A stretch of DNA of 64,000 bases from Saprospiraceae bacterium (GTDB taxonomy: Bacteria > Bacteroidota > Bacteroidia > Chitinophagales > Saprospiraceae). The notes under the pieces are model-generated. The model ran no database searches. It worked only from the letters and a program-made list of their open reading frames with translations, and had not been told where the DNA came from. Shown here one piece after another: positions 1 through 64,000 of the stretch. The DNA lies in NCBI GenBank assembly GCA_030729925.1, contig JANQWK010000044.1:1-64000 (forward strand), read 5' to 3'. Made by a program: the position numbers and the translations under genes. Every line of letters starts with the position of its first letter. Position 1 is the stretch's first letter.

Positions 1-3000
1 GTGGAGGTGGAGATCCTGAATCCAAGGACAGAGCAGGTAGTTCCCTTGTATTGTTATTTGGGTCTTGCGAATGAGTCTGATTTGAATTTGGACGGGAGCC
101 GTATTTTTGGGCTAAGTCGGGAGAATGTTATATGGGTGGCGCTGGCAAAGGCGATGTATAAATACGACGGCAGTTGGAAAAAGGTGTTTGAGCGGGATTA
201 CGGGGATATTCCCTGGATGCCGGCAAAGGATGGGGTGTGGATGATAAATTACGGATCCAGAACGGTTACCTTACACCATGAGTCTTCGATGATCGGAGAT
301 ACTTTTGTGTTGCCTGCCGAATTGGACTGGACGCATTCCTTTGGCGACGACGACTATAATTTCTACATGGGGGTATCTGACAAAGCAGGCCAAAAATATT
401 ACCTGCAATTGAGTGCCGGTAAGGATCGTATTATAGAGACACGGATGAATAAACTGCCGAAATTCGAGTGGTTTAATGAGGTCATATATGGTTATACCTT
501 GGATCGAGTACTTGGGTTTGGGTTGGATGTGCCCGTTGAAAATGGTTTTTTATGGCTAAAAGACCGAGATGGAAAATTTGCCTTCAATCTCACCAGGGAT
601 TACCCCCAATTTCATAATTCAACTCCTTATTATGTAGATCGCCAAGGTGGGATTTGGGGGGCTAACCCCAATGGGCTGTTCCGCTGGCAAATTGTCAAAA
701 ACGAGGCTTTTGTCAACTATTTGGACAAAACCAATGGGAATGAGTCCACGCGTGGTTTGATGCTTTGGGGTGATGAATTGTTGGTAGCGAGTTACAATGG
801 TGCAAAGCGACTCAATTTGGAAGATGGCAGCTACAAGAGTTTGGATGTACCTAATAATACTACTATTTTTTGTTTTGAGGAGGTCGAGAACGGCTATTGG
901 ATGGGTCAGATCGGTGGCCAAACAGAGTTGATCTTCCTGGGCGACGATGGGGAGTTGAAAAGCTATGATATCAACGAGACCTACATGGAGGTGCTCGATA
1001 TCCTGGCGATAGATAAGGAGACCCTATGGATTGCTACCCGAAAGGGGTTATTTCGGTTCAATATCCCTGATGGAAGCATCGAAGGCCTGGCTTTGGCCGA
1101 ACATGCGATCAACTTTATCTATGAAAACGCAAAAGGGTTTTGGATGGGAACTCAGGATGGGCTGTACTTGCTGGACAGGCAGGCCAATGTGCTGGATACT
1201 TACTTGAAACAAAGCTCTGAGCTAGTTTACCGGAGGCTGACCCATATCTATGAAGATGAAACTGGCAAAGTTTGGGTAACAACATCTGGTGCCGGTTTGA
1301 TATACCTGGACTTGAATACGGGTAATTACGAGCAATTTACCACTGAAGAAGGATTGTCCAATGATTATGTGCATGCTGTTTATCCCGATGGGCAGGGAAA
1401 CCTTTGGCTTTCCAGTGATTATGGACTAATGCGTTTCAACATAGCCTCCAAAGCAGTGGAAACTTTTTTCGCCAGTGATGGAACCACCAACAATGAGTAT
1501 AACTTCCTTTCTCACTACCGCGCACCTGACGGCCGTTTGTTTTTTGGGGGCGTAAATGGGGTTACTGAGATGCATCCGGATGATTTTCCTTCTGGAAGGC
1601 TGGGGAATATTCCCCTCACCATCGTAGATGCGGCTACTTTTGATTTGACCAAGAGCGGCTACAATTATCAGATCAAGTATGGTCTGGGTCCGTCTGAACT
1701 GTATTTACGACCCTCCGATTCTTTCCTGGAAATCCAATTATCATCCTTGTTGTACGAAGCCCCCGGAGAAATTAACTATGCCTGGAAGCTCGAAGGCTTG
1801 CAACAAGATTGGATCGTGCAGAAAGATCCTAACATAAGATTGAGTAACCTGCGTTATGGTACTTACCAGTTACAATTTACAGGCTTCCGGAAAGGGAATC
1901 AGATATTTGAGGACTATAAGTCGGTTGTGCTTCACGTTCCCCGTCCTTTTTATCTGACGTATCCCTTTTTGCTGCTGGTACTGGTGCTTCTTCTCGGAGC
2001 CGCCTGGATATTCTTCAAATGGAGAACCCGTAAGTTGCGATCCGAAAACCTGAAACTCGAGCGGCTGGTTCGGGCAAGAACGCGTCAGGTAGAACAGGAC
2101 AGGTCGCTTATCGCCCAACAAGCAGACGACCTGCGGCGACTCAATCAGGTTAAAACCCGGTTTTTTGCCAACATTACCCACGAGCTGCGCACGCCTCTGG
2201 CGCTTATCCTGGGGCCATTGGAGCAAGTGATGGAGGGCAAAGTGGGTCCGGAAAAAAGCCCACGGCATTTGTCGGTGATCCATCGCAATGCGATGCGCTT
2301 GCTCAACTTAATTGAGGAGTTGCTGGATTTGTCCAAAATCGAGGAGAAAGAACAGCAGCTGGAGCTCATAGAGTTGCGAATGTATCCCTTTTTGAAACGG
2401 ATGGTGGAGACTTTTTCTGCTGCAGCCGAGTGTGACCATGTCTTGCTGAGTTTGAATTATCGGGCCGATCAAGAACTGGTATTGCTACTGGATCAGTACC
2501 GTTGGGAAAAAATTATTCAGAACCTGTTGAGCAATGCGCTAAAGTTTACTCCGGCGCAGGGTCGTGTAACGCTTACTTTTGAGGAAAGGGGCAGCAAGTA
2601 CCTGCTGCGTGTATCAGATACAGGAAAGGGGATTTCTCCAGCGGACTTACCGCATATTTTCGATCGTTTTTATCAAGGTGAGCGCGTTGTTACGGATGTG
2701 AAAGGTTCCGGGATCGGGCTTTCTTTGGTAAAAGCGTATTGCGATTTGTTTGGGGCAGATTTGTCGGTGGAAAGTGTCCCCGGGAAAGGGGCTGTTTTTA
2801 CGATTGTTTTTTCGGCAGAAGTTCCGATCACACCGGCTAAATTCACGCTTCCCGAGCAGGAGGAGGGGGCTGGAGCAGTACCTGTTTCTGCCATGACCGG
2901 ACACCCGGTTTTGCTGATTGTGGAAGACGAACCCGATATGCAGGATTTTTTGGTGGATATTTTGCACCAAGATTATGAGTTGGAACTGGCGTCAAACGGC

Positions 3001-3663
3001 GTACAGGCACTGCATATCATTGCTCATAAAAGGGTTGACCTGGTCTTGTCCGACCTGATGATGCCGGAAATGGATGGCCTCGAGCTCCTGACCCAGGCGA
3101 AAAAGCAGTTTCCGGATCTTCCTTTTATTTTGCTGACAGCCAGAGCAGACGAACAGGATAAGCTGCAGGCGCTTACCATTGGGGTGGACGATTACCTGAC
3201 CAAGCCGTTTAAAGCAAAGGAGCTGCAGGCGCGATTGTCCAACCTGGTGTCGCGGTATGAAATTCGCCAAGCTTTATGGACAGATGGCCAGAATTCCAGT
3301 CCCGAAACTCGTTTTGACCAGCAATGGTTGAAACAATTGGAACAGGTGGTCAGAGATCATCTTTCCAATCCAGATTTCTCCGTGCTGATGCTGGCTGAAC
3401 AGATGAATGTTTCCGAGCGAAGCCTGCAGTATAAGACCAAAGCACACACCGGCATTAATCCCCGACAGTTTATTGTCGAAATCCGCCTCACCGAAGCGAT
3501 GCGCCTGTTACAGGCAGGGGTGTATGCCAGCGTTTCAGAGGTCTGCTATGCGGTGGGCTTCAAGTCCACCCAGTATTTTGCCAAGTTGATGAAACAGCGC
3601 TTTGGACAGTCTCCTTCCGAGTTGCTCCAGGGAGGAGCTGTGGCTAAAAATTCGGACAGTTAA
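1..3663 (+). CDS. Hybrid two-component sensor/response regulator (SusR/BT-type HTCS), 5' truncated
   Basis: One-component-like hybrid regulator that joins a periplasmic sensor, histidine kinase, receiver and AraC DNA-binding domain. The visible 1220 residues begin inside the sensor: there is no signal peptide, and the family is usually about 1350-1400 residues, so the gene starts upstream of the window and the GTG at base 1 is only the first in-frame codon. Seen in order: beta-propeller (Reg_prop-like) repeats to about 530, a Y_Y_Y-type domain at about 570-645, one membrane helix at about 650-672, HisKA with FFANITHELRTP (phospho-acceptor H727), HATPase with N box NLLSN (841-845) and DTGKG (873-877), receiver with acidic E975/D976, phospho-acceptor D1018 and K1068, and an AraC-type HTH at about 1115-1210. 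All catalytic residues are present. Such proteins usually control polysaccharide or SusCD loci, but none is adjacent. The 3' end overlaps the convergent PorP-like gene by 20 bp. Confidence 0.93.
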   Translation: MEVEILNPRTEQVVPLYCYLGLANESDLNLDGSRIFGLSRENVIWVALAKAMYKYDGSWKKVFERDYGDIPWMPAKDGVWMINYGSRTVTLHHESSMIGDTFVLPAELDWTHSFGDDDYNFYMGVSDKAGQKYYLQLSAGKDRIIETRMNKLPKFEWFNEVIYGYTLDRVLGFGLDVPVENGFLWLKDRDGKFAFNLTRDYPQFHNSTPYYVDRQGGIWGANPNGLFRWQIVKNEAFVNYLDKTNGNESTRGLMLWGDELLVASYNGAKRLNLEDGSYKSLDVPNNTTIFCFEEVENGYWMGQIGGQTELIFLGDDGELKSYDINETYMEVLDILAIDKETLWIATRKGLFRFNIPDGSIEGLALAEHAINFIYENAKGFWMGTQDGLYLLDRQANVLDTYLKQSSELVYRRLTHIYEDETGKVWVTTSGAGLIYLDLNTGNYEQFTTEEGLSNDYVHAVYPDGQGNLWLSSDYGLMRFNIASKAVETFFASDGTTNNEYNFLSHYRAPDGRLFFGGVNGVTEMHPDDFPSGRLGNIPLTIVDAATFDLTKSGYNYQIKYGLGPSELYLRPSDSFLEIQLSSLLYEAPGEINYAWKLEGLQQDWIVQKDPNIRLSNLRYGTYQLQFTGFRKGNQIFEDYKSVVLHVPRPFYLTYPFLLLVLVLLLGAAWIFFKWRTRKLRSENLKLERLVRARTRQVEQDRSLIAQQADDLRRLNQVKTRFFANITHELRTPLALILGPLEQVMEGKVGPEKSPRHLSVIHRNAMRLLNLIEELLDLSKIEEKEQQLELIELRMYPFLKRMVETFSAAAECDHVLLSLNYRADQELVLLLDQYRWEKIIQNLLSNALKFTPAQGRVTLTFEERGSKYLLRVSDTGKGISPADLPHIFDRFYQGERVVTDVKGSGIGLSLVKAYCDLFGADLSVESVPGKGAVFTIVFSAEVPITPAKFTLPEQEEGAGAVPVSAMTGHPVLLIVEDEPDMQDFLVDILHQDYELELASNGVQALHIIAHKRVDLVLSDLMMPEMDGLELLTQAKKQFPDLPFILLTARADEQDKLQALTIGVDDYLTKPFKAKELQARLSNLVSRYEIRQALWTDGQNSSPETRFDQQWLKQLEQVVRDHLSNPDFSVLMLAEQMNVSERSLQYKTKAHTGINPRQFIVEIRLTEAMRLLQAGVYASVSEVCYAVGFKSTQYFAKLMKQRFGQSPSELLQGGAVAKNSDS

Positions 3664-4717
3664 CTTTGGGTCTTCTGGTTTTGCTGGGCTGGATGTATTG
3701 AACAGACAGTTCAAAGGCGCCACGGGTATCGTTGGCCAGCGCAAGCCTGGATACGGTAAGGTCGTAACTCAGCCCAATATTGAGCTTTTCTGTTTCCAGC
3801 ACGGTTCCCACTATGATGGCGTCCTGTAGGAATCCTTGCTCAATGGCATTGCTCAGGTGTAGCCAGGCTCCAACCCTCAAAGCTACTTCCTTCCATTCGC
3901 GGCTATTGTAACGAAACTGGGTACCCACCGTGGTACTGGCATATACCCCCTGCCGGAGATGTGCAACTGCCGGCATGACACTTAAGTCTTGTCCAAGCAG
4001 CCATTCGCCTCCAATCGTGGCTACCCAGCGCTGAGGGAGCCGCTCTGCTGCAAATGAGCCGAGGGAGATGTCCGGTCGGTTGATATGATGCACAGCCACA
4101 CCTGCATAGATGCTTTTTCGGTCTTCAAATAGGCTGTACCACAGCAAACCGGCATTGACATCGGGAAACAGCCTGGTGGGTATTTGTTCGAATAATTCTC
4201 CGGCAGGTTTGTTCCAGTCAATGCTGGCGCTCTCCTGGTCGTATTGTTCGCTGAACCACAGCCGGTTACTGGCTACACTGTACTGGCCAAAACCAACCTG
4301 TGCACCGGCAACGAGGTATTGATCCGCTCCCCGACCCCTATACCTGCTGTTGAGTTGCTTCAGATAGGCTCCGCTCAGGTGCGCTGTGCTTCGGGTGAAG
4401 TTGCCTATACCGGCCTGATCCCGCAGGGCTTGTATGCCAATTCCAACATAGTCCCCTCCGGATAAAGGTAGCCGCGCATCATAACTGGCGGCTAAGGTGC
4501 GGTAGGGTTGATCGCCCAGGATACTGGCATACAGTTCCCGGTAGTTGGTCGCCAGCCTGTGGTCACCCGGATAAACCCCGGTCAGCGCAGGGTTGAGCTG
4601 CAAAGGGGAGGACTGAATCTGAGAAAAGCGCGGATCCTGAGCCTGCGCACAGACGATGGACCCGATTAACAACAGAAGACCTATGAAGAAGCCGGAAGGT
4701 TGGTGGATGTTTTTCAT
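3644..4717 (-). CDS. PorP/SprF-like type IX secretion outer-membrane protein
   Basis: 357-residue member of the PorP/SprF family, outer-membrane proteins associated with type IX secretion and with surface anchoring of individual giant substrates. The start is placed at the ATG at 4717 (MKNIHQPS), followed by a clear signal peptide (hydrophobic GLLLLIGSIVCAQAQ), rather than at the upstream in-frame start at 4786 that lies inside the preceding gene. Family marks seen: DPRFSQIQ after the signal peptide, SPLQLNPALTGVY, NYR and a C-terminal GLSYDLTVSRL strand. Its ATG overlaps the TGA of the upstream giant gene (ATGA, 4714-4717), so the two are probably translationally coupled and this protein is probably the dedicated partner of that substrate, as sprF is for sprB. 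The last 20 bp overlap the convergent hybrid regulator gene. Confidence 0.9.
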   Translation of the reverse strand: MKNIHQPSGFFIGLLLLIGSIVCAQAQDPRFSQIQSSPLQLNPALTGVYPGDHRLATNYRELYASILGDQPYRTLAASYDARLPLSGGDYVGIGIQALRDQAGIGNFTRSTAHLSGAYLKQLNSRYRGRGADQYLVAGAQVGFGQYSVASNRLWFSEQYDQESASIDWNKPAGELFEQIPTRLFPDVNAGLLWYSLFEDRKSIYAGVAVHHINRPDISLGSFAAERLPQRWVATIGGEWLLGQDLSVMPAVAHLRQGVYASTTVGTQFRYNSREWKEVALRVGAWLHLSNAIEQGFLQDAIIVGTVLETEKLNIGLSYDLTVSRLALANDTRGAFELSVQYIQPSKTRRPKVNCPNF

Positions 4718-7700
4718 CGGATAAGCGTGGTTTGTCCCTGAAACGATTCTTCGCTGCCGTCGGGGTAGCCGGCAACGAGATACCATACATATACACCAGA
4801 GTTCAGCAGTTCTCCCCGGAAGGTGCCATCCCAGCCCCTGAGCGGGTCGTTGACTTCAAAGTCGCCCGTCTCGTACAGCAATTCCCCCCATCGGTCAAAT
4901 ATCCGGAAGACCTTCACCCGCGCCCCTTTGCGTCCATGTACCCGCAGGATGTCGTTGACGCCGTCGCCGTTGGGACTAAATCCTGTCGGTACTGCGATTT
5001 CCCGGGGTCGGGCTACATTGACATTGATCCTGTCTGTGGCTTCACAACCCTTTCCGTCTATGGCGTCCACCCTGAAAGTCGTGCTTAAGACAGGTCGAGC
5101 TACAGGATCCGGACAAACGGTGCAGCTGAGTATCGAAGGATCGGCATTCGACCAGGTGTAAAGAATGTCTCCCCGGGAGTTTCGGGGCAGTACCTGCAAC
5201 AGGACACTGTCACCCTGGTAAATCTGAGGTTCAGATATCCTGGCTTCAACGGTGAATTCCGGTGGCACAGGTACGGAAAAGGGTTCCTGAAAGGTGCAAT
5301 TGTTAAAGTCTTTGATGTAAAGGGTGTAGTTTCCTCCTGCCAAACCTGCGATTAGGGCGTTGGGGGAAAAATTCCGGTTGTCGGTGCTGAACAAGAAAGG
5401 ACCCGTCCCGCCTGCAAGGGTAATGGCAGCCCTGCCGTTCCGACTGTCGAAGCAAACCGGTTCGGTGACGGCTATACTGGCTGCTACCGGCTCGGGTTGC
5501 TCAATGACCACAGGGAGCTCCAGCGTACATCCATTTTTATCGCTGATGGTGACGGGATAACTTCCCGCACGGAGCTGCGCTATCTGTGCACCGCTTGCTC
5601 CCGTACTCCAATTGTACCGGTAGTCCGGCACTCCTCCCGAAACAGTTACCGCTGCAGCTCCGGTAAGGTCGCCAAAACATCGGTTATTGGTGACTGCCAC
5701 GCTTCCCCTGAGCAGGTCGGGTTGCCCCAGGGTCACAGCGGCAGTGTTGACACAGCCCCCCGGTTCTACAATCGTCACGGCATAAGTTCCTGCCGCGAGA
5801 TTGACAGCCCTGATCCCCTTCTGGTTGCCCGTAGCAGCGTCCCAGGTAATGTTGTATTGAGCCGGATTGCTGATTAAGCCCCTTACCGATACGGCTCCTG
5901 AGGCTTCGCCAAAACAACTGACCGGCCGGATGTCGAACCCGATGTCCAAAGCGGGTGGATTGTCGAGGTAACGTTCTTTGGCGGCAAAACAACCTTTACT
6001 GTCTGTGACCGTGACCCGGTAAGTCTGGTCAGGAGCGAGGTTTTCAATAAAATTACCACTGCCTCCTGTGCTCCAGTTGATGCTGTAATCACTGATCTCC
6101 TTTCCCGCTCCTCCGGTAATGATGTTTACCCCCATACCGCCATCGGTGTAGCCCACACAGGAAGGTTCGTTTTTGATGATGTTGAAGTCTATGGGCTGTA
6201 AATCCCGGATCTGAATCCCACTGCTACTGGTACAGCCATTGAGGTCTGTGACCGTGACCCGGTAAAGGAGGGAGTCCAATCCAAGGGCTACCTGTTGGGT
6301 TTGTCCATCGCTCCACCGGTAGTCGTAAGTCGTGCCCGTCCCTCCGCTGGGAAGGGCAGTAGCTTGGTTTTGGCGCTGGCCAAAACATCCACTATCGCTT
6401 TGCTCCACCAAAACCTGAAGTGCCTCTGCCGGTTCTGTGATCGAAACAGCTCCCTGAGCTTTGCAGCCTCGGGCATCAGTGATGCTGACAGCGTAGCTGC
6501 CGGCCTTTAGGGTCTGAGCGGAAGGGGTGGCTTGCTGATTGCTCCACAAAAACTGATAAGGTTGCGTGCCACCGATAGGGATAGCCAGGGCTGTACCGCT
6601 GCTGTCGCCCTTGCACAAGATTTCATCGGTCTCGAATCCGACCGTAAGGGTATCAGGCTGGGTTACCCGTATTGAGGCATCCAGTTTGCAGCCGAGGGTG
6701 TCCTTCACGGTGACCCCATAGGTGCCCGCTTCTAAAAAGACCGCTTTGGGGGAAAATTGCCCGAGCGAGTCGCTCCAAAGATAGGACAAGGTGCCATTGC
6801 CACCCGACACAAATACCGTGGCAGCGCCGTCGTTCCTGCCAAAACAGGTGGGCGTGACCACGTTGACCGAATCGAGTACCAGGGGCGTCACACTGGTGAC
6901 AACCTGCACCCGTATGGTGTCGGTGTCAATACAGCCATAACTGTCTTTTGACATCACCGTATAAGTTCGGGAAGTAGTAGGACTGACAACCGGATTCGGA
7001 CAGTCTGTACAGCTCAACCCCGTGGCAGGAGTCCAGAAGTAGGTGACCTTGTTGCGGTTGGTAAAGGTGATAGACCACGATTTCAAGCGGTTGAGCGTAG
7101 TCGTCGTGCGGTCATCTGCCATCAGCAGCCGCCAGTCGCCATTCATCGGTGTTCCCCGCAGGTTGGTCCAATTGCCCTGCGCAGCGTAAGTCCCACTCAA
7201 GGGCAATTCGCTGGTGCTGAGGCTGCGCATAGCACCAGGACTAAAACAAATATTTTCAAAATTGGATGAACTTCCCCCCGCACCGACCGCCAGCGCAATG
7301 ATCCGGCCATTGGGTGCTTGTAGGTACAATTGTATGGCTTCTGCCACCGGTGCCTCCAAGTTGATGCACACACTGGAAATTTGCGTTAGGGGATCCTCCA
7401 GGGTCGCCGGTACAATAGCCGAAACGGCCAGGGTGTGAATGTAAGGGTTGTTGAGCGGATGGTTATTGCTGTTAAAAGCATAGTCGGGCAAAGCCATAAA
7501 AGTGCTTTCGTCCTCCAGGATGCTGTTGGTCGGGCCCGCTTGGAGTTGTACCGTGCTGCCCGCACAAACCGTGGTGTCGGCAGGAACACTGGTCAAATCT
7601 TCGCAGTTGATGCAATCCGGATGGTTTTCCGGCAGCGCCAACAACTGGAAGGTCGTATCCCAGGTGCAACCGTATTCGTCCGTTACGTGAAAAGTGTTGC

Positions 7701-9204
7701 TGATGGGCCCTGCAACCTGCGGAATATGGGTAATCGAGGCGTTGGTCTGATTGACAGGGGTAATATCGGATGTCCAGTAATAGTCCGCGATGGCCGGAGT
7801 GAAGTCATCCGATATCGGAAACAGACTGGAGGCAAAGTTGATGCCCCAGAAAAAAATGAAGCCATTGTCCCAACTCCAATCATCCCGTATCTCAATGGTC
7901 CATTTGCCGTTGAGCGGACACCCAATGAGGTTGTCGAACGATTCATAAGGCCGGTAATCTCCTTCCGGGAGGGTATCTTCGTTATACAAGTTGTTTTCTA
8001 TGTATTCCAGCCAGGTGCCCCGGGTAGCATTGGGCGTCCAGCAGTAGTCATAACCCTTGCCGGGAGTTGGGTCCACACCGTCAAAGTCCACCGGCTGCCC
8101 CAGAAAGATTCCGGAGCCTTCCTCTCCCGCAAAATTGTGCAGGACAATGGATTTCCCCGAAGGGCAGCTCAGTTTGATTTCGAGGTCGCGCAACCAGGAG
8201 TGCTCCATGTTGACACATACGCCCAGGATGTCTTCCGCTGAACTGAGGGCTTGACCGGGAGTAAACTGACTGAATTCAATAGCGGTTTCGTAGGAAGTAC
8301 CATCACCATCGGGAAGTACCAAAGAGTCAGATCGGTAGCCCCTAATGGCAAATCCCCCGCTGGTTGGGGTAATCGAAGCCATTGCGGTAGTGAGTTGATC
8401 GCCTGCACAGACTTCAGCCTGGGTAGGGTCAAACGCCACTACCGGGTCATCGGCTATCCGCACCCGCTGTTGCAAAATATTGGTATTGGTACACCCTTTT
8501 TCATCGGTAACGGTGAGTTGTACGATATATCCACCCGGCTCCCGGTACCGGTGCTCGATGTCTTTGCCATAATAAATAGTGCCATCACCCATTTCCCAGC
8601 GAAAAGTGGAGGTCTCGTCCGACTGTCGGTACAGGAGGTCGTTTTGAGGGTAAATCCCCTGGCCACTCAGCTCGATAAGGTTCCCCGGACAACTGTTGAG
8701 GTAGCCCCCATCCAATGCCTGAATCGGAGGCTCGGAGCTGCCAATGGCCGATTGGATGTTCTGACAACGCTGGATACATTGGAAACTGGCAGCCCAGCCC
8801 AGACTATCTTCCAGCAGATCAGATTTGAAATGGATGGTCATGCAGCCCCCCGGGTTGGCTGCCGAGGATTGGATGATGTAGGACTGTCCATTGAAGGAAG
8901 GAGCCAAATAACCGATTTGCGGAGCAGTGGTATCCGACCCATCATAAAAAAATAAGGTATCGCCGGATCCCAAGTATAAGGAGGAAATAAACATGCGGAT
9001 ATGCGTGCCCCCGCTGTTGTCGGAACAAATCGTGGTAAGCAGGGATTCTTCTGCCGCATAATTACCCGATTGTCCGCCACTGTCGAAAAACGATCCCGAG
9101 CAAGCCGCAATGTTCCCATCGCTCATCGTAAATTCCTGTGCAAGAACCACCTGATGACCATAAAACAAAAGGGATACTAACCAATAGCGCAGCCATGCTG
9201 ACAT
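4714..9204 (-). CDS. Giant secreted multidomain protein with SprB repeats and type IX C-terminal domain
   Basis: 1496-residue secreted, probably cell-surface protein. Order seen: signal peptide 1-22 (ends VVLAQ), CUB-like domain about 29-145 with paired cysteines, PKD domain about 185-250 (WEMGDGT, VQLTVTDEKGC), first proprotein-convertase P-domain about 325-455 (CVNMEHSWLRDLEIKL to GKWTIEIRDD), second P-domain about 605-715, an Ig-like segment, then seven SprB-type repeats about 780-1320, each with a Cys-Phe-Gly/Cys-x-Gly motif and GG...W spacing, another Ig-like segment, and a gliding-motility-associated C-terminal domain about 1406-1496 (GFSPNGDGVNDIL, FDRWGELLYE, WDGTF). That last domain is a type IX secretion signal. 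SprB-repeat proteins include the mobile adhesin of gliding flavobacteria, and P-domain and CUB modules bind protein or carbohydrate. No protease domain accompanies the P-domains. Coupled to the PorP-like gene by an ATGA overlap. Adhesion is inferred. Confidence 0.92.
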   Translation of the reverse strand: MSAWLRYWLVSLLFYGHQVVLAQEFTMSDGNIAACSGSFFDSGGQSGNYAAEESLLTTICSDNSGGTHIRMFISSLYLGSGDTLFFYDGSDTTAPQIGYLAPSFNGQSYIIQSSAANPGGCMTIHFKSDLLEDSLGWAASFQCIQRCQNIQSAIGSSEPPIQALDGGYLNSCPGNLIELSGQGIYPQNDLLYRQSDETSTFRWEMGDGTIYYGKDIEHRYREPGGYIVQLTVTDEKGCTNTNILQQRVRIADDPVVAFDPTQAEVCAGDQLTTAMASITPTSGGFAIRGYRSDSLVLPDGDGTSYETAIEFSQFTPGQALSSAEDILGVCVNMEHSWLRDLEIKLSCPSGKSIVLHNFAGEEGSGIFLGQPVDFDGVDPTPGKGYDYCWTPNATRGTWLEYIENNLYNEDTLPEGDYRPYESFDNLIGCPLNGKWTIEIRDDWSWDNGFIFFWGINFASSLFPISDDFTPAIADYYWTSDITPVNQTNASITHIPQVAGPISNTFHVTDEYGCTWDTTFQLLALPENHPDCINCEDLTSVPADTTVCAGSTVQLQAGPTNSILEDESTFMALPDYAFNSNNHPLNNPYIHTLAVSAIVPATLEDPLTQISSVCINLEAPVAEAIQLYLQAPNGRIIALAVGAGGSSSNFENICFSPGAMRSLSTSELPLSGTYAAQGNWTNLRGTPMNGDWRLLMADDRTTTTLNRLKSWSITFTNRNKVTYFWTPATGLSCTDCPNPVVSPTTSRTYTVMSKDSYGCIDTDTIRVQVVTSVTPLVLDSVNVVTPTCFGRNDGAATVFVSGGNGTLSYLWSDSLGQFSPKAVFLEAGTYGVTVKDTLGCKLDASIRVTQPDTLTVGFETDEILCKGDSSGTALAIPIGGTQPYQFLWSNQQATPSAQTLKAGSYAVSITDARGCKAQGAVSITEPAEALQVLVEQSDSGCFGQRQNQATALPSGGTGTTYDYRWSDGQTQQVALGLDSLLYRVTVTDLNGCTSSSGIQIRDLQPIDFNIIKNEPSCVGYTDGGMGVNIITGGAGKEISDYSINWSTGGSGNFIENLAPDQTYRVTVTDSKGCFAAKERYLDNPPALDIGFDIRPVSCFGEASGAVSVRGLISNPAQYNITWDAATGNQKGIRAVNLAAGTYAVTIVEPGGCVNTAAVTLGQPDLLRGSVAVTNNRCFGDLTGAAAVTVSGGVPDYRYNWSTGASGAQIAQLRAGSYPVTISDKNGCTLELPVVIEQPEPVAASIAVTEPVCFDSRNGRAAITLAGGTGPFLFSTDNRNFSPNALIAGLAGGNYTLYIKDFNNCTFQEPFSVPVPPEFTVEARISEPQIYQGDSVLLQVLPRNSRGDILYTWSNADPSILSCTVCPDPVARPVLSTTFRVDAIDGKGCEATDRINVNVARPREIAVPTGFSPNGDGVNDILRVHGRKGARVKVFRIFDRWGELLYETGDFEVNDPLRGWDGTFRGELLNSGVYVWYLVAGYPDGSEESFQGQTTLIR

Positions 9205-9439
9205 GTACGTTCAAAATTTTTTGTGAGTGAATCAGACTTGCCATGAAACGCAACGCCAAGCTGGTTTCATACATCAAGGCTTCCTTTTTTAGGACTTGTT
9301 ACTGACTTAGGTAGAAAAAATGTGGAACGAAAGGGGTATCTCAACAGGGTCAAAGTTAGGAAAAACTGTGCAAAAAGACTTGAAAAGTGGTCGCTCAATT
9401 GGGATATTGCCTTACATTTAGGTGTTAAAATTGAATGGC

Positions 9440-10327
9440 ATGGAATTATTGGATGGCAAAAAATTGGCGCAGGACATCAAATCAGAACTCAGACAAGCCG
9501 TGGACGCCCTGCTGGCTGCAGGCAAGCGAGCTCCTCATTTGGCGGCGGTTCTGGTAGGGGATGATCCCGCAAGCCAGGTGTATGTGCGCAACAAGGTGCA
9601 GTCCTGCGAACAGGTGGGTTTTCGTTCAAGTCTGATCCGCTTGCCGGCAGATACCCCGGAGGCCGAATTACTCGAATTGGTAGATCAGCTTAATTTCGAT
9701 GCTACCGTGGATGGTTTTATTGTGCAGTTGCCTTTGCCCCGACATATCAATGAGGAAAGGATCACCCTGGCTATTGCCCCCGAAAAGGACGTAGATGGCT
9801 TTCATCCGGTCAATTTTGGCCGCATGGCACAGGGCTTGCCTACCTACCTGCCCGCTACCCCCTACGGCATCGTAGAAATGATCAAACGCTACGAATTGCC
9901 TACCCAGGGCAGGGAAGTGGTGGTGGTCGGACGCTCCAATATCGTGGGTACTCCCATGGCGATCCTGTTTTCCCGAAAGGGATATCCCGGCGATGCTACC
10001 GTTACAGTTTGTCATAGCCGAACGGCCGATCTCGCTTTTCACACCCGACGGGCCGACATCATCGTGGCGGCTGTGGGTATCCCGGAGTTGATCAAAGCGG
10101 ATATGGTCAAGGAAGGAGTGGTGGTGATTGATGTGGGCATCAACCGCATCGCTGACCCCTCACGGGAAAAAGGCTTCCGACTGGTGGGAGATGTGGATTT
10201 TGAAGGGGTGAGCCAAAAAGCTGCTTTTATTACCCCGGTACCGGGTGGCGTGGGTCAGATGACCGTGGTGTCCCTACTCATGAACACCCTCAAGGCCGCC
10301 CAAGGAGAAATTTACCCCAAAGCTTAA
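9440..10327 (+). CDS. folD: Bifunctional methylenetetrahydrofolate dehydrogenase/cyclohydrolase FolD
   Basis: Cytoplasmic one-carbon enzyme that interconverts 5,10-methylene-, methenyl- and 10-formyl-tetrahydrofolate with NADP. 295 residues from the ATG at 9440 (MELLDGKKLA), the usual family length; an in-frame GTG at 9422 would add six residues and is less likely. Diagnostic motifs seen: YVRNKVQSCEQVG containing the catalytic Tyr and Lys, PLPRHINEE, PEKDVDGFHP, the Rossmann motif VVVGRSNIVGTPMA and the C-terminal PVPGGVGQMTV. It is divergent from the giant secreted gene and is followed after 7 bp by prmA, so folD-prmA is probably one transcript. Its product, 10-formyl-THF, feeds purine synthesis, whose genes purB and purC lie elsewhere in the window. 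Confidence 0.97.
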   Translation: MELLDGKKLAQDIKSELRQAVDALLAAGKRAPHLAAVLVGDDPASQVYVRNKVQSCEQVGFRSSLIRLPADTPEAELLELVDQLNFDATVDGFIVQLPLPRHINEERITLAIAPEKDVDGFHPVNFGRMAQGLPTYLPATPYGIVEMIKRYELPTQGREVVVVGRSNIVGTPMAILFSRKGYPGDATVTVCHSRTADLAFHTRRADIIVAAVGIPELIKADMVKEGVVVIDVGINRIADPSREKGFRLVGDVDFEGVSQKAAFITPVPGGVGQMTVVSLLMNTLKAAQGEIYPKA

Positions 10328-10334
10328 TTTTTGT

Positions 10335-11156
10335 ATGGAATATACTTGTCTGGATATCGAATGTGATCCCGCCGCACTGGAACTGATTTTTGCCCTGCTT
10401 TCTTCAGCACCCTTCGAGGCTTTTGAGGAAGAGGAAACGGGCGGCAAGGCTTTTATCCTTTCGGAGCTTTGGGATGATGCGGCACGACAGACTGTCGCGG
10501 ATGCCCAAAACTTGGTTCCTTTTACGTTTTCTGCCCGCATTGTGGCAGATGAAAATTGGAATGCGATCTGGGAGGCAGGTTTTCAACCCATTCGCATGGG
10601 CGATTTTTGTGGCATCCGGGCTAGTTTTCACGATCCTATGCCCGGTGTGCGGCACGAATTGGTGATTGATCCGAAAATGGCTTTTGGGACAGGACATCAC
10701 GAGACGACCTCCATGATGGTGGAAGCGATGGAGGAGATTGATTTTAAGGGCAAACGGGTGTTTGATTTCGGGTGCGGTACCGGTGTGTTGGCTATCCTGG
10801 CGCGCAAACTGGGGGCCGAAGAGGTGCTGGCGATTGATTACGATCCGGCTTCTACCGAAAATACGATCGAAAATGTGCAGCTCAACAAGGTGGAACCCGT
10901 GGAGGTGCTGGAAGGAACCCTGGATGTCGTGCCGCATCAACTTTTTGCGGTGATCCTGGCCAATATCAACCGCAATGTGCTGATGGATACGCTTCCGGAT
11001 CTCAAAACCCTGCTGGAGCCGGGAGGACTGTTGCTGCTCTCGGGTATCCTGATCCGCGACCAGCCTTTGTTGCTGGAACGGGCTGCCGAAACCGGACTGA
11101 TTTTTGAGTCTGCCCAAACCAAAGGCGATTGGTGTATGTTGCGTTTCAGAGGTTAA
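10335..11156 (+). CDS. prmA: Ribosomal protein L11 methyltransferase
   Basis: 273-residue SAM-dependent methyltransferase predicted to trimethylate ribosomal protein L11. Visible: the N-terminal substrate-recognition part rich in acidic residues, the substrate-loop motif FGTGHHETT, the SAM-binding FDFGCGTGVLA (from residue 143), the acidic LAIDYDP at the end of strand 2, and ILANINRNVL, the family-specific NxN-type motif. It starts 7 bp after folD with no room for a promoter, so it is probably co-transcribed. Bacteroidota copies are typically about 275 residues, as here. Nothing is unusual in the sequence; the family assignment is firm, while the substrate is taken from knowledge of the family. 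Confidence 0.95.
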   Translation: MEYTCLDIECDPAALELIFALLSSAPFEAFEEEETGGKAFILSELWDDAARQTVADAQNLVPFTFSARIVADENWNAIWEAGFQPIRMGDFCGIRASFHDPMPGVRHELVIDPKMAFGTGHHETTSMMVEAMEEIDFKGKRVFDFGCGTGVLAILARKLGAEEVLAIDYDPASTENTIENVQLNKVEPVEVLEGTLDVVPHQLFAVILANINRNVLMDTLPDLKTLLEPGGLLLLSGILIRDQPLLLERAAETGLIFESAQTKGDWCMLRFRG

Positions 11157-11222
11157 CAAATACTTGGCAGCGCGGGTTTGTCGTTATGGCTGTTACTGTG
11201 TAACCCCCCAAATACCCGCACG

Positions 11223-14200
11223 ATGATGAAGTTTGTTTTGTCTTTCGCAGCAACGATGCTATTTTCCTGCGCCGCCCTGGCTCAGGAACAAGCGGCCTTT
11301 TCGGAAGATCCACCTACTTTTCTGCTGCAGCTGCAGCAATGGGTGCAAACCGACAATGAACCGCGCGCGATGGAGGCTTTTCAGACTTTTTCCGGCAGCT
11401 ATGCCGGGGGATTGTTTACAGCCGCCGAAATGTCCCAGGTGATCGAACATTGCAATGCGATGGCACGACAAAAATTACCCGTCGCCCCGGTGCTGAGCAA
11501 CTACCTGGCCAATCTTCCCCTGGTCAAAAAGTCGGCCGATGCTACCCAAAACGTTTTTGCCAACTGGCAGCAAACGCTGTCTAAGCTGATCGCATCCGCT
11601 ACCCGGCAGGACTACCGAACCCTGGATGCTTTTCTGCGTTTCAACCTGGATTTTATGGCTTCCCGAAGCCTCAAAAACAGTGGCCCCGGGGCGACCTGGA
11701 TGGTGTTTTCGGAACAGTTTGATTATGGCCTGGATGCCGGGAATGGCCCTTTTTTGCGTTTCGACAAACTGGATCTGGTGGCTTTCTCTTCCCGAGATTC
11801 TTTTGCCATCAACGGCACCAGCGGCCGGTTTTTTCCGCTTTCCACCACCTGGGAGGGCCAAGGAGGTCGGGTGGACTGGTTGCGCGCAGGGCTGGATGAG
11901 GACGTGTATGCTACGCTGGAGGATTACACCTTGGATACCGGCAAAGATGCTTATGAGGCGCCTGCTATGCTGCATTATCCCTTGTATTTTGGAATAAAAC
12001 CGGTCAAGGGAACCCTGAGCGACCGATTGATGGCTCCTATTCCGGGTGTGGCCAAGTCCTATCCGCGGTTTGAGTCGGCCGACAGCTACATGCAAATGGA
12101 CGATATTGGTCAGGGTGTGACCTTTTCGGGGGGCTTCCGATTGTATGGCGGTACGGTGTATGGATACGGTACGGCCGATCAACAGGCCGTGGTAGTGATC
12201 GCCTTCCCGGGCAGTAATACCCGCTTTGAAGGCCGCGCAGAAAACCTTACCCTCCAGCGCGAACAGCGCGTTTTTGGAGAGCAGGTGGCGGCAACCATCG
12301 TAATTGGACAGGATTCGATCTACCATCCCGCAGCTCGGATTGATTTTGATATGACCCGCCGAACCCTGGATTTGTCCAGAGGGGAGGTGGGCAAGGCGCA
12401 AAACCCCTTCTTCAGTTCCTTCCATCAGCTCAATTGGTATGCCGATAAGATGACTTTGTACTTCGATCAGGATTCGCTGGCGATCGGCGAAAAGGCTTCT
12501 CCCGTGGAAAAAACGCGGGAACTGACCCTGGAATCGCCCGGATATTTCAACAAGTCCGATTACCTGCGCATCCAAAATATCGCAAGCACCCACCCGCTGG
12601 CAGTGATGAAGCGGATGGCAGAGACCGAAAATACCCGGATGCTGGATGCCGATCGCTATGCCATGGCCCTCAATCCCAAATTTCGGGCAAATACGATCCA
12701 GTCCCTGCTGTTCGACCTGGTAGGACAGGGGTTTATTTATTACGAAAAGGAAAAGACCGCGATCGAAGTCAGGGACAAGGTGTTTCACTACGCGGAAGCC
12801 GACCGCGGACAGCGCGATTACGATTACTTTCGCTTTACTTCCCGCAGTGCAACGACCAACGGCTTTCTCGACCTCAAAACCCGAACCCTTCAGGTAAATG
12901 GGGTGGACAACCTCGAATGGAGCCGAAGGCAGCGGGTAGCCGCTAATTTTGCAGGATCCCAGGTGCTGCTCCAAGGCAACCGCAACCTGGATTTCGACGG
13001 GCGCTTGTTCGCCGGTTTTTCCGTCCTGGAAGGCAAGGATTTTCATTTCATCTATGACAAATACTGGATTGTGCTCGATTCCGTCCGCTACTTCGACCTC
13101 TTTGTGCCGGATCCGGATAAGGGCGACATGCAGTCCATCGGGTCGCGGCTCGAACATTTCAGCGGCATCTTGCTGATTGACGCACCCTCCAATAAGTCGG
13201 GCCGACTGGATGTGGACATGTTCCCTTCCCTGCATACCCGCAGCCCGGCTTATGTGTACTACGACCGGGACACAACCCTGGGTTTCGACCGGGATTCGTT
13301 TTATTTTGAGGTGGCTCCCTTCCATTTCAACAACCTCGACCAATATTCCCCGGATGCGGTGGCTTTTCAGGGAAGCCTGCAGTCGGCCGGCATTTTTCCC
13401 GATTTCGGGGAAACCCTCCGCTTGCAGGACGACCAATCCCTGGGCTTTTCGTCCACCACTCCGGATACCGGCCTGCCACTGTTTGGAGGAAAGGGCACTT
13501 ATAAAGGACAAATCCAACTCGACAATAACGGTTTGGCAGGGGTGGGAAGTTTTGCCTACCTGGGCGCTACCGTGGCCTCAGAGGATATCCGCTTTAAAAA
13601 AGAACAACTTACGGCTTCTGCCGATGAATTTTCCCTGGAGGAAGACCGGGTGTCGGAGATCCAGGTACCCCAGGTGCGGGGAGAAGACGTCCGGATTGAC
13701 TGGCGCCCCTACCAGGATAGCCTGTATGTCAATGCTGCGGGCAAACCTTTTGACCTGTTCCAGTCGGGTGAGCATACCCTGTCGGGAAAACTGATCCTCA
13801 CCCCCGGAGGACTAAAAGGCGACGGGGTGCTGGACTGGTCGAAAGCCAGTCTGCGTTCCGCACAATTTTCGTTTGCAGCCAACAGCGTATCCGCAGATAC
13901 GACCAACGTGGCGATCAAGGCTTCCACCGAAGGAGCTTTGGCGCTGGAAACCAGCAATGTATCCGGAAAGGTGGATTTCGATACCCAACTGGCGAGTTTC
14001 GAGGCCAATGCCAGTCAGCTGACGACCTTGTTGCCTTACAACCAGTACCAGACCACCATGAATGAGTTCGACTGGGAAATGGAGGACAAAAGGGTCATTT
14101 TTCGCGCACGCGAGGGACAGCCAGGTTCCTTCCTGTCCACCGATCCCATCCGGGAGGCCTTGTCCTTCGAAGCACAAACAGCCTACTACGACTTGGAAAC

Positions 14201-15764
14201 GAGTGAGTTGAAAACCAATGGTGTCCCCTGGATCATTGCAGCAGATGCATTTATATATCCGGATAGCGGCAGGGTGGATATTTCGCCTGGCGGCAAAATG
14301 AGTACGCTGTTGAATGCCCGCATTGTGGCCGATACGCTCAACCAAAACCACACGATTAACAGGGCTACGGTTGAGATTGATGGGAGAAAACATTACACCG
14401 CCAAAGGGTTTTATGAGTACAATATCGGCGACAAACAACAGGAAATTGAGTTTAGCGATATCATCGGTACCCGGGTGGGACCCGGAAAAATCGAATTTCG
14501 CCGGGTGGAGACCCGCGCCATGGGTACGGTCAAAGAGGAGGACGACTTTTTTATTGACCAGAAAACCCGCTTCAAGGGTGCCATTCAGCTGAGTGCGGCG
14601 AACAAGAACCTGTTGTTTGACGGCTTCGCACTGCTGGATGCCGACAAACTCCCCGAAAAGTATTGGTTTACCGTCAAAAGCGAAGGGGACAAAAACGACC
14701 TGAGCATTGCTTATCTCAAACCTTTCACGGAAGCAGGAGAACCTGTGGAGACTGGTCTTTTTCTCAGTCGGGAAACAGGGCAGGCGTATCCACGGGTGAT
14801 GATGCCGCTGAGCTACCGCCGCGACCGACCCATTATTCCGGTCACCGGCTATTTTACCTACAACGATGCCCGCGATCAGTTTGTATTCGGCGATTCGGTC
14901 AAGGTTTTTGCCAAAGGCCTTACCGGCAACCTGCTTACTTTCGACAATACCACCGGTAATGTGCAAATGGAAGGAAAGTTTAACATCGGATCGGGTTTGT
15001 CTTATGTGGACATCAAAGCAGCGGGTACCGCCAAAACGGCATTTCCGCCGCCCCAACCCAAAGTCGAGCGGGATGAAAATATGATGGCAGCCGATGAGGT
15101 GAAATTCGATTCCACCCTTTTGATACCGACACCTCCCACCACAGCTGACCTGATGATGGCCATCCCGCTGACCGTGCCCGATGAATTGCTCAAAATCATG
15201 ATCAATGACCTGAAATCGAGTAGTTTTGACGCGCCCAACATCACCTATCTCAACGACATCAATTTCTATAAAAAAGCTGCCCTGGAAATCTTTCCCAACA
15301 CGGAAGAAGTCGTTCAGGCTGTCAATGATATCACTTTTGGCTTTCTCGATATTCCGGCAAAAGTCAATCCGTACACCTTTTTGTTTGGTCGCCTGAATAT
15401 GCGCTGGGATCCGGAATACCAGTCCTTCATCACCACCAGTGCCAAGAACGGTCTTACCAGTGTACAAGGCGAGGCCATACACAAGGTCATTACTGCACAT
15501 ATAGAATGCCGGATGCCATCGAATAATGACGATCGTTTGTATATTTATATCAAATCTCCCTCGGAATTGTATTATTATTTCGAGTACAGACAGGGCGTGT
15601 TGAGTCTGATTTCCAACAACCCCCGCTTCATGGAAGCGTTCGACAAGATCAAACCGGCCGATCGGGTCATCAAGATGCCCGATGGTGAAACCTATGAAAT
15701 AACAGATATCGCACCCACCCGGGCCAGTTTGTTTGTCCGAAGGGTCGAATCAGCAGGCAAATAA
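11223..15764 (+). CDS. Large secreted beta-rich protein of unknown function
   Basis: 1513 residues, not recognised. The start is placed at the ATG at 11223 (MMKFVLSF), which gives a normal signal peptide ending near CAALAQ; the longer frame from 11178 would put a non-signal extension in front. The mature protein has no membrane helix and no obvious enzyme motif. It is dominated by alternating hydrophobic/polar strands with frequent aromatic-Asp-Gly turns (for example KGTYKGQIQLDNNGL, GSFAYLGATVAS, ARIVADTLNQNHT), which suggests long stacked beta-sheets of the beta-helix, beta-jellyroll or AsmA/LptD-like kind. The first about 150 residues are helical. No type IX C-terminal domain is present; the C-terminus is helix-strand (FMEAFDKIKPADRVIKMPDGE). 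It lies between prmA and a secreted hydrolase, 22 bp from the latter. A periplasmic or outer-membrane structural role is only a guess. Confidence 0.85.
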   Translation: MMKFVLSFAATMLFSCAALAQEQAAFSEDPPTFLLQLQQWVQTDNEPRAMEAFQTFSGSYAGGLFTAAEMSQVIEHCNAMARQKLPVAPVLSNYLANLPLVKKSADATQNVFANWQQTLSKLIASATRQDYRTLDAFLRFNLDFMASRSLKNSGPGATWMVFSEQFDYGLDAGNGPFLRFDKLDLVAFSSRDSFAINGTSGRFFPLSTTWEGQGGRVDWLRAGLDEDVYATLEDYTLDTGKDAYEAPAMLHYPLYFGIKPVKGTLSDRLMAPIPGVAKSYPRFESADSYMQMDDIGQGVTFSGGFRLYGGTVYGYGTADQQAVVVIAFPGSNTRFEGRAENLTLQREQRVFGEQVAATIVIGQDSIYHPAARIDFDMTRRTLDLSRGEVGKAQNPFFSSFHQLNWYADKMTLYFDQDSLAIGEKASPVEKTRELTLESPGYFNKSDYLRIQNIASTHPLAVMKRMAETENTRMLDADRYAMALNPKFRANTIQSLLFDLVGQGFIYYEKEKTAIEVRDKVFHYAEADRGQRDYDYFRFTSRSATTNGFLDLKTRTLQVNGVDNLEWSRRQRVAANFAGSQVLLQGNRNLDFDGRLFAGFSVLEGKDFHFIYDKYWIVLDSVRYFDLFVPDPDKGDMQSIGSRLEHFSGILLIDAPSNKSGRLDVDMFPSLHTRSPAYVYYDRDTTLGFDRDSFYFEVAPFHFNNLDQYSPDAVAFQGSLQSAGIFPDFGETLRLQDDQSLGFSSTTPDTGLPLFGGKGTYKGQIQLDNNGLAGVGSFAYLGATVASEDIRFKKEQLTASADEFSLEEDRVSEIQVPQVRGEDVRIDWRPYQDSLYVNAAGKPFDLFQSGEHTLSGKLILTPGGLKGDGVLDWSKASLRSAQFSFAANSVSADTTNVAIKASTEGALALETSNVSGKVDFDTQLASFEANASQLTTLLPYNQYQTTMNEFDWEMEDKRVIFRAREGQPGSFLSTDPIREALSFEAQTAYYDLETSELKTNGVPWIIAADAFIYPDSGRVDISPGGKMSTLLNARIVADTLNQNHTINRATVEIDGRKHYTAKGFYEYNIGDKQQEIEFSDIIGTRVGPGKIEFRRVETRAMGTVKEEDDFFIDQKTRFKGAIQLSAANKNLLFDGFALLDADKLPEKYWFTVKSEGDKNDLSIAYLKPFTEAGEPVETGLFLSRETGQAYPRVMMPLSYRRDRPIIPVTGYFTYNDARDQFVFGDSVKVFAKGLTGNLLTFDNTTGNVQMEGKFNIGSGLSYVDIKAAGTAKTAFPPPQPKVERDENMMAADEVKFDSTLLIPTPPTTADLMMAIPLTVPDELLKIMINDLKSSSFDAPNITYLNDINFYKKAALEIFPNTEEVVQAVNDITFGFLDIPAKVNPYTFLFGRLNMRWDPEYQSFITTSAKNGLTSVQGEAIHKVITAHIECRMPSNNDDRLYIYIKSPSELYYYFEYRQGVLSLISNNPRFMEAFDKIKPADRVIKMPDGETYEITDIAPTRASLFVRRVESAGK

Positions 15765-15786
15765 TTCACTTTTCAAAACGACGATC

Positions 15787-17544
15787 ATGAAAAACCGCTT
15801 TTTGTTCCTGATGGTACTGCTTTGCTTCGGCGGCAGTGTAGTGGCCCAGACAACCGACTCCGCTGTTGAGCTGAAAGGGCTGGACGAATTTGTTAACCGC
15901 ATGCTCGAGGAATGGAAGGTTCCGGGGGTTGGAATTGCGATCGTGAAAGGCGATGAGGTCGTCCTGGCAAAAGGGTATGGCCTGCGCGACGTGGAGGCGG
16001 GATTGCCGGTTGATGAAAACACTTTATTTGCCATTGGATCCAGTTCGAAGGCATTTACCGCGGCTACGGTATGTATGCTGGCCGACGATGGGGTGCTTTC
16101 GCTCGACGAACCGGTACTGAGCTACTTGCCGGATTTCAAATTGTATGATGCGTATGCTGCGCAAAAAATGACGCCCAGGGATTTGTTGAGTCACCGCTCG
16201 GGACTTCCCCGACACGATCTGGTTTGGTATGGTTCCTCCAAAGACAGAGCCGGACTGTATCAAAGTCTGGTGCACCTCGAACCTACTGCAAGTTTTCGGG
16301 GAGCCTGGCAATACCAAAACCTGATGTTTATGACTGCGGGCTACCTGGTAGAGCGATTGACCGGGAGCAGTTGGGAAGCCTTTACCAAGGAGCGAATTTT
16401 TGATCCCCTGGAGATGACCACTGCCGGATTTTCGGTGGAAATGCTGGCTTCTGCTTCCAATGCAGCAGCCGGTTACGGAGAAGAAAACGAACAACTCAAG
16501 CGCTTGCCTTATCGCAATATTGATGCGATCGGACCAGCCGGTTCGATCAATGCCAGTCCCCTCGAAATGGCCAACTGGGTGATGGCTCAGCTCAATGAAG
16601 GGAAGTTTAAAGACCGGCAGGTGATATCCGCCGCTATGGTAAAAGAGATGCACAAGCCGAATATGATTGTTTCGAATACCCTTGCCGATGAATATTTTTT
16701 CTATTCGCTGTATGCGATGGGGTGGTTTGTGACGGATTACCGCGGTGTACACATGGTACAGCACGGCGGGAACATTGATGGTTTCTCCGCAATGGTTGCC
16801 CTGGCGCCCGATGAAAAGTTTGGGATGGTCATCCTGACCAACAAAAATGGTACGCCCGTGCCGGGGATTATCCGAAACCACATTTTTGACCTGCTGTCCG
16901 GGCAGGAGCCGGTTAACTGGCACGAAAAAATCCAGGCTCAGGTGAAAGCTGCCCAGTTGAAGTCCCAGGCTGCTGCTACAGACGAGGTGAGGGTGCCGGA
17001 TACCCGTCCTTCCCACGATTTGGAAGCCTACACCGGCAATTTCGAACATCCGGCCTACGGGGCGATCCGGATCGAACTGGCAGGCGATTCGCTGCATATC
17101 CTGCATCCTGCTATCGAAGTAGGAAAGAATACCCTGGAACACTACCACTATGACATGTTTACGGTAGGCTCGGGCATCGGCAAACTCAAAGCACAGTTCC
17201 TCACCGGTGCGACCGGACAAATAGATCGGATGACCCTTCCCCTCGAGGCAGGGCTGGATCCCATTCTGTTTACCCGCAAAGCAAGCATGGATTTTTCCCG
17301 TTTTGCGGGGGAATACGTCCTGGTGCTCGGCGAATTGGTGACCCGCGTAAGCGTCAAAGATGGCCAGTTGAAGTGGGCTGTTCCCGGACAAATGGAATAC
17401 ACCCTGGAATATGTCAAGGATAACTTGTTTTCCCTGAAAGGGATACCCGGCTTTACCGTGAAATTTGCCGAGGAAGCCGGCAATGTTACCGGTCTGGAGT
17501 CTATTCAGCCCAATGGCACTTTTGCGGCGGTGAAAAAAAAGTAA
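15787..17544 (+). CDS. Secreted beta-lactamase-family serine hydrolase with C-terminal DUF3471-like domain
   Basis: 585-residue exported serine hydrolase of the class C beta-lactamase/DD-peptidase/esterase superfamily. The start is the ATG at 15787 (MKNRFLFLMVLL), giving a signal peptide ending VVAQ; the upstream in-frame start at 15733 lies in the preceding gene. Catalytic motifs seen: SSSK with nucleophile S85 and K88, YQN with Y176, and HGG at 326-328. The last about 170 residues (from PSHDLEAYTGNFEHP) form the beta-rich domain that often follows such enzymes. The substrate cannot be read from sequence; D-amino-acid peptides, esters or beta-lactams are all possible. It is 22 bp after the large unknown secreted protein and 25 bp before rtcB, suggesting co-transcription. 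Confidence 0.93.
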   Translation: MKNRFLFLMVLLCFGGSVVAQTTDSAVELKGLDEFVNRMLEEWKVPGVGIAIVKGDEVVLAKGYGLRDVEAGLPVDENTLFAIGSSSKAFTAATVCMLADDGVLSLDEPVLSYLPDFKLYDAYAAQKMTPRDLLSHRSGLPRHDLVWYGSSKDRAGLYQSLVHLEPTASFRGAWQYQNLMFMTAGYLVERLTGSSWEAFTKERIFDPLEMTTAGFSVEMLASASNAAAGYGEENEQLKRLPYRNIDAIGPAGSINASPLEMANWVMAQLNEGKFKDRQVISAAMVKEMHKPNMIVSNTLADEYFFYSLYAMGWFVTDYRGVHMVQHGGNIDGFSAMVALAPDEKFGMVILTNKNGTPVPGIIRNHIFDLLSGQEPVNWHEKIQAQVKAAQLKSQAAATDEVRVPDTRPSHDLEAYTGNFEHPAYGAIRIELAGDSLHILHPAIEVGKNTLEHYHYDMFTVGSGIGKLKAQFLTGATGQIDRMTLPLEAGLDPILFTRKASMDFSRFAGEYVLVLGELVTRVSVKDGQLKWAVPGQMEYTLEYVKDNLFSLKGIPGFTVKFAEEAGNVTGLESIQPNGTFAAVKKK

Positions 17545-17569
17545 AAAATACGAAGGAAGTGGGTGCTTT

Positions 17570-18970
17570 ATGGGAAAGGGATTAAAGCTCAAGAACAGGG
17601 ATTTGAGGCAGTTGGGATACACCCAGGGCACAACCATAGGATTGTTGATCGCCGCTGCGCGAAAATATTTTCCGGTTACGGCTAAACAAGAGGTGTTGCT
17701 TCAGTTGGAATTGCTGTTGGAAAAACCGGAGGCATTCCTGGAGCACGAAGTGTTTGGGGAATTTGCAGTGGGCTTTTGGGAAACGAAACAGGCGGCTGAA
17801 CGAAATGCCCTGAAACCAATGGGCAGAAGTTTTGAAGTGTTTGGGGCAGCACTGATTGACCCGGCTACGCTCGAACAGATGCATGTGGCGATGCGTTTGC
17901 CTGTCGCGGTAGCCGGTGCGCTGATGCCGGATGCGCATGTTGGGTACGGATTGCCTATCGGTGGCGTTTTGGCTACGGAGAATCAGGTAATTCCCTATGG
18001 GGTAGGGGTGGATATTGGTTGTCGGATGTGTTTGTCGGTATATGCCATCGAGGAGCAGGAATGGGCAAAATATCGGTCAGACTTAAGGGAACTGCTGTTG
18101 GCACACACCCGCTTCGGGATGTCGGCCTTTGAGCGGCCTAAAAGTCATCCGATTCTGGAACACACCTTATTTCGCGAAATCTCCACCCTGAAAAGCCTGC
18201 GGCAAAAAGCTGCTGCGCAGATCGGAACCTCTGGTTCTGGCAATCACTTTGTAGATTTTGGGGTAGTAGAGGTGTCTGCCTTTGATCCGGCGTTGGGGGT
18301 GGCTCCCGGCCGTTATCTGGGGCTGCTGTCGCACAGCGGCTCTCGTGCCCTCGGCGCTGGGATCGCTCAGCACTATACCAAAGTGGCTATGGATACCTGC
18401 GTGCTGCCCAAAACAGCCAAACACCTGGCCTGGTTAGAGCTGGATTCAGAAGCCGGCGCCGAATACTGGCTCGCCATGAACCTCGCAGGCGATTATGCTG
18501 CTGCCTGCCACCACCAGATCCACGACCGGATCAGTCAGGCCCTGGGAGAAAGATGTCTTGCGAGGGTAGAAAACCACCACAATTTTGCCTGGAAGGAAAA
18601 ACAAACCAATGGACAAGAGCTGATCGTACACCGCAAAGGAGCTACCCCGGCGGGTGTCGGACAGCTGGGCATTATTCCGGGATCCATGACCTCTCCCGGC
18701 TTTATCGTCAAGGGCAAAGGTGAGATAAGCTCCCTTTCCTCAGCATCCCACGGAGCCGGACGACTTTTTTCGCGAAGCGGCGCCAGAAGCAATTTTACCC
18801 AGGCTCAAATGAACGAACACCTCAAATCGGCCGGTGTCCAACTCCTGGGCGGCGGATTGGATGAGGCTCCCTTCGCCTACAAAGATATCTGGCAGGTGAT
18901 GGCATTACAGGAGGACCTCGTGGATATTTTGGGCACCTTTGAACCCAAGGTGGTTCGGATGGAGGGGTAG
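17570..18970 (+). CDS. rtcB: RtcB-family RNA ligase
   Basis: 466-residue GTP- and Mn-dependent RNA ligase that joins 2',3'-cyclic phosphate or 3'-phosphate ends to 5'-OH ends. All expected metal and nucleotide residues are seen: GVDIGCRM (D148, C151), SGNHFVDFG (H226), LSHSGSR (H255), HRKGATPAG (H354) and SHGAGRLFSR, where H394 is the expected guanylylated histidine. It has no archease, RtcA or RtcR neighbour, so it is the stand-alone type common in Bacteroidota and may serve RNA repair rather than tRNA splicing. It is the last gene of the folD run; its stop is followed after 43 bp by the hairpin of a repeated element described separately. Confidence 0.95.
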   Translation: MGKGLKLKNRDLRQLGYTQGTTIGLLIAAARKYFPVTAKQEVLLQLELLLEKPEAFLEHEVFGEFAVGFWETKQAAERNALKPMGRSFEVFGAALIDPATLEQMHVAMRLPVAVAGALMPDAHVGYGLPIGGVLATENQVIPYGVGVDIGCRMCLSVYAIEEQEWAKYRSDLRELLLAHTRFGMSAFERPKSHPILEHTLFREISTLKSLRQKAAAQIGTSGSGNHFVDFGVVEVSAFDPALGVAPGRYLGLLSHSGSRALGAGIAQHYTKVAMDTCVLPKTAKHLAWLELDSEAGAEYWLAMNLAGDYAAACHHQIHDRISQALGERCLARVENHHNFAWKEKQTNGQELIVHRKGATPAGVGQLGIIPGSMTSPGFIVKGKGEISSLSSASHGAGRLFSRSGARSNFTQAQMNEHLKSAGVQLLGGGLDEAPFAYKDIWQVMALQEDLVDILGTFEPKVVRMEG

Positions 18971-18988
18971 GAATTAGATATCTAAAGA

Positions 18989-19107
18989 TTTGAAAATCAA
19001 AAATTTAGAGCACAGGTGCAAGCCACCTTAAGGTGCCTTGCACCTAGAATACCCCTATTAATTCCTCCAGCTGCCAAAACGTAACCTGCTTTGCCCGGTT
19101 TTTTCGG
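18989..19107 (+). repeat. Dispersed 3'-end element, copy 1
   Basis: First of four copies of a structured intergenic element. The core is a 34-bp imperfect palindrome at 19013-19046: arms CAGGTGCAAG and CTTGCACCT around the perfect inner palindrome CACCTTAAGGTG, separated by single mismatched bases. Flanks shared with other copies, read in the direction of the preceding gene rtcB: TTTGAAAATC about 24 bp before the hairpin, then after it an ATACCC...TATTAAT block and GTAACC (19081-19086), then a T-run (19099-19104). The copy lies between the convergent ends of rtcB and the lectin gene. This copy has one inserted base between the hairpin and the ATACCC block. A role in 3'-end formation or as a mobile repeat is inferred. 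Confidence 0.85.
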
Positions 19108-19149
19108 AAAATAACCAGAGGAAATGCCAACTTATTGAATGAAAATATT

Positions 19150-20715
19150 TTAGCGAAGCAGGACCACACTGCCGCTCACGCTTTTTCGCTCGCCGTCTCG
19201 GTAGGCGAGTTCAGCGGCAAACAAATACAGTCCGGCGGGTTGTTCTATAGTTCCACCCCACCCGGACTCGGGCTGATTGGGGGGGAGGTTGCTGCGATCG
19301 AACACCAAATTGCCCCAGCGATCGAAAATTTGAAGCCTAGCGATGGTTTCGAGGTTTTCATTGCCGTAAATGGTAAAAAAATCATTGTCCCCGTCGGCAT
19401 TTGGGGTAAAGACATTGGGGATATAATAGTTGTTGGGTTTGAGGATCTCCAGGTTGAGGACAACCGTGGAGTCGCATCCTTGTTCAGACAGCAATTGGGC
19501 GGTATAGGTGCCTGACCTGGTGTAAAGTTCGCCGCTTGCCTCCCAGAAATAGGGCATATCGGTCGTAAAGGTAATATTTTCCTGAACGGCGGGATAAATG
19601 ATCAGGTCGAGTTCGACGATAGAATCACATTCCTGTCCGCCTTCGGCAGGGAAGCGATATACATTGGTCGAGGTCAGGGTATTGCCCTCCCAGAAATAAG
19701 ACTCGCAGCTGCTGGCGGCCACGTACCCGTAGTGGGGTGGAAGGCGGTAAATAGGCAGGGTAGCCCAGGGTTTGAAATTGTCCAGAATTTCTCCACAACC
19801 ATATTCGATGATAAAACTTTTGACGGTGCCATCGAAGGCAGGGAGGTCGTTCCATTCGCCAAAATCGCCGCAGTAGGGATACTCCGGGCCGATCATGTGG
19901 AGGTAGTCTTCTCCGGCGCAGCAATCATTGGGTTCTGCACAGGCCCAGTTGTTGTACTGGTTGTTGGCAGGTAAACCTGCATTAGGGATATTTTGCTGGG
20001 AAAAATGCAATCCCGCTCCCATATCCGCTTCTGCATCACAACCGGTTACCCAGCGCCAAACCCCTTCCGAGCCGGTATCGGTACCGCCGAGCCAGGAATT
20101 GCTGGCGATAAGGGATTTGATGAAATCATTTTCCTGTTTGGTGTTGATGGTGACCAGGTAGCCCTGTAAGCCGAGGTAACTGTCTGCTGCAGCCTCATTG
20201 CGCGCCTGAATCCAGGAAACAGCCTGGTTTTTTTGTACAAGGGTGTAGTAATGACCATTTTCCGGGTTAAAGAGTTTGTTGCCCAGAACCACCGTAACCT
20301 CCTTGTCGCGGATGTCAGTGAGTTTGTTGGTATTGGAATACTGGATGCTCCGGATGAGCTGCACGTAGGTCTCCACTGGGGCTTTCCCCCGAATGGTAAA
20401 CACGCCGGTAACCGGTTCAAATCGGGCGAACAGCCCGGATGGGTTGAAGGGGAGTGACAACTGATCGTCGTCCCGGATATATCCTTCGGAAAAGTAGATT
20501 TGCGCACCCTCGATTTCAAAACTGCTGGTGTAAAATACCTGAAAATCAGCTGCTATAGTTACTTTTTCGAAAGTTTTACAATACGAAGCACCGGAAAGCG
20601 GACCGATGCGCAGAGAGTCGGTACCTCCCCAATTACCGGCAGTGGCAAGGGTAGCCGTGCCCAGCATCAGGATGGGGAACAGGAAAAGAAGGCGACTGGT
20701 GGTATAGGGTGGCAT
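19150..20715 (-). CDS. Secreted C-type-lectin-domain protein with type IX C-terminal signal
   Basis: 521-residue exported protein. The signal peptide (LLFLFPILMLGTATLATAG) is followed by a beta-rich segment, then a C-type lectin-like domain at about 155-310 with GHYYTLVQ, the Trp-Ile-Gln-Ala-Arg helix, GYLVTI, WLGGTD, EGVWRW, NWACAEPND (the EPN motif known in mannose/glucose-binding lectins) and WNDLPAF. Two short repeats with CDSIVELDL and CDSTVVLNL follow, then a gliding-motility-associated C-terminal domain (NVFTPNADGDNDFF, IFDRWGNLVFDR) that marks it as a type IX secretion substrate. Binding a glycan at the cell surface is inferred from the domain. It is last in a minus-strand series, with an element copy between it and the M19-like gene, so it probably has its own transcription unit. 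Confidence 0.9.
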   Translation of the reverse strand: MPPYTTSRLLFLFPILMLGTATLATAGNWGGTDSLRIGPLSGASYCKTFEKVTIAADFQVFYTSSFEIEGAQIYFSEGYIRDDDQLSLPFNPSGLFARFEPVTGVFTIRGKAPVETYVQLIRSIQYSNTNKLTDIRDKEVTVVLGNKLFNPENGHYYTLVQKNQAVSWIQARNEAAADSYLGLQGYLVTINTKQENDFIKSLIASNSWLGGTDTGSEGVWRWVTGCDAEADMGAGLHFSQQNIPNAGLPANNQYNNWACAEPNDCCAGEDYLHMIGPEYPYCGDFGEWNDLPAFDGTVKSFIIEYGCGEILDNFKPWATLPIYRLPPHYGYVAASSCESYFWEGNTLTSTNVYRFPAEGGQECDSIVELDLIIYPAVQENITFTTDMPYFWEASGELYTRSGTYTAQLLSEQGCDSTVVLNLEILKPNNYYIPNVFTPNADGDNDFFTIYGNENLETIARLQIFDRWGNLVFDRSNLPPNQPESGWGGTIEQPAGLYLFAAELAYRDGERKSVSGSVVLLR

Positions 20716-20819
20716 CGGTTTACAAAATAACTTTGTTGAGCGTTGAAGTTAGCTGATTTTGCCCAAATTCAAGGACTGTTTGCCGTAATTCCGGCGCAGG
20801 TGGCCCACTTTTCAGGAAC

Positions 20820-20939
20820 CCGCAAAAAAACGGGTTTGCGACGGTTACTTTTTGAAGCTTCGGGGGATTAATAAGGGTAATCAGGTGCAAGCCACCTTAA
20901 GGTGCCTTGCACCTGATTCACAAAACTTTGATTTTCAAA
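20820..20939 (-). repeat. Dispersed 3'-end element, copy 2
   Basis: Second copy. The 34-bp hairpin is at 20882-20915 with the same sequence as copy 1 plus the closing G. Read on the minus strand, that is in the direction of the M19-like gene ending at 20970, the order is: TTTGAAAATC (complement of 20930-20939), hairpin, ATTACCC/TTATTAAT block, GTAACC (complement of 20843-20848) and a T-run (complement of 20824-20830). The distance from the hairpin to the end of GTAACC is 39 bp, identical in copies 2, 3 and 4. The T-run here sits between AACCCG and CGGGTT arms. The hairpin is 55 bp after the M19-like stop codon. Confidence 0.85.
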
Positions 20940-20969
20940 AATTTACAACAAAAAAATCAACAATACGAC

Positions 20970-22700
20970 CTAAAAATGCTGCTTCAGAAATTGCAGGGCG
21001 TTGTCATAAAAAAAGCCATCCAGGAGGACGTCCAGGTGGGCGGGATCTTCGACGAAGTCGTTGAGTCTGCCGTCCCGGAACGCTTCCAACATGGCATGGT
21101 GGAGGTCGGTGCGCAGTTGTTGGATGCGGGCGGAGGAGGCATAAGCATCTACGGGGTCAATGCCACCATCGAAATCGGTACCGAGGCAGAGGCAGCTCCA
21201 AAACGAATACGTATCGGGTTGAAATCGGTGCAGGCCTGGAGTGCGTTGGCGGACAGCCTGAGCCATGCCCAGGATGTTGGCCAGGATGAGGTCAATGTTG
21301 TTATTACGCTCGTTGGGGTGTTTGAAAAGTCCTGGCAAAACGAGGTGTTGGAGCTGCATTTTAAACATCACCCCCAGCACCCGCTGGTCGAGGTTAAGTC
21401 CGATCAGTCCCCCGCTGCGGACGATGACTTCGATGTCTTCATCGGACAAATTGATGTTCCAGTAATTGAATGGGTTGCCGGCTTTGGGAAAATCATTTTC
21501 TTCAAAATATCCTTCGATCATATCGAGCAGGGTAGCAACGCCGCTGTAGGCCGAATGACTGGCGATCACCGGGATACAGCCTTTGGGGGCACGTCCCGCT
21601 TCGGCAGGCTGCACTTCGGGATTAGACCAATGAGGCCGGATGATGGCTTCATACATTTCCAATCGGGCAGAGGCACTCATGTGTTTGGTGTCTATCAGGA
21701 TTCTCCGACCCAAAGCGGGATCGTCCGAGACCTTATCGTTGTCGCAGCGCACACTCAACAAATGGCACAAAGCCTCAAACCCTTTCTCTGTAAAACCCCG
21801 TTTGCGTTCGTCTAAGGAATACTTTTCAGCATTTTCCGGACTGGTATTCCTGAACGGTCTGTCGTTTTCCCGATAGGGGATAAAATTTAGGTGATGCTGC
21901 TGGTCGGGATTCCAGGGCAGGGGCACGCGGAAAAAGCTTTTGGCGTGGGCGCAGAGGTCGTTGCGGAAGTGGTGGGCAAAGGTGACAAAAAACACAGGCC
22001 ATTCCTTGATGACGCGGATGCGATCCCGGAGCTGTTCGATCGGCACAGGATTATCGCCTTTGACCATGCTCAGGGCGTGCATGCCTTCGATCGTGAGCAC
22101 AAAAACGGTACAGTTATCGGTGTCCAAGGCCTGATCCAGTTTGTCCGGACCAATCAGTGCCCGAGGACCCCAGGGTTCCCGGAACTGATCAATGGTATCG
22201 GGTTGCTGCGACAGGATGTAATACAAGCCACTCACTTTTTCCGTGGCGGACATCATGGGCACGCTTGCGGAAGGATTTTTGGCAATCGTACCACTGCTGT
22301 GTTGACCGCTTTTGCGTTGCAAAAATTCCCATTCCGCCTGTAACTCTTGGAAGTAATTGACCTTTCCGCTGCGCAAAAAACGAATGCGTTCGATGGAATA
22401 ATTGAGGGCACTTTTGAGCAGCAACAGGGGAGGATCCTGCTTGGTGCCCAGATTTTTTACAAATCCTTCTTCCAGCGGATAAATAGATGCAAAAATCAAT
22501 TTGCCGCCATGGCGGATCAGACTGCCCACATCGGCCTGACTGTAGGAAGTTGCCCGCAATCCTTTGACGAGGTTGACCAGGTTGGATTTGGGGATGTCCC
22601 AGAGGTGGGCGGATGGTTTCCGGAAATCTTCGGGGATACCATTATAGTATTTCGGAAAATTTTTTCCGCTGGGGTGTACGTGGAGATCCGCATATTTCAT
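20970..22700 (-). CDS. Membrane-dipeptidase (M19)-like metal-dependent hydrolase
   Basis: 576-residue amidohydrolase-superfamily protein related to renal/membrane dipeptidase (peptidase M19), which cleaves dipeptides with two zinc ions. Seen: the first metal motif DLHVH at residues 5-9, VTFAHHF near the middle, LIDTKHMS, IASHSAYSG, and near the end GTDFDGG. At 576 residues it is longer than typical M19 enzymes (about 350-420), with extra segments around residues 70-180 and 260-330. There is no signal peptide, so a cytoplasmic location is likely. It starts 23 bp after purB, so the two are probably co-transcribed. Family assignment is good; the substrate is unknown, and a general metallohydrolase function is equally compatible. 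Confidence 0.85.
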   Translation of the reverse strand: MKYADLHVHPSGKNFPKYYNGIPEDFRKPSAHLWDIPKSNLVNLVKGLRATSYSQADVGSLIRHGGKLIFASIYPLEEGFVKNLGTKQDPPLLLLKSALNYSIERIRFLRSGKVNYFQELQAEWEFLQRKSGQHSSGTIAKNPSASVPMMSATEKVSGLYYILSQQPDTIDQFREPWGPRALIGPDKLDQALDTDNCTVFVLTIEGMHALSMVKGDNPVPIEQLRDRIRVIKEWPVFFVTFAHHFRNDLCAHAKSFFRVPLPWNPDQQHHLNFIPYRENDRPFRNTSPENAEKYSLDERKRGFTEKGFEALCHLLSVRCDNDKVSDDPALGRRILIDTKHMSASARLEMYEAIIRPHWSNPEVQPAEAGRAPKGCIPVIASHSAYSGVATLLDMIEGYFEENDFPKAGNPFNYWNINLSDEDIEVIVRSGGLIGLNLDQRVLGVMFKMQLQHLVLPGLFKHPNERNNNIDLILANILGMAQAVRQRTPGLHRFQPDTYSFWSCLCLGTDFDGGIDPVDAYASSARIQQLRTDLHHAMLEAFRDGRLNDFVEDPAHLDVLLDGFFYDNALQFLKQHF

Positions 22701-22723
22701 GGCAACTTGGTTTTCTTATCTAA

Positions 22724-24076
22724 CTACAAGCGCCCCAAATAATTGTGTGGGGTAATGTGTTTGAGTTCTGCCTTGACGGCTTCCGACACTTGCAAACCAT
22801 CAATAAAATGAGCGATTGCTTCCTGGTCGAGTGGGCCTTTGCCCCTGGTCAGTTCTTTCAGGGCCTCATAAGGCTCCGGATAGGCCTCTCTGCGGAGGAT
22901 ATTCTGGATCGCTTCGGCGACTACAGCCCAGTTGTTGTCGAGATCCTGTTCGAGTGCCGCCCGATTGAGGGTCAGTTTGCCGAGCCCCTTGAGCAAGGCC
23001 GAAAACGCGATCAGGCTATGGGCGAAGGGTACCCCGATATTGCGCAGGACAGTGCTGTCGGTCAGGTCTCTTTGGAGTCGGGACACCGGCAGTTTGTCTG
23101 CCAGGTGGGTCAATAAAGCATTGGCCAAACCCAGATTCCCCTCTGCATTCTCAAAATCTATCGGGTTGACCTTATGGGGCATCGCGGAAGAGCCGACCTC
23201 CCCGGCTTTGACCTTCTGTTTGAAATAATCCATAGAGATGTAAGTCCACATATCGCGGCTCAGGTCAATCAAAATTGTATTGATCCGTTTCATGGCCATG
23301 AAAAAAGCAGCGAGGTTGTCGTAATGTTCGATTTGGGTAGTGGGGTAAGAGCGCTCCAAGCGCAGTTCATCCTCCACAAAAACCTTGGCAAACGCGTGCC
23401 AGTCTATCTGCGGATAAGCGGCGTGATGGGCGTTGAAATTGCCGGTAGCCCCGCCAAACTTCGCCGGGATGCGCAGTTGTTTGAGGTGATGGGTTTGGTT
23501 GTTTAGTCGAGCAATATACACCTCGATTTCTTTACCTACGGTTGTGGGCGTAGCGGGTTGGCCATGGGTATGCGCCAGCATCGGGATCCCCTCCCATTCG
23601 TTTTTCAGACTGCGGAGGTGATCAACAAGTTGCTCGAGCACAGGTAGGTATTGCTGTTCGAAAGCATGTCGGAGCGACAGTGGTATGGCGGTATTGTTGA
23701 CATCCTGGGAAGTCAGACCGAAGTGGATAAACTCCTTGTAACGTCCAATCCCCAGTTCGTCGAACCATTCCTTGAGCAGGTACTCCACAGCCTTGACATC
23801 ATGATTGGTCACGTTTTCAATCGCTTTTACCCTTGCGGCATCTTCCAGGTCAAAGCGGTTGAGCCGGCGGATCAATTCGTCGTATTTTTCCTCCGGAAAA
23901 TCCTCCAGCTGGGGCAGGGGCAGGGTGCAAAGTGCCTGAAAATAATGTAGCTCAATAAACAAGCGGTACCGGATAAGTCCGAATTCAGAAAAATAGGCGT
24001 ACAGACTATCCACCTTTGGGCGATACCTGCCATCTACGGGCGAGATGGCCAGCAATTGAGAAGCTTCATTCAACAT
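22724..24076 (-). CDS. purB: Adenylosuccinate lyase
   Basis: 450-residue fumarase/aspartase-superfamily enzyme that releases fumarate from SAICAR and from adenylosuccinate in purine synthesis. Seen: the N-terminal ISPVDGRY motif typical of the long (E. coli PurB-like) class, HFGLTSQDVNNTA, LAHTHGQPATPTTVGKE with the catalytic His, and the superfamily signature SSAMPHKVNP with the mobile-loop serine. The length matches the family. It sits between the BioD-like gene (31 bp upstream) and the M19-like gene (23 bp downstream), an apparent minus-strand operon. The previous pathway enzyme, purC, is about 7 kb away on the other strand. Confidence 0.97.
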   Translation of the reverse strand: MLNEASQLLAISPVDGRYRPKVDSLYAYFSEFGLIRYRLFIELHYFQALCTLPLPQLEDFPEEKYDELIRRLNRFDLEDAARVKAIENVTNHDVKAVEYLLKEWFDELGIGRYKEFIHFGLTSQDVNNTAIPLSLRHAFEQQYLPVLEQLVDHLRSLKNEWEGIPMLAHTHGQPATPTTVGKEIEVYIARLNNQTHHLKQLRIPAKFGGATGNFNAHHAAYPQIDWHAFAKVFVEDELRLERSYPTTQIEHYDNLAAFFMAMKRINTILIDLSRDMWTYISMDYFKQKVKAGEVGSSAMPHKVNPIDFENAEGNLGLANALLTHLADKLPVSRLQRDLTDSTVLRNIGVPFAHSLIAFSALLKGLGKLTLNRAALEQDLDNNWAVVAEAIQNILRREAYPEPYEALKELTRGKGPLDQEAIAHFIDGLQVSEAVKAELKHITPHNYLGRL

Positions 24077-24107
24077 GAACAGGTTTTTTTGGGAACCGGG
24101 AAAATAA

Positions 24108-25232
24108 CTACCGGTTATGGTTCAGATCAAATTTTTCGATGAGCAAATCAAAATTTACATGTTCCCGGATCAGTTCAATGGCCCGAGCCGATTTCCAGGG
24201 GGTCTGGGTATTTATTTTTACCTCTATCCGGTTAATTTTGAGGAAAGAACCATACGTATCGAGCGTAGTCGCAATCACGGGAATTTTGTATTTGTCGAAT
24301 AAAGGACACTCGATATGGATGTTGTCAAACCAGCTGGCATGGCGGCCGTCGCCGGTAACAATGACCCCGGACAGTGGCGATTCCGTTATTTTTTTTAGCT
24401 TGATGATCTCTTCAATTTTGCTAACGGCTTCATTCAGGCGTTTATGGCTGACTACCAGCAAAGTATTGGCAAAGGTATCAAATTCTTCCACATGAATCAG
24501 AGAACCCGCCAGCAGATCTTCTACCCGGTTGCCCATACCCTCCTCGTTCATGATAATTTTACCATCAACCGCCTGCTGAATGGTCTCCATAATCGGAAAC
24601 GAAAGCGACTGGTCATACGGTAGGATCCCCAACAGGGGAATTCCCATGGTGTCTAGTTTTTTACTGAGGTAATACTTGACCTTCTCGTATTTGTCTTCTT
24701 TTACCTTGTTGACAATAACCCCGTGGATGGGTACATTTTTGGCCTTGAAAAGGGCTATGCTCATGTTGAGCTTATCAATGGTACTGCCAATGCCGCCCTC
24801 TACAATCATGATGACGCCGGAGTTGAGCATACTGGCTACATCTGCATTGCTGAGATCCACAACCGATCCCACTCCCGGGTGACCGGTTCCTTCGTACACC
24901 ACGACATCGAAGTTGTTTTCCAACACATCTGCAGCATGCAGGATACGTTTGGAGAAATCAAAATTTGATGGGTTTTCGATGTAATCTGCAGTGACCCCTT
25001 TCCCCAGGATGACCGGGCTGTGGATGTCCGGATCCATGTTAAACCCGATGACTTTGGCAAACAAAACGGCATCTTTGTCTGCGGTCATCCCGTCGGTAAA
25101 AACAGATTTTTGGCCGACAGGCTTGCAGTAGCCCGTAGTGAACCCCTGTTCCTGAAGATTGGCCACCAACCCGAGGGTAGAGGTGGTTTTGCCGACGTGC
25201 TGCCCGGTGGCTGCTACAAATATTTTTTTCAT
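24108..25232 (-). CDS. BioD-like P-loop protein with DRTGG domain (phosphotransacetylase N-terminal-like)
   Basis: 374 residues from the ATG at 25232 (MKKIFVAATGQHVGKTT); longer in-frame starts reach into topA on the opposite strand and are rejected. The N-terminal about 220 residues are a dethiobiotin-synthetase-like P-loop domain: Walker A GQHVGKTT, switch residues around VVYEGTGHPGVG, and VIVNKVKEDKYEK. The C-terminal part is a DRTGG-type domain (ESPLSGVIVTGDGRHA). The same pair of domains forms the N-terminus of long phosphate acetyltransferases, but no Pta catalytic domain follows, and no separate pta gene is nearby. The reaction is unknown; ligand sensing or regulation is a guess. It heads the minus operon with purB. 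Confidence 0.85.
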   Translation of the reverse strand: MKKIFVAATGQHVGKTTSTLGLVANLQEQGFTTGYCKPVGQKSVFTDGMTADKDAVLFAKVIGFNMDPDIHSPVILGKGVTADYIENPSNFDFSKRILHAADVLENNFDVVVYEGTGHPGVGSVVDLSNADVASMLNSGVIMIVEGGIGSTIDKLNMSIALFKAKNVPIHGVIVNKVKEDKYEKVKYYLSKKLDTMGIPLLGILPYDQSLSFPIMETIQQAVDGKIIMNEEGMGNRVEDLLAGSLIHVEEFDTFANTLLVVSHKRLNEAVSKIEEIIKLKKITESPLSGVIVTGDGRHASWFDNIHIECPLFDKYKIPVIATTLDTYGSFLKINRIEVKINTQTPWKSARAIELIREHVNFDLLIEKFDLNHNR

Positions 25233-25339
25233 GTGATGCCGCTTTAGCATAAATTTAACAAATTTAAACCGAATGGGAATAAAATGGACACGACAAGTCA
25301 TATTAAATTGTACCTGCGGTGAACTATCTTCAAAATTTA

Positions 25340-25347
25340 TACATTTG
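25340..25347 (+). promoter_or_regulatory. Candidate Bacteroidota -7 box for topA
   Basis: TACATTTG matches the Bacteroidota -7 consensus TAnnTTTG and lies 35 bp before the topA ATG in the divergent gap between topA and the BioD-like gene. No good TTTG -33 box is found at the usual 19-21 bp spacing, so this is tentative. Confidence 0.35.
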
Positions 25348-25382
25348 CACTCAAGAGTTAATTTACCAAAATTCCCGAAACT

Positions 25383-27953
25383 ATGCCAAAACATCTGTTG
25401 ATAGTGGAGTCGCCCGCAAAAGCCAAGACCATTGAGAAATATCTGGGCAAGGATTTTACCGTGAAATCGAGCTACGGACATATCAGAGATCTTGAAAAAG
25501 GGAACAACGCTATTGACGTTGCAAATAATTTTGAACCCCATTATGTGGTGTCCCCGGAAAAGAAAAAGGTGGTCAAGGATTTAAAGGAGTGGGTGAAAAA
25601 AGTGGATGATGTGTGGCTGGCTACGGATGAGGACCGCGAGGGGGAGGCGATTTCGTGGCATTTGTGCAAGGTGTTAGACCTGGATGAACACCAGACCAAG
25701 CGGATCGTGTTTCGCGAAATTACCAAACCGGCTATCCAAAAAGCGATCCAACAGCCCAGAACGGTTGATCTCAACCTGGTAAATGCCCAGCAGGCCCGCC
25801 GGGTACTCGACCGATTGGTGGGCTTCGAATTGTCTGAGATCCTCTGGCGAAAAGTGAAAGGCAAATTGTCTGCCGGCAGGGTGCAATCCGTGGCCGTAAA
25901 ACTGGTGGTGGAGAAGGAACGAGAGATCAACGCTTTCCAATCGGAGCATTTTTTCAAAATTACGGCTGTTTTTAAGGTTAAAAATGAGCAAAATAAGACG
26001 GTTGACCTGAAGGCAGAGTCACCCACCCGCTTCGATACCGAAAAACAAGCCCGGGATTTTCTGGAGGCTTGTACACAGGCCTCGTTTTCGATCGAGGATA
26101 TTATCGTCCGCCCTACCAAGCGCAGACCTACCGCACCGTTTACGACTTCTACGCTCCAACAGGAGGCCAGCCGCAAATTGGGATATTCGGTGAAGCGCAC
26201 CATGGTGGTGGCACAGCGCCTGTATGAGGCAGGTTTGATTACGTATATGCGTACCGATTCGACCAACCTCAGCGAAACTGCCATTGGACAGATTGCCGCT
26301 GAGGTGGAAAAACAGTATGGAAAAGATTATCTGGAAATTCGCCGCTTTAAGAGTAAATCCGCGAACGCCCAGGAGGCCCACGAGGCTATCCGACCTACTT
26401 ATATCGAGCGACAGACCGTATCGAGCAACCCGGAAGAACAACGCCTCTACGAGCTGATCTGGAAACGGACGATCGCTTCCCAGATGGCCGAGGCAGAACT
26501 GGAAAAGACAACCGTGAAAATTGGAATTTCGACCCTGCCAAAGGAGAAATTGGAGGCCGAGGGAGAGGTGCTGAAGTTCGACGGGTTCCTGAAGGTGTAT
26601 CTGGAAAGCCGAGACGATGATGATGAGGAGGATGTGAAGGGGATGTTGCCTCCGCTGAAAAAAGGACAGCAGCTGCCCCTGGACGAAATGAACGCGACCG
26701 AACGTTTTGCCCGACCCCCCGCCCGCTATTCCGAGGCAGGATTGGTGAAAAAACTCGAGGAGTTAGGGATCGGTCGCCCCTCTACCTATGCCCCGATCAT
26801 TAGTAAAATTATGGAAGAGGGCAGGGGATATGTGGTGAAAGAGAACCGCGATGGGGTGGAGCGACCTTATATTGCCTACACCTTAAAAGGGGGAAAGATC
26901 AGCCAGCAAAAATTGGTAGAATTGGCTGGCGCTGTGAAGAATAGACTTTTTCCGACCGATCTGGGGATGCTGGTGAGCGACTTCCTCGATGAACATTTCA
27001 AAGAGGTGATGGATGTTCATTTTACCGCAGAGATCGAAAAACAGTTTGATAAAATTGCCCGCGACGGAGCCGATTGGACCCGCATGATCGGGGGGTTCTA
27101 CAAACCTTTTCACGAACTGGTGGAGGCAACCCTCGAAACCGCCGACCGTCCCAATATGGAACGGGTGCTGGGCAAGGATCCCGGCAGCGGCCGCACCATG
27201 TTGGCCCGAATGTCGCGCAATGGCCCCGTCGTCCAGATCGGAACCCCGGAGGAACTTGAGGCCGAGGAAAAACCACGCTACGCCAACCTGCGACCCGGAC
27301 AGTCACTCGAAACGGTAACGTTCGAAGAGGCCCTGGATCTTTTCAAGCTTCCCCGAGATTTGGGCATGTATCAGGGCAATATGCTGACCATCGGCGTAGG
27401 CCGCTTCGGACCTTATGTCAAATACGGCGATAAGTACGCTTCCCTGCCGCGTGGGGAAGACCCCCTTGAGCTGAGCCTGGACCGAGCAATCGCCATCGTT
27501 CAGGAAAAAGAGGCCGCTGATGCTCCCGTGGCAACTTACAAGGGATTGCCCATCACGAAGGGAAAAGGCCGCTTCGGCCCCTTCATCAAATGGAACGACC
27601 TTTTTATCAATGTTCCCAAGAAATACGATTTCGATCGCCTCCAACCAGAGGAGATGTTTACCCTCATCGAGGCTAAAGTCGAAAAAGAGTCGAACCGCTA
27701 CATCCAAAAATGGGATGAAGAAAATATCAGTATCGAAAATGGCAGATGGGGGCCTTTCATCAAGTTTAAAAAGGCCATAGTGAAACTCCCTCGCCTCGAT
27801 GGTGAAAAAATCACCCCGGAAATGGCTCAGGAGCTTACCCTGCAACAGGTCAAAGATTTTATTACCCTTGAAATTCCGGATGCTTTCGCAAAAGCGAAAA
27901 AGACAACAAAGACAACCAAAACGACCAAAACGGCTAAACCCAAGAAGAAATAA
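25383..27953 (+). CDS. topA: DNA topoisomerase I
   Basis: 856-residue type IA topoisomerase that relaxes negative supercoils. Toprim domain: LLIVESPAKAKT (E9) and ATDEDREGE with acidic D82, D84 and E86. The catalytic tyrosine is Y288 in ITYMRTDSTNLS. GIGRPSTYAP and the following domain-4 motifs are intact. There are no zinc-finger cysteines at the C-terminus. Instead the last about 200 residues carry three repeats of the form GxGRFGPxxKxxxxxxxLP (GVGRFGPYVKYG, GKGRFGPFIKWN, ENGRWGPFIKFK), then a low-complexity Lys/Thr tail, both usual in Bacteroidota TopA and likely to bind DNA. It is followed after 15 bp by the DUF3467 gene. Confidence 0.97.
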   Translation: MPKHLLIVESPAKAKTIEKYLGKDFTVKSSYGHIRDLEKGNNAIDVANNFEPHYVVSPEKKKVVKDLKEWVKKVDDVWLATDEDREGEAISWHLCKVLDLDEHQTKRIVFREITKPAIQKAIQQPRTVDLNLVNAQQARRVLDRLVGFELSEILWRKVKGKLSAGRVQSVAVKLVVEKEREINAFQSEHFFKITAVFKVKNEQNKTVDLKAESPTRFDTEKQARDFLEACTQASFSIEDIIVRPTKRRPTAPFTTSTLQQEASRKLGYSVKRTMVVAQRLYEAGLITYMRTDSTNLSETAIGQIAAEVEKQYGKDYLEIRRFKSKSANAQEAHEAIRPTYIERQTVSSNPEEQRLYELIWKRTIASQMAEAELEKTTVKIGISTLPKEKLEAEGEVLKFDGFLKVYLESRDDDDEEDVKGMLPPLKKGQQLPLDEMNATERFARPPARYSEAGLVKKLEELGIGRPSTYAPIISKIMEEGRGYVVKENRDGVERPYIAYTLKGGKISQQKLVELAGAVKNRLFPTDLGMLVSDFLDEHFKEVMDVHFTAEIEKQFDKIARDGADWTRMIGGFYKPFHELVEATLETADRPNMERVLGKDPGSGRTMLARMSRNGPVVQIGTPEELEAEEKPRYANLRPGQSLETVTFEEALDLFKLPRDLGMYQGNMLTIGVGRFGPYVKYGDKYASLPRGEDPLELSLDRAIAIVQEKEAADAPVATYKGLPITKGKGRFGPFIKWNDLFINVPKKYDFDRLQPEEMFTLIEAKVEKESNRYIQKWDEENISIENGRWGPFIKFKKAIVKLPRLDGEKITPEMAQELTLQQVKDFITLEIPDAFAKAKKTTKTTKTTKTAKPKKK

Positions 27954-27968
27954 ATAAAATACCTACCA

Positions 27969-28289
27969 ATGGACGATAGCAAAAAACCGCAAAACCAGCT
28001 CAATATCGAACTGCCGGAAGAGGTGGCCGAGGGCGTTTATTCCAACCTCGCCATTATTTCTCATTCTCATTCCGAGTTTGTGATTGATTTTATCCGAATG
28101 GTGCCCAATGTGCCCAAGGCAAAGGTGAAGTCGAGGATTATCCTGACTCCCCAACATGCCAAACGCTTGCTCCGTGCTTTGAGCGAAAACCTGCACAAAT
28201 ATGAATCGCAGTTCGGTTTGCTCGATGACGATGTTGATCAGCCGCCTTTTCCACCTATGAATTTCAGTACGCCGAAAGCACAGGCTTGA
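27969..28289 (+). CDS. DUF3467 domain protein
   Basis: 106-residue cytoplasmic protein of the DUF3467 family, function unknown. Seen: QLNIELPEEVAEGVYSNLAI, SEFVIDFIRMVP and ILTPQHAKRLLRALSENL, the conserved core that is typical of the family. The C-terminal about 20 residues are proline-rich and variable. It starts 15 bp after topA and is probably on the same transcript. It ends only 7 bp before the stop of the convergent secreted-protein gene, so the two mRNAs must overlap at their 3' ends unless termination is within the genes. Confidence 0.9.
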   Translation: MDDSKKPQNQLNIELPEEVAEGVYSNLAIISHSHSEFVIDFIRMVPNVPKAKVKSRIILTPQHAKRLLRALSENLHKYESQFGLLDDDVDQPPFPPMNFSTPKAQA

Positions 28290-28296
28290 CGAGCAT

Positions 28297-28917
28297 TTAC
28301 ATCATGAGGCGGGTCTTCTGGTAGATCTCATTGTAGGCATCTACAATTTGCTGCAAGTCGCGGTACCGATAACCGGGTTCTCCCAGTTTTTCGGCGATCT
28401 CCGGAGCTCTCCGCTGGAAAAAAGGCTTGAGCTGCTTTCGAAAACCAATCCGCTTTACTTTGAACGGGATCCGACGGCGCACCTGCAGGTAAAACCGGTA
28501 GGCGTGATCGTTGGCCTGATCAAAGGAGATTTCTTTTTTTTCGAAGGACTGGACACCGTCCACCGGATCGGCAAAGAGGGTCATGCCCTCTCCCCGGGAT
28601 AATACCCGTAAAAACAGCCACAGGTCTTCAGCAGTCCGACTTTCGTAAAGGATCTCCTTGTTGTCCACCACAAAGGCAAAACCTTTGATCAACTCCGGAC
28701 GGAGACTGTATTTGCTGCCGAAGTCATTGATGTACAACACGCGGTTCTGCTCGCGGAAGTTTTCAATGCGACCTATGGATCCGGTAAGCCGAAGGTTGTC
28801 CTTGGTGATGATATACCCCTGGATAGGGTCGGCCTTGAGCTGGCACAAAAGCATCGGTGCGATAACCAGCACGGCCAGGATAGTTATGCGACAGCGAATA
28901 TTTTTTTGCGTAAGCAT
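28297..28917 (-). CDS. Small exported protein of unknown function
   Basis: 206 residues from the ATG at 28917 (MLTQKNIRCRITILAVLVIAP), which gives an N-terminal signal or anchor helix ending about LCQLKA; longer in-frame starts at 28953 and 29055 run into the upstream symporter gene. The mature part begins DPIQGYIITKDNLRLTGSIGRIENF and contains strand-rich segments followed by basic residues and an ARG/Lys-rich C-terminal region (PFFQRRAPEIAEKLGEPGYRY is near the end). No enzyme motif is visible and the protein was not recognised. It is 61 bp downstream of the symporter gene on the same strand and may be co-transcribed with it. Confidence 0.75.
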   Translation of the reverse strand: MLTQKNIRCRITILAVLVIAPMLLCQLKADPIQGYIITKDNLRLTGSIGRIENFREQNRVLYINDFGSKYSLRPELIKGFAFVVDNKEILYESRTAEDLWLFLRVLSRGEGMTLFADPVDGVQSFEKKEISFDQANDHAYRFYLQVRRRIPFKVKRIGFRKQLKPFFQRRAPEIAEKLGEPGYRYRDLQQIVDAYNEIYQKTRLMM

Positions 28918-28978
28918 ACGGATAGGATATGGTGTGGAAACGAAACAACGCATCCGTGTTTTTGTTTGAACATTGGCG

Positions 28979-29878
28979 CTAAGCACCGCGGCTGCGCCAA
29001 AACAGGGCCAGCGCAAAGGCAGAAATGAGGTGCCAGATGCCCCACCAGGCTGCAATCAGCGCCATGCCGCCCAGTCCATCGAAAAAGCTAAAGATGATGA
29101 CCAGCCCTAAGCCGGAGTTTTGAATGCCGGTTTCCAAAGCTATCGTGCGCGCATCCGCCACAGGGAGCCGAAGGAGTCTGGACCAGGCATACCCCCCACT
29201 AAGTGCTACGAGGTTATGCACAATGACCAGGATAAATACCAAGTGCAGGTAGTCCTTGATCTGCTGATAGTTACTGGCTAAGGCCGCCAGAATCAGTGCA
29301 AGAAAGACTACCATGGAGAGGTTTTGTACCGGCTTTTTGAGCCGGGCAGCGAGTACGGGGAATCGGTTTTGGATCAGCAGCCCCAGGGCGACCGGGATAA
29401 AAATCAACTGTATGAGGGTGAGGAGCATGTCGCCGGGGTGAACGTTGATGTTGATGTCCCCTGCTGTCTCACCTGTCGGTAAAAAACCTGACAGGATAAA
29501 GAAATACAGCGGCGTAACCAATAGCGAACTCATGCTCGAAATACTGGTAAGTACGACCGATAGTTCTATGTTGGCACGAGCCAGATGCACCGCATAGTTG
29601 GATACATTGCCACCCGGACAGGCTGCTACAAGGATCATACCGAGTGCCAGACTGGGAACAGGCTTGAAAAGATAGATGAGCACCAGGGTGAGTAAGGGAA
29701 GGAGCAACAACTGACTGCTCAGACCAACCAACAGGGCACGAGGCCTGGAACCAAGCTTCCGGAAATTGTGCAGCTGCATGTCCAAGGCTACCCCAAACAT
29801 CAGAAAGGCAAGGCAGAGGTTGAGCACAAAGAGTTTGTCCGGGTCAAAGTTGATGCGTATCTGGTCTATTGTTTCCAT
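28979..29878 (-). CDS. Bile acid:sodium symporter family (BASS) transporter
   Basis: 299-residue polytopic membrane protein of the BASS/SBF family, which in bacteria takes up organic acids with sodium. About nine or ten hydrophobic segments are visible. Characteristic motifs: FLMFGVALDMQLHNF near the first helices, ACPGGNVSNY (the crossover region that forms the sodium sites) and ALETGIQNSGLGLVIIF (the second discontinuous helix). The substrate cannot be told from sequence; bile acids themselves are unlikely in this setting, while pyruvate, pantoate or other anions are known for bacterial members. It is divergent from the PhoD-like gene. Confidence 0.92.
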   Translation of the reverse strand: METIDQIRINFDPDKLFVLNLCLAFLMFGVALDMQLHNFRKLGSRPRALLVGLSSQLLLLPLLTLVLIYLFKPVPSLALGMILVAACPGGNVSNYAVHLARANIELSVVLTSISSMSSLLVTPLYFFILSGFLPTGETAGDININVHPGDMLLTLIQLIFIPVALGLLIQNRFPVLAARLKKPVQNLSMVVFLALILAALASNYQQIKDYLHLVFILVIVHNLVALSGGYAWSRLLRLPVADARTIALETGIQNSGLGLVIIFSFFDGLGGMALIAAWWGIWHLISAFALALFWRSRGA

Positions 29879-29936
29879 ATCCTTTTTTATCCGACAAAAA
29901 GATAGGATCTTTTCCGGATTAACCTGTACTTCTCCT

Positions 29937-29944
29937 TACCTTTG
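29937..29944 (+). promoter_or_regulatory. Candidate -7 box for the PhoD-like gene
   Basis: TACCTTTG is a perfect TAnnTTTG match, 19 bp before the ATG at 29964. A T-rich TTTT at 29910-29913 could be a degenerate -33 box, at 23 bp spacing. The position suits a short leader for the PhoD-like gene and purC. Confidence 0.42.
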
Positions 29945-29963
29945 AAAAAAATTTGATAAGCGC

Positions 29964-31022
29964 ATGGCCAGAATTTTTTTGCTTTCCCTTTTGCCCCTCT
30001 TCCTCGCAAGTTGTACGCCTAAAGATTCCGCCTTATCCGATAAGCCCTTGTTTACCGGCCAGGAGATGATCTTCGAAACCCAACTCCAAACCATAGCGCT
30101 GGGATCTTGTAACCGACAGGATCTTCCACAGACGATCTGGCCCCTCATCGCACAACAACAACCCGATGTCTGGATCTGGCTCGGCGACAATATTTATGCC
30201 GATACCGAAGATATGGAGGAGATGCGCGCCATGTACCTCAAGCAAAAATACGATACCGCCTACACGGCTTTTCGAAGTAAAATTCCTGTGTTGGGGATAT
30301 GGGACGACCACGACTACGGCGTCAACGACGGCGGCAAGGATTTTGGCCCAAAGGCCGCCAGCCGCGACCTGATGCTGGATTTTCTGGATGTGCCCGCCGA
30401 TGCTGCTGTGCGACAGCGGGAGGGGGGCTATCAAAGTTATGTTTTTGGTCCGGACGACAAACAGGTCAAAATTATCTTCCTCGATGGGCGGTATTTCCGG
30501 GATGAATTGCAGGCAAATCCGGATAAGTCCACCCGCTACCTGCGCAATGAAACAGGCGATATCCTGGGTGAAGCGCAATGGCAATGGCTGCAGTCCGAAC
30601 TTCAGGATAGCAAAGCAAAGGTACACCTCATCGCCTGCGGCATCCAAATGCTGGCAGAGGAACAGGTGTTCGAAAAATGGGCCAATTTCCCCACAGCTCG
30701 CAAACGCTTGCTGGATTTGTTGTCCACCCTCCAACCGAGCAACACGGTGCTGCTGAGCGGCGACCGACATATTTCCGAACTGGCTGCCATACAACTCCCC
30801 AATTGGGAGCAACCGCTTTATGAACTTACCGCCAGCGGCATGACACATGCCTACGAAGGGGCTACAGCAGAACCCAATCAGTACCGCATTGGTGCTCTGG
30901 TCAACCAAAAGAATTTTGCCTTGCTGCAACTGGATTGGTCGGGTGAAGCGCCCGTGATTACGGCCGTTGTAAAGGGCTTGGACAATTCGGATTTGTTACG
31001 ATACCAATTGAAAACCAATTGA
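29964..31022 (+). CDS. PhoD-like metallophosphatase lipoprotein
   Basis: 352-residue predicted lipoprotein; the signal peptide ends in the lipobox LASC with C17 the acylated residue. It is a PhoD-family metallophosphoesterase: [15 protein letters not shown] at the start of the domain, [26 protein letters not shown] (metal-binding Asp and His), FLDGRYFRD and [10 protein letters not shown]. Such enzymes hydrolyse phosphodiesters or phosphomonoesters outside the inner membrane, typically with Fe and Ca, and provide phosphate. It is 4 bp from purC, so the two are probably one transcript, although no functional link is obvious. No Pho-box-like site was identified. Confidence 0.92.
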
Positions 31023-31026
31023 TAAT

Positions 31027-31977
31027 ATGGAAAAAGGGGTCATCCGCAATACGGATTTTAGTTTTCCCGGTCAAACCGGCTTCTACAGGGGTAAGGTGAG
31101 AGATGTGTATCACTTCGAGGACTACCTGATGATGGTGGCTTCAGACCGCATTTCTGCTTTCGATCATGTTTTACCCAGGGCTATCCCCTACAAAGGTCAG
31201 GTGCTCAACCAAATAGCAGCACATTTCCTGGAGGCCACCCGCGATATTGTCCCGAGCTGGCTAATTGCCTGTCCGGATCCGAATGTGGCTTTTGGGTATG
31301 CCTGCGAGCCTTTGCGAGTGGAAATGGTGATACGCGGTTACCTGGCAGGGCATGCCTGGCGGGAGTATGAGTCCGGCAAGCGCATGATTTGCGGGGTGGC
31401 GATGCCCGACGGGATGCGGGAGGGCGATCCTTTTCCGGAACCTTTGATTACCCCGGCAACCAAAGCAGACGAGGGACACGATGAAGATATTTCCCGGGAG
31501 GAGATCATTGCCCAGGGATTGGTGAGTGCTGAGGATTACGCGCTGCTGGAACAATATACCCGCGCCTTGTTTGAGCGGGGCAGTCAGATGGCTAAAGAAC
31601 GCGGCCTGATCCTGGTGGATACCAAATACGAGTTTGGCAAACACGAGGGACAGGTGATGTTGATTGATGAGATCCATACTCCCGATAGTTCGAGATATTA
31701 CTACCTGGAGGGATACGAAGAACGACAGGCCAAGGGTGAGCGCCAGCAGCAGCTGTCGAAGGAGTTTGTGCGCGAGTGGCTCATGCAGTACGGCTTCCAG
31801 GGCAAGGAAGGACAAATCATGCCCGAAATGTCAGACAGTTTCGTTACCCATGTCTCGGATCGGTACATCGAGCTGTACGAAAAAATTACCGGCCACGATT
31901 TTGTCCGCGAAGACACCTCCCATATACGCGACCGGATCGGAACTAACATCCAAAAGTTTCTCGACAGCCGCAATTGA
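31027..31977 (+). CDS. purC: Phosphoribosylaminoimidazole-succinocarboxamide synthase (SAICAR synthase)
   Basis: 316-residue ATP-dependent ligase that adds aspartate to CAIR in purine synthesis. Seen: GKVRDVYHF and [15 protein letters not shown] at the N-terminus, [40 protein letters not shown] and [14 protein letters not shown]. The length matches the longer, yeast Ade1-like class rather than the about 240-residue E. coli form. Its product is the substrate of the purB product encoded at 22724-24076. It starts 4 bp after the PhoD-like gene. Two bases after its stop the T-run end of a repeated element begins. Confidence 0.97.
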
Positions 31978-31978
31978 G

Positions 31979-32098
31979 CGGCAAAAAATGGAGCACAACC
32001 CGGTTACTTTCTGGGATGTCGGGGTATTAATTAGGGTAATCAGGTGGAAGCCACCTTAAGGTGCCTTCCACCTGATTCTTAAATTATTGACAACCAAT
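31979..32098 (-). repeat. Dispersed 3'-end element, copy 3 (compensated hairpin)
   Basis: Third copy, oriented with the minus-strand gene that ends at 32116. The hairpin is at 32041-32074, 42 bp from that stop. Its outer arms read CAGGTGGAAG and CTTCCACCTG: compared with the other copies one C has become G in the left arm and the partner G has become C in the right arm, so pairing is kept. The inner CACCTTAAGGTG is unchanged. The AGGGTAAT/ATTAAT block, GGTTAC (32002-32007, complement GTAACC) and the A-run at 31983-31988 are conserved at the same spacing as in copy 2. The copy lies between the convergent ends of purC and the dehydrogenase-like gene. Confidence 0.85.
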
Positions 32099-32115
32099 AA
32101 TTTAATCAACAAAAA

Positions 32116-33315
32116 TCACTCCGTGACGTAGTCTCTCAAATATTCGAAGCGGGCACACAGATCGCCTTCTGCGGCAATGGTTGCCCGGCTGATCATGGGG
32201 CTGCTGGCTTTGAGGAGTTCCAGAATGATGAAGCGGATAAACTGTTCCCCGAACGCAATCGAAGCATCGCGGGGCAACTCGCTGGGGAGGTTGTCAATGG
32301 TCATCATGTCAATCGCTCCGGGGGTGTATGCGGGGACTTCCTCACCGGTCTGAGGGTCAAAACCAAATACCGGGTCCTGGATGGTACTTGCTTTGATGGT
32401 GGCGGGAATAGAAGTTTCGGGGGCGAGGTCGCAGGTAATATCGCCGATCACCCGAATCCTGAAATCCGGCGCCCGCATATCTTCCAGGGTAAAAAAAGCA
32501 GGAGCCTTGGTGTCCCAAAAAATTCCGTGAATCAGGATGTCGGCTACGCTGGCATAAGGCAAAAAAGCATTGCAAAAATCTTCGGGATGCGCATAAAAAT
32601 CTTTCCCTTCAAAGGGCTTGCCGCCTTTTCGGGCTACGTAGTGCCGGTTGGACAACTGGGTAAAAACAGCCTCTTCCCAGGTTTGATGTAGAAATGCTTC
32701 CGGATCCACTTGTTTGATCCCCATGTCCAGCAGGACCTGCGCCGCCCCTTGCGCCACCCTGCCCGTACCGGATAGCACAATTTTTACCGCAGGCAGTACC
32801 AGGCTCTGGTAGTCTTGTTTGACATCGGCATATTCCCGATACGTAAACATCCGCTTGAGGTGAAACAAACCGCTTTGTTCCCCGTAGGTATATAGCGCGT
32901 TGTGTGCCCCCACCATGCCTGCAAACTTGCCAAAGGCAATCACCCGTCTGCCCAGGTCGTCGGTCAGCAGCTCATAATCTATGATGCGGATATTCCGCCG
33001 GATAATTTCTTGCAGCAGTTTTTTATTGGCGGGCTGTTTTTTGATGGTATGAGAAAAGAACAGATACGTTTTTCCCGGAATCAAATTAGCAATCGGTACC
33101 TCTTTGACCCCCAGCAGCACATCGCAATCCGATACATCCGCACTCATCGGAATGCCGGCTTCCAGGTATTCTGTATCGCTAAAGCAGCGGATAGGCGAAG
33201 GCTGGACGACCAGTTCGAGCGGAAAATGGTCGAGCAAGTGCCTGCATTGGGCAGGCGTGAGGGGGACTCTGGCGTCTGGGGGGACTTTCCCTTCGCGAAT
33301 GATGCCAATTTTCAT
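32116..33315 (-). CDS. NAD(P)-dependent oxidoreductase, alanine dehydrogenase/saccharopine dehydrogenase-like
   Basis: 399-residue cytoplasmic enzyme. The N-terminal MKIGIIREGKVPPDARVPLTPAQ is the alanine-dehydrogenase/PNT N-domain form (KxRExKxPxDxRVPLTP), as in lysine-forming saccharopine dehydrogenase. The second domain has a Rossmann motif VLSGTGRVAQGAAQVL, and VLLGVKEVP with FFSHTIKKQ matches the active-site region of the family. Near the C-terminus DMMTIDNLPSELPRDAS is also typical. Bacteroidota carry such proteins widely; the exact substrate is not settled by sequence. Alanine dehydrogenase proper is less likely because the length and loop motifs resemble the saccharopine group. Confidence 0.85.
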   Translation of the reverse strand: MKIGIIREGKVPPDARVPLTPAQCRHLLDHFPLELVVQPSPIRCFSDTEYLEAGIPMSADVSDCDVLLGVKEVPIANLIPGKTYLFFSHTIKKQPANKKLLQEIIRRNIRIIDYELLTDDLGRRVIAFGKFAGMVGAHNALYTYGEQSGLFHLKRMFTYREYADVKQDYQSLVLPAVKIVLSGTGRVAQGAAQVLLDMGIKQVDPEAFLHQTWEEAVFTQLSNRHYVARKGGKPFEGKDFYAHPEDFCNAFLPYASVADILIHGIFWDTKAPAFFTLEDMRAPDFRIRVIGDITCDLAPETSIPATIKASTIQDPVFGFDPQTGEEVPAYTPGAIDMMTIDNLPSELPRDASIAFGEQFIRFIILELLKASSPMISRATIAAEGDLCARFEYLRDYVTE

Positions 33316-33361
33316 GTGGTAGATTTGGTCTTTTTTGTTCGGGATCTCGAAGCTAATTTCC

Positions 33362-33369
33362 TACTTTTG
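33362..33369 (+). promoter_or_regulatory. Candidate -7 box for the serine hydrolase lipoprotein gene
   Basis: TACTTTTG, a perfect TAnnTTTG, lies 57 bp before the ATG at 33427. A TTTG at 33334-33337 could be the -33 box although the 24-bp spacer is longer than usual. It supports the start at 33427 over the longer frame that runs through the divergent gene. Confidence 0.4.
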
Positions 33370-33426
33370 ATATCAGGCCGAAAACTACAAAAGAATCGGC
33401 AATTCCTCCACCTAAACTGCACTCCT

Positions 33427-34824
33427 ATGATTACCGGAAACACATGGAAAATAGCTGTATTGGCTTTTTTGTCCACCTTTTTTTATGCTTGTACACCTAC
33501 TAATCAGGAGCCGGTAAAGGGTCTTGAGGCAGTGGCAGCCGAGCACCTGGAGCCCCTCCTGGCGGAGAAAAAACTGGCCGGAGCGGCTGTACTGGTGGTA
33601 AAAGGCGAGGAGGTACTGCTCGATAAAGCCTGGGGCTACGCTGATTTGGAGTGGGAAGTGCCGATGACCACCGGTGCCAATTTCGAAATTGGTTCCGTCA
33701 CCAAACAGTTTACGGCAGCAGCTATATTGAAGCTTGCCGAGGAGGGAAAACTCAGTTTGGCAGACGATATGTCCAAGTTTTTCCCCGATTTCGATACCCG
33801 CGGCTATCAGGTGAGCGTGCGCCAATTGCTCGACCATACCTCCGGTATCCAGGGCTATACCGAGTCCCCCGTTTTTGGCGAATTGGTTACCCGCAAACTT
33901 CCCCGTGACACCCTGCTTACCCTGATGGAAGCAGCAGGCTTTCAGTTTGCCCCCGGAACTGCCCAAATTTATAACAATACCGCCTACTTCATGCTTGGCC
34001 TGATCATCGAGCAACTCAGCGGCACAACGTATGAAAACTATTTGGATTCGGTATTTTTCAAACCCCTTGGGATGACAAACACCTACTATTGCAGTGAAAG
34101 CAAAATTATTCCGCTAAAGGCGCATGGCTATGACGGCCGACCCGATGGGCTGATCCATAAAGGATACCTGGACCACACTTGGCCTTATGCCGCAGGATCG
34201 CTTTGCTCCACGACAGCCGATCTGGTAAAATGGTCCCGAGCCTTGCACCGCGATGGCAAAGTGCTTTCCGCTGAAAGTTACCAGGAAATGATCACGCCTA
34301 TGCCGCTGTCCGATGGTACGCCTCAAGATTACGCGCTGGGTCTGATGGTCTGGAATGTAGATGGTGTCCCTGTCATCGAACACGGCGGCGGAATCAACGG
34401 ATTTTTGTCCGACATGAAATACCTTCCGGAACAAGACATCGTGGTGGTGGCGCTGTTGAACACGGCAGCAGCCCCCGGCCCGGGCGCGCTTACCCGCAAA
34501 CTGTTGCTGGATCTGGTCACTTTTGACAACTTCCAACCCGCAGCCCTTGATCTCGATCCCGCAACGCTGGCCGGAAAGTACAGCGGTGTAGCACGTGGGG
34601 GAGACATTGCGATAGAAGTAACGCCTGTCGGCGAAAAACTGGTGGTCGGAAGCGGAGGGCCTCAAAGAGATACGTTCTCTTACGCCGGCAACCAAACCTG
34701 GGTCAATCCCGTACAAGGTAGCAGCGACGACAAACTCACCTTCACCACCGCAGCCGATGGCAGCACTACTGCCAGCTGGGCAAGCGGTGCCGCAAGAAAT
34801 TTTTTCAAAAAAAATCAGGAATAA
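33427..34824 (+). CDS. Beta-lactamase-family serine hydrolase lipoprotein
   Basis: 465 residues from the ATG at 33427 (MITGNTWKIAVLAFL). The signal sequence ends FFYAC, with C22 the probable lipidated cysteine. The open frame extends upstream to 32902 but that part is antisense to the dehydrogenase-like gene. Catalytic motifs of the class C beta-lactamase/esterase group: SVTK with S90 and K93, YNN with Y182 and HGG from H319. The C-terminal about 100 residues form a beta-rich domain. It is the second such hydrolase in the window; the first (15787-17544) has a different C-terminus and is not lipidated, so they are not recent duplicates. The substrate is unknown. Confidence 0.92.
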   Translation: MITGNTWKIAVLAFLSTFFYACTPTNQEPVKGLEAVAAEHLEPLLAEKKLAGAAVLVVKGEEVLLDKAWGYADLEWEVPMTTGANFEIGSVTKQFTAAAILKLAEEGKLSLADDMSKFFPDFDTRGYQVSVRQLLDHTSGIQGYTESPVFGELVTRKLPRDTLLTLMEAAGFQFAPGTAQIYNNTAYFMLGLIIEQLSGTTYENYLDSVFFKPLGMTNTYYCSESKIIPLKAHGYDGRPDGLIHKGYLDHTWPYAAGSLCSTTADLVKWSRALHRDGKVLSAESYQEMITPMPLSDGTPQDYALGLMVWNVDGVPVIEHGGGINGFLSDMKYLPEQDIVVVALLNTAAAPGPGALTRKLLLDLVTFDNFQPAALDLDPATLAGKYSGVARGGDIAIEVTPVGEKLVVGSGGPQRDTFSYAGNQTWVNPVQGSSDDKLTFTTAADGSTTASWASGAARNFFKKNQE

Positions 34825-34831
34825 ATGCAAT

Positions 34832-34850
34832 CCGGGAAACTATTTCCCGG
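34832..34850. other. Short hairpin before ssrA
   Basis: CCGGGAAA-CTA-TTTCCCGG forms a perfect 8-bp stem with a 3-base loop, 7 bp after the serine hydrolase stop. There is no T-run after it. It could end or protect the upstream mRNA; it also covers the possible -33 box of ssrA. Confidence 0.5.
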
Positions 34851-34876
34851 CAGAAGAAGTTAAAGGAATAGTTTTA
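34843..34876 (+). promoter_or_regulatory. Possible ssrA promoter
   Basis: TTTC (34843-34846), a 22-bp spacer and TAGTTTTA (34869-34876) resemble the Bacteroidota TTTG / TAnnTTTG pair with one mismatch in each box. The mapped tmRNA 5' end at 34883 is 6 bp after the -7 box, a fitting distance. Confidence 0.38.
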
Positions 34877-34882
34877 AGACCA

Positions 34883-35261
34883 GGGGACGTAATGGAATCG
34901 ACAGGATTGATAACTGGTTAGTAAGCATGCCGGAGCATGATGGTTCACTCCGTTAAAAAATGACTATTAACTTCCTTTTACATGGCAACTATAACTATGC
35001 CATGGCTGCCTAAGACCAGGTCTTAGAAAGCCTTTGTGCCGTACGCTTGACGCCTGATACACAGCGTGCCGCATATCATCGACCCCTCGGGCTGGTCTGC
35101 TGCGATGCCCCTGTCAGCAGATAAGATATAGGGGATAAGGGTGATGCATGGGAGGGTTCCCAGTCCTTTCATCGCCTCGAAAATTCAACTGGTAACTAAG
35201 CATGTAGAAAGCTCTCTGGTGCTTTCGCTGGACGCGAGTTCGACTCTCGCCGTCTCCACCA
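34883..35261 (+). ncRNA. ssrA: Transfer-messenger RNA (tmRNA)
   Basis: One-piece tmRNA of about 379 nt that rescues stalled ribosomes and adds a degradation tag. The 5' GGGGACG pairs with 3' CGTCTCC (35251-35257, one G-U pair), followed by an encoded ACCA end. The 5' start GGGGACGTAATGGAATCGAC and the T-arm GCGAGTTCGACTCTCGC are typical. The tag frame reads GGC at 34984-34986 then AAC TAT AAC TAT GCC ATG GCT GCC TAA: peptide GNYNYAMAA, matching the Bacteroidota pattern of a Gly start and a YALAA/YAMAA end; GGC as resume codon is inferred. Pseudoknot-like G/C-rich helices lie between 35015 and 35200. It ends in a strong terminator directly after the CCA. Confidence 0.95.
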
Positions 35262-35301
35262 CTTGGCGGGCCGTTTGAAATGAACGGCCCGCTTTGTTTT
35301 T
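35260..35301 (+). repeat. Direct repeat, left copy (tmRNA 3' end plus terminator)
   Basis: 42 bp starting at the last CA of the tmRNA and running through its terminator. It matches 36709-36750 at 39 of 42 positions; differences are at positions 10, 22 and 23 of the repeat. The spacing between copies is 1449 bp. This resembles attL of an island inserted at the ssrA 3' end, but no integrase gene is present between the copies. Confidence 0.75.
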
Positions 35302-35302
35302 T
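35266..35302 (+). terminator. Rho-independent terminator of ssrA
   Basis: GCGGGCCGTT (35266-35275) pairs perfectly with AACGGCCCGC (35283-35292), with a TGAAATG loop, followed by TTTGTTTTTT. It begins 5 bp after the tmRNA CCA end. A near-identical copy lies at 36715-36750. Confidence 0.9.
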
Positions 35303-35620
35303 GGATGTTTTGCTTTTTAGCTGAGTAAATGATGGAAAAGGGTTATCTTGGGAAAGAAACACTACCCTAACATAAAACAGTACCTATTTTCGGAGGTAAC
35401 GTTTCAAGCAGAGCGACCCCCACTATCCGCTTGAAATAAGCAATTATCACTACGCAGTCATATCTATTTCATTTACCCTGGAGCGATGAGTAGGAAATGA
35501 ACACAGCAATTCATTCCCATCAGCTATTCAGTAAATTTTTCCATATCCTATTGTCGCGCCAGGTATGGCTAAGCCTGACCAATTTAAAATGATTTATGAA
35601 TACCTTTAAAACAAAAACAA
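35303..35620. other. Gene-free AT-rich gap after ssrA
   Basis: 318 bp with no credible gene; a short reverse open frame here is a shadow over the tmRNA. The only structure noted is an inverted repeat TTTCAAGC (about 35402) ... GCTTGAAA (about 35430) with a 19-21 base loop. The base composition turns AT-rich here and remains so through the next small genes. A run of A-rich sequence (AAAACAAAAACAA) precedes the first ATG at 35621. Confidence 0.6.
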
Positions 35621-35965
35621 ATGATTATTTACTCTAACATTGCTCAAGTTTTAGTTTCTTTATCGGTAATAATAATATGGGTTTTTCGGTACTATAATGT
35701 TGAAAAAGAATTCAGACGTTATCACCTAAGTGACCTAACCCGAAGTATAGTAGGGTCAACTAAAATAGCGTTATCAACTTTGCTCATTGCAGGTATTTGG
35801 TATCCGGATTTAGTGCTTATCCCGGCTCTGCTTATGGCTGCTCTCATGGTGGCAGCACAATATTTTCACTTTAAGTTTCGAAACCCATGGCTTTACCATA
35901 CACCCTCTCTATTGCTGCTGATACTATGCCTTTTCATTGCAGCTGTATCCCTTAAATTAATTTAA
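35621..35965 (+). CDS. Small DoxX-like four-helix membrane protein
   Basis: 114 residues, four predicted membrane helices (SNIAQVLVSLSVIIIWVF, ALSTLLIAGIW, LIPALLMAALMVAAQYF, LLLLILCLFIAAVSLKL) with an FRRYHLSDLTRSIVGSTKIALS loop between the first two. The layout resembles DoxX-like/MauE-type four-helix proteins of Bacteroidota; function unknown. It is clearly AT-rich compared with the flanking genes. It is followed after 2 bp by a second protein of the same shape, so the two form an operon. It lies inside the region bounded by the duplicated tmRNA terminator and may have been acquired with it. Confidence 0.8.
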   Translation: MIIYSNIAQVLVSLSVIIIWVFRYYNVEKEFRRYHLSDLTRSIVGSTKIALSTLLIAGIWYPDLVLIPALLMAALMVAAQYFHFKFRNPWLYHTPSLLLLILCLFIAAVSLKLI

Positions 35966-35967
35966 TC

Positions 35968-36306
35968 ATGTATTTGCTTAATGCCTTAATTTTTATTTCG
36001 AGCTTATCTTTTATATATTATGGATTTAATTATTTCAGATCTTCGGAAATGAAAAATGAATTCAAGCGCTTTGGACTGGAAAAATTAGGGACATTTATCG
36101 CCATTTTAGAATTGCTGGGAGCACTGGGTTTGCTGGTTGGTTTAAAGTTTGTTCCCATTTTACTTATTTCTGCAGGCGGATTGGCAGTTTTAATGTTCTT
36201 TGGGATTATTGTGAGGATAAAAGTCAAAGACAGCCTTTGGGTATCACTTCCCGCTATATTTTTTATGCTATTAAATGCGTATATTTTTTTCTCAGTAATT
36301 AGATAA
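35968..36306 (+). CDS. Second small DoxX-like membrane protein
   Basis: 112 residues with four hydrophobic helices and the loop EFKRFGLEKLGTFIAILELLGALGLLVGL, the DoxX-like form (xFRxFGLxxLxxxxGxxELLGAxGLLxGL). It starts 2 bp after the preceding gene and shares its architecture, including a basic-aromatic EFxR(Y/F) motif before the second helix, so the pair may derive from an old duplication. DoxX-like proteins are tied in the literature to redox or thiosulfate functions in some archaea, but most are uncharacterised and no function is claimed here. Confidence 0.8.
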   Translation: MYLLNALIFISSLSFIYYGFNYFRSSEMKNEFKRFGLEKLGTFIAILELLGALGLLVGLKFVPILLISAGGLAVLMFFGIIVRIKVKDSLWVSLPAIFFMLLNAYIFFSVIR

Positions 36307-36331
36307 ATTTATTTTAAAAATTAAACAAGGT

Positions 36332-36517
36332 ATGTTGAAAAAATTCACACTCACAGATAAGCTATTATTTATTTCTGCTTTTCTTTCGCTCATTTTTTCC
36401 GAAATTTTGTATTTCACAGGTGAAACGACTGCTGCTATTTTTATGGGTATATGGGTGCCTTCTATACTTGCCTTCGGAATTTACTTAAAACTTATAAACA
36501 TGACAAAAAATGATTGA
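36332..36517 (+). CDS. Small two-helix membrane protein
   Basis: 61 residues: MLKKFTLTDKLLFISAFLSLIFSEILYF, then GETTAAIFMGIWVPSILAFGIYLKL, so two predicted membrane helices joined by a short polar turn and ending in a charged tail. It has no recognised family. It is 25 bp after the DoxX-like pair, has the same AT-rich composition and overlaps the next tiny gene by 8 bp, so it appears to be a genuine member of the operon rather than a chance frame. Confidence 0.65.
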   Translation: MLKKFTLTDKLLFISAFLSLIFSEILYFTGETTAAIFMGIWVPSILAFGIYLKLINMTKND

Positions 36518-36617
36518 TTTTGTACCATACTTTGCCGGACTTATCACTGTGTTATTCGGGATAGCTTTCAGTTATGCGGTAAGTGATGGCTGGAATTTCA
36601 GAGAAGGGAAAAAATAA
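36510..36617 (+). CDS. 35-residue membrane peptide
   Basis: Small frame not long enough for most gene callers. ATG at 36510 overlaps the end of the previous gene by 8 bp. The product has 35 residues: MIDFVPYFAGLITVLFGIAFSY gives one hydrophobic helix, followed by AVSDGWNFREGKK. The pattern of a helix with a basic tail, the overlap and the similar composition make it a plausible fourth gene of the cassette. No family was recognised. The chance of a spurious short frame remains real. Confidence 0.5.
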   Translation: MIDFVPYFAGLITVLFGIAFSYAVSDGWNFREGKK

Positions 36618-36708
36618 ATCGCCAAGAGATAGGGCGTTTTTTGGTGGAATTATTCTTAACCAGGAATAAAACATGATTCTTCTTCCCAGGGGAGTGTTTT
36701 CTGCGGAT

Positions 36709-36750
36709 CACTTGGCGAGCCGTTTGAAACAAACGGCCCGCTTTGTTTTT
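36709..36750 (+). repeat. Direct repeat, right copy, including a terminator
   Basis: Copy of 35260-35301 (39 of 42 identical). It contains the hairpin GCGAGCCGTTT...AAACGGCCCGC and the tail TTTGTTTTT, so it still works as a terminator for the AT-rich operon. Relative to the left copy one stem pair is lost (A opposite C) but one is gained next to the loop. Just before it there is no tmRNA T-arm or acceptor sequence. Confidence 0.75.
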
Positions 36751-36756
36751 ATAACT

Positions 36757-36969
36757 TCAGCCATTTTCTTCTACGTATTCCAGTATATCTCCCGGCTGGC
36801 AGTTCAGCGCTTTACAAATAGCTTCTAAAGTACTGAAGCGGATGGCTTTAGCTTTGCCGGTTTTCAAAATCGAAAGATTGGAAAGGGTGATATCTACTTT
36901 TTCCGAAAGTTCGTTAAGGGACATCTTCCTTTTTGCCATCATCACATCCAAATTGACTCTTATGGGCAT
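36757..36969 (-). CDS. XRE/Cro-CI family transcriptional regulator
   Basis: 70-residue DNA-binding protein made of one helix-turn-helix of the Cro/CI class: MAKRKMSLNELSEKVDITLSNLSILK places the turn and recognition helix, then RFSTLEAICKALNCQPGDILEY is the typical C-terminal half. It starts 4 bp after the stop of the DUF2975 membrane protein, so the two are co-transcribed and probably work as a pair; XRE plus DUF2975 is a recurring arrangement in Bacteroidota and Firmicutes. It probably represses its own operon. Its stop is 6 bp from the duplicated terminator. Confidence 0.9.
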   Translation of the reverse strand: MPIRVNLDVMMAKRKMSLNELSEKVDITLSNLSILKTGKAKAIRFSTLEAICKALNCQPGDILEYVEENG

Positions 36970-36973
36970 GGCT

Positions 36974-37534
36974 TTAAATGGTTAGCTCGTTTTCAGATTG
37001 GATTTCCATGCCTCTTTTGAAGACTTGCGCAATCGCATACAACAGGGCGCTCATTAAAAGGTACTCAAATGCCCCTCCGGTATAACTGTCCATAGAAGGG
37101 ACATCAAAACCCCGTTTGAGCAACCACTTCAAACTGCCGGTTGCAAAAATGGCCAAAATCCCTATTCGAAAGCAAACAGCTGCAATTTTTGAAATTAAGA
37201 CCGACACTTTTTTGCTGAAGGGGTGGTCGAGGTTGATGGTGTAGAAGATTTTGGTCATCAAGTAAAACATATAGGCTTTCAGACCAACTACCTGTAGCAA
37301 TAACGCAACTAGCCCGATATAATACCATATTTGCTGGCTCATCAACCCGTGCAAATTTAAACCTTCATACAGGTTCTCGGCCACAATCGGGTTGAAGAAA
37401 CTGTATATGGAGGTAAACAATAATGTACCTGCCTGAATACAAAGACCGATGAAAATAGACCAAATGATTATGGTAATCAACATTAACCCGGGCTGGCTGA
37501 CCCATTTTTCTTTCCAAGACTGTTTAAGATTCAT
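36974..37534 (-). CDS. DUF2975 membrane protein
   Basis: 186 residues from the ATG at 37534 (MNLKQSWKEKWVSQPG); an in-frame start at 37600 would add 22 residues of an unlikely second leader helix. Four membrane segments are visible: LITIIIWSIFIGLCIQAGTLLF, IWYYIGLVALLLQVVGLKAYM, VCFRIGILAIFATGSLKWLL and GGAFEYLLMSALLYAIAQVF, with FKRGMEIQSENELTI at the end, the characteristic tail of this family. Function unknown. Pairs with the XRE regulator 4 bp downstream. Composition is somewhat AT-rich. Confidence 0.88.
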   Translation of the reverse strand: MNLKQSWKEKWVSQPGLMLITIIIWSIFIGLCIQAGTLLFTSIYSFFNPIVAENLYEGLNLHGLMSQQIWYYIGLVALLLQVVGLKAYMFYLMTKIFYTINLDHPFSKKVSVLISKIAAVCFRIGILAIFATGSLKWLLKRGFDVPSMDSYTGGAFEYLLMSALLYAIAQVFKRGMEIQSENELTI

Positions 37535-37698
37535 TGTGGATAAATTTTTTCCAAATATCGGAAAAAATTTATTGAAAAACAATAAAAAAATTTTGATCAA
37601 CGATTAATTTAAAGACGTTTCATGCAACCGTCTCTACCACTACATCAAAAAAATCCCGCCTTTTTTCTATCTTGGATCTAAACCTGAAGATTACTATT

Positions 37699-40600
37699 AT
37701 GCAACGAAAACTACTTTACCTGCTCCTTTTGTGGATGTCCGCAGGGGGGCTTCAAGCCCAGATCAGCGCCAGACTGATGCGCTACATGGATGTGTCTGAG
37801 ACACAGATTACCTTTGTTTATGGAGGCGATATTTGGGTCATGCCACGGGAGGGGGGACTTGCCGTGCCTTTGACCAACAGTCCGGGCGAGGAGTCGTGGC
37901 CCCGGTTTTCTCCGGATGGACAGGAAATTGCTTTTTCTGCAAGCTACAATGGCAATGTGGATGTGTTTGTGATGCCGGTGACGGGTGGTTTGCCACAACG
38001 GGTTACCTGGCATTCAGGGGCTGATCGCTTGCTGGACTGGCATCCGGATGGCGAACGGCTGCTTTTTGCGTCGCGAAGGGAACTGGGTCAGCGCTCTTCC
38101 AATCAGTTTTTTGTGGTGAGCAAATATGGTGGGATGCCGGCAAAACTGCCCCTGCCTTATGGCGAGCTGGCGTCTTGGTCGCCCGATGGCAAACAGCTGG
38201 CCTACATCACAAAAATTACGGAAAATTACCCCTTCAAACGGTATCGCGGCGGATTGACGTCTGATATTTTGTTGTTCGATTCCCAAAAACAACAGGTGAC
38301 CAACCTTACCAAGAGTAAGGCGATTGATGGTAAACCCGCCTGGGTGGGCGATAAAATTTATTTTTTGTCCGATCAGGACGCCTCCATGCGGCTCAATATC
38401 TTTTCGCTTGATCCCCGAACTGGAACACAAAAACAGCTTACCCGCTTTACAGATTTTGATGTTTCTTACCTGGCCGGAGGGCCCGCTAATCTGGTTTTTG
38501 AGTACGGAGGGGATCTCTATCTCATGGATCCGGCTACTGAAAAGTTCGATAAAGTGATCGTGCAGGTGATGAGCGATCTGTCGGCCGAAATTCCGCGCAT
38601 GATTGACGTAAGCCGACAGATCAGCGACGCAACGGCTGCTCCCGGAGGCAAGCGCGTGGTGTTTGAAGCGCGGGGAGAGTTGTTCAACGTTCCCGTAAAG
38701 GAGGGTTATACCCTCAATCTCACCCAGTCGAGCGGTGCTTTTGACCGCCAACCTTCCTGGTCGCCTGACGGCAAAACCATTGCCTACTGGAGCGATCGCT
38801 CCGGCGAATACGAAATTTATCTGCAACCCACCGAGCCAGGCCACGCACCAAGAAAGTTGAGCAATCGGGCCAAGGGTTTTGGCTATCAGCTTTATTGGGC
38901 TCCGGATAGCGAGAAAATCGCTTTCATGGACGAAAACAACGATATTTTTGTAATTGCAGTAGCTACCGGTGAGCTGACAAAAGTGGATCATACCAACTGG
39001 AATATCGGTCACGGAGGAAGGTTCCGCTACCCGCTGAGCTGGTCACCCGATTCGAAATGGATCGCTTATACTCGAGGTTTGGAAAACGCCCATTATGCCG
39101 TGATGGTTTATGGATGGGACACCCAAGCGGTCCACCAGTTGACTGCCGGGTATTACAATGATGCTTACCCGGTGTTTAGCACAGATGGGAAGTATTTGTT
39201 TTATATGACAGACCGCAATTTCGGAGCAGCCTATTCAGCCCTAAGCGATGGAACCTGGATTTACCCAAATGCTACTCATCTTGCCGCGTTGAGCCTGCTT
39301 CCGGGTACGCCTGCGCTGACCGCTCCGAGAAATGACGAAATTAGCTCCGGCCGCGAGGCAAAGGCTGCAAAGGATTCGGTTGCACAGGTGCGGATTGATG
39401 TTGAGCAGATCGAGTCTCGCTTGACCCTGCTTCCCGTAGATCCGGGCAACTTCGGCGCCCTGATGGCTTTTGAAGGGAAACTGGTATTTTTGCGCCAGCC
39501 CAATACCGGCTCCGAAAAACGCGGAAGTTCCCTGATGCTGTACGACCTGGAGAAAAGGGAGGAAAAATCCATCATGGATAATGTTGGCCGTGCTAATGCC
39601 ACCGCGGATGGGAAGGCTATCCTGGTGCAGTCAGGCGGTCGCTACGGTATCATTCCACCTGCACCCGGACAAAAAATCGAATCTCCGATTGCTGTATCAG
39701 ACCTAAAAATGTCCTGGACGCCCAAGGAAGAGTGGGAACAGATTTTTGCCGATACCTGGCGACGATACCGCGATTTTTTCTACGACCCGAATATGCACGG
39801 GGTGGACTGGAATGCCCTGCGGGTGCAGTATGGCGCGCTGCTCAAAGATGCCCGCACCCGTTGGGATGTGATCAACCTGCAGTCCAACTTGGCAGCAGAA
39901 TTGAGTGCGGGACATACTTATACCCGGGGCGGAGATACAGAAGCGGTGGAACCCAAAGCGACAGGTTTGCTGGGGATAGATTGGCAACTTGACAAGGGTC
40001 AATATGTGGTGAAACGCATCGTTCGACCCGCCGCATGGAATACCGAAGTGCGTTCTCCATTCGACCGTCCGGGCGTAGAGGTACAGCCCGGTGATGCCAT
40101 CCTCGCCGTGAATGGGATACCCCTCGACCCTGCAAAAGATCCTTATGCGGCTTTCGAAGGCCTTTCCGGAAAAACAGTGCTGCTTACCTTGAGTCGAAGC
40201 GGAGAACCGACAGCGGCGCAAACCATCGTGGTACAATGTCTCACGCCAGCCGAAGAGAGCAACCTGCGCTACCTGGAGTGGTTGGAGGACAACCGCAAAA
40301 TGGTGGAGCGCTTGTCCAACGGTCAATTGGGCTATGTGTATATGTCCAATACCAGCGGACAGGGACAGCTCGAGTTGGTGAGTATGTACTACGGCCAACT
40401 GGACAAAAAGGGCTTTATTATTGATGAGCGTTTTAATGGGGGCGGCCAACTGGCAGATCGTTTTCTGGAACTGCTGAAACGCCCCGTAGTCTATAACCTG
40501 CACTGGCGACACGGACGCGATCATACCCAACCGATCAAGGCCAATACAGGCCCAATGGGGATGCTGATCAACGGATGGGCAGGTTCCGGCGGCGACGGAC

Positions 40601-40947
40601 TGCCCTGGGCTTTCCAAGAACTGAAGGCCGGTCCGATCGTGGGCGAACGCACCCTGGGTATTTTGGTAGGACCCGCTACCGGACATAGTCTTATTGATGG
40701 GGGAGGGATCACCGTTCCCGATGCCAGACTATACGACAACGACGGCCATTGGTTCTGGGAAGGCGAAGGCGTGAGCCCGGATATCGAAGTCTGGGATGAC
40801 CCGAATTTGTTGATGCAGGGTAGGGATCCTCAAATGGAAAGGGTCGTGCAGGAGGTGTTGCAACTCATCCCCACGCAGTCTTCAAAGATGACCCCCGCAC
40901 CAAAACCCGATGATCGCACCGCAAAGGGATTGAACGGTAAAAATTAA
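37699..40947 (+). CDS. Tricorn-like S41-family protease with beta-propeller, PDZ and protease domains
   Basis: 1082-residue exported protein from the ATG at 37699 (MQRKLLYLLLLWMSAGGLQAQ, signal peptide). The first about 650 residues hold TolB/tricorn-type propeller blades (repeated WSPDGKxIAY motifs at EESWPRFSPDGQEIAFSA and later). Then a tricorn C1-like helical segment (WRRYRDFFYDPNMHGVDWNALR) leading to a core containing AELSAGHTYTRGG, a PDZ domain (GDAILAVNG) and the S41 catalytic part: the nucleophile is S963 in INGWAGSGGD. Tricorn-type enzymes degrade short peptides released by other proteases; here the enzyme would act in the periplasm or outside. Followed after 15 bp by a Tat-exported class V aminotransferase-like gene. 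Confidence 0.93.
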   Translation: MQRKLLYLLLLWMSAGGLQAQISARLMRYMDVSETQITFVYGGDIWVMPREGGLAVPLTNSPGEESWPRFSPDGQEIAFSASYNGNVDVFVMPVTGGLPQRVTWHSGADRLLDWHPDGERLLFASRRELGQRSSNQFFVVSKYGGMPAKLPLPYGELASWSPDGKQLAYITKITENYPFKRYRGGLTSDILLFDSQKQQVTNLTKSKAIDGKPAWVGDKIYFLSDQDASMRLNIFSLDPRTGTQKQLTRFTDFDVSYLAGGPANLVFEYGGDLYLMDPATEKFDKVIVQVMSDLSAEIPRMIDVSRQISDATAAPGGKRVVFEARGELFNVPVKEGYTLNLTQSSGAFDRQPSWSPDGKTIAYWSDRSGEYEIYLQPTEPGHAPRKLSNRAKGFGYQLYWAPDSEKIAFMDENNDIFVIAVATGELTKVDHTNWNIGHGGRFRYPLSWSPDSKWIAYTRGLENAHYAVMVYGWDTQAVHQLTAGYYNDAYPVFSTDGKYLFYMTDRNFGAAYSALSDGTWIYPNATHLAALSLLPGTPALTAPRNDEISSGREAKAAKDSVAQVRIDVEQIESRLTLLPVDPGNFGALMAFEGKLVFLRQPNTGSEKRGSSLMLYDLEKREEKSIMDNVGRANATADGKAILVQSGGRYGIIPPAPGQKIESPIAVSDLKMSWTPKEEWEQIFADTWRRYRDFFYDPNMHGVDWNALRVQYGALLKDARTRWDVINLQSNLAAELSAGHTYTRGGDTEAVEPKATGLLGIDWQLDKGQYVVKRIVRPAAWNTEVRSPFDRPGVEVQPGDAILAVNGIPLDPAKDPYAAFEGLSGKTVLLTLSRSGEPTAAQTIVVQCLTPAEESNLRYLEWLEDNRKMVERLSNGQLGYVYMSNTSGQGQLELVSMYYGQLDKKGFIIDERFNGGGQLADRFLELLKRPVVYNLHWRHGRDHTQPIKANTGPMGMLINGWAGSGGDGLPWAFQELKAGPIVGERTLGILVGPATGHSLIDGGGITVPDARLYDNDGHWFWEGEGVSPDIEVWDDPNLLMQGRDPQMERVVQEVLQLIPTQSSKMTPAPKPDDRTAKGLNGKN

Positions 40948-40962
40948 AAAAGCACCAACACC

Positions 40963-42231
40963 ATGCGCAACATAGAAAGACGATCTTTTTTACAGACCCT
41001 GGGCACGGGTGTCCTGGGTACTGCGGTGCTGCCCGCTGCCGCGAAAAATGCAATACCGGGGGGCGGAGTATTCTTATCCCCGTCAGGCAGCCCGGATGAA
41101 CAATTCTGGGGACTGGTAAAGGCACAATTTCCAATCGCCGAAGGCAAAATAATGGTCAACGCCGCCAATTTATGCCCGGCTCCTTATGTGGTGGGGGATG
41201 AAATCATCCGCCATGCCCGGGCACTGGATACCGATGTGTCTTTCCAACACCGAGCCAGGTTTGAGACCATCCGGAAAGAAACCCTACAGGCATTAGCCAA
41301 TTTTCTGGGAGTGTCCGCCGATGAAATGGGCATTACCCGCAACACCTCCGAGGCCAACAACATGGTCATCCAGGGGCTTGATTTTCAACCCGGTGATGAG
41401 GTGGTGATCTGGGATCAAAACCATCCCTCCAACAACATGGCCTGGAAACAAAAAGCCAAGCGCTTTGGACTAATCATCAAAGAGGTGCGTACCCCCGGGG
41501 CGGCGGCAAGCCCGGAGGAACTTTTACAGCCTTTTGAAGCCGCAATAGGTACCAAAACCCGCGTGATTGCTTTTTCTCACATTTCGAATGTAAGCGGACA
41601 GGTTATCCCGGCTGCTGCTTTGTGTGAGCTGGCGCGTTCCCGCGGGGTTTTAACCCTCATTGATGGCGCACAGTCTTTCGGAATGCTCAACCTCAACCTA
41701 CAGGCGCTGGGCTGCGATTTTTACACCAGCAGTTCCCACAAATGGCTGATGGGGCCAAAAGAAACGGGTATCCTGTACGTCAGACAAGCCCACCTGGAGC
41801 GCTTGTGGCCCACTACCATGGGGGCTGGGTGGAAGGAGGGGGATCTCTCGGTAGATGGCAGAATCTGTACCCTCGGACAACGCAATGATGCACTGGCAGC
41901 GGCAATGACCAGTGCACTCAGATTCCACGATGCAATTGGCCGACAAAACATAGAGGAGCGGGTATTTGAACTTGCTGTCCGCCTGAAAACAGCCTTGCTC
42001 GAAAGGGTGCCCGGCCTGGAACTGGTAAGTCCCGAAGCCGATGAAGCCACCGCGGGTATTGTGATTGTGCGGCATACTACTCAGGATAACAACAAGCTGT
42101 ACGAACAACTCTATCATCAATACGGCATAGCCTGTGCGCCCACAGGAGGATTGCGCTTTTCCCCTACGATCTACAATACTCCCGCAGAAATGGATAATAT
42201 CGCGGAAAGTTTGCGCCAACTCGTATCATAA
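40963..42231 (+). CDS. Tat-exported class V aminotransferase/cysteine-desulfurase-like protein
   Basis: 422 residues with a Tat-type signal (IERRSFLQTLGTGVLGTAVLPAAA). It is a fold-type I PLP enzyme of aminotransferase class V: MVNAANLCPAPYVV, GITRNTSEANNMVIQGL, VIWDQNHPSNNMAWK, LTLIDGAQSFGMLNL (Asp contacting the PLP ring nitrogen and the neighbouring Gln) and SSSHKWLMGPKETGILYV with the PLP-binding Lys. Exported PLP enzymes are rare, and a folded, cofactor-loaded protein needs the Tat route, which agrees with the signal. Related proteins in bacteria include isopenicillin N epimerase-like enzymes. The substrate is unknown. It is coupled to the tricorn-like gene with 15 bp between them. Confidence 0.9.
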   Translation: MRNIERRSFLQTLGTGVLGTAVLPAAAKNAIPGGGVFLSPSGSPDEQFWGLVKAQFPIAEGKIMVNAANLCPAPYVVGDEIIRHARALDTDVSFQHRARFETIRKETLQALANFLGVSADEMGITRNTSEANNMVIQGLDFQPGDEVVIWDQNHPSNNMAWKQKAKRFGLIIKEVRTPGAAASPEELLQPFEAAIGTKTRVIAFSHISNVSGQVIPAAALCELARSRGVLTLIDGAQSFGMLNLNLQALGCDFYTSSSHKWLMGPKETGILYVRQAHLERLWPTTMGAGWKEGDLSVDGRICTLGQRNDALAAAMTSALRFHDAIGRQNIEERVFELAVRLKTALLERVPGLELVSPEADEATAGIVIVRHTTQDNNKLYEQLYHQYGIACAPTGGLRFSPTIYNTPAEMDNIAESLRQLVS

Positions 42232-42241
42232 ACTAAGGGGA

Positions 42242-43054
42242 TCAGGGCTTGTGTCGTCCGGCATAAGCCCTGCAAGCCTCCCAATCGGCAGCGTAAAAAT
42301 CGCGCACTTCTTGGAGTTCTTCTGCTGAAATCAGGGGTTTTGGGGAGACCAAAAAGTCAGGAATCAGCAAGGAAGGATAAAGGATCGCATAACAGGCATA
42401 GAGCCTCGATCTGCGCTGGATCCAATTGATCAGTTTGTTGGACGACCACTGCGGATCCTGGGAAAAGATATACTTGCCTACCTTGCGGATGATTTTGAGC
42501 TGCTTTTCGCTGTAAGAGCGGTGGATGGGTTTGAGCGACACCTCTTCCCGGTCGTAAGTGGCACCCAGATAAGTCGCAAAAGCGTCGAAAAATCCGTAGG
42601 GATCTTTTTTCAGGTCTTCATGGAACAGCACCAGGGGTGGGTGCGTGAAGTAATGTTCCAGGATCTGCAACATGGGGAAAAACTCGGCATCTTTTCGGTG
42701 CCAGAAGCCTTTGTCTTCCGCGACATCAAAAAAATCTCTAAAAGACAGACTGCCGCCATTTTTGACATAGCGCCGGTACTGGGAAGCTACCCACCCGTCT
42801 TGCCGTCTGAGTATAATGATGGTCCTCGCATCCGGAAAATCAGCCGAAAACCATCGGCACTCCTGCTCCAATTGCTGATCGAACTCTCGCGAAACAAAGT
42901 GACTGGTGGCCGGATTTTTTCGGATGATATTTTTCGACTGGCCGTAGCGGGTTCGCTGGATATAGGATATGCCTTTTAGCTTGGGGAAAAAAGCATATTG
43001 CAAATAGGTGGAGGCGGTCTTGCCCAACCCTACATGAAAGAAGATTTCCGGCAT
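42242..43054 (-). CDS. Sulfotransferase-family protein
   Basis: 270-residue putative PAPS-dependent sulfotransferase. The 5'-phosphosulfate-binding loop is HVGLGKTASTYLQ near residues 7-19, and the 3'-phosphate motif corresponds to ARTIIILRRQDGWVASQYRRYVKNGG (Arg and Ser in the middle). Further conserved positions include LVLFHEDLKKDPYGFFDAF. It may sulfate glycans or lipids. No sulfate-activation genes are in this window. It lies downstream of the M28 peptidase on the same strand but behind a strong hairpin, so it probably has its own promoter. Convergent with the aminotransferase-like gene, 10 bp between the stops. Confidence 0.85.
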   Translation of the reverse strand: MPEIFFHVGLGKTASTYLQYAFFPKLKGISYIQRTRYGQSKNIIRKNPATSHFVSREFDQQLEQECRWFSADFPDARTIIILRRQDGWVASQYRRYVKNGGSLSFRDFFDVAEDKGFWHRKDAEFFPMLQILEHYFTHPPLVLFHEDLKKDPYGFFDAFATYLGATYDREEVSLKPIHRSYSEKQLKIIRKVGKYIFSQDPQWSSNKLINWIQRRSRLYACYAILYPSLLIPDFLVSPKPLISAEELQEVRDFYAADWEACRAYAGRHKP

Positions 43055-43085
43055 CGTATTGAGATTAATCAGACTTCAAACCATG

Positions 43086-43119
43086 CATTTGGGACTGCCA
43101 AAACTGGCAGTCCCAAATG
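43086..43119 (-). terminator. Perfect 15-bp hairpin after the M28 peptidase gene
   Basis: CATTTGGGACTGCCA pairs perfectly with TGGCAGTCCCAAATG around the loop AAAC. It starts 22 bp after the stop of the M28 gene (read on the minus strand). There is no T-run on either strand, so it may act as a terminator of the non-canonical type or as an mRNA 3'-end stabiliser. Confidence 0.6.
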
Positions 43120-43140
43120 ATATGCGGCAAAAGTACCGAT

Positions 43141-44805
43141 TTAATCCTTGATCCTGCTGCTTCGGGCAGCTTTAAATTCCGATCCTTCCTTCCATTCCGG
43201 GAAAACCGACGAATTGGCCAGCTTTTTACCAATGTTGAGGTACAGCTCGGCATCCTGCACCACACCGCCCAAATCCCAAAGCGCTGCCGTAAATTCATCC
43301 GAGGGCTGGTGGTACCTGGCTGCCACAAATTCCTCCTGTTTTTGTTGGGCATATTCCTTTCCCTTCTCCCAATGATCGTATCCGCCTTTGGCGAAAAGTG
43401 CCGGAATGCCAATTTTGGCAAAATTGAAATGATCCGAACGGAAAAAATAACCCTTCTCCGGTTCCTGATCGGGGATAATGTACCGACCCTGTTCAGCCGC
43501 CAGCGCTCCGGCAATATCGTCCAGGTCGGACTGACCATAACCGGTCACCGTCAGATCCCGCATACGACCATTGGGGTTCATGCCATCCATGTTGAGGTTG
43601 GCCACGGACTGCTCCGGTGAAAAAATTGGGTTAGCCGCATAATAGGCAGACCCCAAAAGCCCCTGTTCCTCTGCTGTGACAAACAAAAACACAACCGATC
43701 TTTCCGGTGGAGTAGGATTTTGGGCGAAAGCCTTGGCGATGGCCAATACTGCCGCTGTACCGCTGGCATTGTCCAATGCACCGTTATAAATAGAGTCACC
43801 CTCTACGGCTCTTCCTACCCCCAGGTGATCCCAGTGCGCCGAGTAAATCACATATTCATCCGGTGTTTTGCTGCCTTTAATCAGTCCTACCACATTGCGG
43901 GAAACATCCTTTTTAAAGGTATTTTTCAGACTCGTAGAAACGGTAATCCCCAAAGGTATGGGTTGAAATCCGGGAGTCTGGGCTTTTTCAAAAAAGCCGA
44001 CATTGCCCAGACCGGAAGCCTGGAAAACTTTTGCGGCGGCGCCGAGAGACATCCAACCGTTGATGGCACACTGATCGGCATTGCCATTGGGCGACTGAAG
44101 GTTTAGTCTGCCCGTGCCTTGTCCGCCTGCCACCACAAACCAGGGGTAGCCCGCAGCATTGGTCTCGTGAATAATCAAAACCGCTTCCGCCCCCTGTCGG
44201 GCTGCTTCCTCGTATTTGTAGGTCCAACGACCGTAGTAAGTCATGGTTTTGCCCTTGAACAGGGTCGAATCACCGGTAGCAAAACCCGGATCATTCACCA
44301 TGACCACGGCAACTTTACCTTTCATATCTATCCCGGCATAATCGTTCCAGCCATACTCAGGTGCAACGATGCCGTAGCCGCAAAAAACAAGCTCCGCGTC
44401 TTTGAGTTCCACCAGCTCCTGTTCCCGCTGTGTCAAAATGGTGTAATCCGAACCCGATTGCAGCTCAAAAACCCCGGAAGGACTTTTCACCTGCATCGTG
44501 GTAGCAGGGCGGCCTGTGATTTCGATCAGCGGTACATCCTGAAAATAGGAATCCCCGTTGCCAGGAGCAACACCCAAGGCGGAAAGCGCATTTTTGAGGT
44601 ACTCGGTAGTTAAGGGTTCACCTTCGCTCAACGGTTTTCTGCCCATAAAGGCATCGGAAGAAAGCTGGCTCAGGTAATCGGACAAGGCCAGAGAGTCTAT
44701 CTGACTCCCCTCAGGCGATCCCTGGGAAGAAGGCTGCTGACAAGAACCCAATACCAGGGTCAACAATGCCAGCATAACAAAGAAAGAAGCACTTTTGCAG
44801 GTCAT
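43141..44805 (-). CDS. M28-family zinc aminopeptidase lipoprotein
   Basis: 554 residues from the ATG at 44805 (MTCKSASFFVMLALL); the longer TTG start at 44820 overlaps the -7 promoter box. The signal ends in the lipobox LGSC, C22 acylated. After a PA-like segment (ELKDAELVFCGYGIVAPEYGW and following) comes the M28 catalytic domain with all five zinc ligands visible: H and D in YSAHWDHLGVG and ALDNASGT, E in VTAEEQGLLGS (general base and ligand), D in NLNMDGMNP, and H in FFRSDHFNF. It probably removes N-terminal residues from peptides outside the inner membrane, a partner in peptide use of the nearby tricorn-like protease. Confidence 0.93.
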   Translation of the reverse strand: MTCKSASFFVMLALLTLVLGSCQQPSSQGSPEGSQIDSLALSDYLSQLSSDAFMGRKPLSEGEPLTTEYLKNALSALGVAPGNGDSYFQDVPLIEITGRPATTMQVKSPSGVFELQSGSDYTILTQREQELVELKDAELVFCGYGIVAPEYGWNDYAGIDMKGKVAVVMVNDPGFATGDSTLFKGKTMTYYGRWTYKYEEAARQGAEAVLIIHETNAAGYPWFVVAGGQGTGRLNLQSPNGNADQCAINGWMSLGAAAKVFQASGLGNVGFFEKAQTPGFQPIPLGITVSTSLKNTFKKDVSRNVVGLIKGSKTPDEYVIYSAHWDHLGVGRAVEGDSIYNGALDNASGTAAVLAIAKAFAQNPTPPERSVVFLFVTAEEQGLLGSAYYAANPIFSPEQSVANLNMDGMNPNGRMRDLTVTGYGQSDLDDIAGALAAEQGRYIIPDQEPEKGYFFRSDHFNFAKIGIPALFAKGGYDHWEKGKEYAQQKQEEFVAARYHQPSDEFTAALWDLGGVVQDAELYLNIGKKLANSSVFPEWKEGSEFKAARSSRIKD

Positions 44806-44817
44806 ACTTTTTCTTAA

Positions 44818-44825
44818 CAAAAGTA
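44818..44825 (-). promoter_or_regulatory. Candidate -7 box for the M28 peptidase gene
   Basis: The complement reads TACTTTTG, a perfect TAnnTTTG, ending 12 bp before the ATG at 44805. It supports that start over the TTG at 44820, which would lie within the box. No clear -33 box was found. Confidence 0.42.
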
Positions 44826-45131
44826 AACATAAATTTTCGTTCGGGGCTTTGCGAAATCGCCATAAAAAAGCAGTTGAACTTAGGATAAGACAATCAAAGC
44901 CGTTAAAAAATTTGAATTTTCAGAATTTCTCTTTTTCTTTAGGCAGCAAAAGGAGACGATTGCGCGTTAATTAAGTGTTAAGAGAGCATAGCAAGTAAAC
45001 CCCCATCAAACCCCAATAAACGACTGCCAGAGGATATCAGGAATACAATTTTTGATAAGAATTGTTTGTATTATTTTGCTAATATTCTATACTTACATCG
45101 AATTTCAAATTTTTAATCAATTACCTAGATT
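44826..45131. other. Divergent intergenic region before susC
   Basis: About 300 bp without a gene between the divergent M28 peptidase and SusC genes. It holds the M28 -7 box at its left end. On the right, TTTG (45051-45054) followed 17 bp later by TTATTTTG (45071-45078) is a weak match to the Bacteroidota promoter for susC. No repeat of the dispersed family and no convincing riboswitch or terminator hairpin was seen. Confidence 0.5.
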
Positions 45132-48100
45132 ATGAAACTTAGACCAAAAATGCTGATGGTCGGTTTATTGGCGTTAATGTTCAATTTACCGATCCTGATG
45201 ATGGCACAAGGAACAATCAAGGGAGTCGTTATCGATGCCGATACCGATGAGCCGCTGATTGGAGCCACTGTGCTAATTGAATCTTTGACAAAGGGGTCAG
45301 TTACGGATCTCGATGGTAGCTATACCATAGAGGACGTTCCTGCCGGAGAGTACAAGCTGATTTGTACCTATACAGGTTATTCTCAGCAAACGATCACCGT
45401 TACTGTGGGTAGCGGTGAGGTGACTGCTGACTTTAGCATGGGTACCAGTGCTACCCAGCTGGATGAGGTAGTTGTAACGGGTACGGGTGGACCTATTGAG
45501 AAAAAGAAAATCGGTAACACGATTGGTACCATCTCAACCAAAAGCCTGGTTGATGCACCCATCAACTCCGTTTCGGATGTGTTGGGAGGTCGTACTCCGG
45601 GTGTGGTTGCCTTGCCTGGTAGCGGTTTGGCTGGTGAAGGTGCTCAAATCCGTATCCGTGGTAATGCTTCGCTTTCTCAGTTGAACGAGCCTATCGTGAT
45701 TGTGGATGGTATTCGTATTGACAGAGGGGGCGGGTTTTCCGGTTTTGTTGGTGCAGGTGGAGGGGGTACTGCTTCTCGACTCGATGACATCAACCCGGAG
45801 TCTATTGAGCGCATTGAGATCCTGAAAGGTGCTTCTGCTGCTACCCTTTTCGGTACAGAGGCAAGTAACGGGGTAATCCAGATCTTTACCAAGAAAGGTC
45901 AGTCTGGTAAGCCACGTTTCAACGTAAAGATGGCTCAGGGTATCATCAACTTCCCTAAAGGTAAAGTAGTGGATAACACCGGTTTTGCACGTACAACGGC
46001 TCAGGCTTCTACGTTGAGCTCCTTGTATGGCTATACCATACGCCCATGGGAGCTGATCTATACCAATGCTTTGGAAGATTTGTATGAAACAGGTACAACT
46101 ACCCAGCTTTCAGCAGATATTTCAGGCGGTACTGCTGCCTTCAACTACTACGTATCTGCTCGCCATTCCAGCACAGACGGTTCTTTCGGCGGACAGGAAA
46201 ACCGCGGTTACCTTCCTGGGCAGAGCACATTGGCCACAGATACAGACAAATTGTCACAGTTGAACGTAAACTTGAACATCTTCCCAACGGATAAATTCAG
46301 CATCCGAGTGACTTCAGGTTTTACCGATCGTGCTTCTACGACATTGTCCAATAACAACAACATCTACGCGGTAGGTTCTTTGGCACAGTTTTCCAAGCCT
46401 GAGCGCAGAACAGCTAACAACCTTACCGGTACTTCTGCATTCATGACGGTTAATGAAGCGATGCAGACTACCTTCGGTCAGCAGACCAAAAACTTCAATG
46501 GTAGCGTAGGGATGAACTACTATCCTATCAAATGGTTGAAATTGGATGCTACTTACGGGGTGAACTACTCCAATGCAAATGATGCGGAGTTGTGGCCTTT
46601 CCGTTACAACATTGACAACTTCTCTGGTGCTAACCCACTGGGTTATGCAGCTTACTCTAACAGAAACTTCCTTGCAACAACCTTGGAAGTGAAGGCTTCT
46701 TTGAACAACAAAATTACTTCTACGATCGTGTCTGACCTCATCATTGGTGGTCAGTTGATCCAGGAGCAAACCAAAATAGGTTCTGGTGAAGGCCAGGATT
46801 TCCCTGGTCCTGGTTTGACCGTAACTGGTGCGGGTGCAACGCGTAACACGTATGAGTTCTTCCAGGAGAGCATCAACGCGGGTTTGTTTGCACAGGAGCA
46901 GTTGGCTTTCAACGATCAGTTCTTCCTTACATTGGGTGGTCGTCTGGATGCACACTCTGCTTTTGGTGCCAACTTCCAGGCGCAGTTCTATCCTAAAGTA
47001 TCTTTCTCATGGATCCCATCTGATGCAGGTTGGTGGAGCCCGGTAGGCCCTATCTCTTCTTTGCAGTTCAGAGGTTCATGGGGTTGGGCTGGTCTTCAGC
47101 CGGGTGCATTCGACGCTTTGACGACGTATGCTCCAGCTGCTTCAGCTTCCGGTTCAGCTATCGTTCCTCAAAACTTGGGTAATGCGGATCTTGCTCCTGA
47201 GGTTTCAAAAGAGTGGGAGGTTGGTTTTACCAGCGGTTTGTTCGACAACAAAGTAAACTTTGAGTTCACCTACTGGGATCGCGTAACCGAAGATGCGCTT
47301 TTTGCACGCCAGTTCGCGCCATCCGGCGGTTTCCGCTCTACACAGTTGGTTAACTTGGGAACTTTGGAAGCACACGGTATTGAGGTGAATATCAACGCTA
47401 CTGTGATCCGCAAAAAAGACCTTAACGTAGAGGTTTTTGCAAACGGTGCTTACCTGCGCGAAAATGTAGCTTCTTTGGGTGGCGCTCCTCCATTGAAAGT
47501 GGGTGGTTCTTATCCTCGTTACCGTAACTTCCTAATCGAAGGGTATGCTCCCGGCGCTAACTTCGGTGCAATGTTGGCTGATGTTCCTGCAGGGTCATTG
47601 CCAACAGACCTGAACCGTGACGGTCAGGCAGATACGCGCCAACAGGCGATTGATTTCTTGAGCGAATTGACTACCGCAAATGCTGCACTTCCAACAGTTG
47701 TGGGAAGAGGTGGTATCTTATTGAGAGATGATGATGGCGATGGAGACTTGCTGGATCACTACTTGGGTAAATCTACCCCGGACTGGACAGGTTCTTTCGG
47801 TACAAATATCACTTGGAAGCGCTTCTCACTTAAAACGATGTTCGAGTACAGAGCCGGCAATTACGTTGTAAACAACCTTACCGATGCTTTCCGTCAGGCC
47901 AACGCAGTGATTGGACGTAACATGCCAACTTCTGCACGCGTGGAAAGAGATTATGTGACAGGTGGTGTGGATGGTAACTTCAATCCACAAAACTCTGGCG
48001 AGGCGCGTTTGGCTGCTTTGGAAGAGTGGGTGTATGAGACCCTGGCGCTTGCACCATTCTCCGGTTTGAATACGTTTGAAAAAGCAGACTTCATCCGTTG

Positions 48101-48350
48101 GAGAGAGCTTAGCGTGACTTATACTTTCCCAAGATCTTTTGTGGATAAACTAGGATTCGAGACGATGTCTTTGACAGGTGCGGGTAGAAACATCGCTATC
48201 TTTACCGGCTACGAAGGGGTGGATCCAGAGCTTCAATATGTTGGTAGAGGTGGTGGATCTGCATTGGATCAGAACTTCGGCCAGGGTGTAGCTGCTTTCG
48301 GATGGCCAATCCCACGTCAAATCCTGTTTACGCTAAAAGTTGGATTCTAA
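45132..48350 (+). CDS. SusC/RagA-family TonB-dependent outer-membrane transporter
   Basis: 1072-residue outer-membrane receptor. The signal peptide (LMVGLLALMFNLPILMMAQ) is followed by a carboxypeptidase-D-like beta-sandwich at about 28-105 (GTIKGVVIDADTDEPLIGATV), the TonB-box region LDEVVVTGTG, a plug domain at about 118-235 (VLGGRTPGVVALPGSG, IRIRGNASLS, IVIVDGIRIDR, ERIEILKGASAATLFG, ASNGVIQIFTKKG), and a 22-strand type barrel ending IPRQILFTLKVGF with a terminal Phe. It pairs with the lipoprotein encoded next to import glycans or peptides. Its codon use (mostly GGT, GCT, CGT, AAC) differs from neighbours and suggests very high expression. No hydrolase or regulator is adjacent, so the substrate cannot be inferred. 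Confidence 0.96.
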   Translation: MKLRPKMLMVGLLALMFNLPILMMAQGTIKGVVIDADTDEPLIGATVLIESLTKGSVTDLDGSYTIEDVPAGEYKLICTYTGYSQQTITVTVGSGEVTADFSMGTSATQLDEVVVTGTGGPIEKKKIGNTIGTISTKSLVDAPINSVSDVLGGRTPGVVALPGSGLAGEGAQIRIRGNASLSQLNEPIVIVDGIRIDRGGGFSGFVGAGGGGTASRLDDINPESIERIEILKGASAATLFGTEASNGVIQIFTKKGQSGKPRFNVKMAQGIINFPKGKVVDNTGFARTTAQASTLSSLYGYTIRPWELIYTNALEDLYETGTTTQLSADISGGTAAFNYYVSARHSSTDGSFGGQENRGYLPGQSTLATDTDKLSQLNVNLNIFPTDKFSIRVTSGFTDRASTTLSNNNNIYAVGSLAQFSKPERRTANNLTGTSAFMTVNEAMQTTFGQQTKNFNGSVGMNYYPIKWLKLDATYGVNYSNANDAELWPFRYNIDNFSGANPLGYAAYSNRNFLATTLEVKASLNNKITSTIVSDLIIGGQLIQEQTKIGSGEGQDFPGPGLTVTGAGATRNTYEFFQESINAGLFAQEQLAFNDQFFLTLGGRLDAHSAFGANFQAQFYPKVSFSWIPSDAGWWSPVGPISSLQFRGSWGWAGLQPGAFDALTTYAPAASASGSAIVPQNLGNADLAPEVSKEWEVGFTSGLFDNKVNFEFTYWDRVTEDALFARQFAPSGGFRSTQLVNLGTLEAHGIEVNINATVIRKKDLNVEVFANGAYLRENVASLGGAPPLKVGGSYPRYRNFLIEGYAPGANFGAMLADVPAGSLPTDLNRDGQADTRQQAIDFLSELTTANAALPTVVGRGGILLRDDDGDGDLLDHYLGKSTPDWTGSFGTNITWKRFSLKTMFEYRAGNYVVNNLTDAFRQANAVIGRNMPTSARVERDYVTGGVDGNFNPQNSGEARLAALEEWVYETLALAPFSGLNTFEKADFIRWRELSVTYTFPRSFVDKLGFETMSLTGAGRNIAIFTGYEGVDPELQYVGRGGGSALDQNFGQGVAAFGWPIPRQILFTLKVGF

Positions 48351-48386
48351 TTGTTGCCAACAACAAACAAAAAAATTTAAGTGAAT

Positions 48387-49697
48387 ATGAAATCATTACT
48401 CAATAAAATCTATCCATACGTCTTCTTGTTGGGTATGGTAGGGGCGTTTTCAGCTTGTGAAAGCTTGCTGGATGCAGAAAACCCCAACCAGTTGACAGAG
48501 GACTCTCTTTCTGATCCCCGTGCCTTCAATGCGATGGTAAACGGGGCGGAACGTACCGTGATGCAAGCTTATGCTAATATCGGTCTTCCCTACTCTGTGG
48601 TTACCGATGAGGTAGTCTGGATTGGTTCCAGGGACGCATGGGCACAGTTGGACTTCGGTTCTGTAGAGGATATCAACAACGAGTTTACCGATGCAGCATG
48701 GTTCTTTGTTACCGAGGCGCGCTATTGGTGCGATGAGGTGATCAAAAGAGGGGAAGCTTTCGAACAGGTTACGATCAATCAGAACGATCTTGCCAGAGCT
48801 TACCTTTCCGGAGCTACCATCTATGTGATGATCGCCGATATGTACGACGATTTCGTAGTGGCTTCTGACAAATTGGAAGCAGGTGCTCCCGTGGGTCCCG
48901 GCAATATGTCTTCTTTGTACGACAAAGCTATCGGATACCTGGAGAAAGCAAACGCCATCAAATCAGGCGATTTCGCAATCCTGAGTATGATGGCTCGTGC
49001 ACACCAGGCAAAAGGAATCTGGGGTAAGGTAAACCCGGTGAATACAAGCAGCCCATTGGTGGCCAGCTCAGCTGCGGTAAGCTTTGCTAACCAAGCGCTT
49101 GCAGCTGCAGGCGGCGAGGATGCATACTACAAGTTGACGGTTGAGCCAACTGCCCGCCCCGGCGGTCTGGCTTTTGCTTCAGAGATCAATTCTCGTTTGG
49201 AGCAAAGGTTGTCCAACGTGTATATCATCAATGATGGTCCACGGGTAGCTTCCCCGGGCGATGGTGATCCATACAATACTATTGCCTTGTATGATCCAAT
49301 TGACAACATCCCGGATCCTGCTTTGAATAAGATTGTAGTGGATTTTGCGACTTCTTTCCTGGATTACGACTTCATCATGAGTTCCACTCGTGAGATGTAC
49401 CTGATCCTGGCAGAGGATGCTCTAGCCAACAACAAAACAGATGAGTTTACCAATGCCATCAACAAGTTGCGTGCACTGGACGGATTGACGCCTTATAGCG
49501 GACAGATCCCGGCAATTGATTTGTTGAAGCATTCCAGAAGAGTGAACCTCTACCTGCAAGGAAGAAGATTGTCTGACCACTACCGGTTCAACGATCCTTC
49601 TGTTTATTGGTTGCCAGGTCGTGCAACTGTTACTAACCCTGGTACTTTCTTTGCGATCACGATCTCAGAGATTCAGGCCAATCCAAATATTAACTAA
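48387..49697 (+). CDS. SusD/RagB-family nutrient-binding lipoprotein
   Basis: 436 residues from the ATG at 48387; a GTG at 48381 would add two residues only. The signal sequence ends AFSAC with C24 the lipidated cysteine. The N-terminal SLLDAENPNQLTEDSLSDP and the C-terminal LKHSRRVNLYLQGRRLSDHYRF are typical of the SusD/RagB helical fold with TPR-like repeats; many small-hydrophobic helical segments lie between. It caps the SusC barrel and binds the substrate outside. It starts 36 bp after susC, shares its strongly biased codon use, and is followed by a strong terminator, so susC-susD is a two-gene transcription unit. Confidence 0.94.
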   Translation: MKSLLNKIYPYVFLLGMVGAFSACESLLDAENPNQLTEDSLSDPRAFNAMVNGAERTVMQAYANIGLPYSVVTDEVVWIGSRDAWAQLDFGSVEDINNEFTDAAWFFVTEARYWCDEVIKRGEAFEQVTINQNDLARAYLSGATIYVMIADMYDDFVVASDKLEAGAPVGPGNMSSLYDKAIGYLEKANAIKSGDFAILSMMARAHQAKGIWGKVNPVNTSSPLVASSAAVSFANQALAAAGGEDAYYKLTVEPTARPGGLAFASEINSRLEQRLSNVYIINDGPRVASPGDGDPYNTIALYDPIDNIPDPALNKIVVDFATSFLDYDFIMSSTREMYLILAEDALANNKTDEFTNAINKLRALDGLTPYSGQIPAIDLLKHSRRVNLYLQGRRLSDHYRFNDPSVYWLPGRATVTNPGTFFAITISEIQANPNIN

Positions 49698-49720
49698 GGT
49701 AGCTCTTTGAGTTACTTGTA

Positions 49721-49758
49721 GCGGGAGCTTTCTGTAAGGGAAGCTCCCGCTTTTTTTT
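49721..49758 (+). terminator. Rho-independent terminator after susCD
   Basis: GCGGGAGCTT (49721-49730) pairs perfectly with AAGCTCCCGC (49741-49750) with a 10-base loop, followed by eight T. It lies 23 bp after the SusD stop. Confidence 0.92.
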
Positions 49759-49806
49759 ACCCATTCTGAAAAAGATCCTGTACATTTATTATTTTACCTT
49801 GGTACT

Positions 49807-52800
49807 ATGGATCTGGCTCAACTGTTTTATAAAGAACTCCAAAAAATCATTGTCCGCTTCGAGGACGACCCGGATAAGGCGCTCAAATCGCTCTACCAGC
49901 TTTTCCTGGCTTACCTGCACGAAATTACGGGACAGGAGAAAATCGCTTTTACAACCATTTTCGCCCGCATCCGCTACGCTGCTGAAAAATACCTGTTGCC
50001 CTATTCCCTTTACCAGTCCTTCCAGTGGTACCGCAAGTCCGGCAACCCGGCTTATCCGTTGCCCGATCGCGATCCGAATGCCCTCCTGGTTTTGGGTACT
50101 TATCTTATATACGCAAGTGCCCAACGGGTATATTCTTCCGGGTCGGATGCTTTTCTGGAGGATTTTTTTGCCCATCATCCGCCCCAACAACCTGTATCGG
50201 AGTATCCGGAAGAAGGCGATCAGACCCGCCGGGTACTGCTTACCCGCATAGATGAGGCCAATACCCGCATACAGGGTTTTTTGGATAATCATACAGGCCA
50301 AGCGGTGTTCGTGCGGTATAATGTGCCCGGCAAAAACGACTGGTTCAATCCAACTATTCAACTCCTGGGCAAACAGTTGGCCTTCCCCGTACAGGTGGTG
50401 TTGCATGGAGTGTCCTGGGAAGATGAGGAAACCCTCGTACCCGAGGCGATGGTACTGGAACCCGATTTCCTGGTGGACGCGACCGCTATTGCAGGCTGTT
50501 TTCGCTCCAATGGGGTCGCCCTTCAGGGCTACCTGCTGAAAAAATACCTTCCCTACGAGCTTACCCAGCCCATCATGCTTGGGAATATTGCCAATTATTT
50601 CCTGGATGAGTTGATCCGGTCCCCGGAAAAAAGCTTTGCTGCGCTACTTCCCGGTATTTTTCGGCTGTTTCCGCTGGAACTTGCGCTACTGTCGGATAAG
50701 GAGGTAAAGGAGCTGCTTTCCCGCAGCGAAGTGCATTATCAGCACCTGCGCAAGGTGATTCAGGTGGATTTTCCGCAAATGCAGGTGCAGCCCGAAGCTT
50801 GTATCATTGAACCGAGTTTTTTTTCTTCCAATCACGGTATCCAGGGGCGTTTGGATATCCTGTACCTCGATCCGCTGGATCCCGCCAGAAGGGTGATCCT
50901 CGAGTTGAAGAGCGGCAAGCCTTATCAGGCTACTGTGTGGGGGATTAATCAGGATCATTTGATCCAGACCCTCTTGTACGACCTGCTGATCCAGGCTGCT
51001 TTTGGCAAGGACCAGCAGGCCGAAAATTATATCCTGTATTCGGGACAGACGACTCAACAGTTGTTCCGGGCACCTCGTATTACTGCCCAACAATACGATG
51101 CGCTTCAGGTGCGGAACCAGATGATCGCGCTGGATTTTTCCCTGGCTCGCCTGGGCACCGATCCCACCACGGATCTGCTGGATGCAGGAGATCAGTTTTT
51201 TGGCCGCTGGCAACTCGCCAATTTCCCTGAACTGAGTGGGTTCGAACGCAGAGATATCCAAAAATTTGAGCAGAAATACCAAGAGATGTCCCCCCTGGTG
51301 AAAAAGTATTTCATCGCTTTCGCAGGATTTATCGCAAGGGAGCAGATCTTGGCGAAAAAGGGGATAGAGGGCATAGATCAGGCCAGAGGACAGGCTGCTT
51401 TGTGGCTCAATTTTCCGGCTGATAAGGAAGCCGCTTTTATGATTTTTCAGGGTCTTCGATGGCGGGCAGACTTGGGCGACCCGGATCCGCAGGTAGCTTA
51501 TTTCGATCGCAGTGAATATACCGGCAAGTTGGCCAATTTCCGCACCGGGGATATTGCATTGTTGTATCCCTCGGGAGAACCGGATGCCCGCCTGGAGGCG
51601 TCCCAGGTGTTCAAATGTACGATCATTGCCGTCCAGCCGGATCAGGTGGTGGTAAGGCTGCGGTTTCCACAGGCAGATTTGAGCAAATATGCCTACTGGA
51701 ACCTGGAGCCGGATACGATTGATACGGGCTTCTTGTCGCTCAACAGAGGTTTGTTTGAGTTTGCCGGCGCACAGTCCGATTACCAGCAATTGATTCTGGG
51801 AACGCTTGCTCCCAGAACCGGGGCTCCTGTGCAGGCAGCCTGGATTTCTGAGCGGCTCCCCGCATTACAACGAAATGTCCTGGAAAAAGCCCTTGCTGCA
51901 CAGGATTATTTCCTGCTATGGGGCCCCCCAGGCACCGGAAAGACCAGCGTTTTTCTGCGGGAATTGACCGCAGTACTCATGCAGCATACCACCGAGAATG
52001 TACTGGTGATGGCCTATACCAATCGGGCAGTGGACGAAATTTGCGAGGCCATAGAAAGTGCCGGTATTACCGACTTCCTGCGCATCGGATCGGAGTATGC
52101 TTGCGATCCGAGGTTCAAGCGTCACTTGTTTTCCCGACAGTTGGAGGGGATATCCAACAGGAGTGCACTCTTGGAATTATTTCAGAGCAAACGATTGTTT
52201 GTGAGTACCTTAGCGGCTATTTCCAACAACGTGGATCTGTTTAAGATCAAAAAATTCGATACTGCAATTATTGACGAGGCTTCTCAGATCCTGGAGCCGA
52301 TGCTTGCCGGGGTATTGAGTCGGTTCAGGCGCTTTTTTCTGATCGGAGATCATCATCAATTGCCTTCGGTAGTGATGCAAAGCGAATCAGAGTCGGCCGT
52401 GGCGGATAGGGCCTTGCAGGAAATTGGTCTGACCAACCTGCGCAATTCTATGTTTGAGCGTTTGTACAGCCGGGCGCGTTCGGCCAATTGGACACATGCC
52501 TACGCCATGTTGCGACACCAGGGTAGAATGCACGCTGCGCTGATGGATTTTCCCGGTCGGGTTTTTTATGAAAACAACCTGGATGTGCTTCCTGCCGGAC
52601 AGGATCCCATGCTGCGGCAGCGAAGGGAATTGTGGATAGACCCCGACCTGCTTTTTGCCGATGGCCAAACCCCAATGCTTTTTTGCCGAAGGCGCTTGTT
52701 TGTGCCAACCCATGCCGAAAGCCAGGAGGGAGGACTGAAAGCCAACTTGTCCGAAGCGAAGGGGGTAGCCTTGCTGATCGCAGCTTATCTTGAGTTTCTT

Positions 52801-53163
52801 CCGGATAACAAGCTGCCTTCTATTGGGGTGATCACCCCTTACCGGGCTCAAATTGCGCTCATCAGACAGGTGCTGGCCGAACAGGACATAGATCCCGACC
52901 GGTTTACAATTGATACCGTGGAGCGCTACCAGGGCGGTGCCAGGGATGTGATTATCCTGTCGCTGTGTACCAATAATTTGTTTCAGTTTCGGCAGGTGGC
53001 CCAGGTGTCCTCGGATGGGGTGGATCGCAAGCTCAATGTAGCACTGACCCGAGCGCGAGAGCAACTTATAATGCTGGGCGATCCGGACATCCTCAGCCAG
53101 ATGCCTTTTTATGGCGACTGGGTGGCCAGTGCTGAAAGACTGGAACTGGCTCAGGGAATTTGA
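49807..53163 (+). CDS. Dna2-like nuclease-helicase (PD-(D/E)XK plus superfamily 1B helicase)
   Basis: 1118 residues. The N-terminal half contains a PD-(D/E)XK nuclease core: GRLDIL with D350 and ILELKSGK with E366 and K368, followed by a Gln/His-rich helix (QDHLIQTLLYDLL) as in RecB/Cas4/Dna2. The C-terminal half is a UPF1/Dna2-type helicase: Walker A GPPGTGKT (706-713), AYTNRAVDEI, IIDEAS (D823, E824), LIGDHHQLP, DTVERYQGGARDVIILS and NVALTRAREQLIMLGD. The family would be expected to cut and unwind branched or damaged DNA. Unlike Cas4 and eukaryotic Dna2, no group of three cysteines follows the nuclease lysine, so an iron-sulfur cluster is unlikely. It is flanked by unrelated genes; a defence role is possible but not shown. 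Overlaps queE tail to tail by 13 bp. Confidence 0.9.
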   Translation: MDLAQLFYKELQKIIVRFEDDPDKALKSLYQLFLAYLHEITGQEKIAFTTIFARIRYAAEKYLLPYSLYQSFQWYRKSGNPAYPLPDRDPNALLVLGTYLIYASAQRVYSSGSDAFLEDFFAHHPPQQPVSEYPEEGDQTRRVLLTRIDEANTRIQGFLDNHTGQAVFVRYNVPGKNDWFNPTIQLLGKQLAFPVQVVLHGVSWEDEETLVPEAMVLEPDFLVDATAIAGCFRSNGVALQGYLLKKYLPYELTQPIMLGNIANYFLDELIRSPEKSFAALLPGIFRLFPLELALLSDKEVKELLSRSEVHYQHLRKVIQVDFPQMQVQPEACIIEPSFFSSNHGIQGRLDILYLDPLDPARRVILELKSGKPYQATVWGINQDHLIQTLLYDLLIQAAFGKDQQAENYILYSGQTTQQLFRAPRITAQQYDALQVRNQMIALDFSLARLGTDPTTDLLDAGDQFFGRWQLANFPELSGFERRDIQKFEQKYQEMSPLVKKYFIAFAGFIAREQILAKKGIEGIDQARGQAALWLNFPADKEAAFMIFQGLRWRADLGDPDPQVAYFDRSEYTGKLANFRTGDIALLYPSGEPDARLEASQVFKCTIIAVQPDQVVVRLRFPQADLSKYAYWNLEPDTIDTGFLSLNRGLFEFAGAQSDYQQLILGTLAPRTGAPVQAAWISERLPALQRNVLEKALAAQDYFLLWGPPGTGKTSVFLRELTAVLMQHTTENVLVMAYTNRAVDEICEAIESAGITDFLRIGSEYACDPRFKRHLFSRQLEGISNRSALLELFQSKRLFVSTLAAISNNVDLFKIKKFDTAIIDEASQILEPMLAGVLSRFRRFFLIGDHHQLPSVVMQSESESAVADRALQEIGLTNLRNSMFERLYSRARSANWTHAYAMLRHQGRMHAALMDFPGRVFYENNLDVLPAGQDPMLRQRRELWIDPDLLFADGQTPMLFCRRRLFVPTHAESQEGGLKANLSEAKGVALLIAAYLEFLPDNKLPSIGVITPYRAQIALIRQVLAEQDIDPDRFTIDTVERYQGGARDVIILSLCTNNLFQFRQVAQVSSDGVDRKLNVALTRAREQLIMLGDPDILSQMPFYGDWVASAERLELAQGI

Positions 53164-53786
53164 AGCACTTTGTGGGTCTGTACACTCATTCGCCATTGGG
53201 GTTTTGCCAGACAATAAGCTATCGTTTTTTGGGTGTTTTCCCCGATCCGGGGCCCATCCATAGGCTGTAGGAAAAAATGTTGAAAATCCAACTCCTCGAA
53301 AAGATCCGGTTCTGCACCCCATTGCGGGAAGACCAGTTTGAGTTCATGGCCGCGGGTCAGTACCAGTTCTGCACCGGCCTTGGGACTCACGCAGATCCAG
53401 TCCAATCCTTCGGGGGGCAGCACCGTTCCATTGGTTTCCACGGCTACCAGGCAGCCATGGGCGTGAAAAGTGTCCAACAAATCCTGATCCAACTGCAACA
53501 AGGGTTCCCCGCCGGTACAAACCACATAGGGTGGCACCCCGCTATGTTCGGGCCAGCAGGAAAGAACAGTCGCTGTCAATTCCGCTGCGCTGTATTTTCC
53601 GCCCAGCGGCCCATCGGTGCCCCGGAAATCGGTATCGCAAAACTGGCAGATCGCGGACGAACGGTCTTCCTCGCGGCCGCTCCACAGATTGCAGCCGCTG
53701 AAACGGCAAAACACAGCCGGTCGGCCAGCCTGGGCACCCTCGCCTTGCAAGGTATAGTAGATTTCTTTAACACTGTAGGTCTTCAC
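53151..53786 (-). CDS. queE: 7-carboxy-7-deazaguanine synthase
   Basis: 211-residue radical SAM enzyme that rearranges carboxytetrahydropterin to 7-carboxy-7-deazaguanine in preQ0/queuosine synthesis. The cluster motif is the QueE-specific C32-x14-C47-x2-C50 rather than CX3CX2C, within RFSGCNLWSGREEDR and CQFCDTDF. YYTLQGEGAQAGRP and VVCTGGEPLLQLD are also present; the length suits the family. No other queuosine gene (queC, queD, queF, tgt) is nearby. No preQ1 riboswitch was recognised in the 95-bp upstream gap. The 3' end overlaps the helicase gene by 13 bp in convergent orientation. Confidence 0.95.
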   Translation of the reverse strand: MKTYSVKEIYYTLQGEGAQAGRPAVFCRFSGCNLWSGREEDRSSAICQFCDTDFRGTDGPLGGKYSAAELTATVLSCWPEHSGVPPYVVCTGGEPLLQLDQDLLDTFHAHGCLVAVETNGTVLPPEGLDWICVSPKAGAELVLTRGHELKLVFPQWGAEPDLFEELDFQHFFLQPMDGPRIGENTQKTIAYCLAKPQWRMSVQTHKVLQIP

Positions 53787-53881
53787 AATCGGGTTTTATT
53801 GATCAAAAGTAGTACAGTTTTTGTTAAAGGAAAGTTTCCTGCCAATTTTCTATATTTACGTTTTACAACTAAACCCCGTCC

Positions 53882-55915
53882 ATGGAATTTTTGTATCCCG
53901 GTTTTTTACTTGCCTTACTTGCGCTCGCCATTCCGATCATCCTGCACCTTTTTTATTTCCGAAGGTTTAAAAAGGTATATTTTACCAACGTGCGGTTTTT
54001 GAAGGAAGTAAAAGAACAAACCAGCGCGCGTTCCAAGCTCCGGAACCTGTTGGTGTTGCTGATGCGCCTCCTGGCAGTGGCGATGCTGGTTTTCGCTTTC
54101 GCCCAGCCCTATCTTCCTCGGGACAAATCCGTTCAGCAGGGACGCAAAGCAGTGAGCATCTATATTGACAATTCGTTCAGCATGGAGGGGAAAAGTCAGG
54201 ATGTGACCCTGCTGGAAAAAGCCCGACAACGCGCCAGGGAAATTGTGGCAGCTTTTGACCCCGACGACGATTTTCAGATCCTGACCAACGACTTTGAAGG
54301 CAAACACCAGCGTTTGGTGGGACAGGAAGATGCCTTGGCCTTGATAGATGATATTACCAGCTCTCCCGCTACCGAAACGCTGGGCAGTGTTTTGCGGCGC
54401 CAGCAACGCATCTTACAGACGAGTTCCGCTGCGGATAACCTCAGTTACCTGCTGTCTGATTTTCAGGAATATGCCGTAGATTTGGACAACTGGCAGGATA
54501 CCAGTATGCGGGTCAGTCTGGTTCCGCTGCAGGCCGTTCAGGAACGCAACATCAGCATTGACTCCGCTTGGTTTGAGGAGCCGGTACAGATGCTGCAGCA
54601 GACCAATACCCTCGTGGTGAAATTGTCCAACAAAGGTCGCGAGGCTGCGGAAAATGTGCGGCTGTCGTTTTTTCACGAAGGGCAAAACAAACCCGTGGGC
54701 ACCGTCAATGTTCCCGCAGGGGGCTTTATCCTGGATACCATCAACGTGAGTGTGTTGCGCACGGGCTGGCACGAGGCAAGGCTGGAAATTACCGATTATC
54801 CGATTACCTTCGACGATACTTATTTTTTGTCGTTTTATGTACAGGAAAAAATCAATATACTGGTTGTTAACGAATTAGAGTCTAATGCGTATGTAGATGC
54901 CGCTTTTCGGGGTATCGCTTATTTTTCGGTGGACAATCAGTTTAGTCGAAACCTGGATTACAGCAGGTTCAAGGATTACCAGCTGATCATCTGCAATGAA
55001 CTTCCCGTTTTGTCTTCAGGATTGGCATTTGAGCTGCAGCAGTTTGTGCGCAATGGGGGCAATGTATTGGTTTTTCCCTCGGTCAATATGTCTGCCGGGG
55101 CTTATGACAACTTTCTGGACGCTTTTCCGGCCAATCGCTATGGTGCTTTTGAGGCGGAGGTAGAGAAGCAGGTCAGTGGAATCAACACGGAGGAGTTTGT
55201 TTTCCGCGACGTATTCCAGTCCCTGAGCAGCAATCTCAAGCTTCCGCTTGCCAAGGCGTCTTTTCAGTTTAATGGTTTTATGGATCGGGCAGAAGAGCCT
55301 TTGATGACCTATCGGGATGGGCGTTCCTTTTTGTCTAAATTCAAGATAGACAAGGGGCATTTGTACCTTTGTGCGGCGCCTTTGGACATCCGTTTCAACG
55401 ATTTGGTCGTCAATGGAGAAATTTTTGTGCCGATGTTGTACAAAATGGCACTTTCCCGTGCAGCTGCAGAGGTGCCTGCGTGGTTTATCGGTCGGGACAA
55501 CCGGCTGGAGGCAGACCACATTGGGCAGTCGGCGGACATCATGTATCGGATGGGCGACCAGGATACCGAGTTTATTCCGGAGCAGCGCATTGTCGGGTCT
55601 AAGGTAATCATCGGTACCGGGGAACAAGTGCGCCGCTCGGGCTGGTACCGACTTTGGTTAGAGAAGGATAAAGTGTTGAAAATTTTTGCCTTCAACTACG
55701 ACCGCAAGGAGTCCCAGCAGGAGTTTTTGGCTGCAACAGCCTTGCAGCAGCGCTTCGGGGAGCGCTTTTCGGTCATTGACCTGGCCGATGCTGCCGTTTC
55801 GACTGATCTGATCGCTGAAAACTCGGAGGGCTTGTCTCTCTGGCGCTGGTTTGTCGTGTTGGCACTGTTATTCCTGGCCATAGAAACGCTGTTGTTGCGT
55901 TTCTGGAAAGCATAA
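53882..55915 (+). CDS. BatA-domain and VWA-domain membrane protein
   Basis: 677 residues. The N-terminus is the BatA-type membrane module: helix LYPGFLLALLALAIPIILHLF, the loop FRRFKKVYFTNVRFLKEV, then helix LLVLLMRLLAVAMLVFAFAQP. A von Willebrand A-like fold follows with the MIDAS motif DNSFSM (D96, S98, S100). The middle is a long beta-rich periplasmic part, and the C-terminus is one helix (WFVVLALLFLAIETLLLRFW). Proteins of this kind in Bacteroidota are about 650-700 residues and are related to BatA/BatB of aerotolerance operons, but no MoxR ATPase or other bat gene is nearby. Function unknown. It runs into the next gene with 3 bp between. Confidence 0.88.
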   Translation: MEFLYPGFLLALLALAIPIILHLFYFRRFKKVYFTNVRFLKEVKEQTSARSKLRNLLVLLMRLLAVAMLVFAFAQPYLPRDKSVQQGRKAVSIYIDNSFSMEGKSQDVTLLEKARQRAREIVAAFDPDDDFQILTNDFEGKHQRLVGQEDALALIDDITSSPATETLGSVLRRQQRILQTSSAADNLSYLLSDFQEYAVDLDNWQDTSMRVSLVPLQAVQERNISIDSAWFEEPVQMLQQTNTLVVKLSNKGREAAENVRLSFFHEGQNKPVGTVNVPAGGFILDTINVSVLRTGWHEARLEITDYPITFDDTYFLSFYVQEKINILVVNELESNAYVDAAFRGIAYFSVDNQFSRNLDYSRFKDYQLIICNELPVLSSGLAFELQQFVRNGGNVLVFPSVNMSAGAYDNFLDAFPANRYGAFEAEVEKQVSGINTEEFVFRDVFQSLSSNLKLPLAKASFQFNGFMDRAEEPLMTYRDGRSFLSKFKIDKGHLYLCAAPLDIRFNDLVVNGEIFVPMLYKMALSRAAAEVPAWFIGRDNRLEADHIGQSADIMYRMGDQDTEFIPEQRIVGSKVIIGTGEQVRRSGWYRLWLEKDKVLKIFAFNYDRKESQQEFLAATALQQRFGERFSVIDLADAAVSTDLIAENSEGLSLWRWFVVLALLFLAIETLLLRFWKA

Positions 55916-55918
55916 CCC

Positions 55919-58198
55919 ATGTCCAGGACGGAAAAAGTGGGTATGGTAGGGCTGGTTTTGGTGGCAACATTGCTTTGCTGGCTTCGCTTTCCCGATTTTC
56001 TGCCTCATGGTAATACCCGTTATATAGAGCCTTATGGCGATGGGTACAAAAACTACGCGGTTTTGGAGTACCATGTTGCCCACGATACTTCCTACCAGGA
56101 GTATCGGGGCATGAATTATCCCTTTGGCGAGCATATTGTTGCCGCCGATGGACAGCCCTTACTTGCCAACGTATTGCTTTGGGCGAGGAAAAAAGGTTGG
56201 ATCACCAGCAATAGGGTACCCGGAGTGATCCATGCCGCTTTGGTGGTTACGATCCTGGTGGCCGTGATGGCGCTGTTCCTGTTGTTGTTTGCCTTTGGCG
56301 TTCCCTTTTGGATAGCCGGTATCGCCGCTTTGGGCATCGTTTTTTTAGCTCCCCAGATGGCGCGCATGTCGGCGCATTACGGTCTGGGGCAAGTAGCTGC
56401 CTTACCGCTGCTCTTTCTGTTGTTGTATCGCTTTCAGCAAAAACGGAGTACGGGGAGGAGTTTGCTCATTGCTTTGGCGCTAATGGCCTTTGCTTTGCTT
56501 CATTTTTACTTTTTTGTGCTGTTGGGAGCGGTGATTGGCTTGTGGCATAGCTTTGACTTTTTGTTGAGTAGGGTGCGTCCCAAGAATATCGGTTGGAGAC
56601 TCTGGCACCTGTTTTTGCAGGTTGGACTACCCGCCCTGTTTTTTTACAGCTGGCTGTTTGCACCGGACACGGTCAGCGATCGCTCGGATCAGCCCTGGGG
56701 ATTTTTCCACTATCGCGCGAATCTTTCCGGATTGCTCACCTCACCTGCGCAACCGCTGTTTCGGTGGATAGACGCCCAGATATTTCCCATTCCGGATATT
56801 GACTACGAAGCAGCCAACTACATCGGACTTTCCGGCATGCTGGGGATCGTCATTTTGGCAATAGGGATATGGCGTGGCCGCCAAAAATCAGCTGACCGTC
56901 CTTTGCCTGGCTCGGAAAGGTTTATGCTCGCGATGGGTGGTGCGTCCGTGACCTTGCTGCTGTTTGCATTTGGGTTGCCCTTTACCCTGCCGGGCCTGGA
57001 AAGTTTGTATGAATACCTGGGGCCCTTCAAGCAGTTCCGTTCTATCGGTCGTTTTGCCTGGCCTTTTTATTTTATGGTTCAAATCTGGGCGGTATATGCG
57101 ATTAGCCGTTACCGGCAAAACCTGATTTGGCCGGCGCTTTTGGTCTTGGTTGCGGAGGCCTGGTTTTTTCAGCGATCGCTGGATTTGCGATTGGACGTGG
57201 TAGAAGGCCCGGAAGGGGAGCATAGGGTAGAGGACCTTGCCGGGATTCGTGCAACAGACTACCAGGCCATACTCACTATTCCTTACTATAATGTTGGATC
57301 GGACAATTTCTGGTGGTCACCCGAAGGATTTATCCTGCAGCAGTCTTTGTGGATAGGGACAAAATTGGGCTTGCCGGTGACGAGTACCCTGTCCAGCCGT
57401 TCTTCCCTGGGACAGGCTTGGGAGCAATTGCAGTTGGTCACGCCTCCCTACCGCGATCCGCAGGTGCTCGGCCGGTATCCCGATAGCAAACCCCTGCTGG
57501 TGGTTTGGGACCAACAACAATACGACATGAATCCCGACAAATACCAACACTTTTTACCGGATCTGATTCCACTGTATGAAGCATCCCGATTAAAACTTTA
57601 CGCACTGCCGCTCTCGAGCTTTCGGAACAGGGTAGAAGCGGTTCAGCGACAGGTCGCTGCAGAGATAAAAGCGCTATCGGTTAGTCCTCGGGCAGCTATT
57701 GTATCCCCAACCGGCGATACGGCTTATTATTACAACGCCTATGACAGCGGCGACCAGGGATCGGGTTATCCGGATGGCGCGGGTATGCAATTCCGTATGG
57801 GCAGGGAGTTTTTGTTTTTTGACGACACCCTTTCCTTCGCTACCTCCGGGGAATCACTTCTTTTTTCGCATTGGGCCTTTCTCAACCGCGACCTCGTCGG
57901 TCGGGTAAAAATCAGGATTACCGAAAGAGATGCAGATACGGATGCCGTGTTACAACAAACCGAATACCAACTTTGGGAAAAGACGGTGGTGTTTGATCCC
58001 ACCGGCTGGGGTCTGGTCGAAATCCCCTTCGTACCTGCAGGAAACAAATCCAGGTTTACCCTCGAATTCCGCCAGCGCGAACGCCGACAGTTATGGATCC
58101 AATGGGACGAACTGTTTGTCCGACCCACCGGTAAATCCTACTACCAAACTACCCCAAACCACCTCTGGAAGAACAATCGCTGGTATTTGAAAAATTGA
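55919..58198 (+). CDS. Large polytopic membrane protein, possibly GT-C glycosyltransferase-like
   Basis: 759 residues. At least nine hydrophobic segments in the first about 440 residues (for example MVGLVLVATLLCWLRF, VVTILVAVMALFLLLFAFGVPFW, LLIALALMAFALLHFYFFVLLG, LLGMLGIVILAIGIW-like, FMLAMGGASVTLLLFAFGLPF) precede a soluble C-terminal part of about 320 residues that appears alpha/beta then beta-rich. A short acidic segment DGYKNYAVLEYH follows the first helix, the place where GT-C glycosyltransferases carry a catalytic Asp, but the motif is not conclusive. It was not recognised as a known family. It is 3 bp after the BatA-like gene and most likely co-expressed. A copy of the dispersed element follows 54 bp after its stop. 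Confidence 0.8.
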   Translation: MSRTEKVGMVGLVLVATLLCWLRFPDFLPHGNTRYIEPYGDGYKNYAVLEYHVAHDTSYQEYRGMNYPFGEHIVAADGQPLLANVLLWARKKGWITSNRVPGVIHAALVVTILVAVMALFLLLFAFGVPFWIAGIAALGIVFLAPQMARMSAHYGLGQVAALPLLFLLLYRFQQKRSTGRSLLIALALMAFALLHFYFFVLLGAVIGLWHSFDFLLSRVRPKNIGWRLWHLFLQVGLPALFFYSWLFAPDTVSDRSDQPWGFFHYRANLSGLLTSPAQPLFRWIDAQIFPIPDIDYEAANYIGLSGMLGIVILAIGIWRGRQKSADRPLPGSERFMLAMGGASVTLLLFAFGLPFTLPGLESLYEYLGPFKQFRSIGRFAWPFYFMVQIWAVYAISRYRQNLIWPALLVLVAEAWFFQRSLDLRLDVVEGPEGEHRVEDLAGIRATDYQAILTIPYYNVGSDNFWWSPEGFILQQSLWIGTKLGLPVTSTLSSRSSLGQAWEQLQLVTPPYRDPQVLGRYPDSKPLLVVWDQQQYDMNPDKYQHFLPDLIPLYEASRLKLYALPLSSFRNRVEAVQRQVAAEIKALSVSPRAAIVSPTGDTAYYYNAYDSGDQGSGYPDGAGMQFRMGREFLFFDDTLSFATSGESLLFSHWAFLNRDLVGRVKIRITERDADTDAVLQQTEYQLWEKTVVFDPTGWGLVEIPFVPAGNKSRFTLEFRQRERRQLWIQWDELFVRPTGKSYYQTTPNHLWKNNRWYLKN

Positions 58199-58228
58199 GG
58201 TTTTTTATGTTTTAAATATCATAAAACA

Positions 58229-58360
58229 ATGAAAACCAGTGCCTTAAAACACAGGTGCAAGCCACCTTAAGGTGCCTTGCACCTGATTACCCTTATTAAT
58301 ACCTTTTTGGAGGAAAAGGTAACCTATCTTTTGGGCTGATCGGGGGAGCATCTTTTTCCC
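58229..58360 (+). repeat. Dispersed 3'-end element, copy 4
   Basis: Fourth copy, in the direction of the polytopic membrane protein gene. The hairpin at 58252-58285 has the same 34 bp as copy 2. Before it is GAAAACCAGT (variant of GAAAATCAAA), at the same 11-base distance as in copies 1 and 2. After it come ATTACCC, TTATTAATACC, GTAACC (58319-58324, ending 39 bp after the hairpin) and a T-run at 58353-58357. The sequence after GTAACC is the most divergent of the four. Confidence 0.82.
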
Positions 58361-58437
58361 GAAGGGGATATCTTTACAAATGCGGTCAATTTCCGATAAA
58401 ATTTCCTGTTAAGATGGAAGGGCTAAAGCTAAATTTT

Positions 58438-58445
58438 TATTTTTG
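58438..58445 (+). promoter_or_regulatory. Candidate -7 box for the dihydroorotase-like gene
   Basis: TATTTTTG fits TAnnTTTG exactly and ends 15 bp before the ATG at 58461. No TTTG -33 box at the usual spacing was seen. Confidence 0.4.
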
Positions 58446-58460
58446 CCGAAATAGGTTGTC

Positions 58461-59732
58461 ATGAAGTGGCTCATAAAAAACGCCCGAATCCTTTCGGCTA
58501 CATCTCCCTGGGACGACCAGGTACTCGATCTTTTGTTGGTGGACGGGGTGATCGAAAACGTGGGTGCCGGACTTCAAGATGCTGATGCTCAGGTCTTTAA
58601 TGCGGGAGCTTCGTTGTTGTCTCCTGGCTGGTTGGATATTGGTTGTGTACATGGCGACCCCGGGTTTGAACACCGGGAGGATTTATTTTCGCTGGCAGCA
58701 GCGGCCAGGGCAGGGGGATATACGGCAATTGCACCTTTTCCCAATACCAACCCTCCCTCAGATTCACAGGCACAACTGCAATATTTGAAGCACCACAAGG
58801 CACATACCCAAGTGGATATCCACCCGATTGCAGCCCTTACAGAGGGAGTCGGGGGGCAAGCCATCGCTGAAATGATGGATTTGTACCACGCCGGTGCGGT
58901 GGCTTTTTCTGATGGATTGAAGAGCATACAGCATGCCGGTGTGATGATGCGGGCATTGGAGTATGTCAAACCTTTTCGGGGGTTGGTGATCAATCGCCCC
59001 GACGAATTGTTTTTGTCCGCGGAAGGACAGTTGCACGAAGGCCTGGAAAGTACCCTCATGGGCGTTCCCGGTATTCCCCCGCTCGCGGAGGAACTGATGT
59101 TGTATCGAGACCTGCGCCTCGCGGATTATGCACAGTCCCGGCTGATGGCTTACAACATTTCTACTGCCGGTGCAGCAGATCTCATTCGAACGGCGAAAGG
59201 TTCCGGCTTGGAGGTATTCGCTTCTGTTGCTGCCCTGAACCTCGCTTTTGACTCGACCCAACTCCTCAACTTCGACAGCAACCTCAAAGTACTTCCTCCC
59301 CTGCGGAGTGCGGGTGACCAGGAAGCGCTGATTGAAGCGCTCAGGGATGGTACTATAGATTGTATTACTTCCGGACACTTGCCCCTGGAGGCGGATCTCA
59401 AACTAAAAGAATTTCCCTATACCGCTTTTGGTGCGATCGGATTGGAGACCGCCTTCGCGCTTGCCCATACCAGATTGGAAAAAGTAATGGATGTTCGACT
59501 GCTGGTGGACAAGCTCGCCAATGGCCCAAGGAGGGTGCTGGGATTGCCAATTCCCGAAATAAAAGCGGGAGTTCCGGCCAACTTTACTATATTTGATCCG
59601 CAAAAGGAATGGGTGTTTTCGGACAGGCATATTCGATCCAAAAGCCGAAACTCCCCCTTGCTCAATCGCCATTTAAAAGGCAAAGTATTGGCCACTTTTT
59701 TCCGACAGGAAGTGCAAATAAATATAGATTGA
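58461..59732 (+). CDS. Dihydroorotase-like protein, probably without metal site (PyrC'-type)
   Basis: 423-residue amidohydrolase-superfamily protein whose overall alignment is clearly that of type I dihydroorotases: VDGVIENVG, SPGWLDI, DPGFEHREDL, GGYTAIAPFPNTNPP, AVAFSDG, ARLMAYNISTAGA-like and GLETAFALA. The metal ligands are missing: the HxH motif after the first Asp (normally DxHxHxREPG) is G61 and V63 here, the HxxHxS histidines are replaced in LMAYNIST, the His after EV in the middle is absent (EVFASVAALN), and the catalytic Asp of TDHAPH is replaced in TSGHLPL. It is therefore probably a non-catalytic PyrC', which in other bacteria supports aspartate transcarbamoylase. Other functions are open. 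Own promoter likely. Confidence 0.85.
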   Translation: MKWLIKNARILSATSPWDDQVLDLLLVDGVIENVGAGLQDADAQVFNAGASLLSPGWLDIGCVHGDPGFEHREDLFSLAAAARAGGYTAIAPFPNTNPPSDSQAQLQYLKHHKAHTQVDIHPIAALTEGVGGQAIAEMMDLYHAGAVAFSDGLKSIQHAGVMMRALEYVKPFRGLVINRPDELFLSAEGQLHEGLESTLMGVPGIPPLAEELMLYRDLRLADYAQSRLMAYNISTAGAADLIRTAKGSGLEVFASVAALNLAFDSTQLLNFDSNLKVLPPLRSAGDQEALIEALRDGTIDCITSGHLPLEADLKLKEFPYTAFGAIGLETAFALAHTRLEKVMDVRLLVDKLANGPRRVLGLPIPEIKAGVPANFTIFDPQKEWVFSDRHIRSKSRNSPLLNRHLKGKVLATFFRQEVQINID

Positions 59733-59745
59733 GCTGTAATGATTG

Positions 59746-59774
59746 TTGGTTTCCTGACATCTAACCTATATTTT
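59746..59774 (+). promoter_or_regulatory. Possible promoter for the DUF4199 genes
   Basis: TTG (59746-59748), an 18-bp spacer and TATATTTT (59767-59774) are close to the TTTG / TAnnTTTG pair, with one mismatch in the -7 box. It lies 20 bp before the ATG at 59795. Confidence 0.33.
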
Positions 59775-59794
59775 ACATTAAAAAGCTCAACAAT

Positions 59795-60343
59795 ATGGAA
59801 ACTATTCAAACTACTTCTTCTCGTGATCTGATTGTGCGCTATGGCATTTTAGGGGGCTTGGCTGCTATCATTTACGGTCTGTTGACCAACATTCTGGGTT
59901 GGAATAATCCCAATTCAGGTATGGGTATGGTCGTTGTTAGTGGTATCATCAGCCTTGTGATTTATGCAGGATTTTTGGTAGCGGTGGTCAAAAAACACCG
60001 GGACGAAAACCTGGGTGGGTACATCAGTTTTGGTACAGCTTTTACGACAGCTTTTCTGACGGCTTTGATTATCGGTGCGTTGAGTTCTGTGTTTCAGGTG
60101 GTGTATATCAATTATATTGACCCGTCTTTCATCGAGTCCATGTTGGAATACACCCGAGAAATGATGGAAAATATGGGACTGAGCGACGAGCAGTTGGAGG
60201 AAGCCATGGAAAGATCTCGCGAAGGCTACAAACCCGGGCGGTTTATTCTTTCTGCCCTGTTTGGAAGTTCGTTTTTTGGATTGATCACGGCGCTGATTGT
60301 AGCCGCGGTGCTCAATAAAAAGGAACCCATGTTCCAACCATAA
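59795..60343 (+). CDS. DUF4199 membrane protein
   Basis: 182-residue inner-membrane protein of the Bacteroidota family DUF4199. Four helices are seen: YGILGGLAAIIYGLLTNI, GMVVVSGIISLVIYAGFLVAV, GTAFTTAFLTALIIGALSSVF and ALFGSSFFGLITALIVAAVLN. The motif KKHRDENLGGYISFGTAF between helices 2 and 3 and the periplasmic or cytoplasmic insert YIDPSFIESMLEYTREMMENMGL are typical of the family. Function unknown. It is followed after 12 bp by a second, shorter relative. Confidence 0.9.
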   Translation: METIQTTSSRDLIVRYGILGGLAAIIYGLLTNILGWNNPNSGMGMVVVSGIISLVIYAGFLVAVVKKHRDENLGGYISFGTAFTTAFLTALIIGALSSVFQVVYINYIDPSFIESMLEYTREMMENMGLSDEQLEEAMERSREGYKPGRFILSALFGSSFFGLITALIVAAVLNKKEPMFQP

Positions 60344-60355
60344 CCTGTAAGTAGG

Positions 60356-60853
60356 ATGAAGGATTTGATCGTCAAACATGGTGTTTTCACAGGTCTCGCC
60401 CTTATCGTCCTTTTCTTGGGGGCCTATATGGTCTCGCCCGAGAGGATGATTAGTCAGGGTTTGTATTGGTCGTCTATGATCATTACCCTTACGGGGATGT
60501 CGTGGGCTTGTGTAGCAGACCGGCGCCTGGCAAGCGGAGACTATCCTTTCAAAGCCCCCCTTCGGGTAGCTTTCGGGGTGTTTGCGCTGTCGAGTTTCAT
60601 GTATCATGCGTTCGATCTGTTGATGTTTATGGTGGTTAATCCCGAGCTGACGGCTATGCAATTGACGGCAACCCTGGACAGCATCGAAAAGCTTACTCCT
60701 TATTTTGGGGAAGATTGGGCGGAGCAGACCACCGCTATGCTGGAGGAAAATCCTCCGGCGCCATCCCTGAGGAATTCATTTTTTGATTATACCTTTGGCC
60801 TGATTGGTGGTTTTGTATGGGCTGCGATCATTGCGCTTTTTGTGAAGCGCTAG
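60356..60853 (+). CDS. DUF4199-like membrane protein, second copy
   Basis: 165-residue relative of the preceding protein: four hydrophobic helices (GVFTGLALIVLFLGAYMV, WSSMIITLTGMSWACV, LRVAFGVFALSSFMYHAFDLLMFM, TFGLIGGFVWAAIIALFVK), with the third followed by a helical loop of the same shape as in the first copy. The similarity is in architecture rather than close sequence, so an old tandem duplication is likely. It is 12 bp after its partner and 15 bp before the glycosyltransferase operon, so all five genes may form one transcript. Confidence 0.8.
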   Translation: MKDLIVKHGVFTGLALIVLFLGAYMVSPERMISQGLYWSSMIITLTGMSWACVADRRLASGDYPFKAPLRVAFGVFALSSFMYHAFDLLMFMVVNPELTAMQLTATLDSIEKLTPYFGEDWAEQTTAMLEENPPAPSLRNSFFDYTFGLIGGFVWAAIIALFVKR

Positions 60854-60868
60854 ACAAAAACCGGAAAT

Positions 60869-61807
60869 ATGGATGTATCAGTTGTCATTCCGCTTTTAAA
60901 TGAGGAAGAATCGCTGGAAGAGCTTGCCGCCTGGATTGATCGGGTGGTGCGTGCCCATGGGTTGTCCTGCGAGTTGGTGTTCGTGGATGACGGCAGTACC
61001 GATAAATCCTGGCAAATTATCGAGACCTTGACGCAGCGTTATCCCCACGTCAAAGCCATCAAATTCCGGCGCAATTACGGCAAATCGGCTGCCCTGAACG
61101 AAGGATTTTCTGTGGTGAGCGGCGATGTGGTGATCACGATGGATGCAGATCTTCAGGATAGTCCGGAAGAAATTCCCGAGTTGGTTCGATTGATCCGAGA
61201 GGAAGGGTATGATCTGATCTCCGGATGGAAAAAGGTTCGTCACGATCCTTTGAGCAAAACCATTCCCTCCCGTTTGTACAACGCTACGGTGAGGTGGGTA
61301 AGTGGCATTCCTTTGCACGATTTCAACTGCGGACTGAAGGCCTACCGAAGGGAGGTGGTAAAGGCGATAGAAGTCTATGGCGAGATGCACAGGTACTTGC
61401 CTTTGATGGCTAAATGGGCGGGATTTACCAAAATTGGCGAAAAAGTGGTGCAACACCATCCTCGAAAATATGGGGTCTCTAAGTTTGGCCTCGAACGTTT
61501 TGTCAATGGTTTCCTGGATCTGATGTCTATTACGTTTGTGGGTAAGTTTGGGAAAAGACCCATGCACTTTTTTGGTACCCTGGGCATCCTGTCGTTTTTA
61601 ATGGGTTTTTTGGTGCTGCTTTTTCTGAGTTTCCAAAAATTTTACAACGCTACCTATGGCATAGCCGAGCGTCCCTTGTTTTTCCTCGGTATTCTCACGG
61701 TCATCATCGGGGTGCAGCTGTTTGTGACGGGTTTTTTGGCAGAACTGGTGGTGCGAAACGGAGCAGACCGCAACCATTACCTCGTAGATAAGCGTATCGG
61801 CGAATGA
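60869..61807 (+). CDS. GT2-family glycosyltransferase (dolichol-phosphate mannosyltransferase/GtrB-like)
   Basis: 312-residue membrane-attached glycosyltransferase. The GT-A domain shows SVVIPLLNEEESLEEL, VFVDDGSTDKSW, KAIKFRRNYGKSAALN, the DXD-type ITMDADLQDSPEEIP and FNCGLKAYRREV. Two C-terminal membrane helices (FGTLGILSFLMGFLVLLFLSF and LFFLGILTVIIGVQLFVTGFLA) make it GtrB/DPM1-like, so it probably transfers a sugar to a polyprenyl phosphate. Its stop overlaps the ATG of the next glycosyltransferase (ATGA, 61804-61807). Donor sugar unknown. Confidence 0.93.
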   Translation: MDVSVVIPLLNEEESLEELAAWIDRVVRAHGLSCELVFVDDGSTDKSWQIIETLTQRYPHVKAIKFRRNYGKSAALNEGFSVVSGDVVITMDADLQDSPEEIPELVRLIREEGYDLISGWKKVRHDPLSKTIPSRLYNATVRWVSGIPLHDFNCGLKAYRREVVKAIEVYGEMHRYLPLMAKWAGFTKIGEKVVQHHPRKYGVSKFGLERFVNGFLDLMSITFVGKFGKRPMHFFGTLGILSFLMGFLVLLFLSFQKFYNATYGIAERPLFFLGILTVIIGVQLFVTGFLAELVVRNGADRNHYLVDKRIGE

Positions 61808-62940
61808 ATACCATTACCATCTTGTCTCCGGCACATCCGCTGAGAGGAGGGATTGCAGCCTATTCCGAGCGATTGGCGAAGGCTTTTATGGATGAGGGGA
61901 AAACAGTGGATATTGTTTCCTTTTCTCTGCAATATCCTGGATTTTTGTTTCCTGGAACTACACAGTTCTCCAGTGATCCCGCCCCGGAGGGATTGCGGAT
62001 CCGCACCTGGGTCAATTCCGTCAATCCGCTCAACTGGATTAAAGTGGGGCTACGGCTGCGCGCCGAAAAACCAGACCTTATTATAGTGCGCTATTGGCTG
62101 CCTTTTATGGGCCCCTGCCTGGGAACCATCCTCCGGCTTGCCAAGGGCAATGGGCATACCCGTGTGGTCGCAGTGGTGGACAATCTGATTCCCCACGAGT
62201 CCCGACCGGGCGATCGGTGGTTTACCCGATATTTCATCAAGCCCGTTGATGCCTGTGTGGCGATGTCTGCTGCAGTCGAACGGGATATCCGCGCAATGGC
62301 TCCGGAAAAACCGGTTCGGTATATCCCGCATCCGGTTTATGATAATTATGGGGCAGCTGTGGATCAGGCCGTAGGGAAGGCCCACCTCCACCTGGATCCC
62401 GACTTTTCCTACCTGCTTTTTTTTGGCTTTATTCGCGACTACAAAGGTCTGGATCTGTTGCTGGAGGCAATGGCGGATCCGCGCATTCGCGAAAGACCCA
62501 TCCGACTGATCGTGGCAGGGGAGTACTACGGTAAGCGGGAGTACTACGAAGATTTGATCGAGCGTCTTCAAATTGCCCATCAATTGGTATTGCGAACAGA
62601 CTTCATTCCCCTTGAAACCGTCAAGTATTATTTCGCCGCCGCGGATCTGGTGGTGCAACCTTATCGCTCCGCTACCCAAAGTGGGATCTCCCAAATTGCC
62701 TATCATTTTAATAAACCCATGATTGTGACTCGCGTGGGCGGACTTCCCGAAATTATTGAGGACGGCAAAGAGGGCTACCTTGTGGAGGTCAGTCCGGAGG
62801 CCATCGCCACGGCTATCGCGGAGGTATATGACAAGGATGAGCTGCCTGCTCTGACGGCAGCCGTGATGGCTCGAAAACACCAGTTTAGCTGGGAAAATAT
62901 GGTCGCGGGTATCCTCGAAATGGCCCATCCTCAACCATGA
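61804..62940 (+). CDS. GT4-family glycosyltransferase
   Basis: 378-residue cytoplasmic glycosyltransferase of GT-B fold. HPLRGGIAAYSERLAKAF is the acceptor-side Gly-rich loop, FFGFIRDYKGLDLLLEA starts the C-terminal donor domain, and ADLVVQPYRSATQSGISQIAYHFNKPMIVTRVGGLPEII with DGKEGYLV is the donor-binding region; the retaining-enzyme glutamate of GT4 (EX7E) is replaced by Gln/Ser here, so catalytic detail is uncertain. It overlaps both neighbours by ATGA (61804-61807 and 62937-62940), so the three genes are translationally coupled. Probably polysaccharide or glycolipid synthesis. Confidence 0.9.
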   Translation: MNTITILSPAHPLRGGIAAYSERLAKAFMDEGKTVDIVSFSLQYPGFLFPGTTQFSSDPAPEGLRIRTWVNSVNPLNWIKVGLRLRAEKPDLIIVRYWLPFMGPCLGTILRLAKGNGHTRVVAVVDNLIPHESRPGDRWFTRYFIKPVDACVAMSAAVERDIRAMAPEKPVRYIPHPVYDNYGAAVDQAVGKAHLHLDPDFSYLLFFGFIRDYKGLDLLLEAMADPRIRERPIRLIVAGEYYGKREYYEDLIERLQIAHQLVLRTDFIPLETVKYYFAAADLVVQPYRSATQSGISQIAYHFNKPMIVTRVGGLPEIIEDGKEGYLVEVSPEAIATAIAEVYDKDELPALTAAVMARKHQFSWENMVAGILEMAHPQP

Positions 62941-63491
62941 TCGTGAAAGCTGTTTTTTTAGACCGAGATGGGGTCATTAACCGCCGGATCCCGGGCGATT
63001 ACGTGCGCCATCCGGACGAGTTTGCGCTCCTGGAAGGCGTAGCGGAAGCTATTCGCTTGTTCCGACAATCCTTCGACTGTATATTCATTGCCACCAATCA
63101 GCAAGGGATTGGCAAAGGTCGGATGACGGTAGCTGATCTCGATCACGTACACCAGTACATGCTGCACCTGTTGGAACAGCAAGGCGCAACGATTGACCAC
63201 ATCTATTTTTGTCCGGATTTGGCCCACCAACAGCCCAATTGCCGCAAACCCCATCCTGCTATGGCCTTTCAGGCCCAAAAAGATTACCCTGAACTGAACC
63301 TGCAGCAATCCTGGATGGCCGGAGATAGTTTGTCCGACCTGCAATTTGCCTGGAACGCAGGCATGCAGCCCGCCATGATCGCTACCAATCCCGAAGAAAC
63401 CGAAAAACTGGAAGCCTACCTGCTCAGCAATCCCATGCCAAGCCCCCCCATCTACACCTCCCTCCTGGAGATGGCCAAAGCCATCAAGTAA
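62937..63491 (+). CDS. HAD-IIIA phosphatase, heptose 1,7-bisphosphate phosphatase-like (GmhB-like)
   Basis: 184-residue HAD-superfamily phosphatase of the histidinol/heptose-bisphosphate phosphatase group. Motif I is FLDRDGVIN, motif II IATNQQGIGKG, motif III KPHPAM with CRKP before it and motif IV MAGDSLSDLQFAWNAG. In GmhB, a zinc loop CxHxxx...CxC precedes the CRKP motif; here it is shorter, FCPDLAHQQPNC, keeping two cysteines and a histidine, so zinc binding is uncertain. It ends the coupled glycosyltransferase operon, in line with nucleotide-heptose or related sugar supply. The substrate is inferred from the family. Confidence 0.88.
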   Translation: MIVKAVFLDRDGVINRRIPGDYVRHPDEFALLEGVAEAIRLFRQSFDCIFIATNQQGIGKGRMTVADLDHVHQYMLHLLEQQGATIDHIYFCPDLAHQQPNCRKPHPAMAFQAQKDYPELNLQQSWMAGDSLSDLQFAWNAGMQPAMIATNPEETEKLEAYLLSNPMPSPPIYTSLLEMAKAIK

Positions 63492-63608
63492 ATATTCGAC
63501 AACTTTTGATGACAAAAATCACCCTTAAGGCCTGAAAACAATTTTGTTTGGGAACAAGGATAGTGGTAAGTTTATATTCTAATAAACAAACACATTATCA
63601 TATATAGT

Positions 63609-64000
63609 ATGGTTCCCGAATTTTTAATTCAGATTGTGGATTTCATCAGTCAGCCTTGGCCTTGGTACGTTGCCGGTCCGATGATTGCCTTGATTATGTT
63701 TATCCTATTGTTTTTTGGCCGTGAATTTGGCATTTCTGCCAACTTTCGCGTGATGTGTGCTGCGGATGGTGCGGGGGATTATGCGGATTTCTTCAAATTT
63801 GACTGGGCTTCGCAGGGTTGGAACCTGATGGTAGCGTTGGGGGCGATGTTTGGGGGATATCTGGCTGCCACGTATTTCACTCCTGTGGACGGGCAGGTGG
63901 CGCATGTATCGCAGGCTGCCATAACGGATTTACAAGCTTTGGGTTTTGAATTTGAAGCAGGTAAAGTGCCGCTGATTCCGGATTTTTACCGATGGGAGGC
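63609..64000 (+). CDS. YeeE/YedE-family transporter, 3' truncated by window end
   Basis: 130 residues are visible from the ATG at 63609; the frame is still open at the last base. It starts with a helix WYVAGPMIALIMFILLFFG followed by the pattern FGISANFRVMCAADGAGDYADFFKFDWASQGWN and a helix WNLMVALGAMFGGYLAATYF, typical of the YeeE/YedE (TsuA-like) membrane family of thiosulfate or other sulfur-compound importers. The cysteine in RVMCAA is in the conserved position. It lies 117 bp after the HAD gene with AT-rich sequence before the start, so it probably begins its own unit. The C-terminal part cannot be judged. Confidence 0.88.
   Translation, partial: MVPEFLIQIVDFISQPWPWYVAGPMIALIMFILLFFGREFGISANFRVMCAADGAGDYADFFKFDWASQGWNLMVALGAMFGGYLAATYFTPVDGQVAHVSQAAITDLQALGFEFEAGKVPLIPDFYRWE

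Follow-up and report, generated by a model that had tools for sequence, protein, structure and literature searches.

The window, i.e. the whole stretch of 64,000 nucleotides analysed here, carries four copies of an element that spans about 105 nt, has an orientation and, as seen when copies are aligned by their flanks, is centred on a palindrome. These copies and their features are as follows:

32041-32074, strand not assigned: 34-bp palindrome of copy 3, with the G-C allele at pair 7-28 (32047/32068) and a C-C mismatch at pair 11-24 (32051/32064)
32002-32107, + strand: element copy 3, made of a 5' block (GGTTAC..GGGGTATTAATTAGGGTAAT), the palindrome and an AT-rich 3' block, with an approximate boundary on the 3' side
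32092-32104, + strand: IHF-like sequence AACCAATAATTTA in copy 3, matching WATCAANNNNTTR with one mismatch
18980-19086, - strand: element copy 1, palindrome at 19013-19046, flanked by two convergent genes
20843-20948, + strand: element copy 2, palindrome at 20882-20915
58219-58324, - strand: element copy 4, palindrome at 58252-58285

An Rfam search of the window left the hairpins without any match, its sole match being the tmRNA (RF00023) at 34883-35261 on the + strand, and the palindrome pattern had 0 matches in shuffled sequence. The palindrome of copy 3 reads CAGGTGGAAG-C-CACCTTAAGGTG-C-CTTCCACCTG, and those at 19013, 20882 and 58252 read CAGGTGCAAG...CTTGCACCT(G/A), where position 7 is C and position 28 is G. 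The window sequence therefore confirms what an earlier note on this DNA had reported, namely that a C-to-G change in one arm of copy 3 is compensated by a G-to-C change in the other arm, the three other window copies being C-G. Pair 7-28 thus stays paired in copy 3 as that note had claimed, but the symmetry of the 34-mer is imperfect, as the C-C mismatch at pair 11-24 is present in all four window copies (+ strand reading). Similarly, the inner 12-mer that was said to be unchanged is constant in the four window copies, but not genome-wide, since CACTTTAAGGTG occurs in 16 of 80 copies.

These 80 copies come from a search of the 3.74-Mb Bacteroidota genome that contains the window (G000), in which the palindrome occurs 193 times with at most three mismatches over 30 fixed positions, and the reversed control pattern 0 times. 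We read 1.0 Mb of it, or 27% of the genome, made up of the window plus 60 stretches; as 33 of these were picked for holding copies, copy densities are not estimates. Up to ten mismatches being allowed, this sequence yielded 86 places, with 59 exact matches, 17, 7 and 2 matches with one, two and three mismatches, one truncated copy with five mismatches, and none with four or with six to ten. From the 85 places with at most three mismatches, 5 without a readable flank were dropped, leaving 80 copies for the pair counts. None of 39 other relatives has this palindrome at up to three mismatches, and viral contigs searched with the pattern gave no match.

Pair 7-28 is CG in 52 copies, GC in 26 and GG in two; pair 15-20 is CG in 63, TG in 16 and CA in one; pair 1-34 is CG in 64, TG in 12 and something else in four. 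As G-C is a common allele at pair 7-28 (26/80 copies), a sequencing error at position 7 or 28, the caveat that accompanied the original observation, is excluded. The mutual information of pair 7-28 (0.78) was equalled in none of 500 permutations, and that of the next pair is 0.21. In 46 aligned copies, 94.8% of the helix cells are standard; the covariation score is higher than in any of the 500 shuffles or of the slid versions, and the number of cells changed on both sides exceeds all 500 shuffles, but neither the number of double-change pairs (131/500 shuffles as high) nor the number of pair types (26/500) is outstanding. Because the flanks resolve no tree, the covarying cells among the 46 copies do not amount to independent events; a tree made from the flanks only shows 22 label changes at pair 7-28, but 2 independent pairs on supported branches. 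The 7-28 signal in this genome is that of one two-state pair, and could go back to one or two double changes that copying then spread. Of the 80 copies, 47 are non-standard at pair 11-24 (GG 19, CC 18, TC 9, AC 1), and these two positions are free not to pair in G000. We also considered covariation inside the half-hairpins, and dropped it as weak or haplotype-linked (169/500 permutations as high for 7-11, 4/500 for 24-28).

That the element is mobile is suggested by the comparison with a same-genus genome (G001) at three comparable gene spaces, where it is present in G000 and absent from G001 in all three cases. First, purC and its convergent neighbour, separated by an element in G000, overlap or abut in G001. 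Second, where nadC faces pyrD, the matches finish about 33 bp apart in G001. Third, an aldehyde dehydrogenase gene is followed by the same binding-protein gene at about 43 bp in G001 (these gene names are assigned from the sequences at the compared loci). Nine further protein fragments were queried against G001: three gave orthologue-level matches (70-89% identity), which represent two loci, and six were unusable. No single locus distinguishes a gain by G000 from a loss by G001; gain is favoured because G000 has 193 copies versus none in G001, where no RAYT (REP-associated tyrosine transposase, a REP being a repetitive extragenic palindrome) was found either (88% complete genome). We observed neither a target-site duplication nor an excision product, and the three empty sites are too diverged to define exact ends.

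A gene for such a transposase, RAYT-like and of the HUH/Y1 type, was located in G000 (contig C94) by a search with NF047646 (E 2.1e-15, 56.9 bits), its scores against NF047646 and Pfam Y1_Tnp falling under the curated cut-offs. The gene occupies L124:2619-3248, and its 209-aa product starts with an ATG at L124:2619, which is 41 bp downstream of a palindrome (L124 2544-2577) whose element has the same orientation. A second element, inverted, has its palindrome (L124 2168-2201) 342 bp farther up, and no palindrome occurs 3' of the gene up to a run of N about 260 bp away. In REPtrons, flanking on both sides of the RAYT gene is typical. The protein has the HUH (NHFH) and tyrosine (YIHANP) catalytic motifs: H54, H56 and Y163 are invariant in 26 aligned homologues, as is S183 in the serine pair beyond the tyrosine motif, S184 being nearly so. 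A profile search of PDB sequences (E up to 1) gave one match, the TnpArep 4er8 (E 0.0027). This structure, a RAYT bound to a REP hairpin, was also the top Foldseek match in the PDB for the AlphaFold model (pLDDT 85), with E 7.3e-6, 15% identity and TM 0.51/0.63. As other Y1 gene fragments occur in G000, the C94 gene, though the best candidate, has others beside it. Three such fragments lie at contig ends (L050:4280-4642 on C20, L126:1-240 on C77 and L125:2430-2708 on C9), two of them adjoining a tandem repeat of the GGGTGCCCAAAA type; they are possibly subclass 2.4 genes with an in-frame repeat insertion, broken by assembly. The G000 hairpin is a short, extragenic, multi-copy palindrome adjoining a RAYT gene of its own genome, and in these respects resembles RAYT-associated REPs and REPtrons.

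The palindrome-RAYT association extends to relatives. RAYT homologues (E up to 0.001) occur in 90 of the 199 genomes of the family that were searched. Among the 30 loci listed and examined, one per genome, 29 remain when the own locus is excluded, and 22 of these, each in another genome, have a palindrome within 200 bp of the RAYT gene, the other seven having none. The palindrome is upstream in 18/29 loci, downstream in 16/27 and on both sides in 12/27 (27 having enough sequence); at the 12 two-sided loci a core is common to both sides, as judged by eye. Overall, 34 of 56 RAYT flanks have a palindrome, as compared to 5 of 222 distant 200-bp bins (Fisher p 1.5e-23) and 1 of 22 purC flanks. The RAYT-adjacent palindromes mostly differ from genome to genome. 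In G005, a covariance model matched a palindrome that differs from that of G000 but is accompanied by a similar 3' block, and the RAYT homologue (45% identity) has a copy of that palindrome about 165 bp upstream and a rearranged copy 10 bp downstream. There are 14 palindrome copies in G005, 12 in G140 and 113 in G129, the latter counted with the core GTCAGACATTT...AAATGTCTGAC at up to two mismatches. A prediction of the palindrome-RAYT link also held: among the matches listed for the palindrome pattern alone, the MAG B8_G4 encodes a RAYT at 42% identity, and a copy of its own palindrome ends 83 bp ahead of the matched RAYT part; the matches listed do not measure how widely the pattern is spread. 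By its coordinates this MAG seems to be G070 of the 199 genomes, outside the 30 loci, and it would therefore belong to the same bacterial family. In two relatives, the genome's palindrome occurs within the RAYT reading frame, stop-free, in the HUH-Tyr interval (L132:1845-1889 in G129 and L135:1708-1782 in G140). The covariance-model matches in G023 were rejected as members of the same family, as they look like an unrelated MITE: at L087, L090, L093, L095 and L097, terminal inverted repeats of about 24 bp (GGTTCATTGACAATTTTTGCCA) surround a palindrome, and this MITE-like element is probably a different family.

The arms of the palindromes in these relatives bear on whether the fold is selected. 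In 20 distinct exact-core copies of G129, counting outward from the core, the two arms pair at 0.90-1.00 over positions 8-13; at the same positions, identity between copies is 0.31-0.64, and arms taken from different copies pair at 0.29-0.64. Of the 12 copies in G140, two have a stem change that is compensated (A-T or G-C replacing C-G), and three have one that is not. In G005, three of the 14 copies have arms paired over 9-12 bp, and the other eleven do not exceed 6 bp, so that long paired arms are not universal in that genome. The earlier proposal that the fold is selected, and not the sequence alone, is thus supported, mostly by G129, three G005 copies and two G140 copies; as for the G000 signal, it possibly reflects few events. 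Quasipalindrome correction, a known mutational process in which replication switches template between the two arms, could produce paired changes without selection, and the almost perfectly paired arms of G129 and the two G-G copies of G000, as uncorrected intermediates, would suit it. However, this process should also mend pair 11-24, non-standard in more than half of the copies, and it gives no account of palindromes beside RAYT genes; we regard it as an unlikely source of the paired changes, albeit one compatible with our preferred explanation. It is also conceivable that the outer arms, which are unrelated among the three long-arm G005 copies and drifting in G129, are built anew at insertion, the transposase reaction or a later repair copying one target flank as an inverted repeat around a fixed core. 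Were this very unlikely scenario true, each insertion would build its own hairpin, the compensations would in part result from transposition itself, and recognition would concern the sequence of the core alone.

Along the G000 element, GGTTACTTTTTGG and GGGGTATTAATAAGGGTAAT are separated by about nine variable bases, and are followed by the palindrome and then TGTTTTAAATATTTGATAATCAATAATTTAAAT. The conserved positions are near invariant and the variable ones carry little information, which indicates that the copies are not recent identical duplicates. Two direct-orientation elements 211 bp apart (L019:9756 and 9967), with nearly identical 5' blocks, represent a tandem duplication. Contigs C13, C16, C19, C27, C36, C39, C21, C17 and C35 of G000 start or finish about 130 bp or less from an element, so the element family itself seems to break the assembly. 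We call the 3' block IHF-like on the basis of WATCAANNNNTTR, the IHF consensus: at offset 17-19 downstream, 48 of 75 copies match it with one mismatch or none, as compared to about 0.6 in shuffles. Such a fixed spacing to the IHF-like block, together with a near-invariant core and flanks that diverged far more than the core, might mean that the palindrome is a duplex site bound, next to IHF, by a nucleoid or regulatory protein that acts as a dimer, the RAYT adjacency being secondary. We consider this highly improbable, as a duplex-binding protein has no need for the differing but complementary arms of G129 and of the three G005 copies, and as the IHF-like block does not generally belong to the system: it accompanies 3 of 48 RAYT-flanking palindromes versus 3.9 in shuffles. 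The block is a lineage-specific addition found in G000 and, by eye, after several G005 copies.

None of the 80 read copies lies inside a called gene. The genes were called with an in-house script, and 20 of the 80 copies, for which one side of the stretch had no called gene, were left unclassified; the 60 others occupy 21 convergent, 28 tandem and 11 divergent gene spaces, the shares expected from intergenic length being 18%, 52% and 30%, respectively. This enrichment of convergent spaces is what would be seen if the hairpin acted as RNA, as a terminator or a stabiliser of mRNA 3' ends, and were kept for that role. So is the excess on the element strand of T-G wobbles over C-A mismatches (34 versus 4 cells), as if that strand folds, although two positions account for 28 of the 34 T-G cells, which may reflect two inherited alleles. 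Against a role as RNA, the 8 nt that follow the hairpin include at least six T in 1/80 copies on the element strand and in 0/80 on the other, so the hairpin does not qualify as an intrinsic terminator (a hairpin plus a T run); none of the three copies of the scanned stretch is among its terminator-like sites; 11 of the 60 copies sit in divergent spaces; the element is missing at the three comparable G001 loci; and the RAYT link is left unexplained. All in all, an RNA function appears quite unlikely.

From these lines of evidence, we propose, with a probability of about 0.85, that the hairpin forms the core of an element that is REP-like but atypical in lacking GT[AG]G, that a subclass-2.6-like TnpA_REP mobilises this element, and that the compensations are kept because the stem has to form. 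The scattered hairpins very likely spread with the small transposase that has two hairpin copies beside its gene, and what probably preserves the paired changes is the importance of the folded shape, as is the case for known bacterial REP repeats; selection on the folded form fits the data. Known members of the HUH transposase family of RAYT bind single-stranded DNA hairpins. The earlier note had spoken of a folded RNA or cruciform: the fold is supported, but the molecule is probably wrong, the element being linked to this transposase family, and single-stranded DNA is likelier than RNA. In the proposed mechanism, the transposase would bind the palindrome in the form of a single-stranded DNA hairpin, probably upon its exposure by replication, and would copy or move the element in trans. 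Since the stem must form, a change in a single arm would persist only with a change of its partner. The IHF-like 3' block, a putative IHF site, may bend the DNA or assist the reaction.

These loci bear on how TnpA_REP proteins recognise a hairpin without a GT[AG]G guide. The present bacterial family offers 23 RAYT loci with a nearby palindrome (22 of 29 in relatives and our own) and 12 to 193 copies across the four genomes counted, along with a same-genus genome in which neither palindrome nor RAYT was found. The co-evolution of protein and hairpin is thus directly testable there, as are the strand and molecule involved (single-stranded DNA or RNA) and whether the complementarity of the arms is selected or made by the reaction.

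Our literature search, within the listings obtained and the papers cited below, found no published description of the G000 hairpin family. Since the GT[AG]G tag is in 0 of 80 copies on both strands, the element is not filed as a canonical GTAG-REP. Like the BIME-1 with IHF (RIB; PMC2817692), it combines a palindrome with an IHF-like site, is intergenic and is enriched between convergent genes; unlike it, it has one palindrome instead of two REPs around the IHF site, which here is a consensus match only. Compensatory changes are reported in REPs and REPINs (PMC2817692, PMC3116915); in REPINs they are common, and long-hairpin and clover folds are alternatives (PMC3116915). A REPIN consists of two inverted REPs that are separated by a spacer and fold into one hairpin. 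Similarly to REPINs, our element is a symmetric palindromic unit with invariant parts and compensatory changes, and as each half, AGGTGNNNNNCACCT, is self-complementary, a two-hairpin fold is possible and is predicted to be stable by itself (about -11 kcal/mol with RNA parameters and -6 with DNA parameters, the long hairpin having -23 to -30 and -13 to -19, respectively). In contrast with REPINs, its halves are only two bases apart, it has no GTAG and the covariation within halves (7-11, 24-28) is weak.

The closest likeness is with TnpA_REP subclass 2.6 (RAYT group 5) of Bacteroidetes, a subclass marked by a 21-aa insert between alphaC and beta4, for which PMC6006769 describes no GT[AG]G, flanking by "atypical secondary structures" with copies elsewhere, hairpins termed weaker (as in class 3), and the tabulated motifs NH[LIV]H and YIH[QN]NP. 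The G000 hairpins, by contrast, are strong, and the C94 protein has NHFH and YIHANP; as these do not match the exact subclass motifs, we name it 2.6-like only. What is shared is a Bacteroidota host, a protein with HUH, tyrosine and a serine pair after the tyrosine motif, and a gene accompanied by non-GT[AG]G hairpins with copies elsewhere in the genome. On the evidence of PMC6006769, the kind of system to which the G000 hairpins belong is already known.
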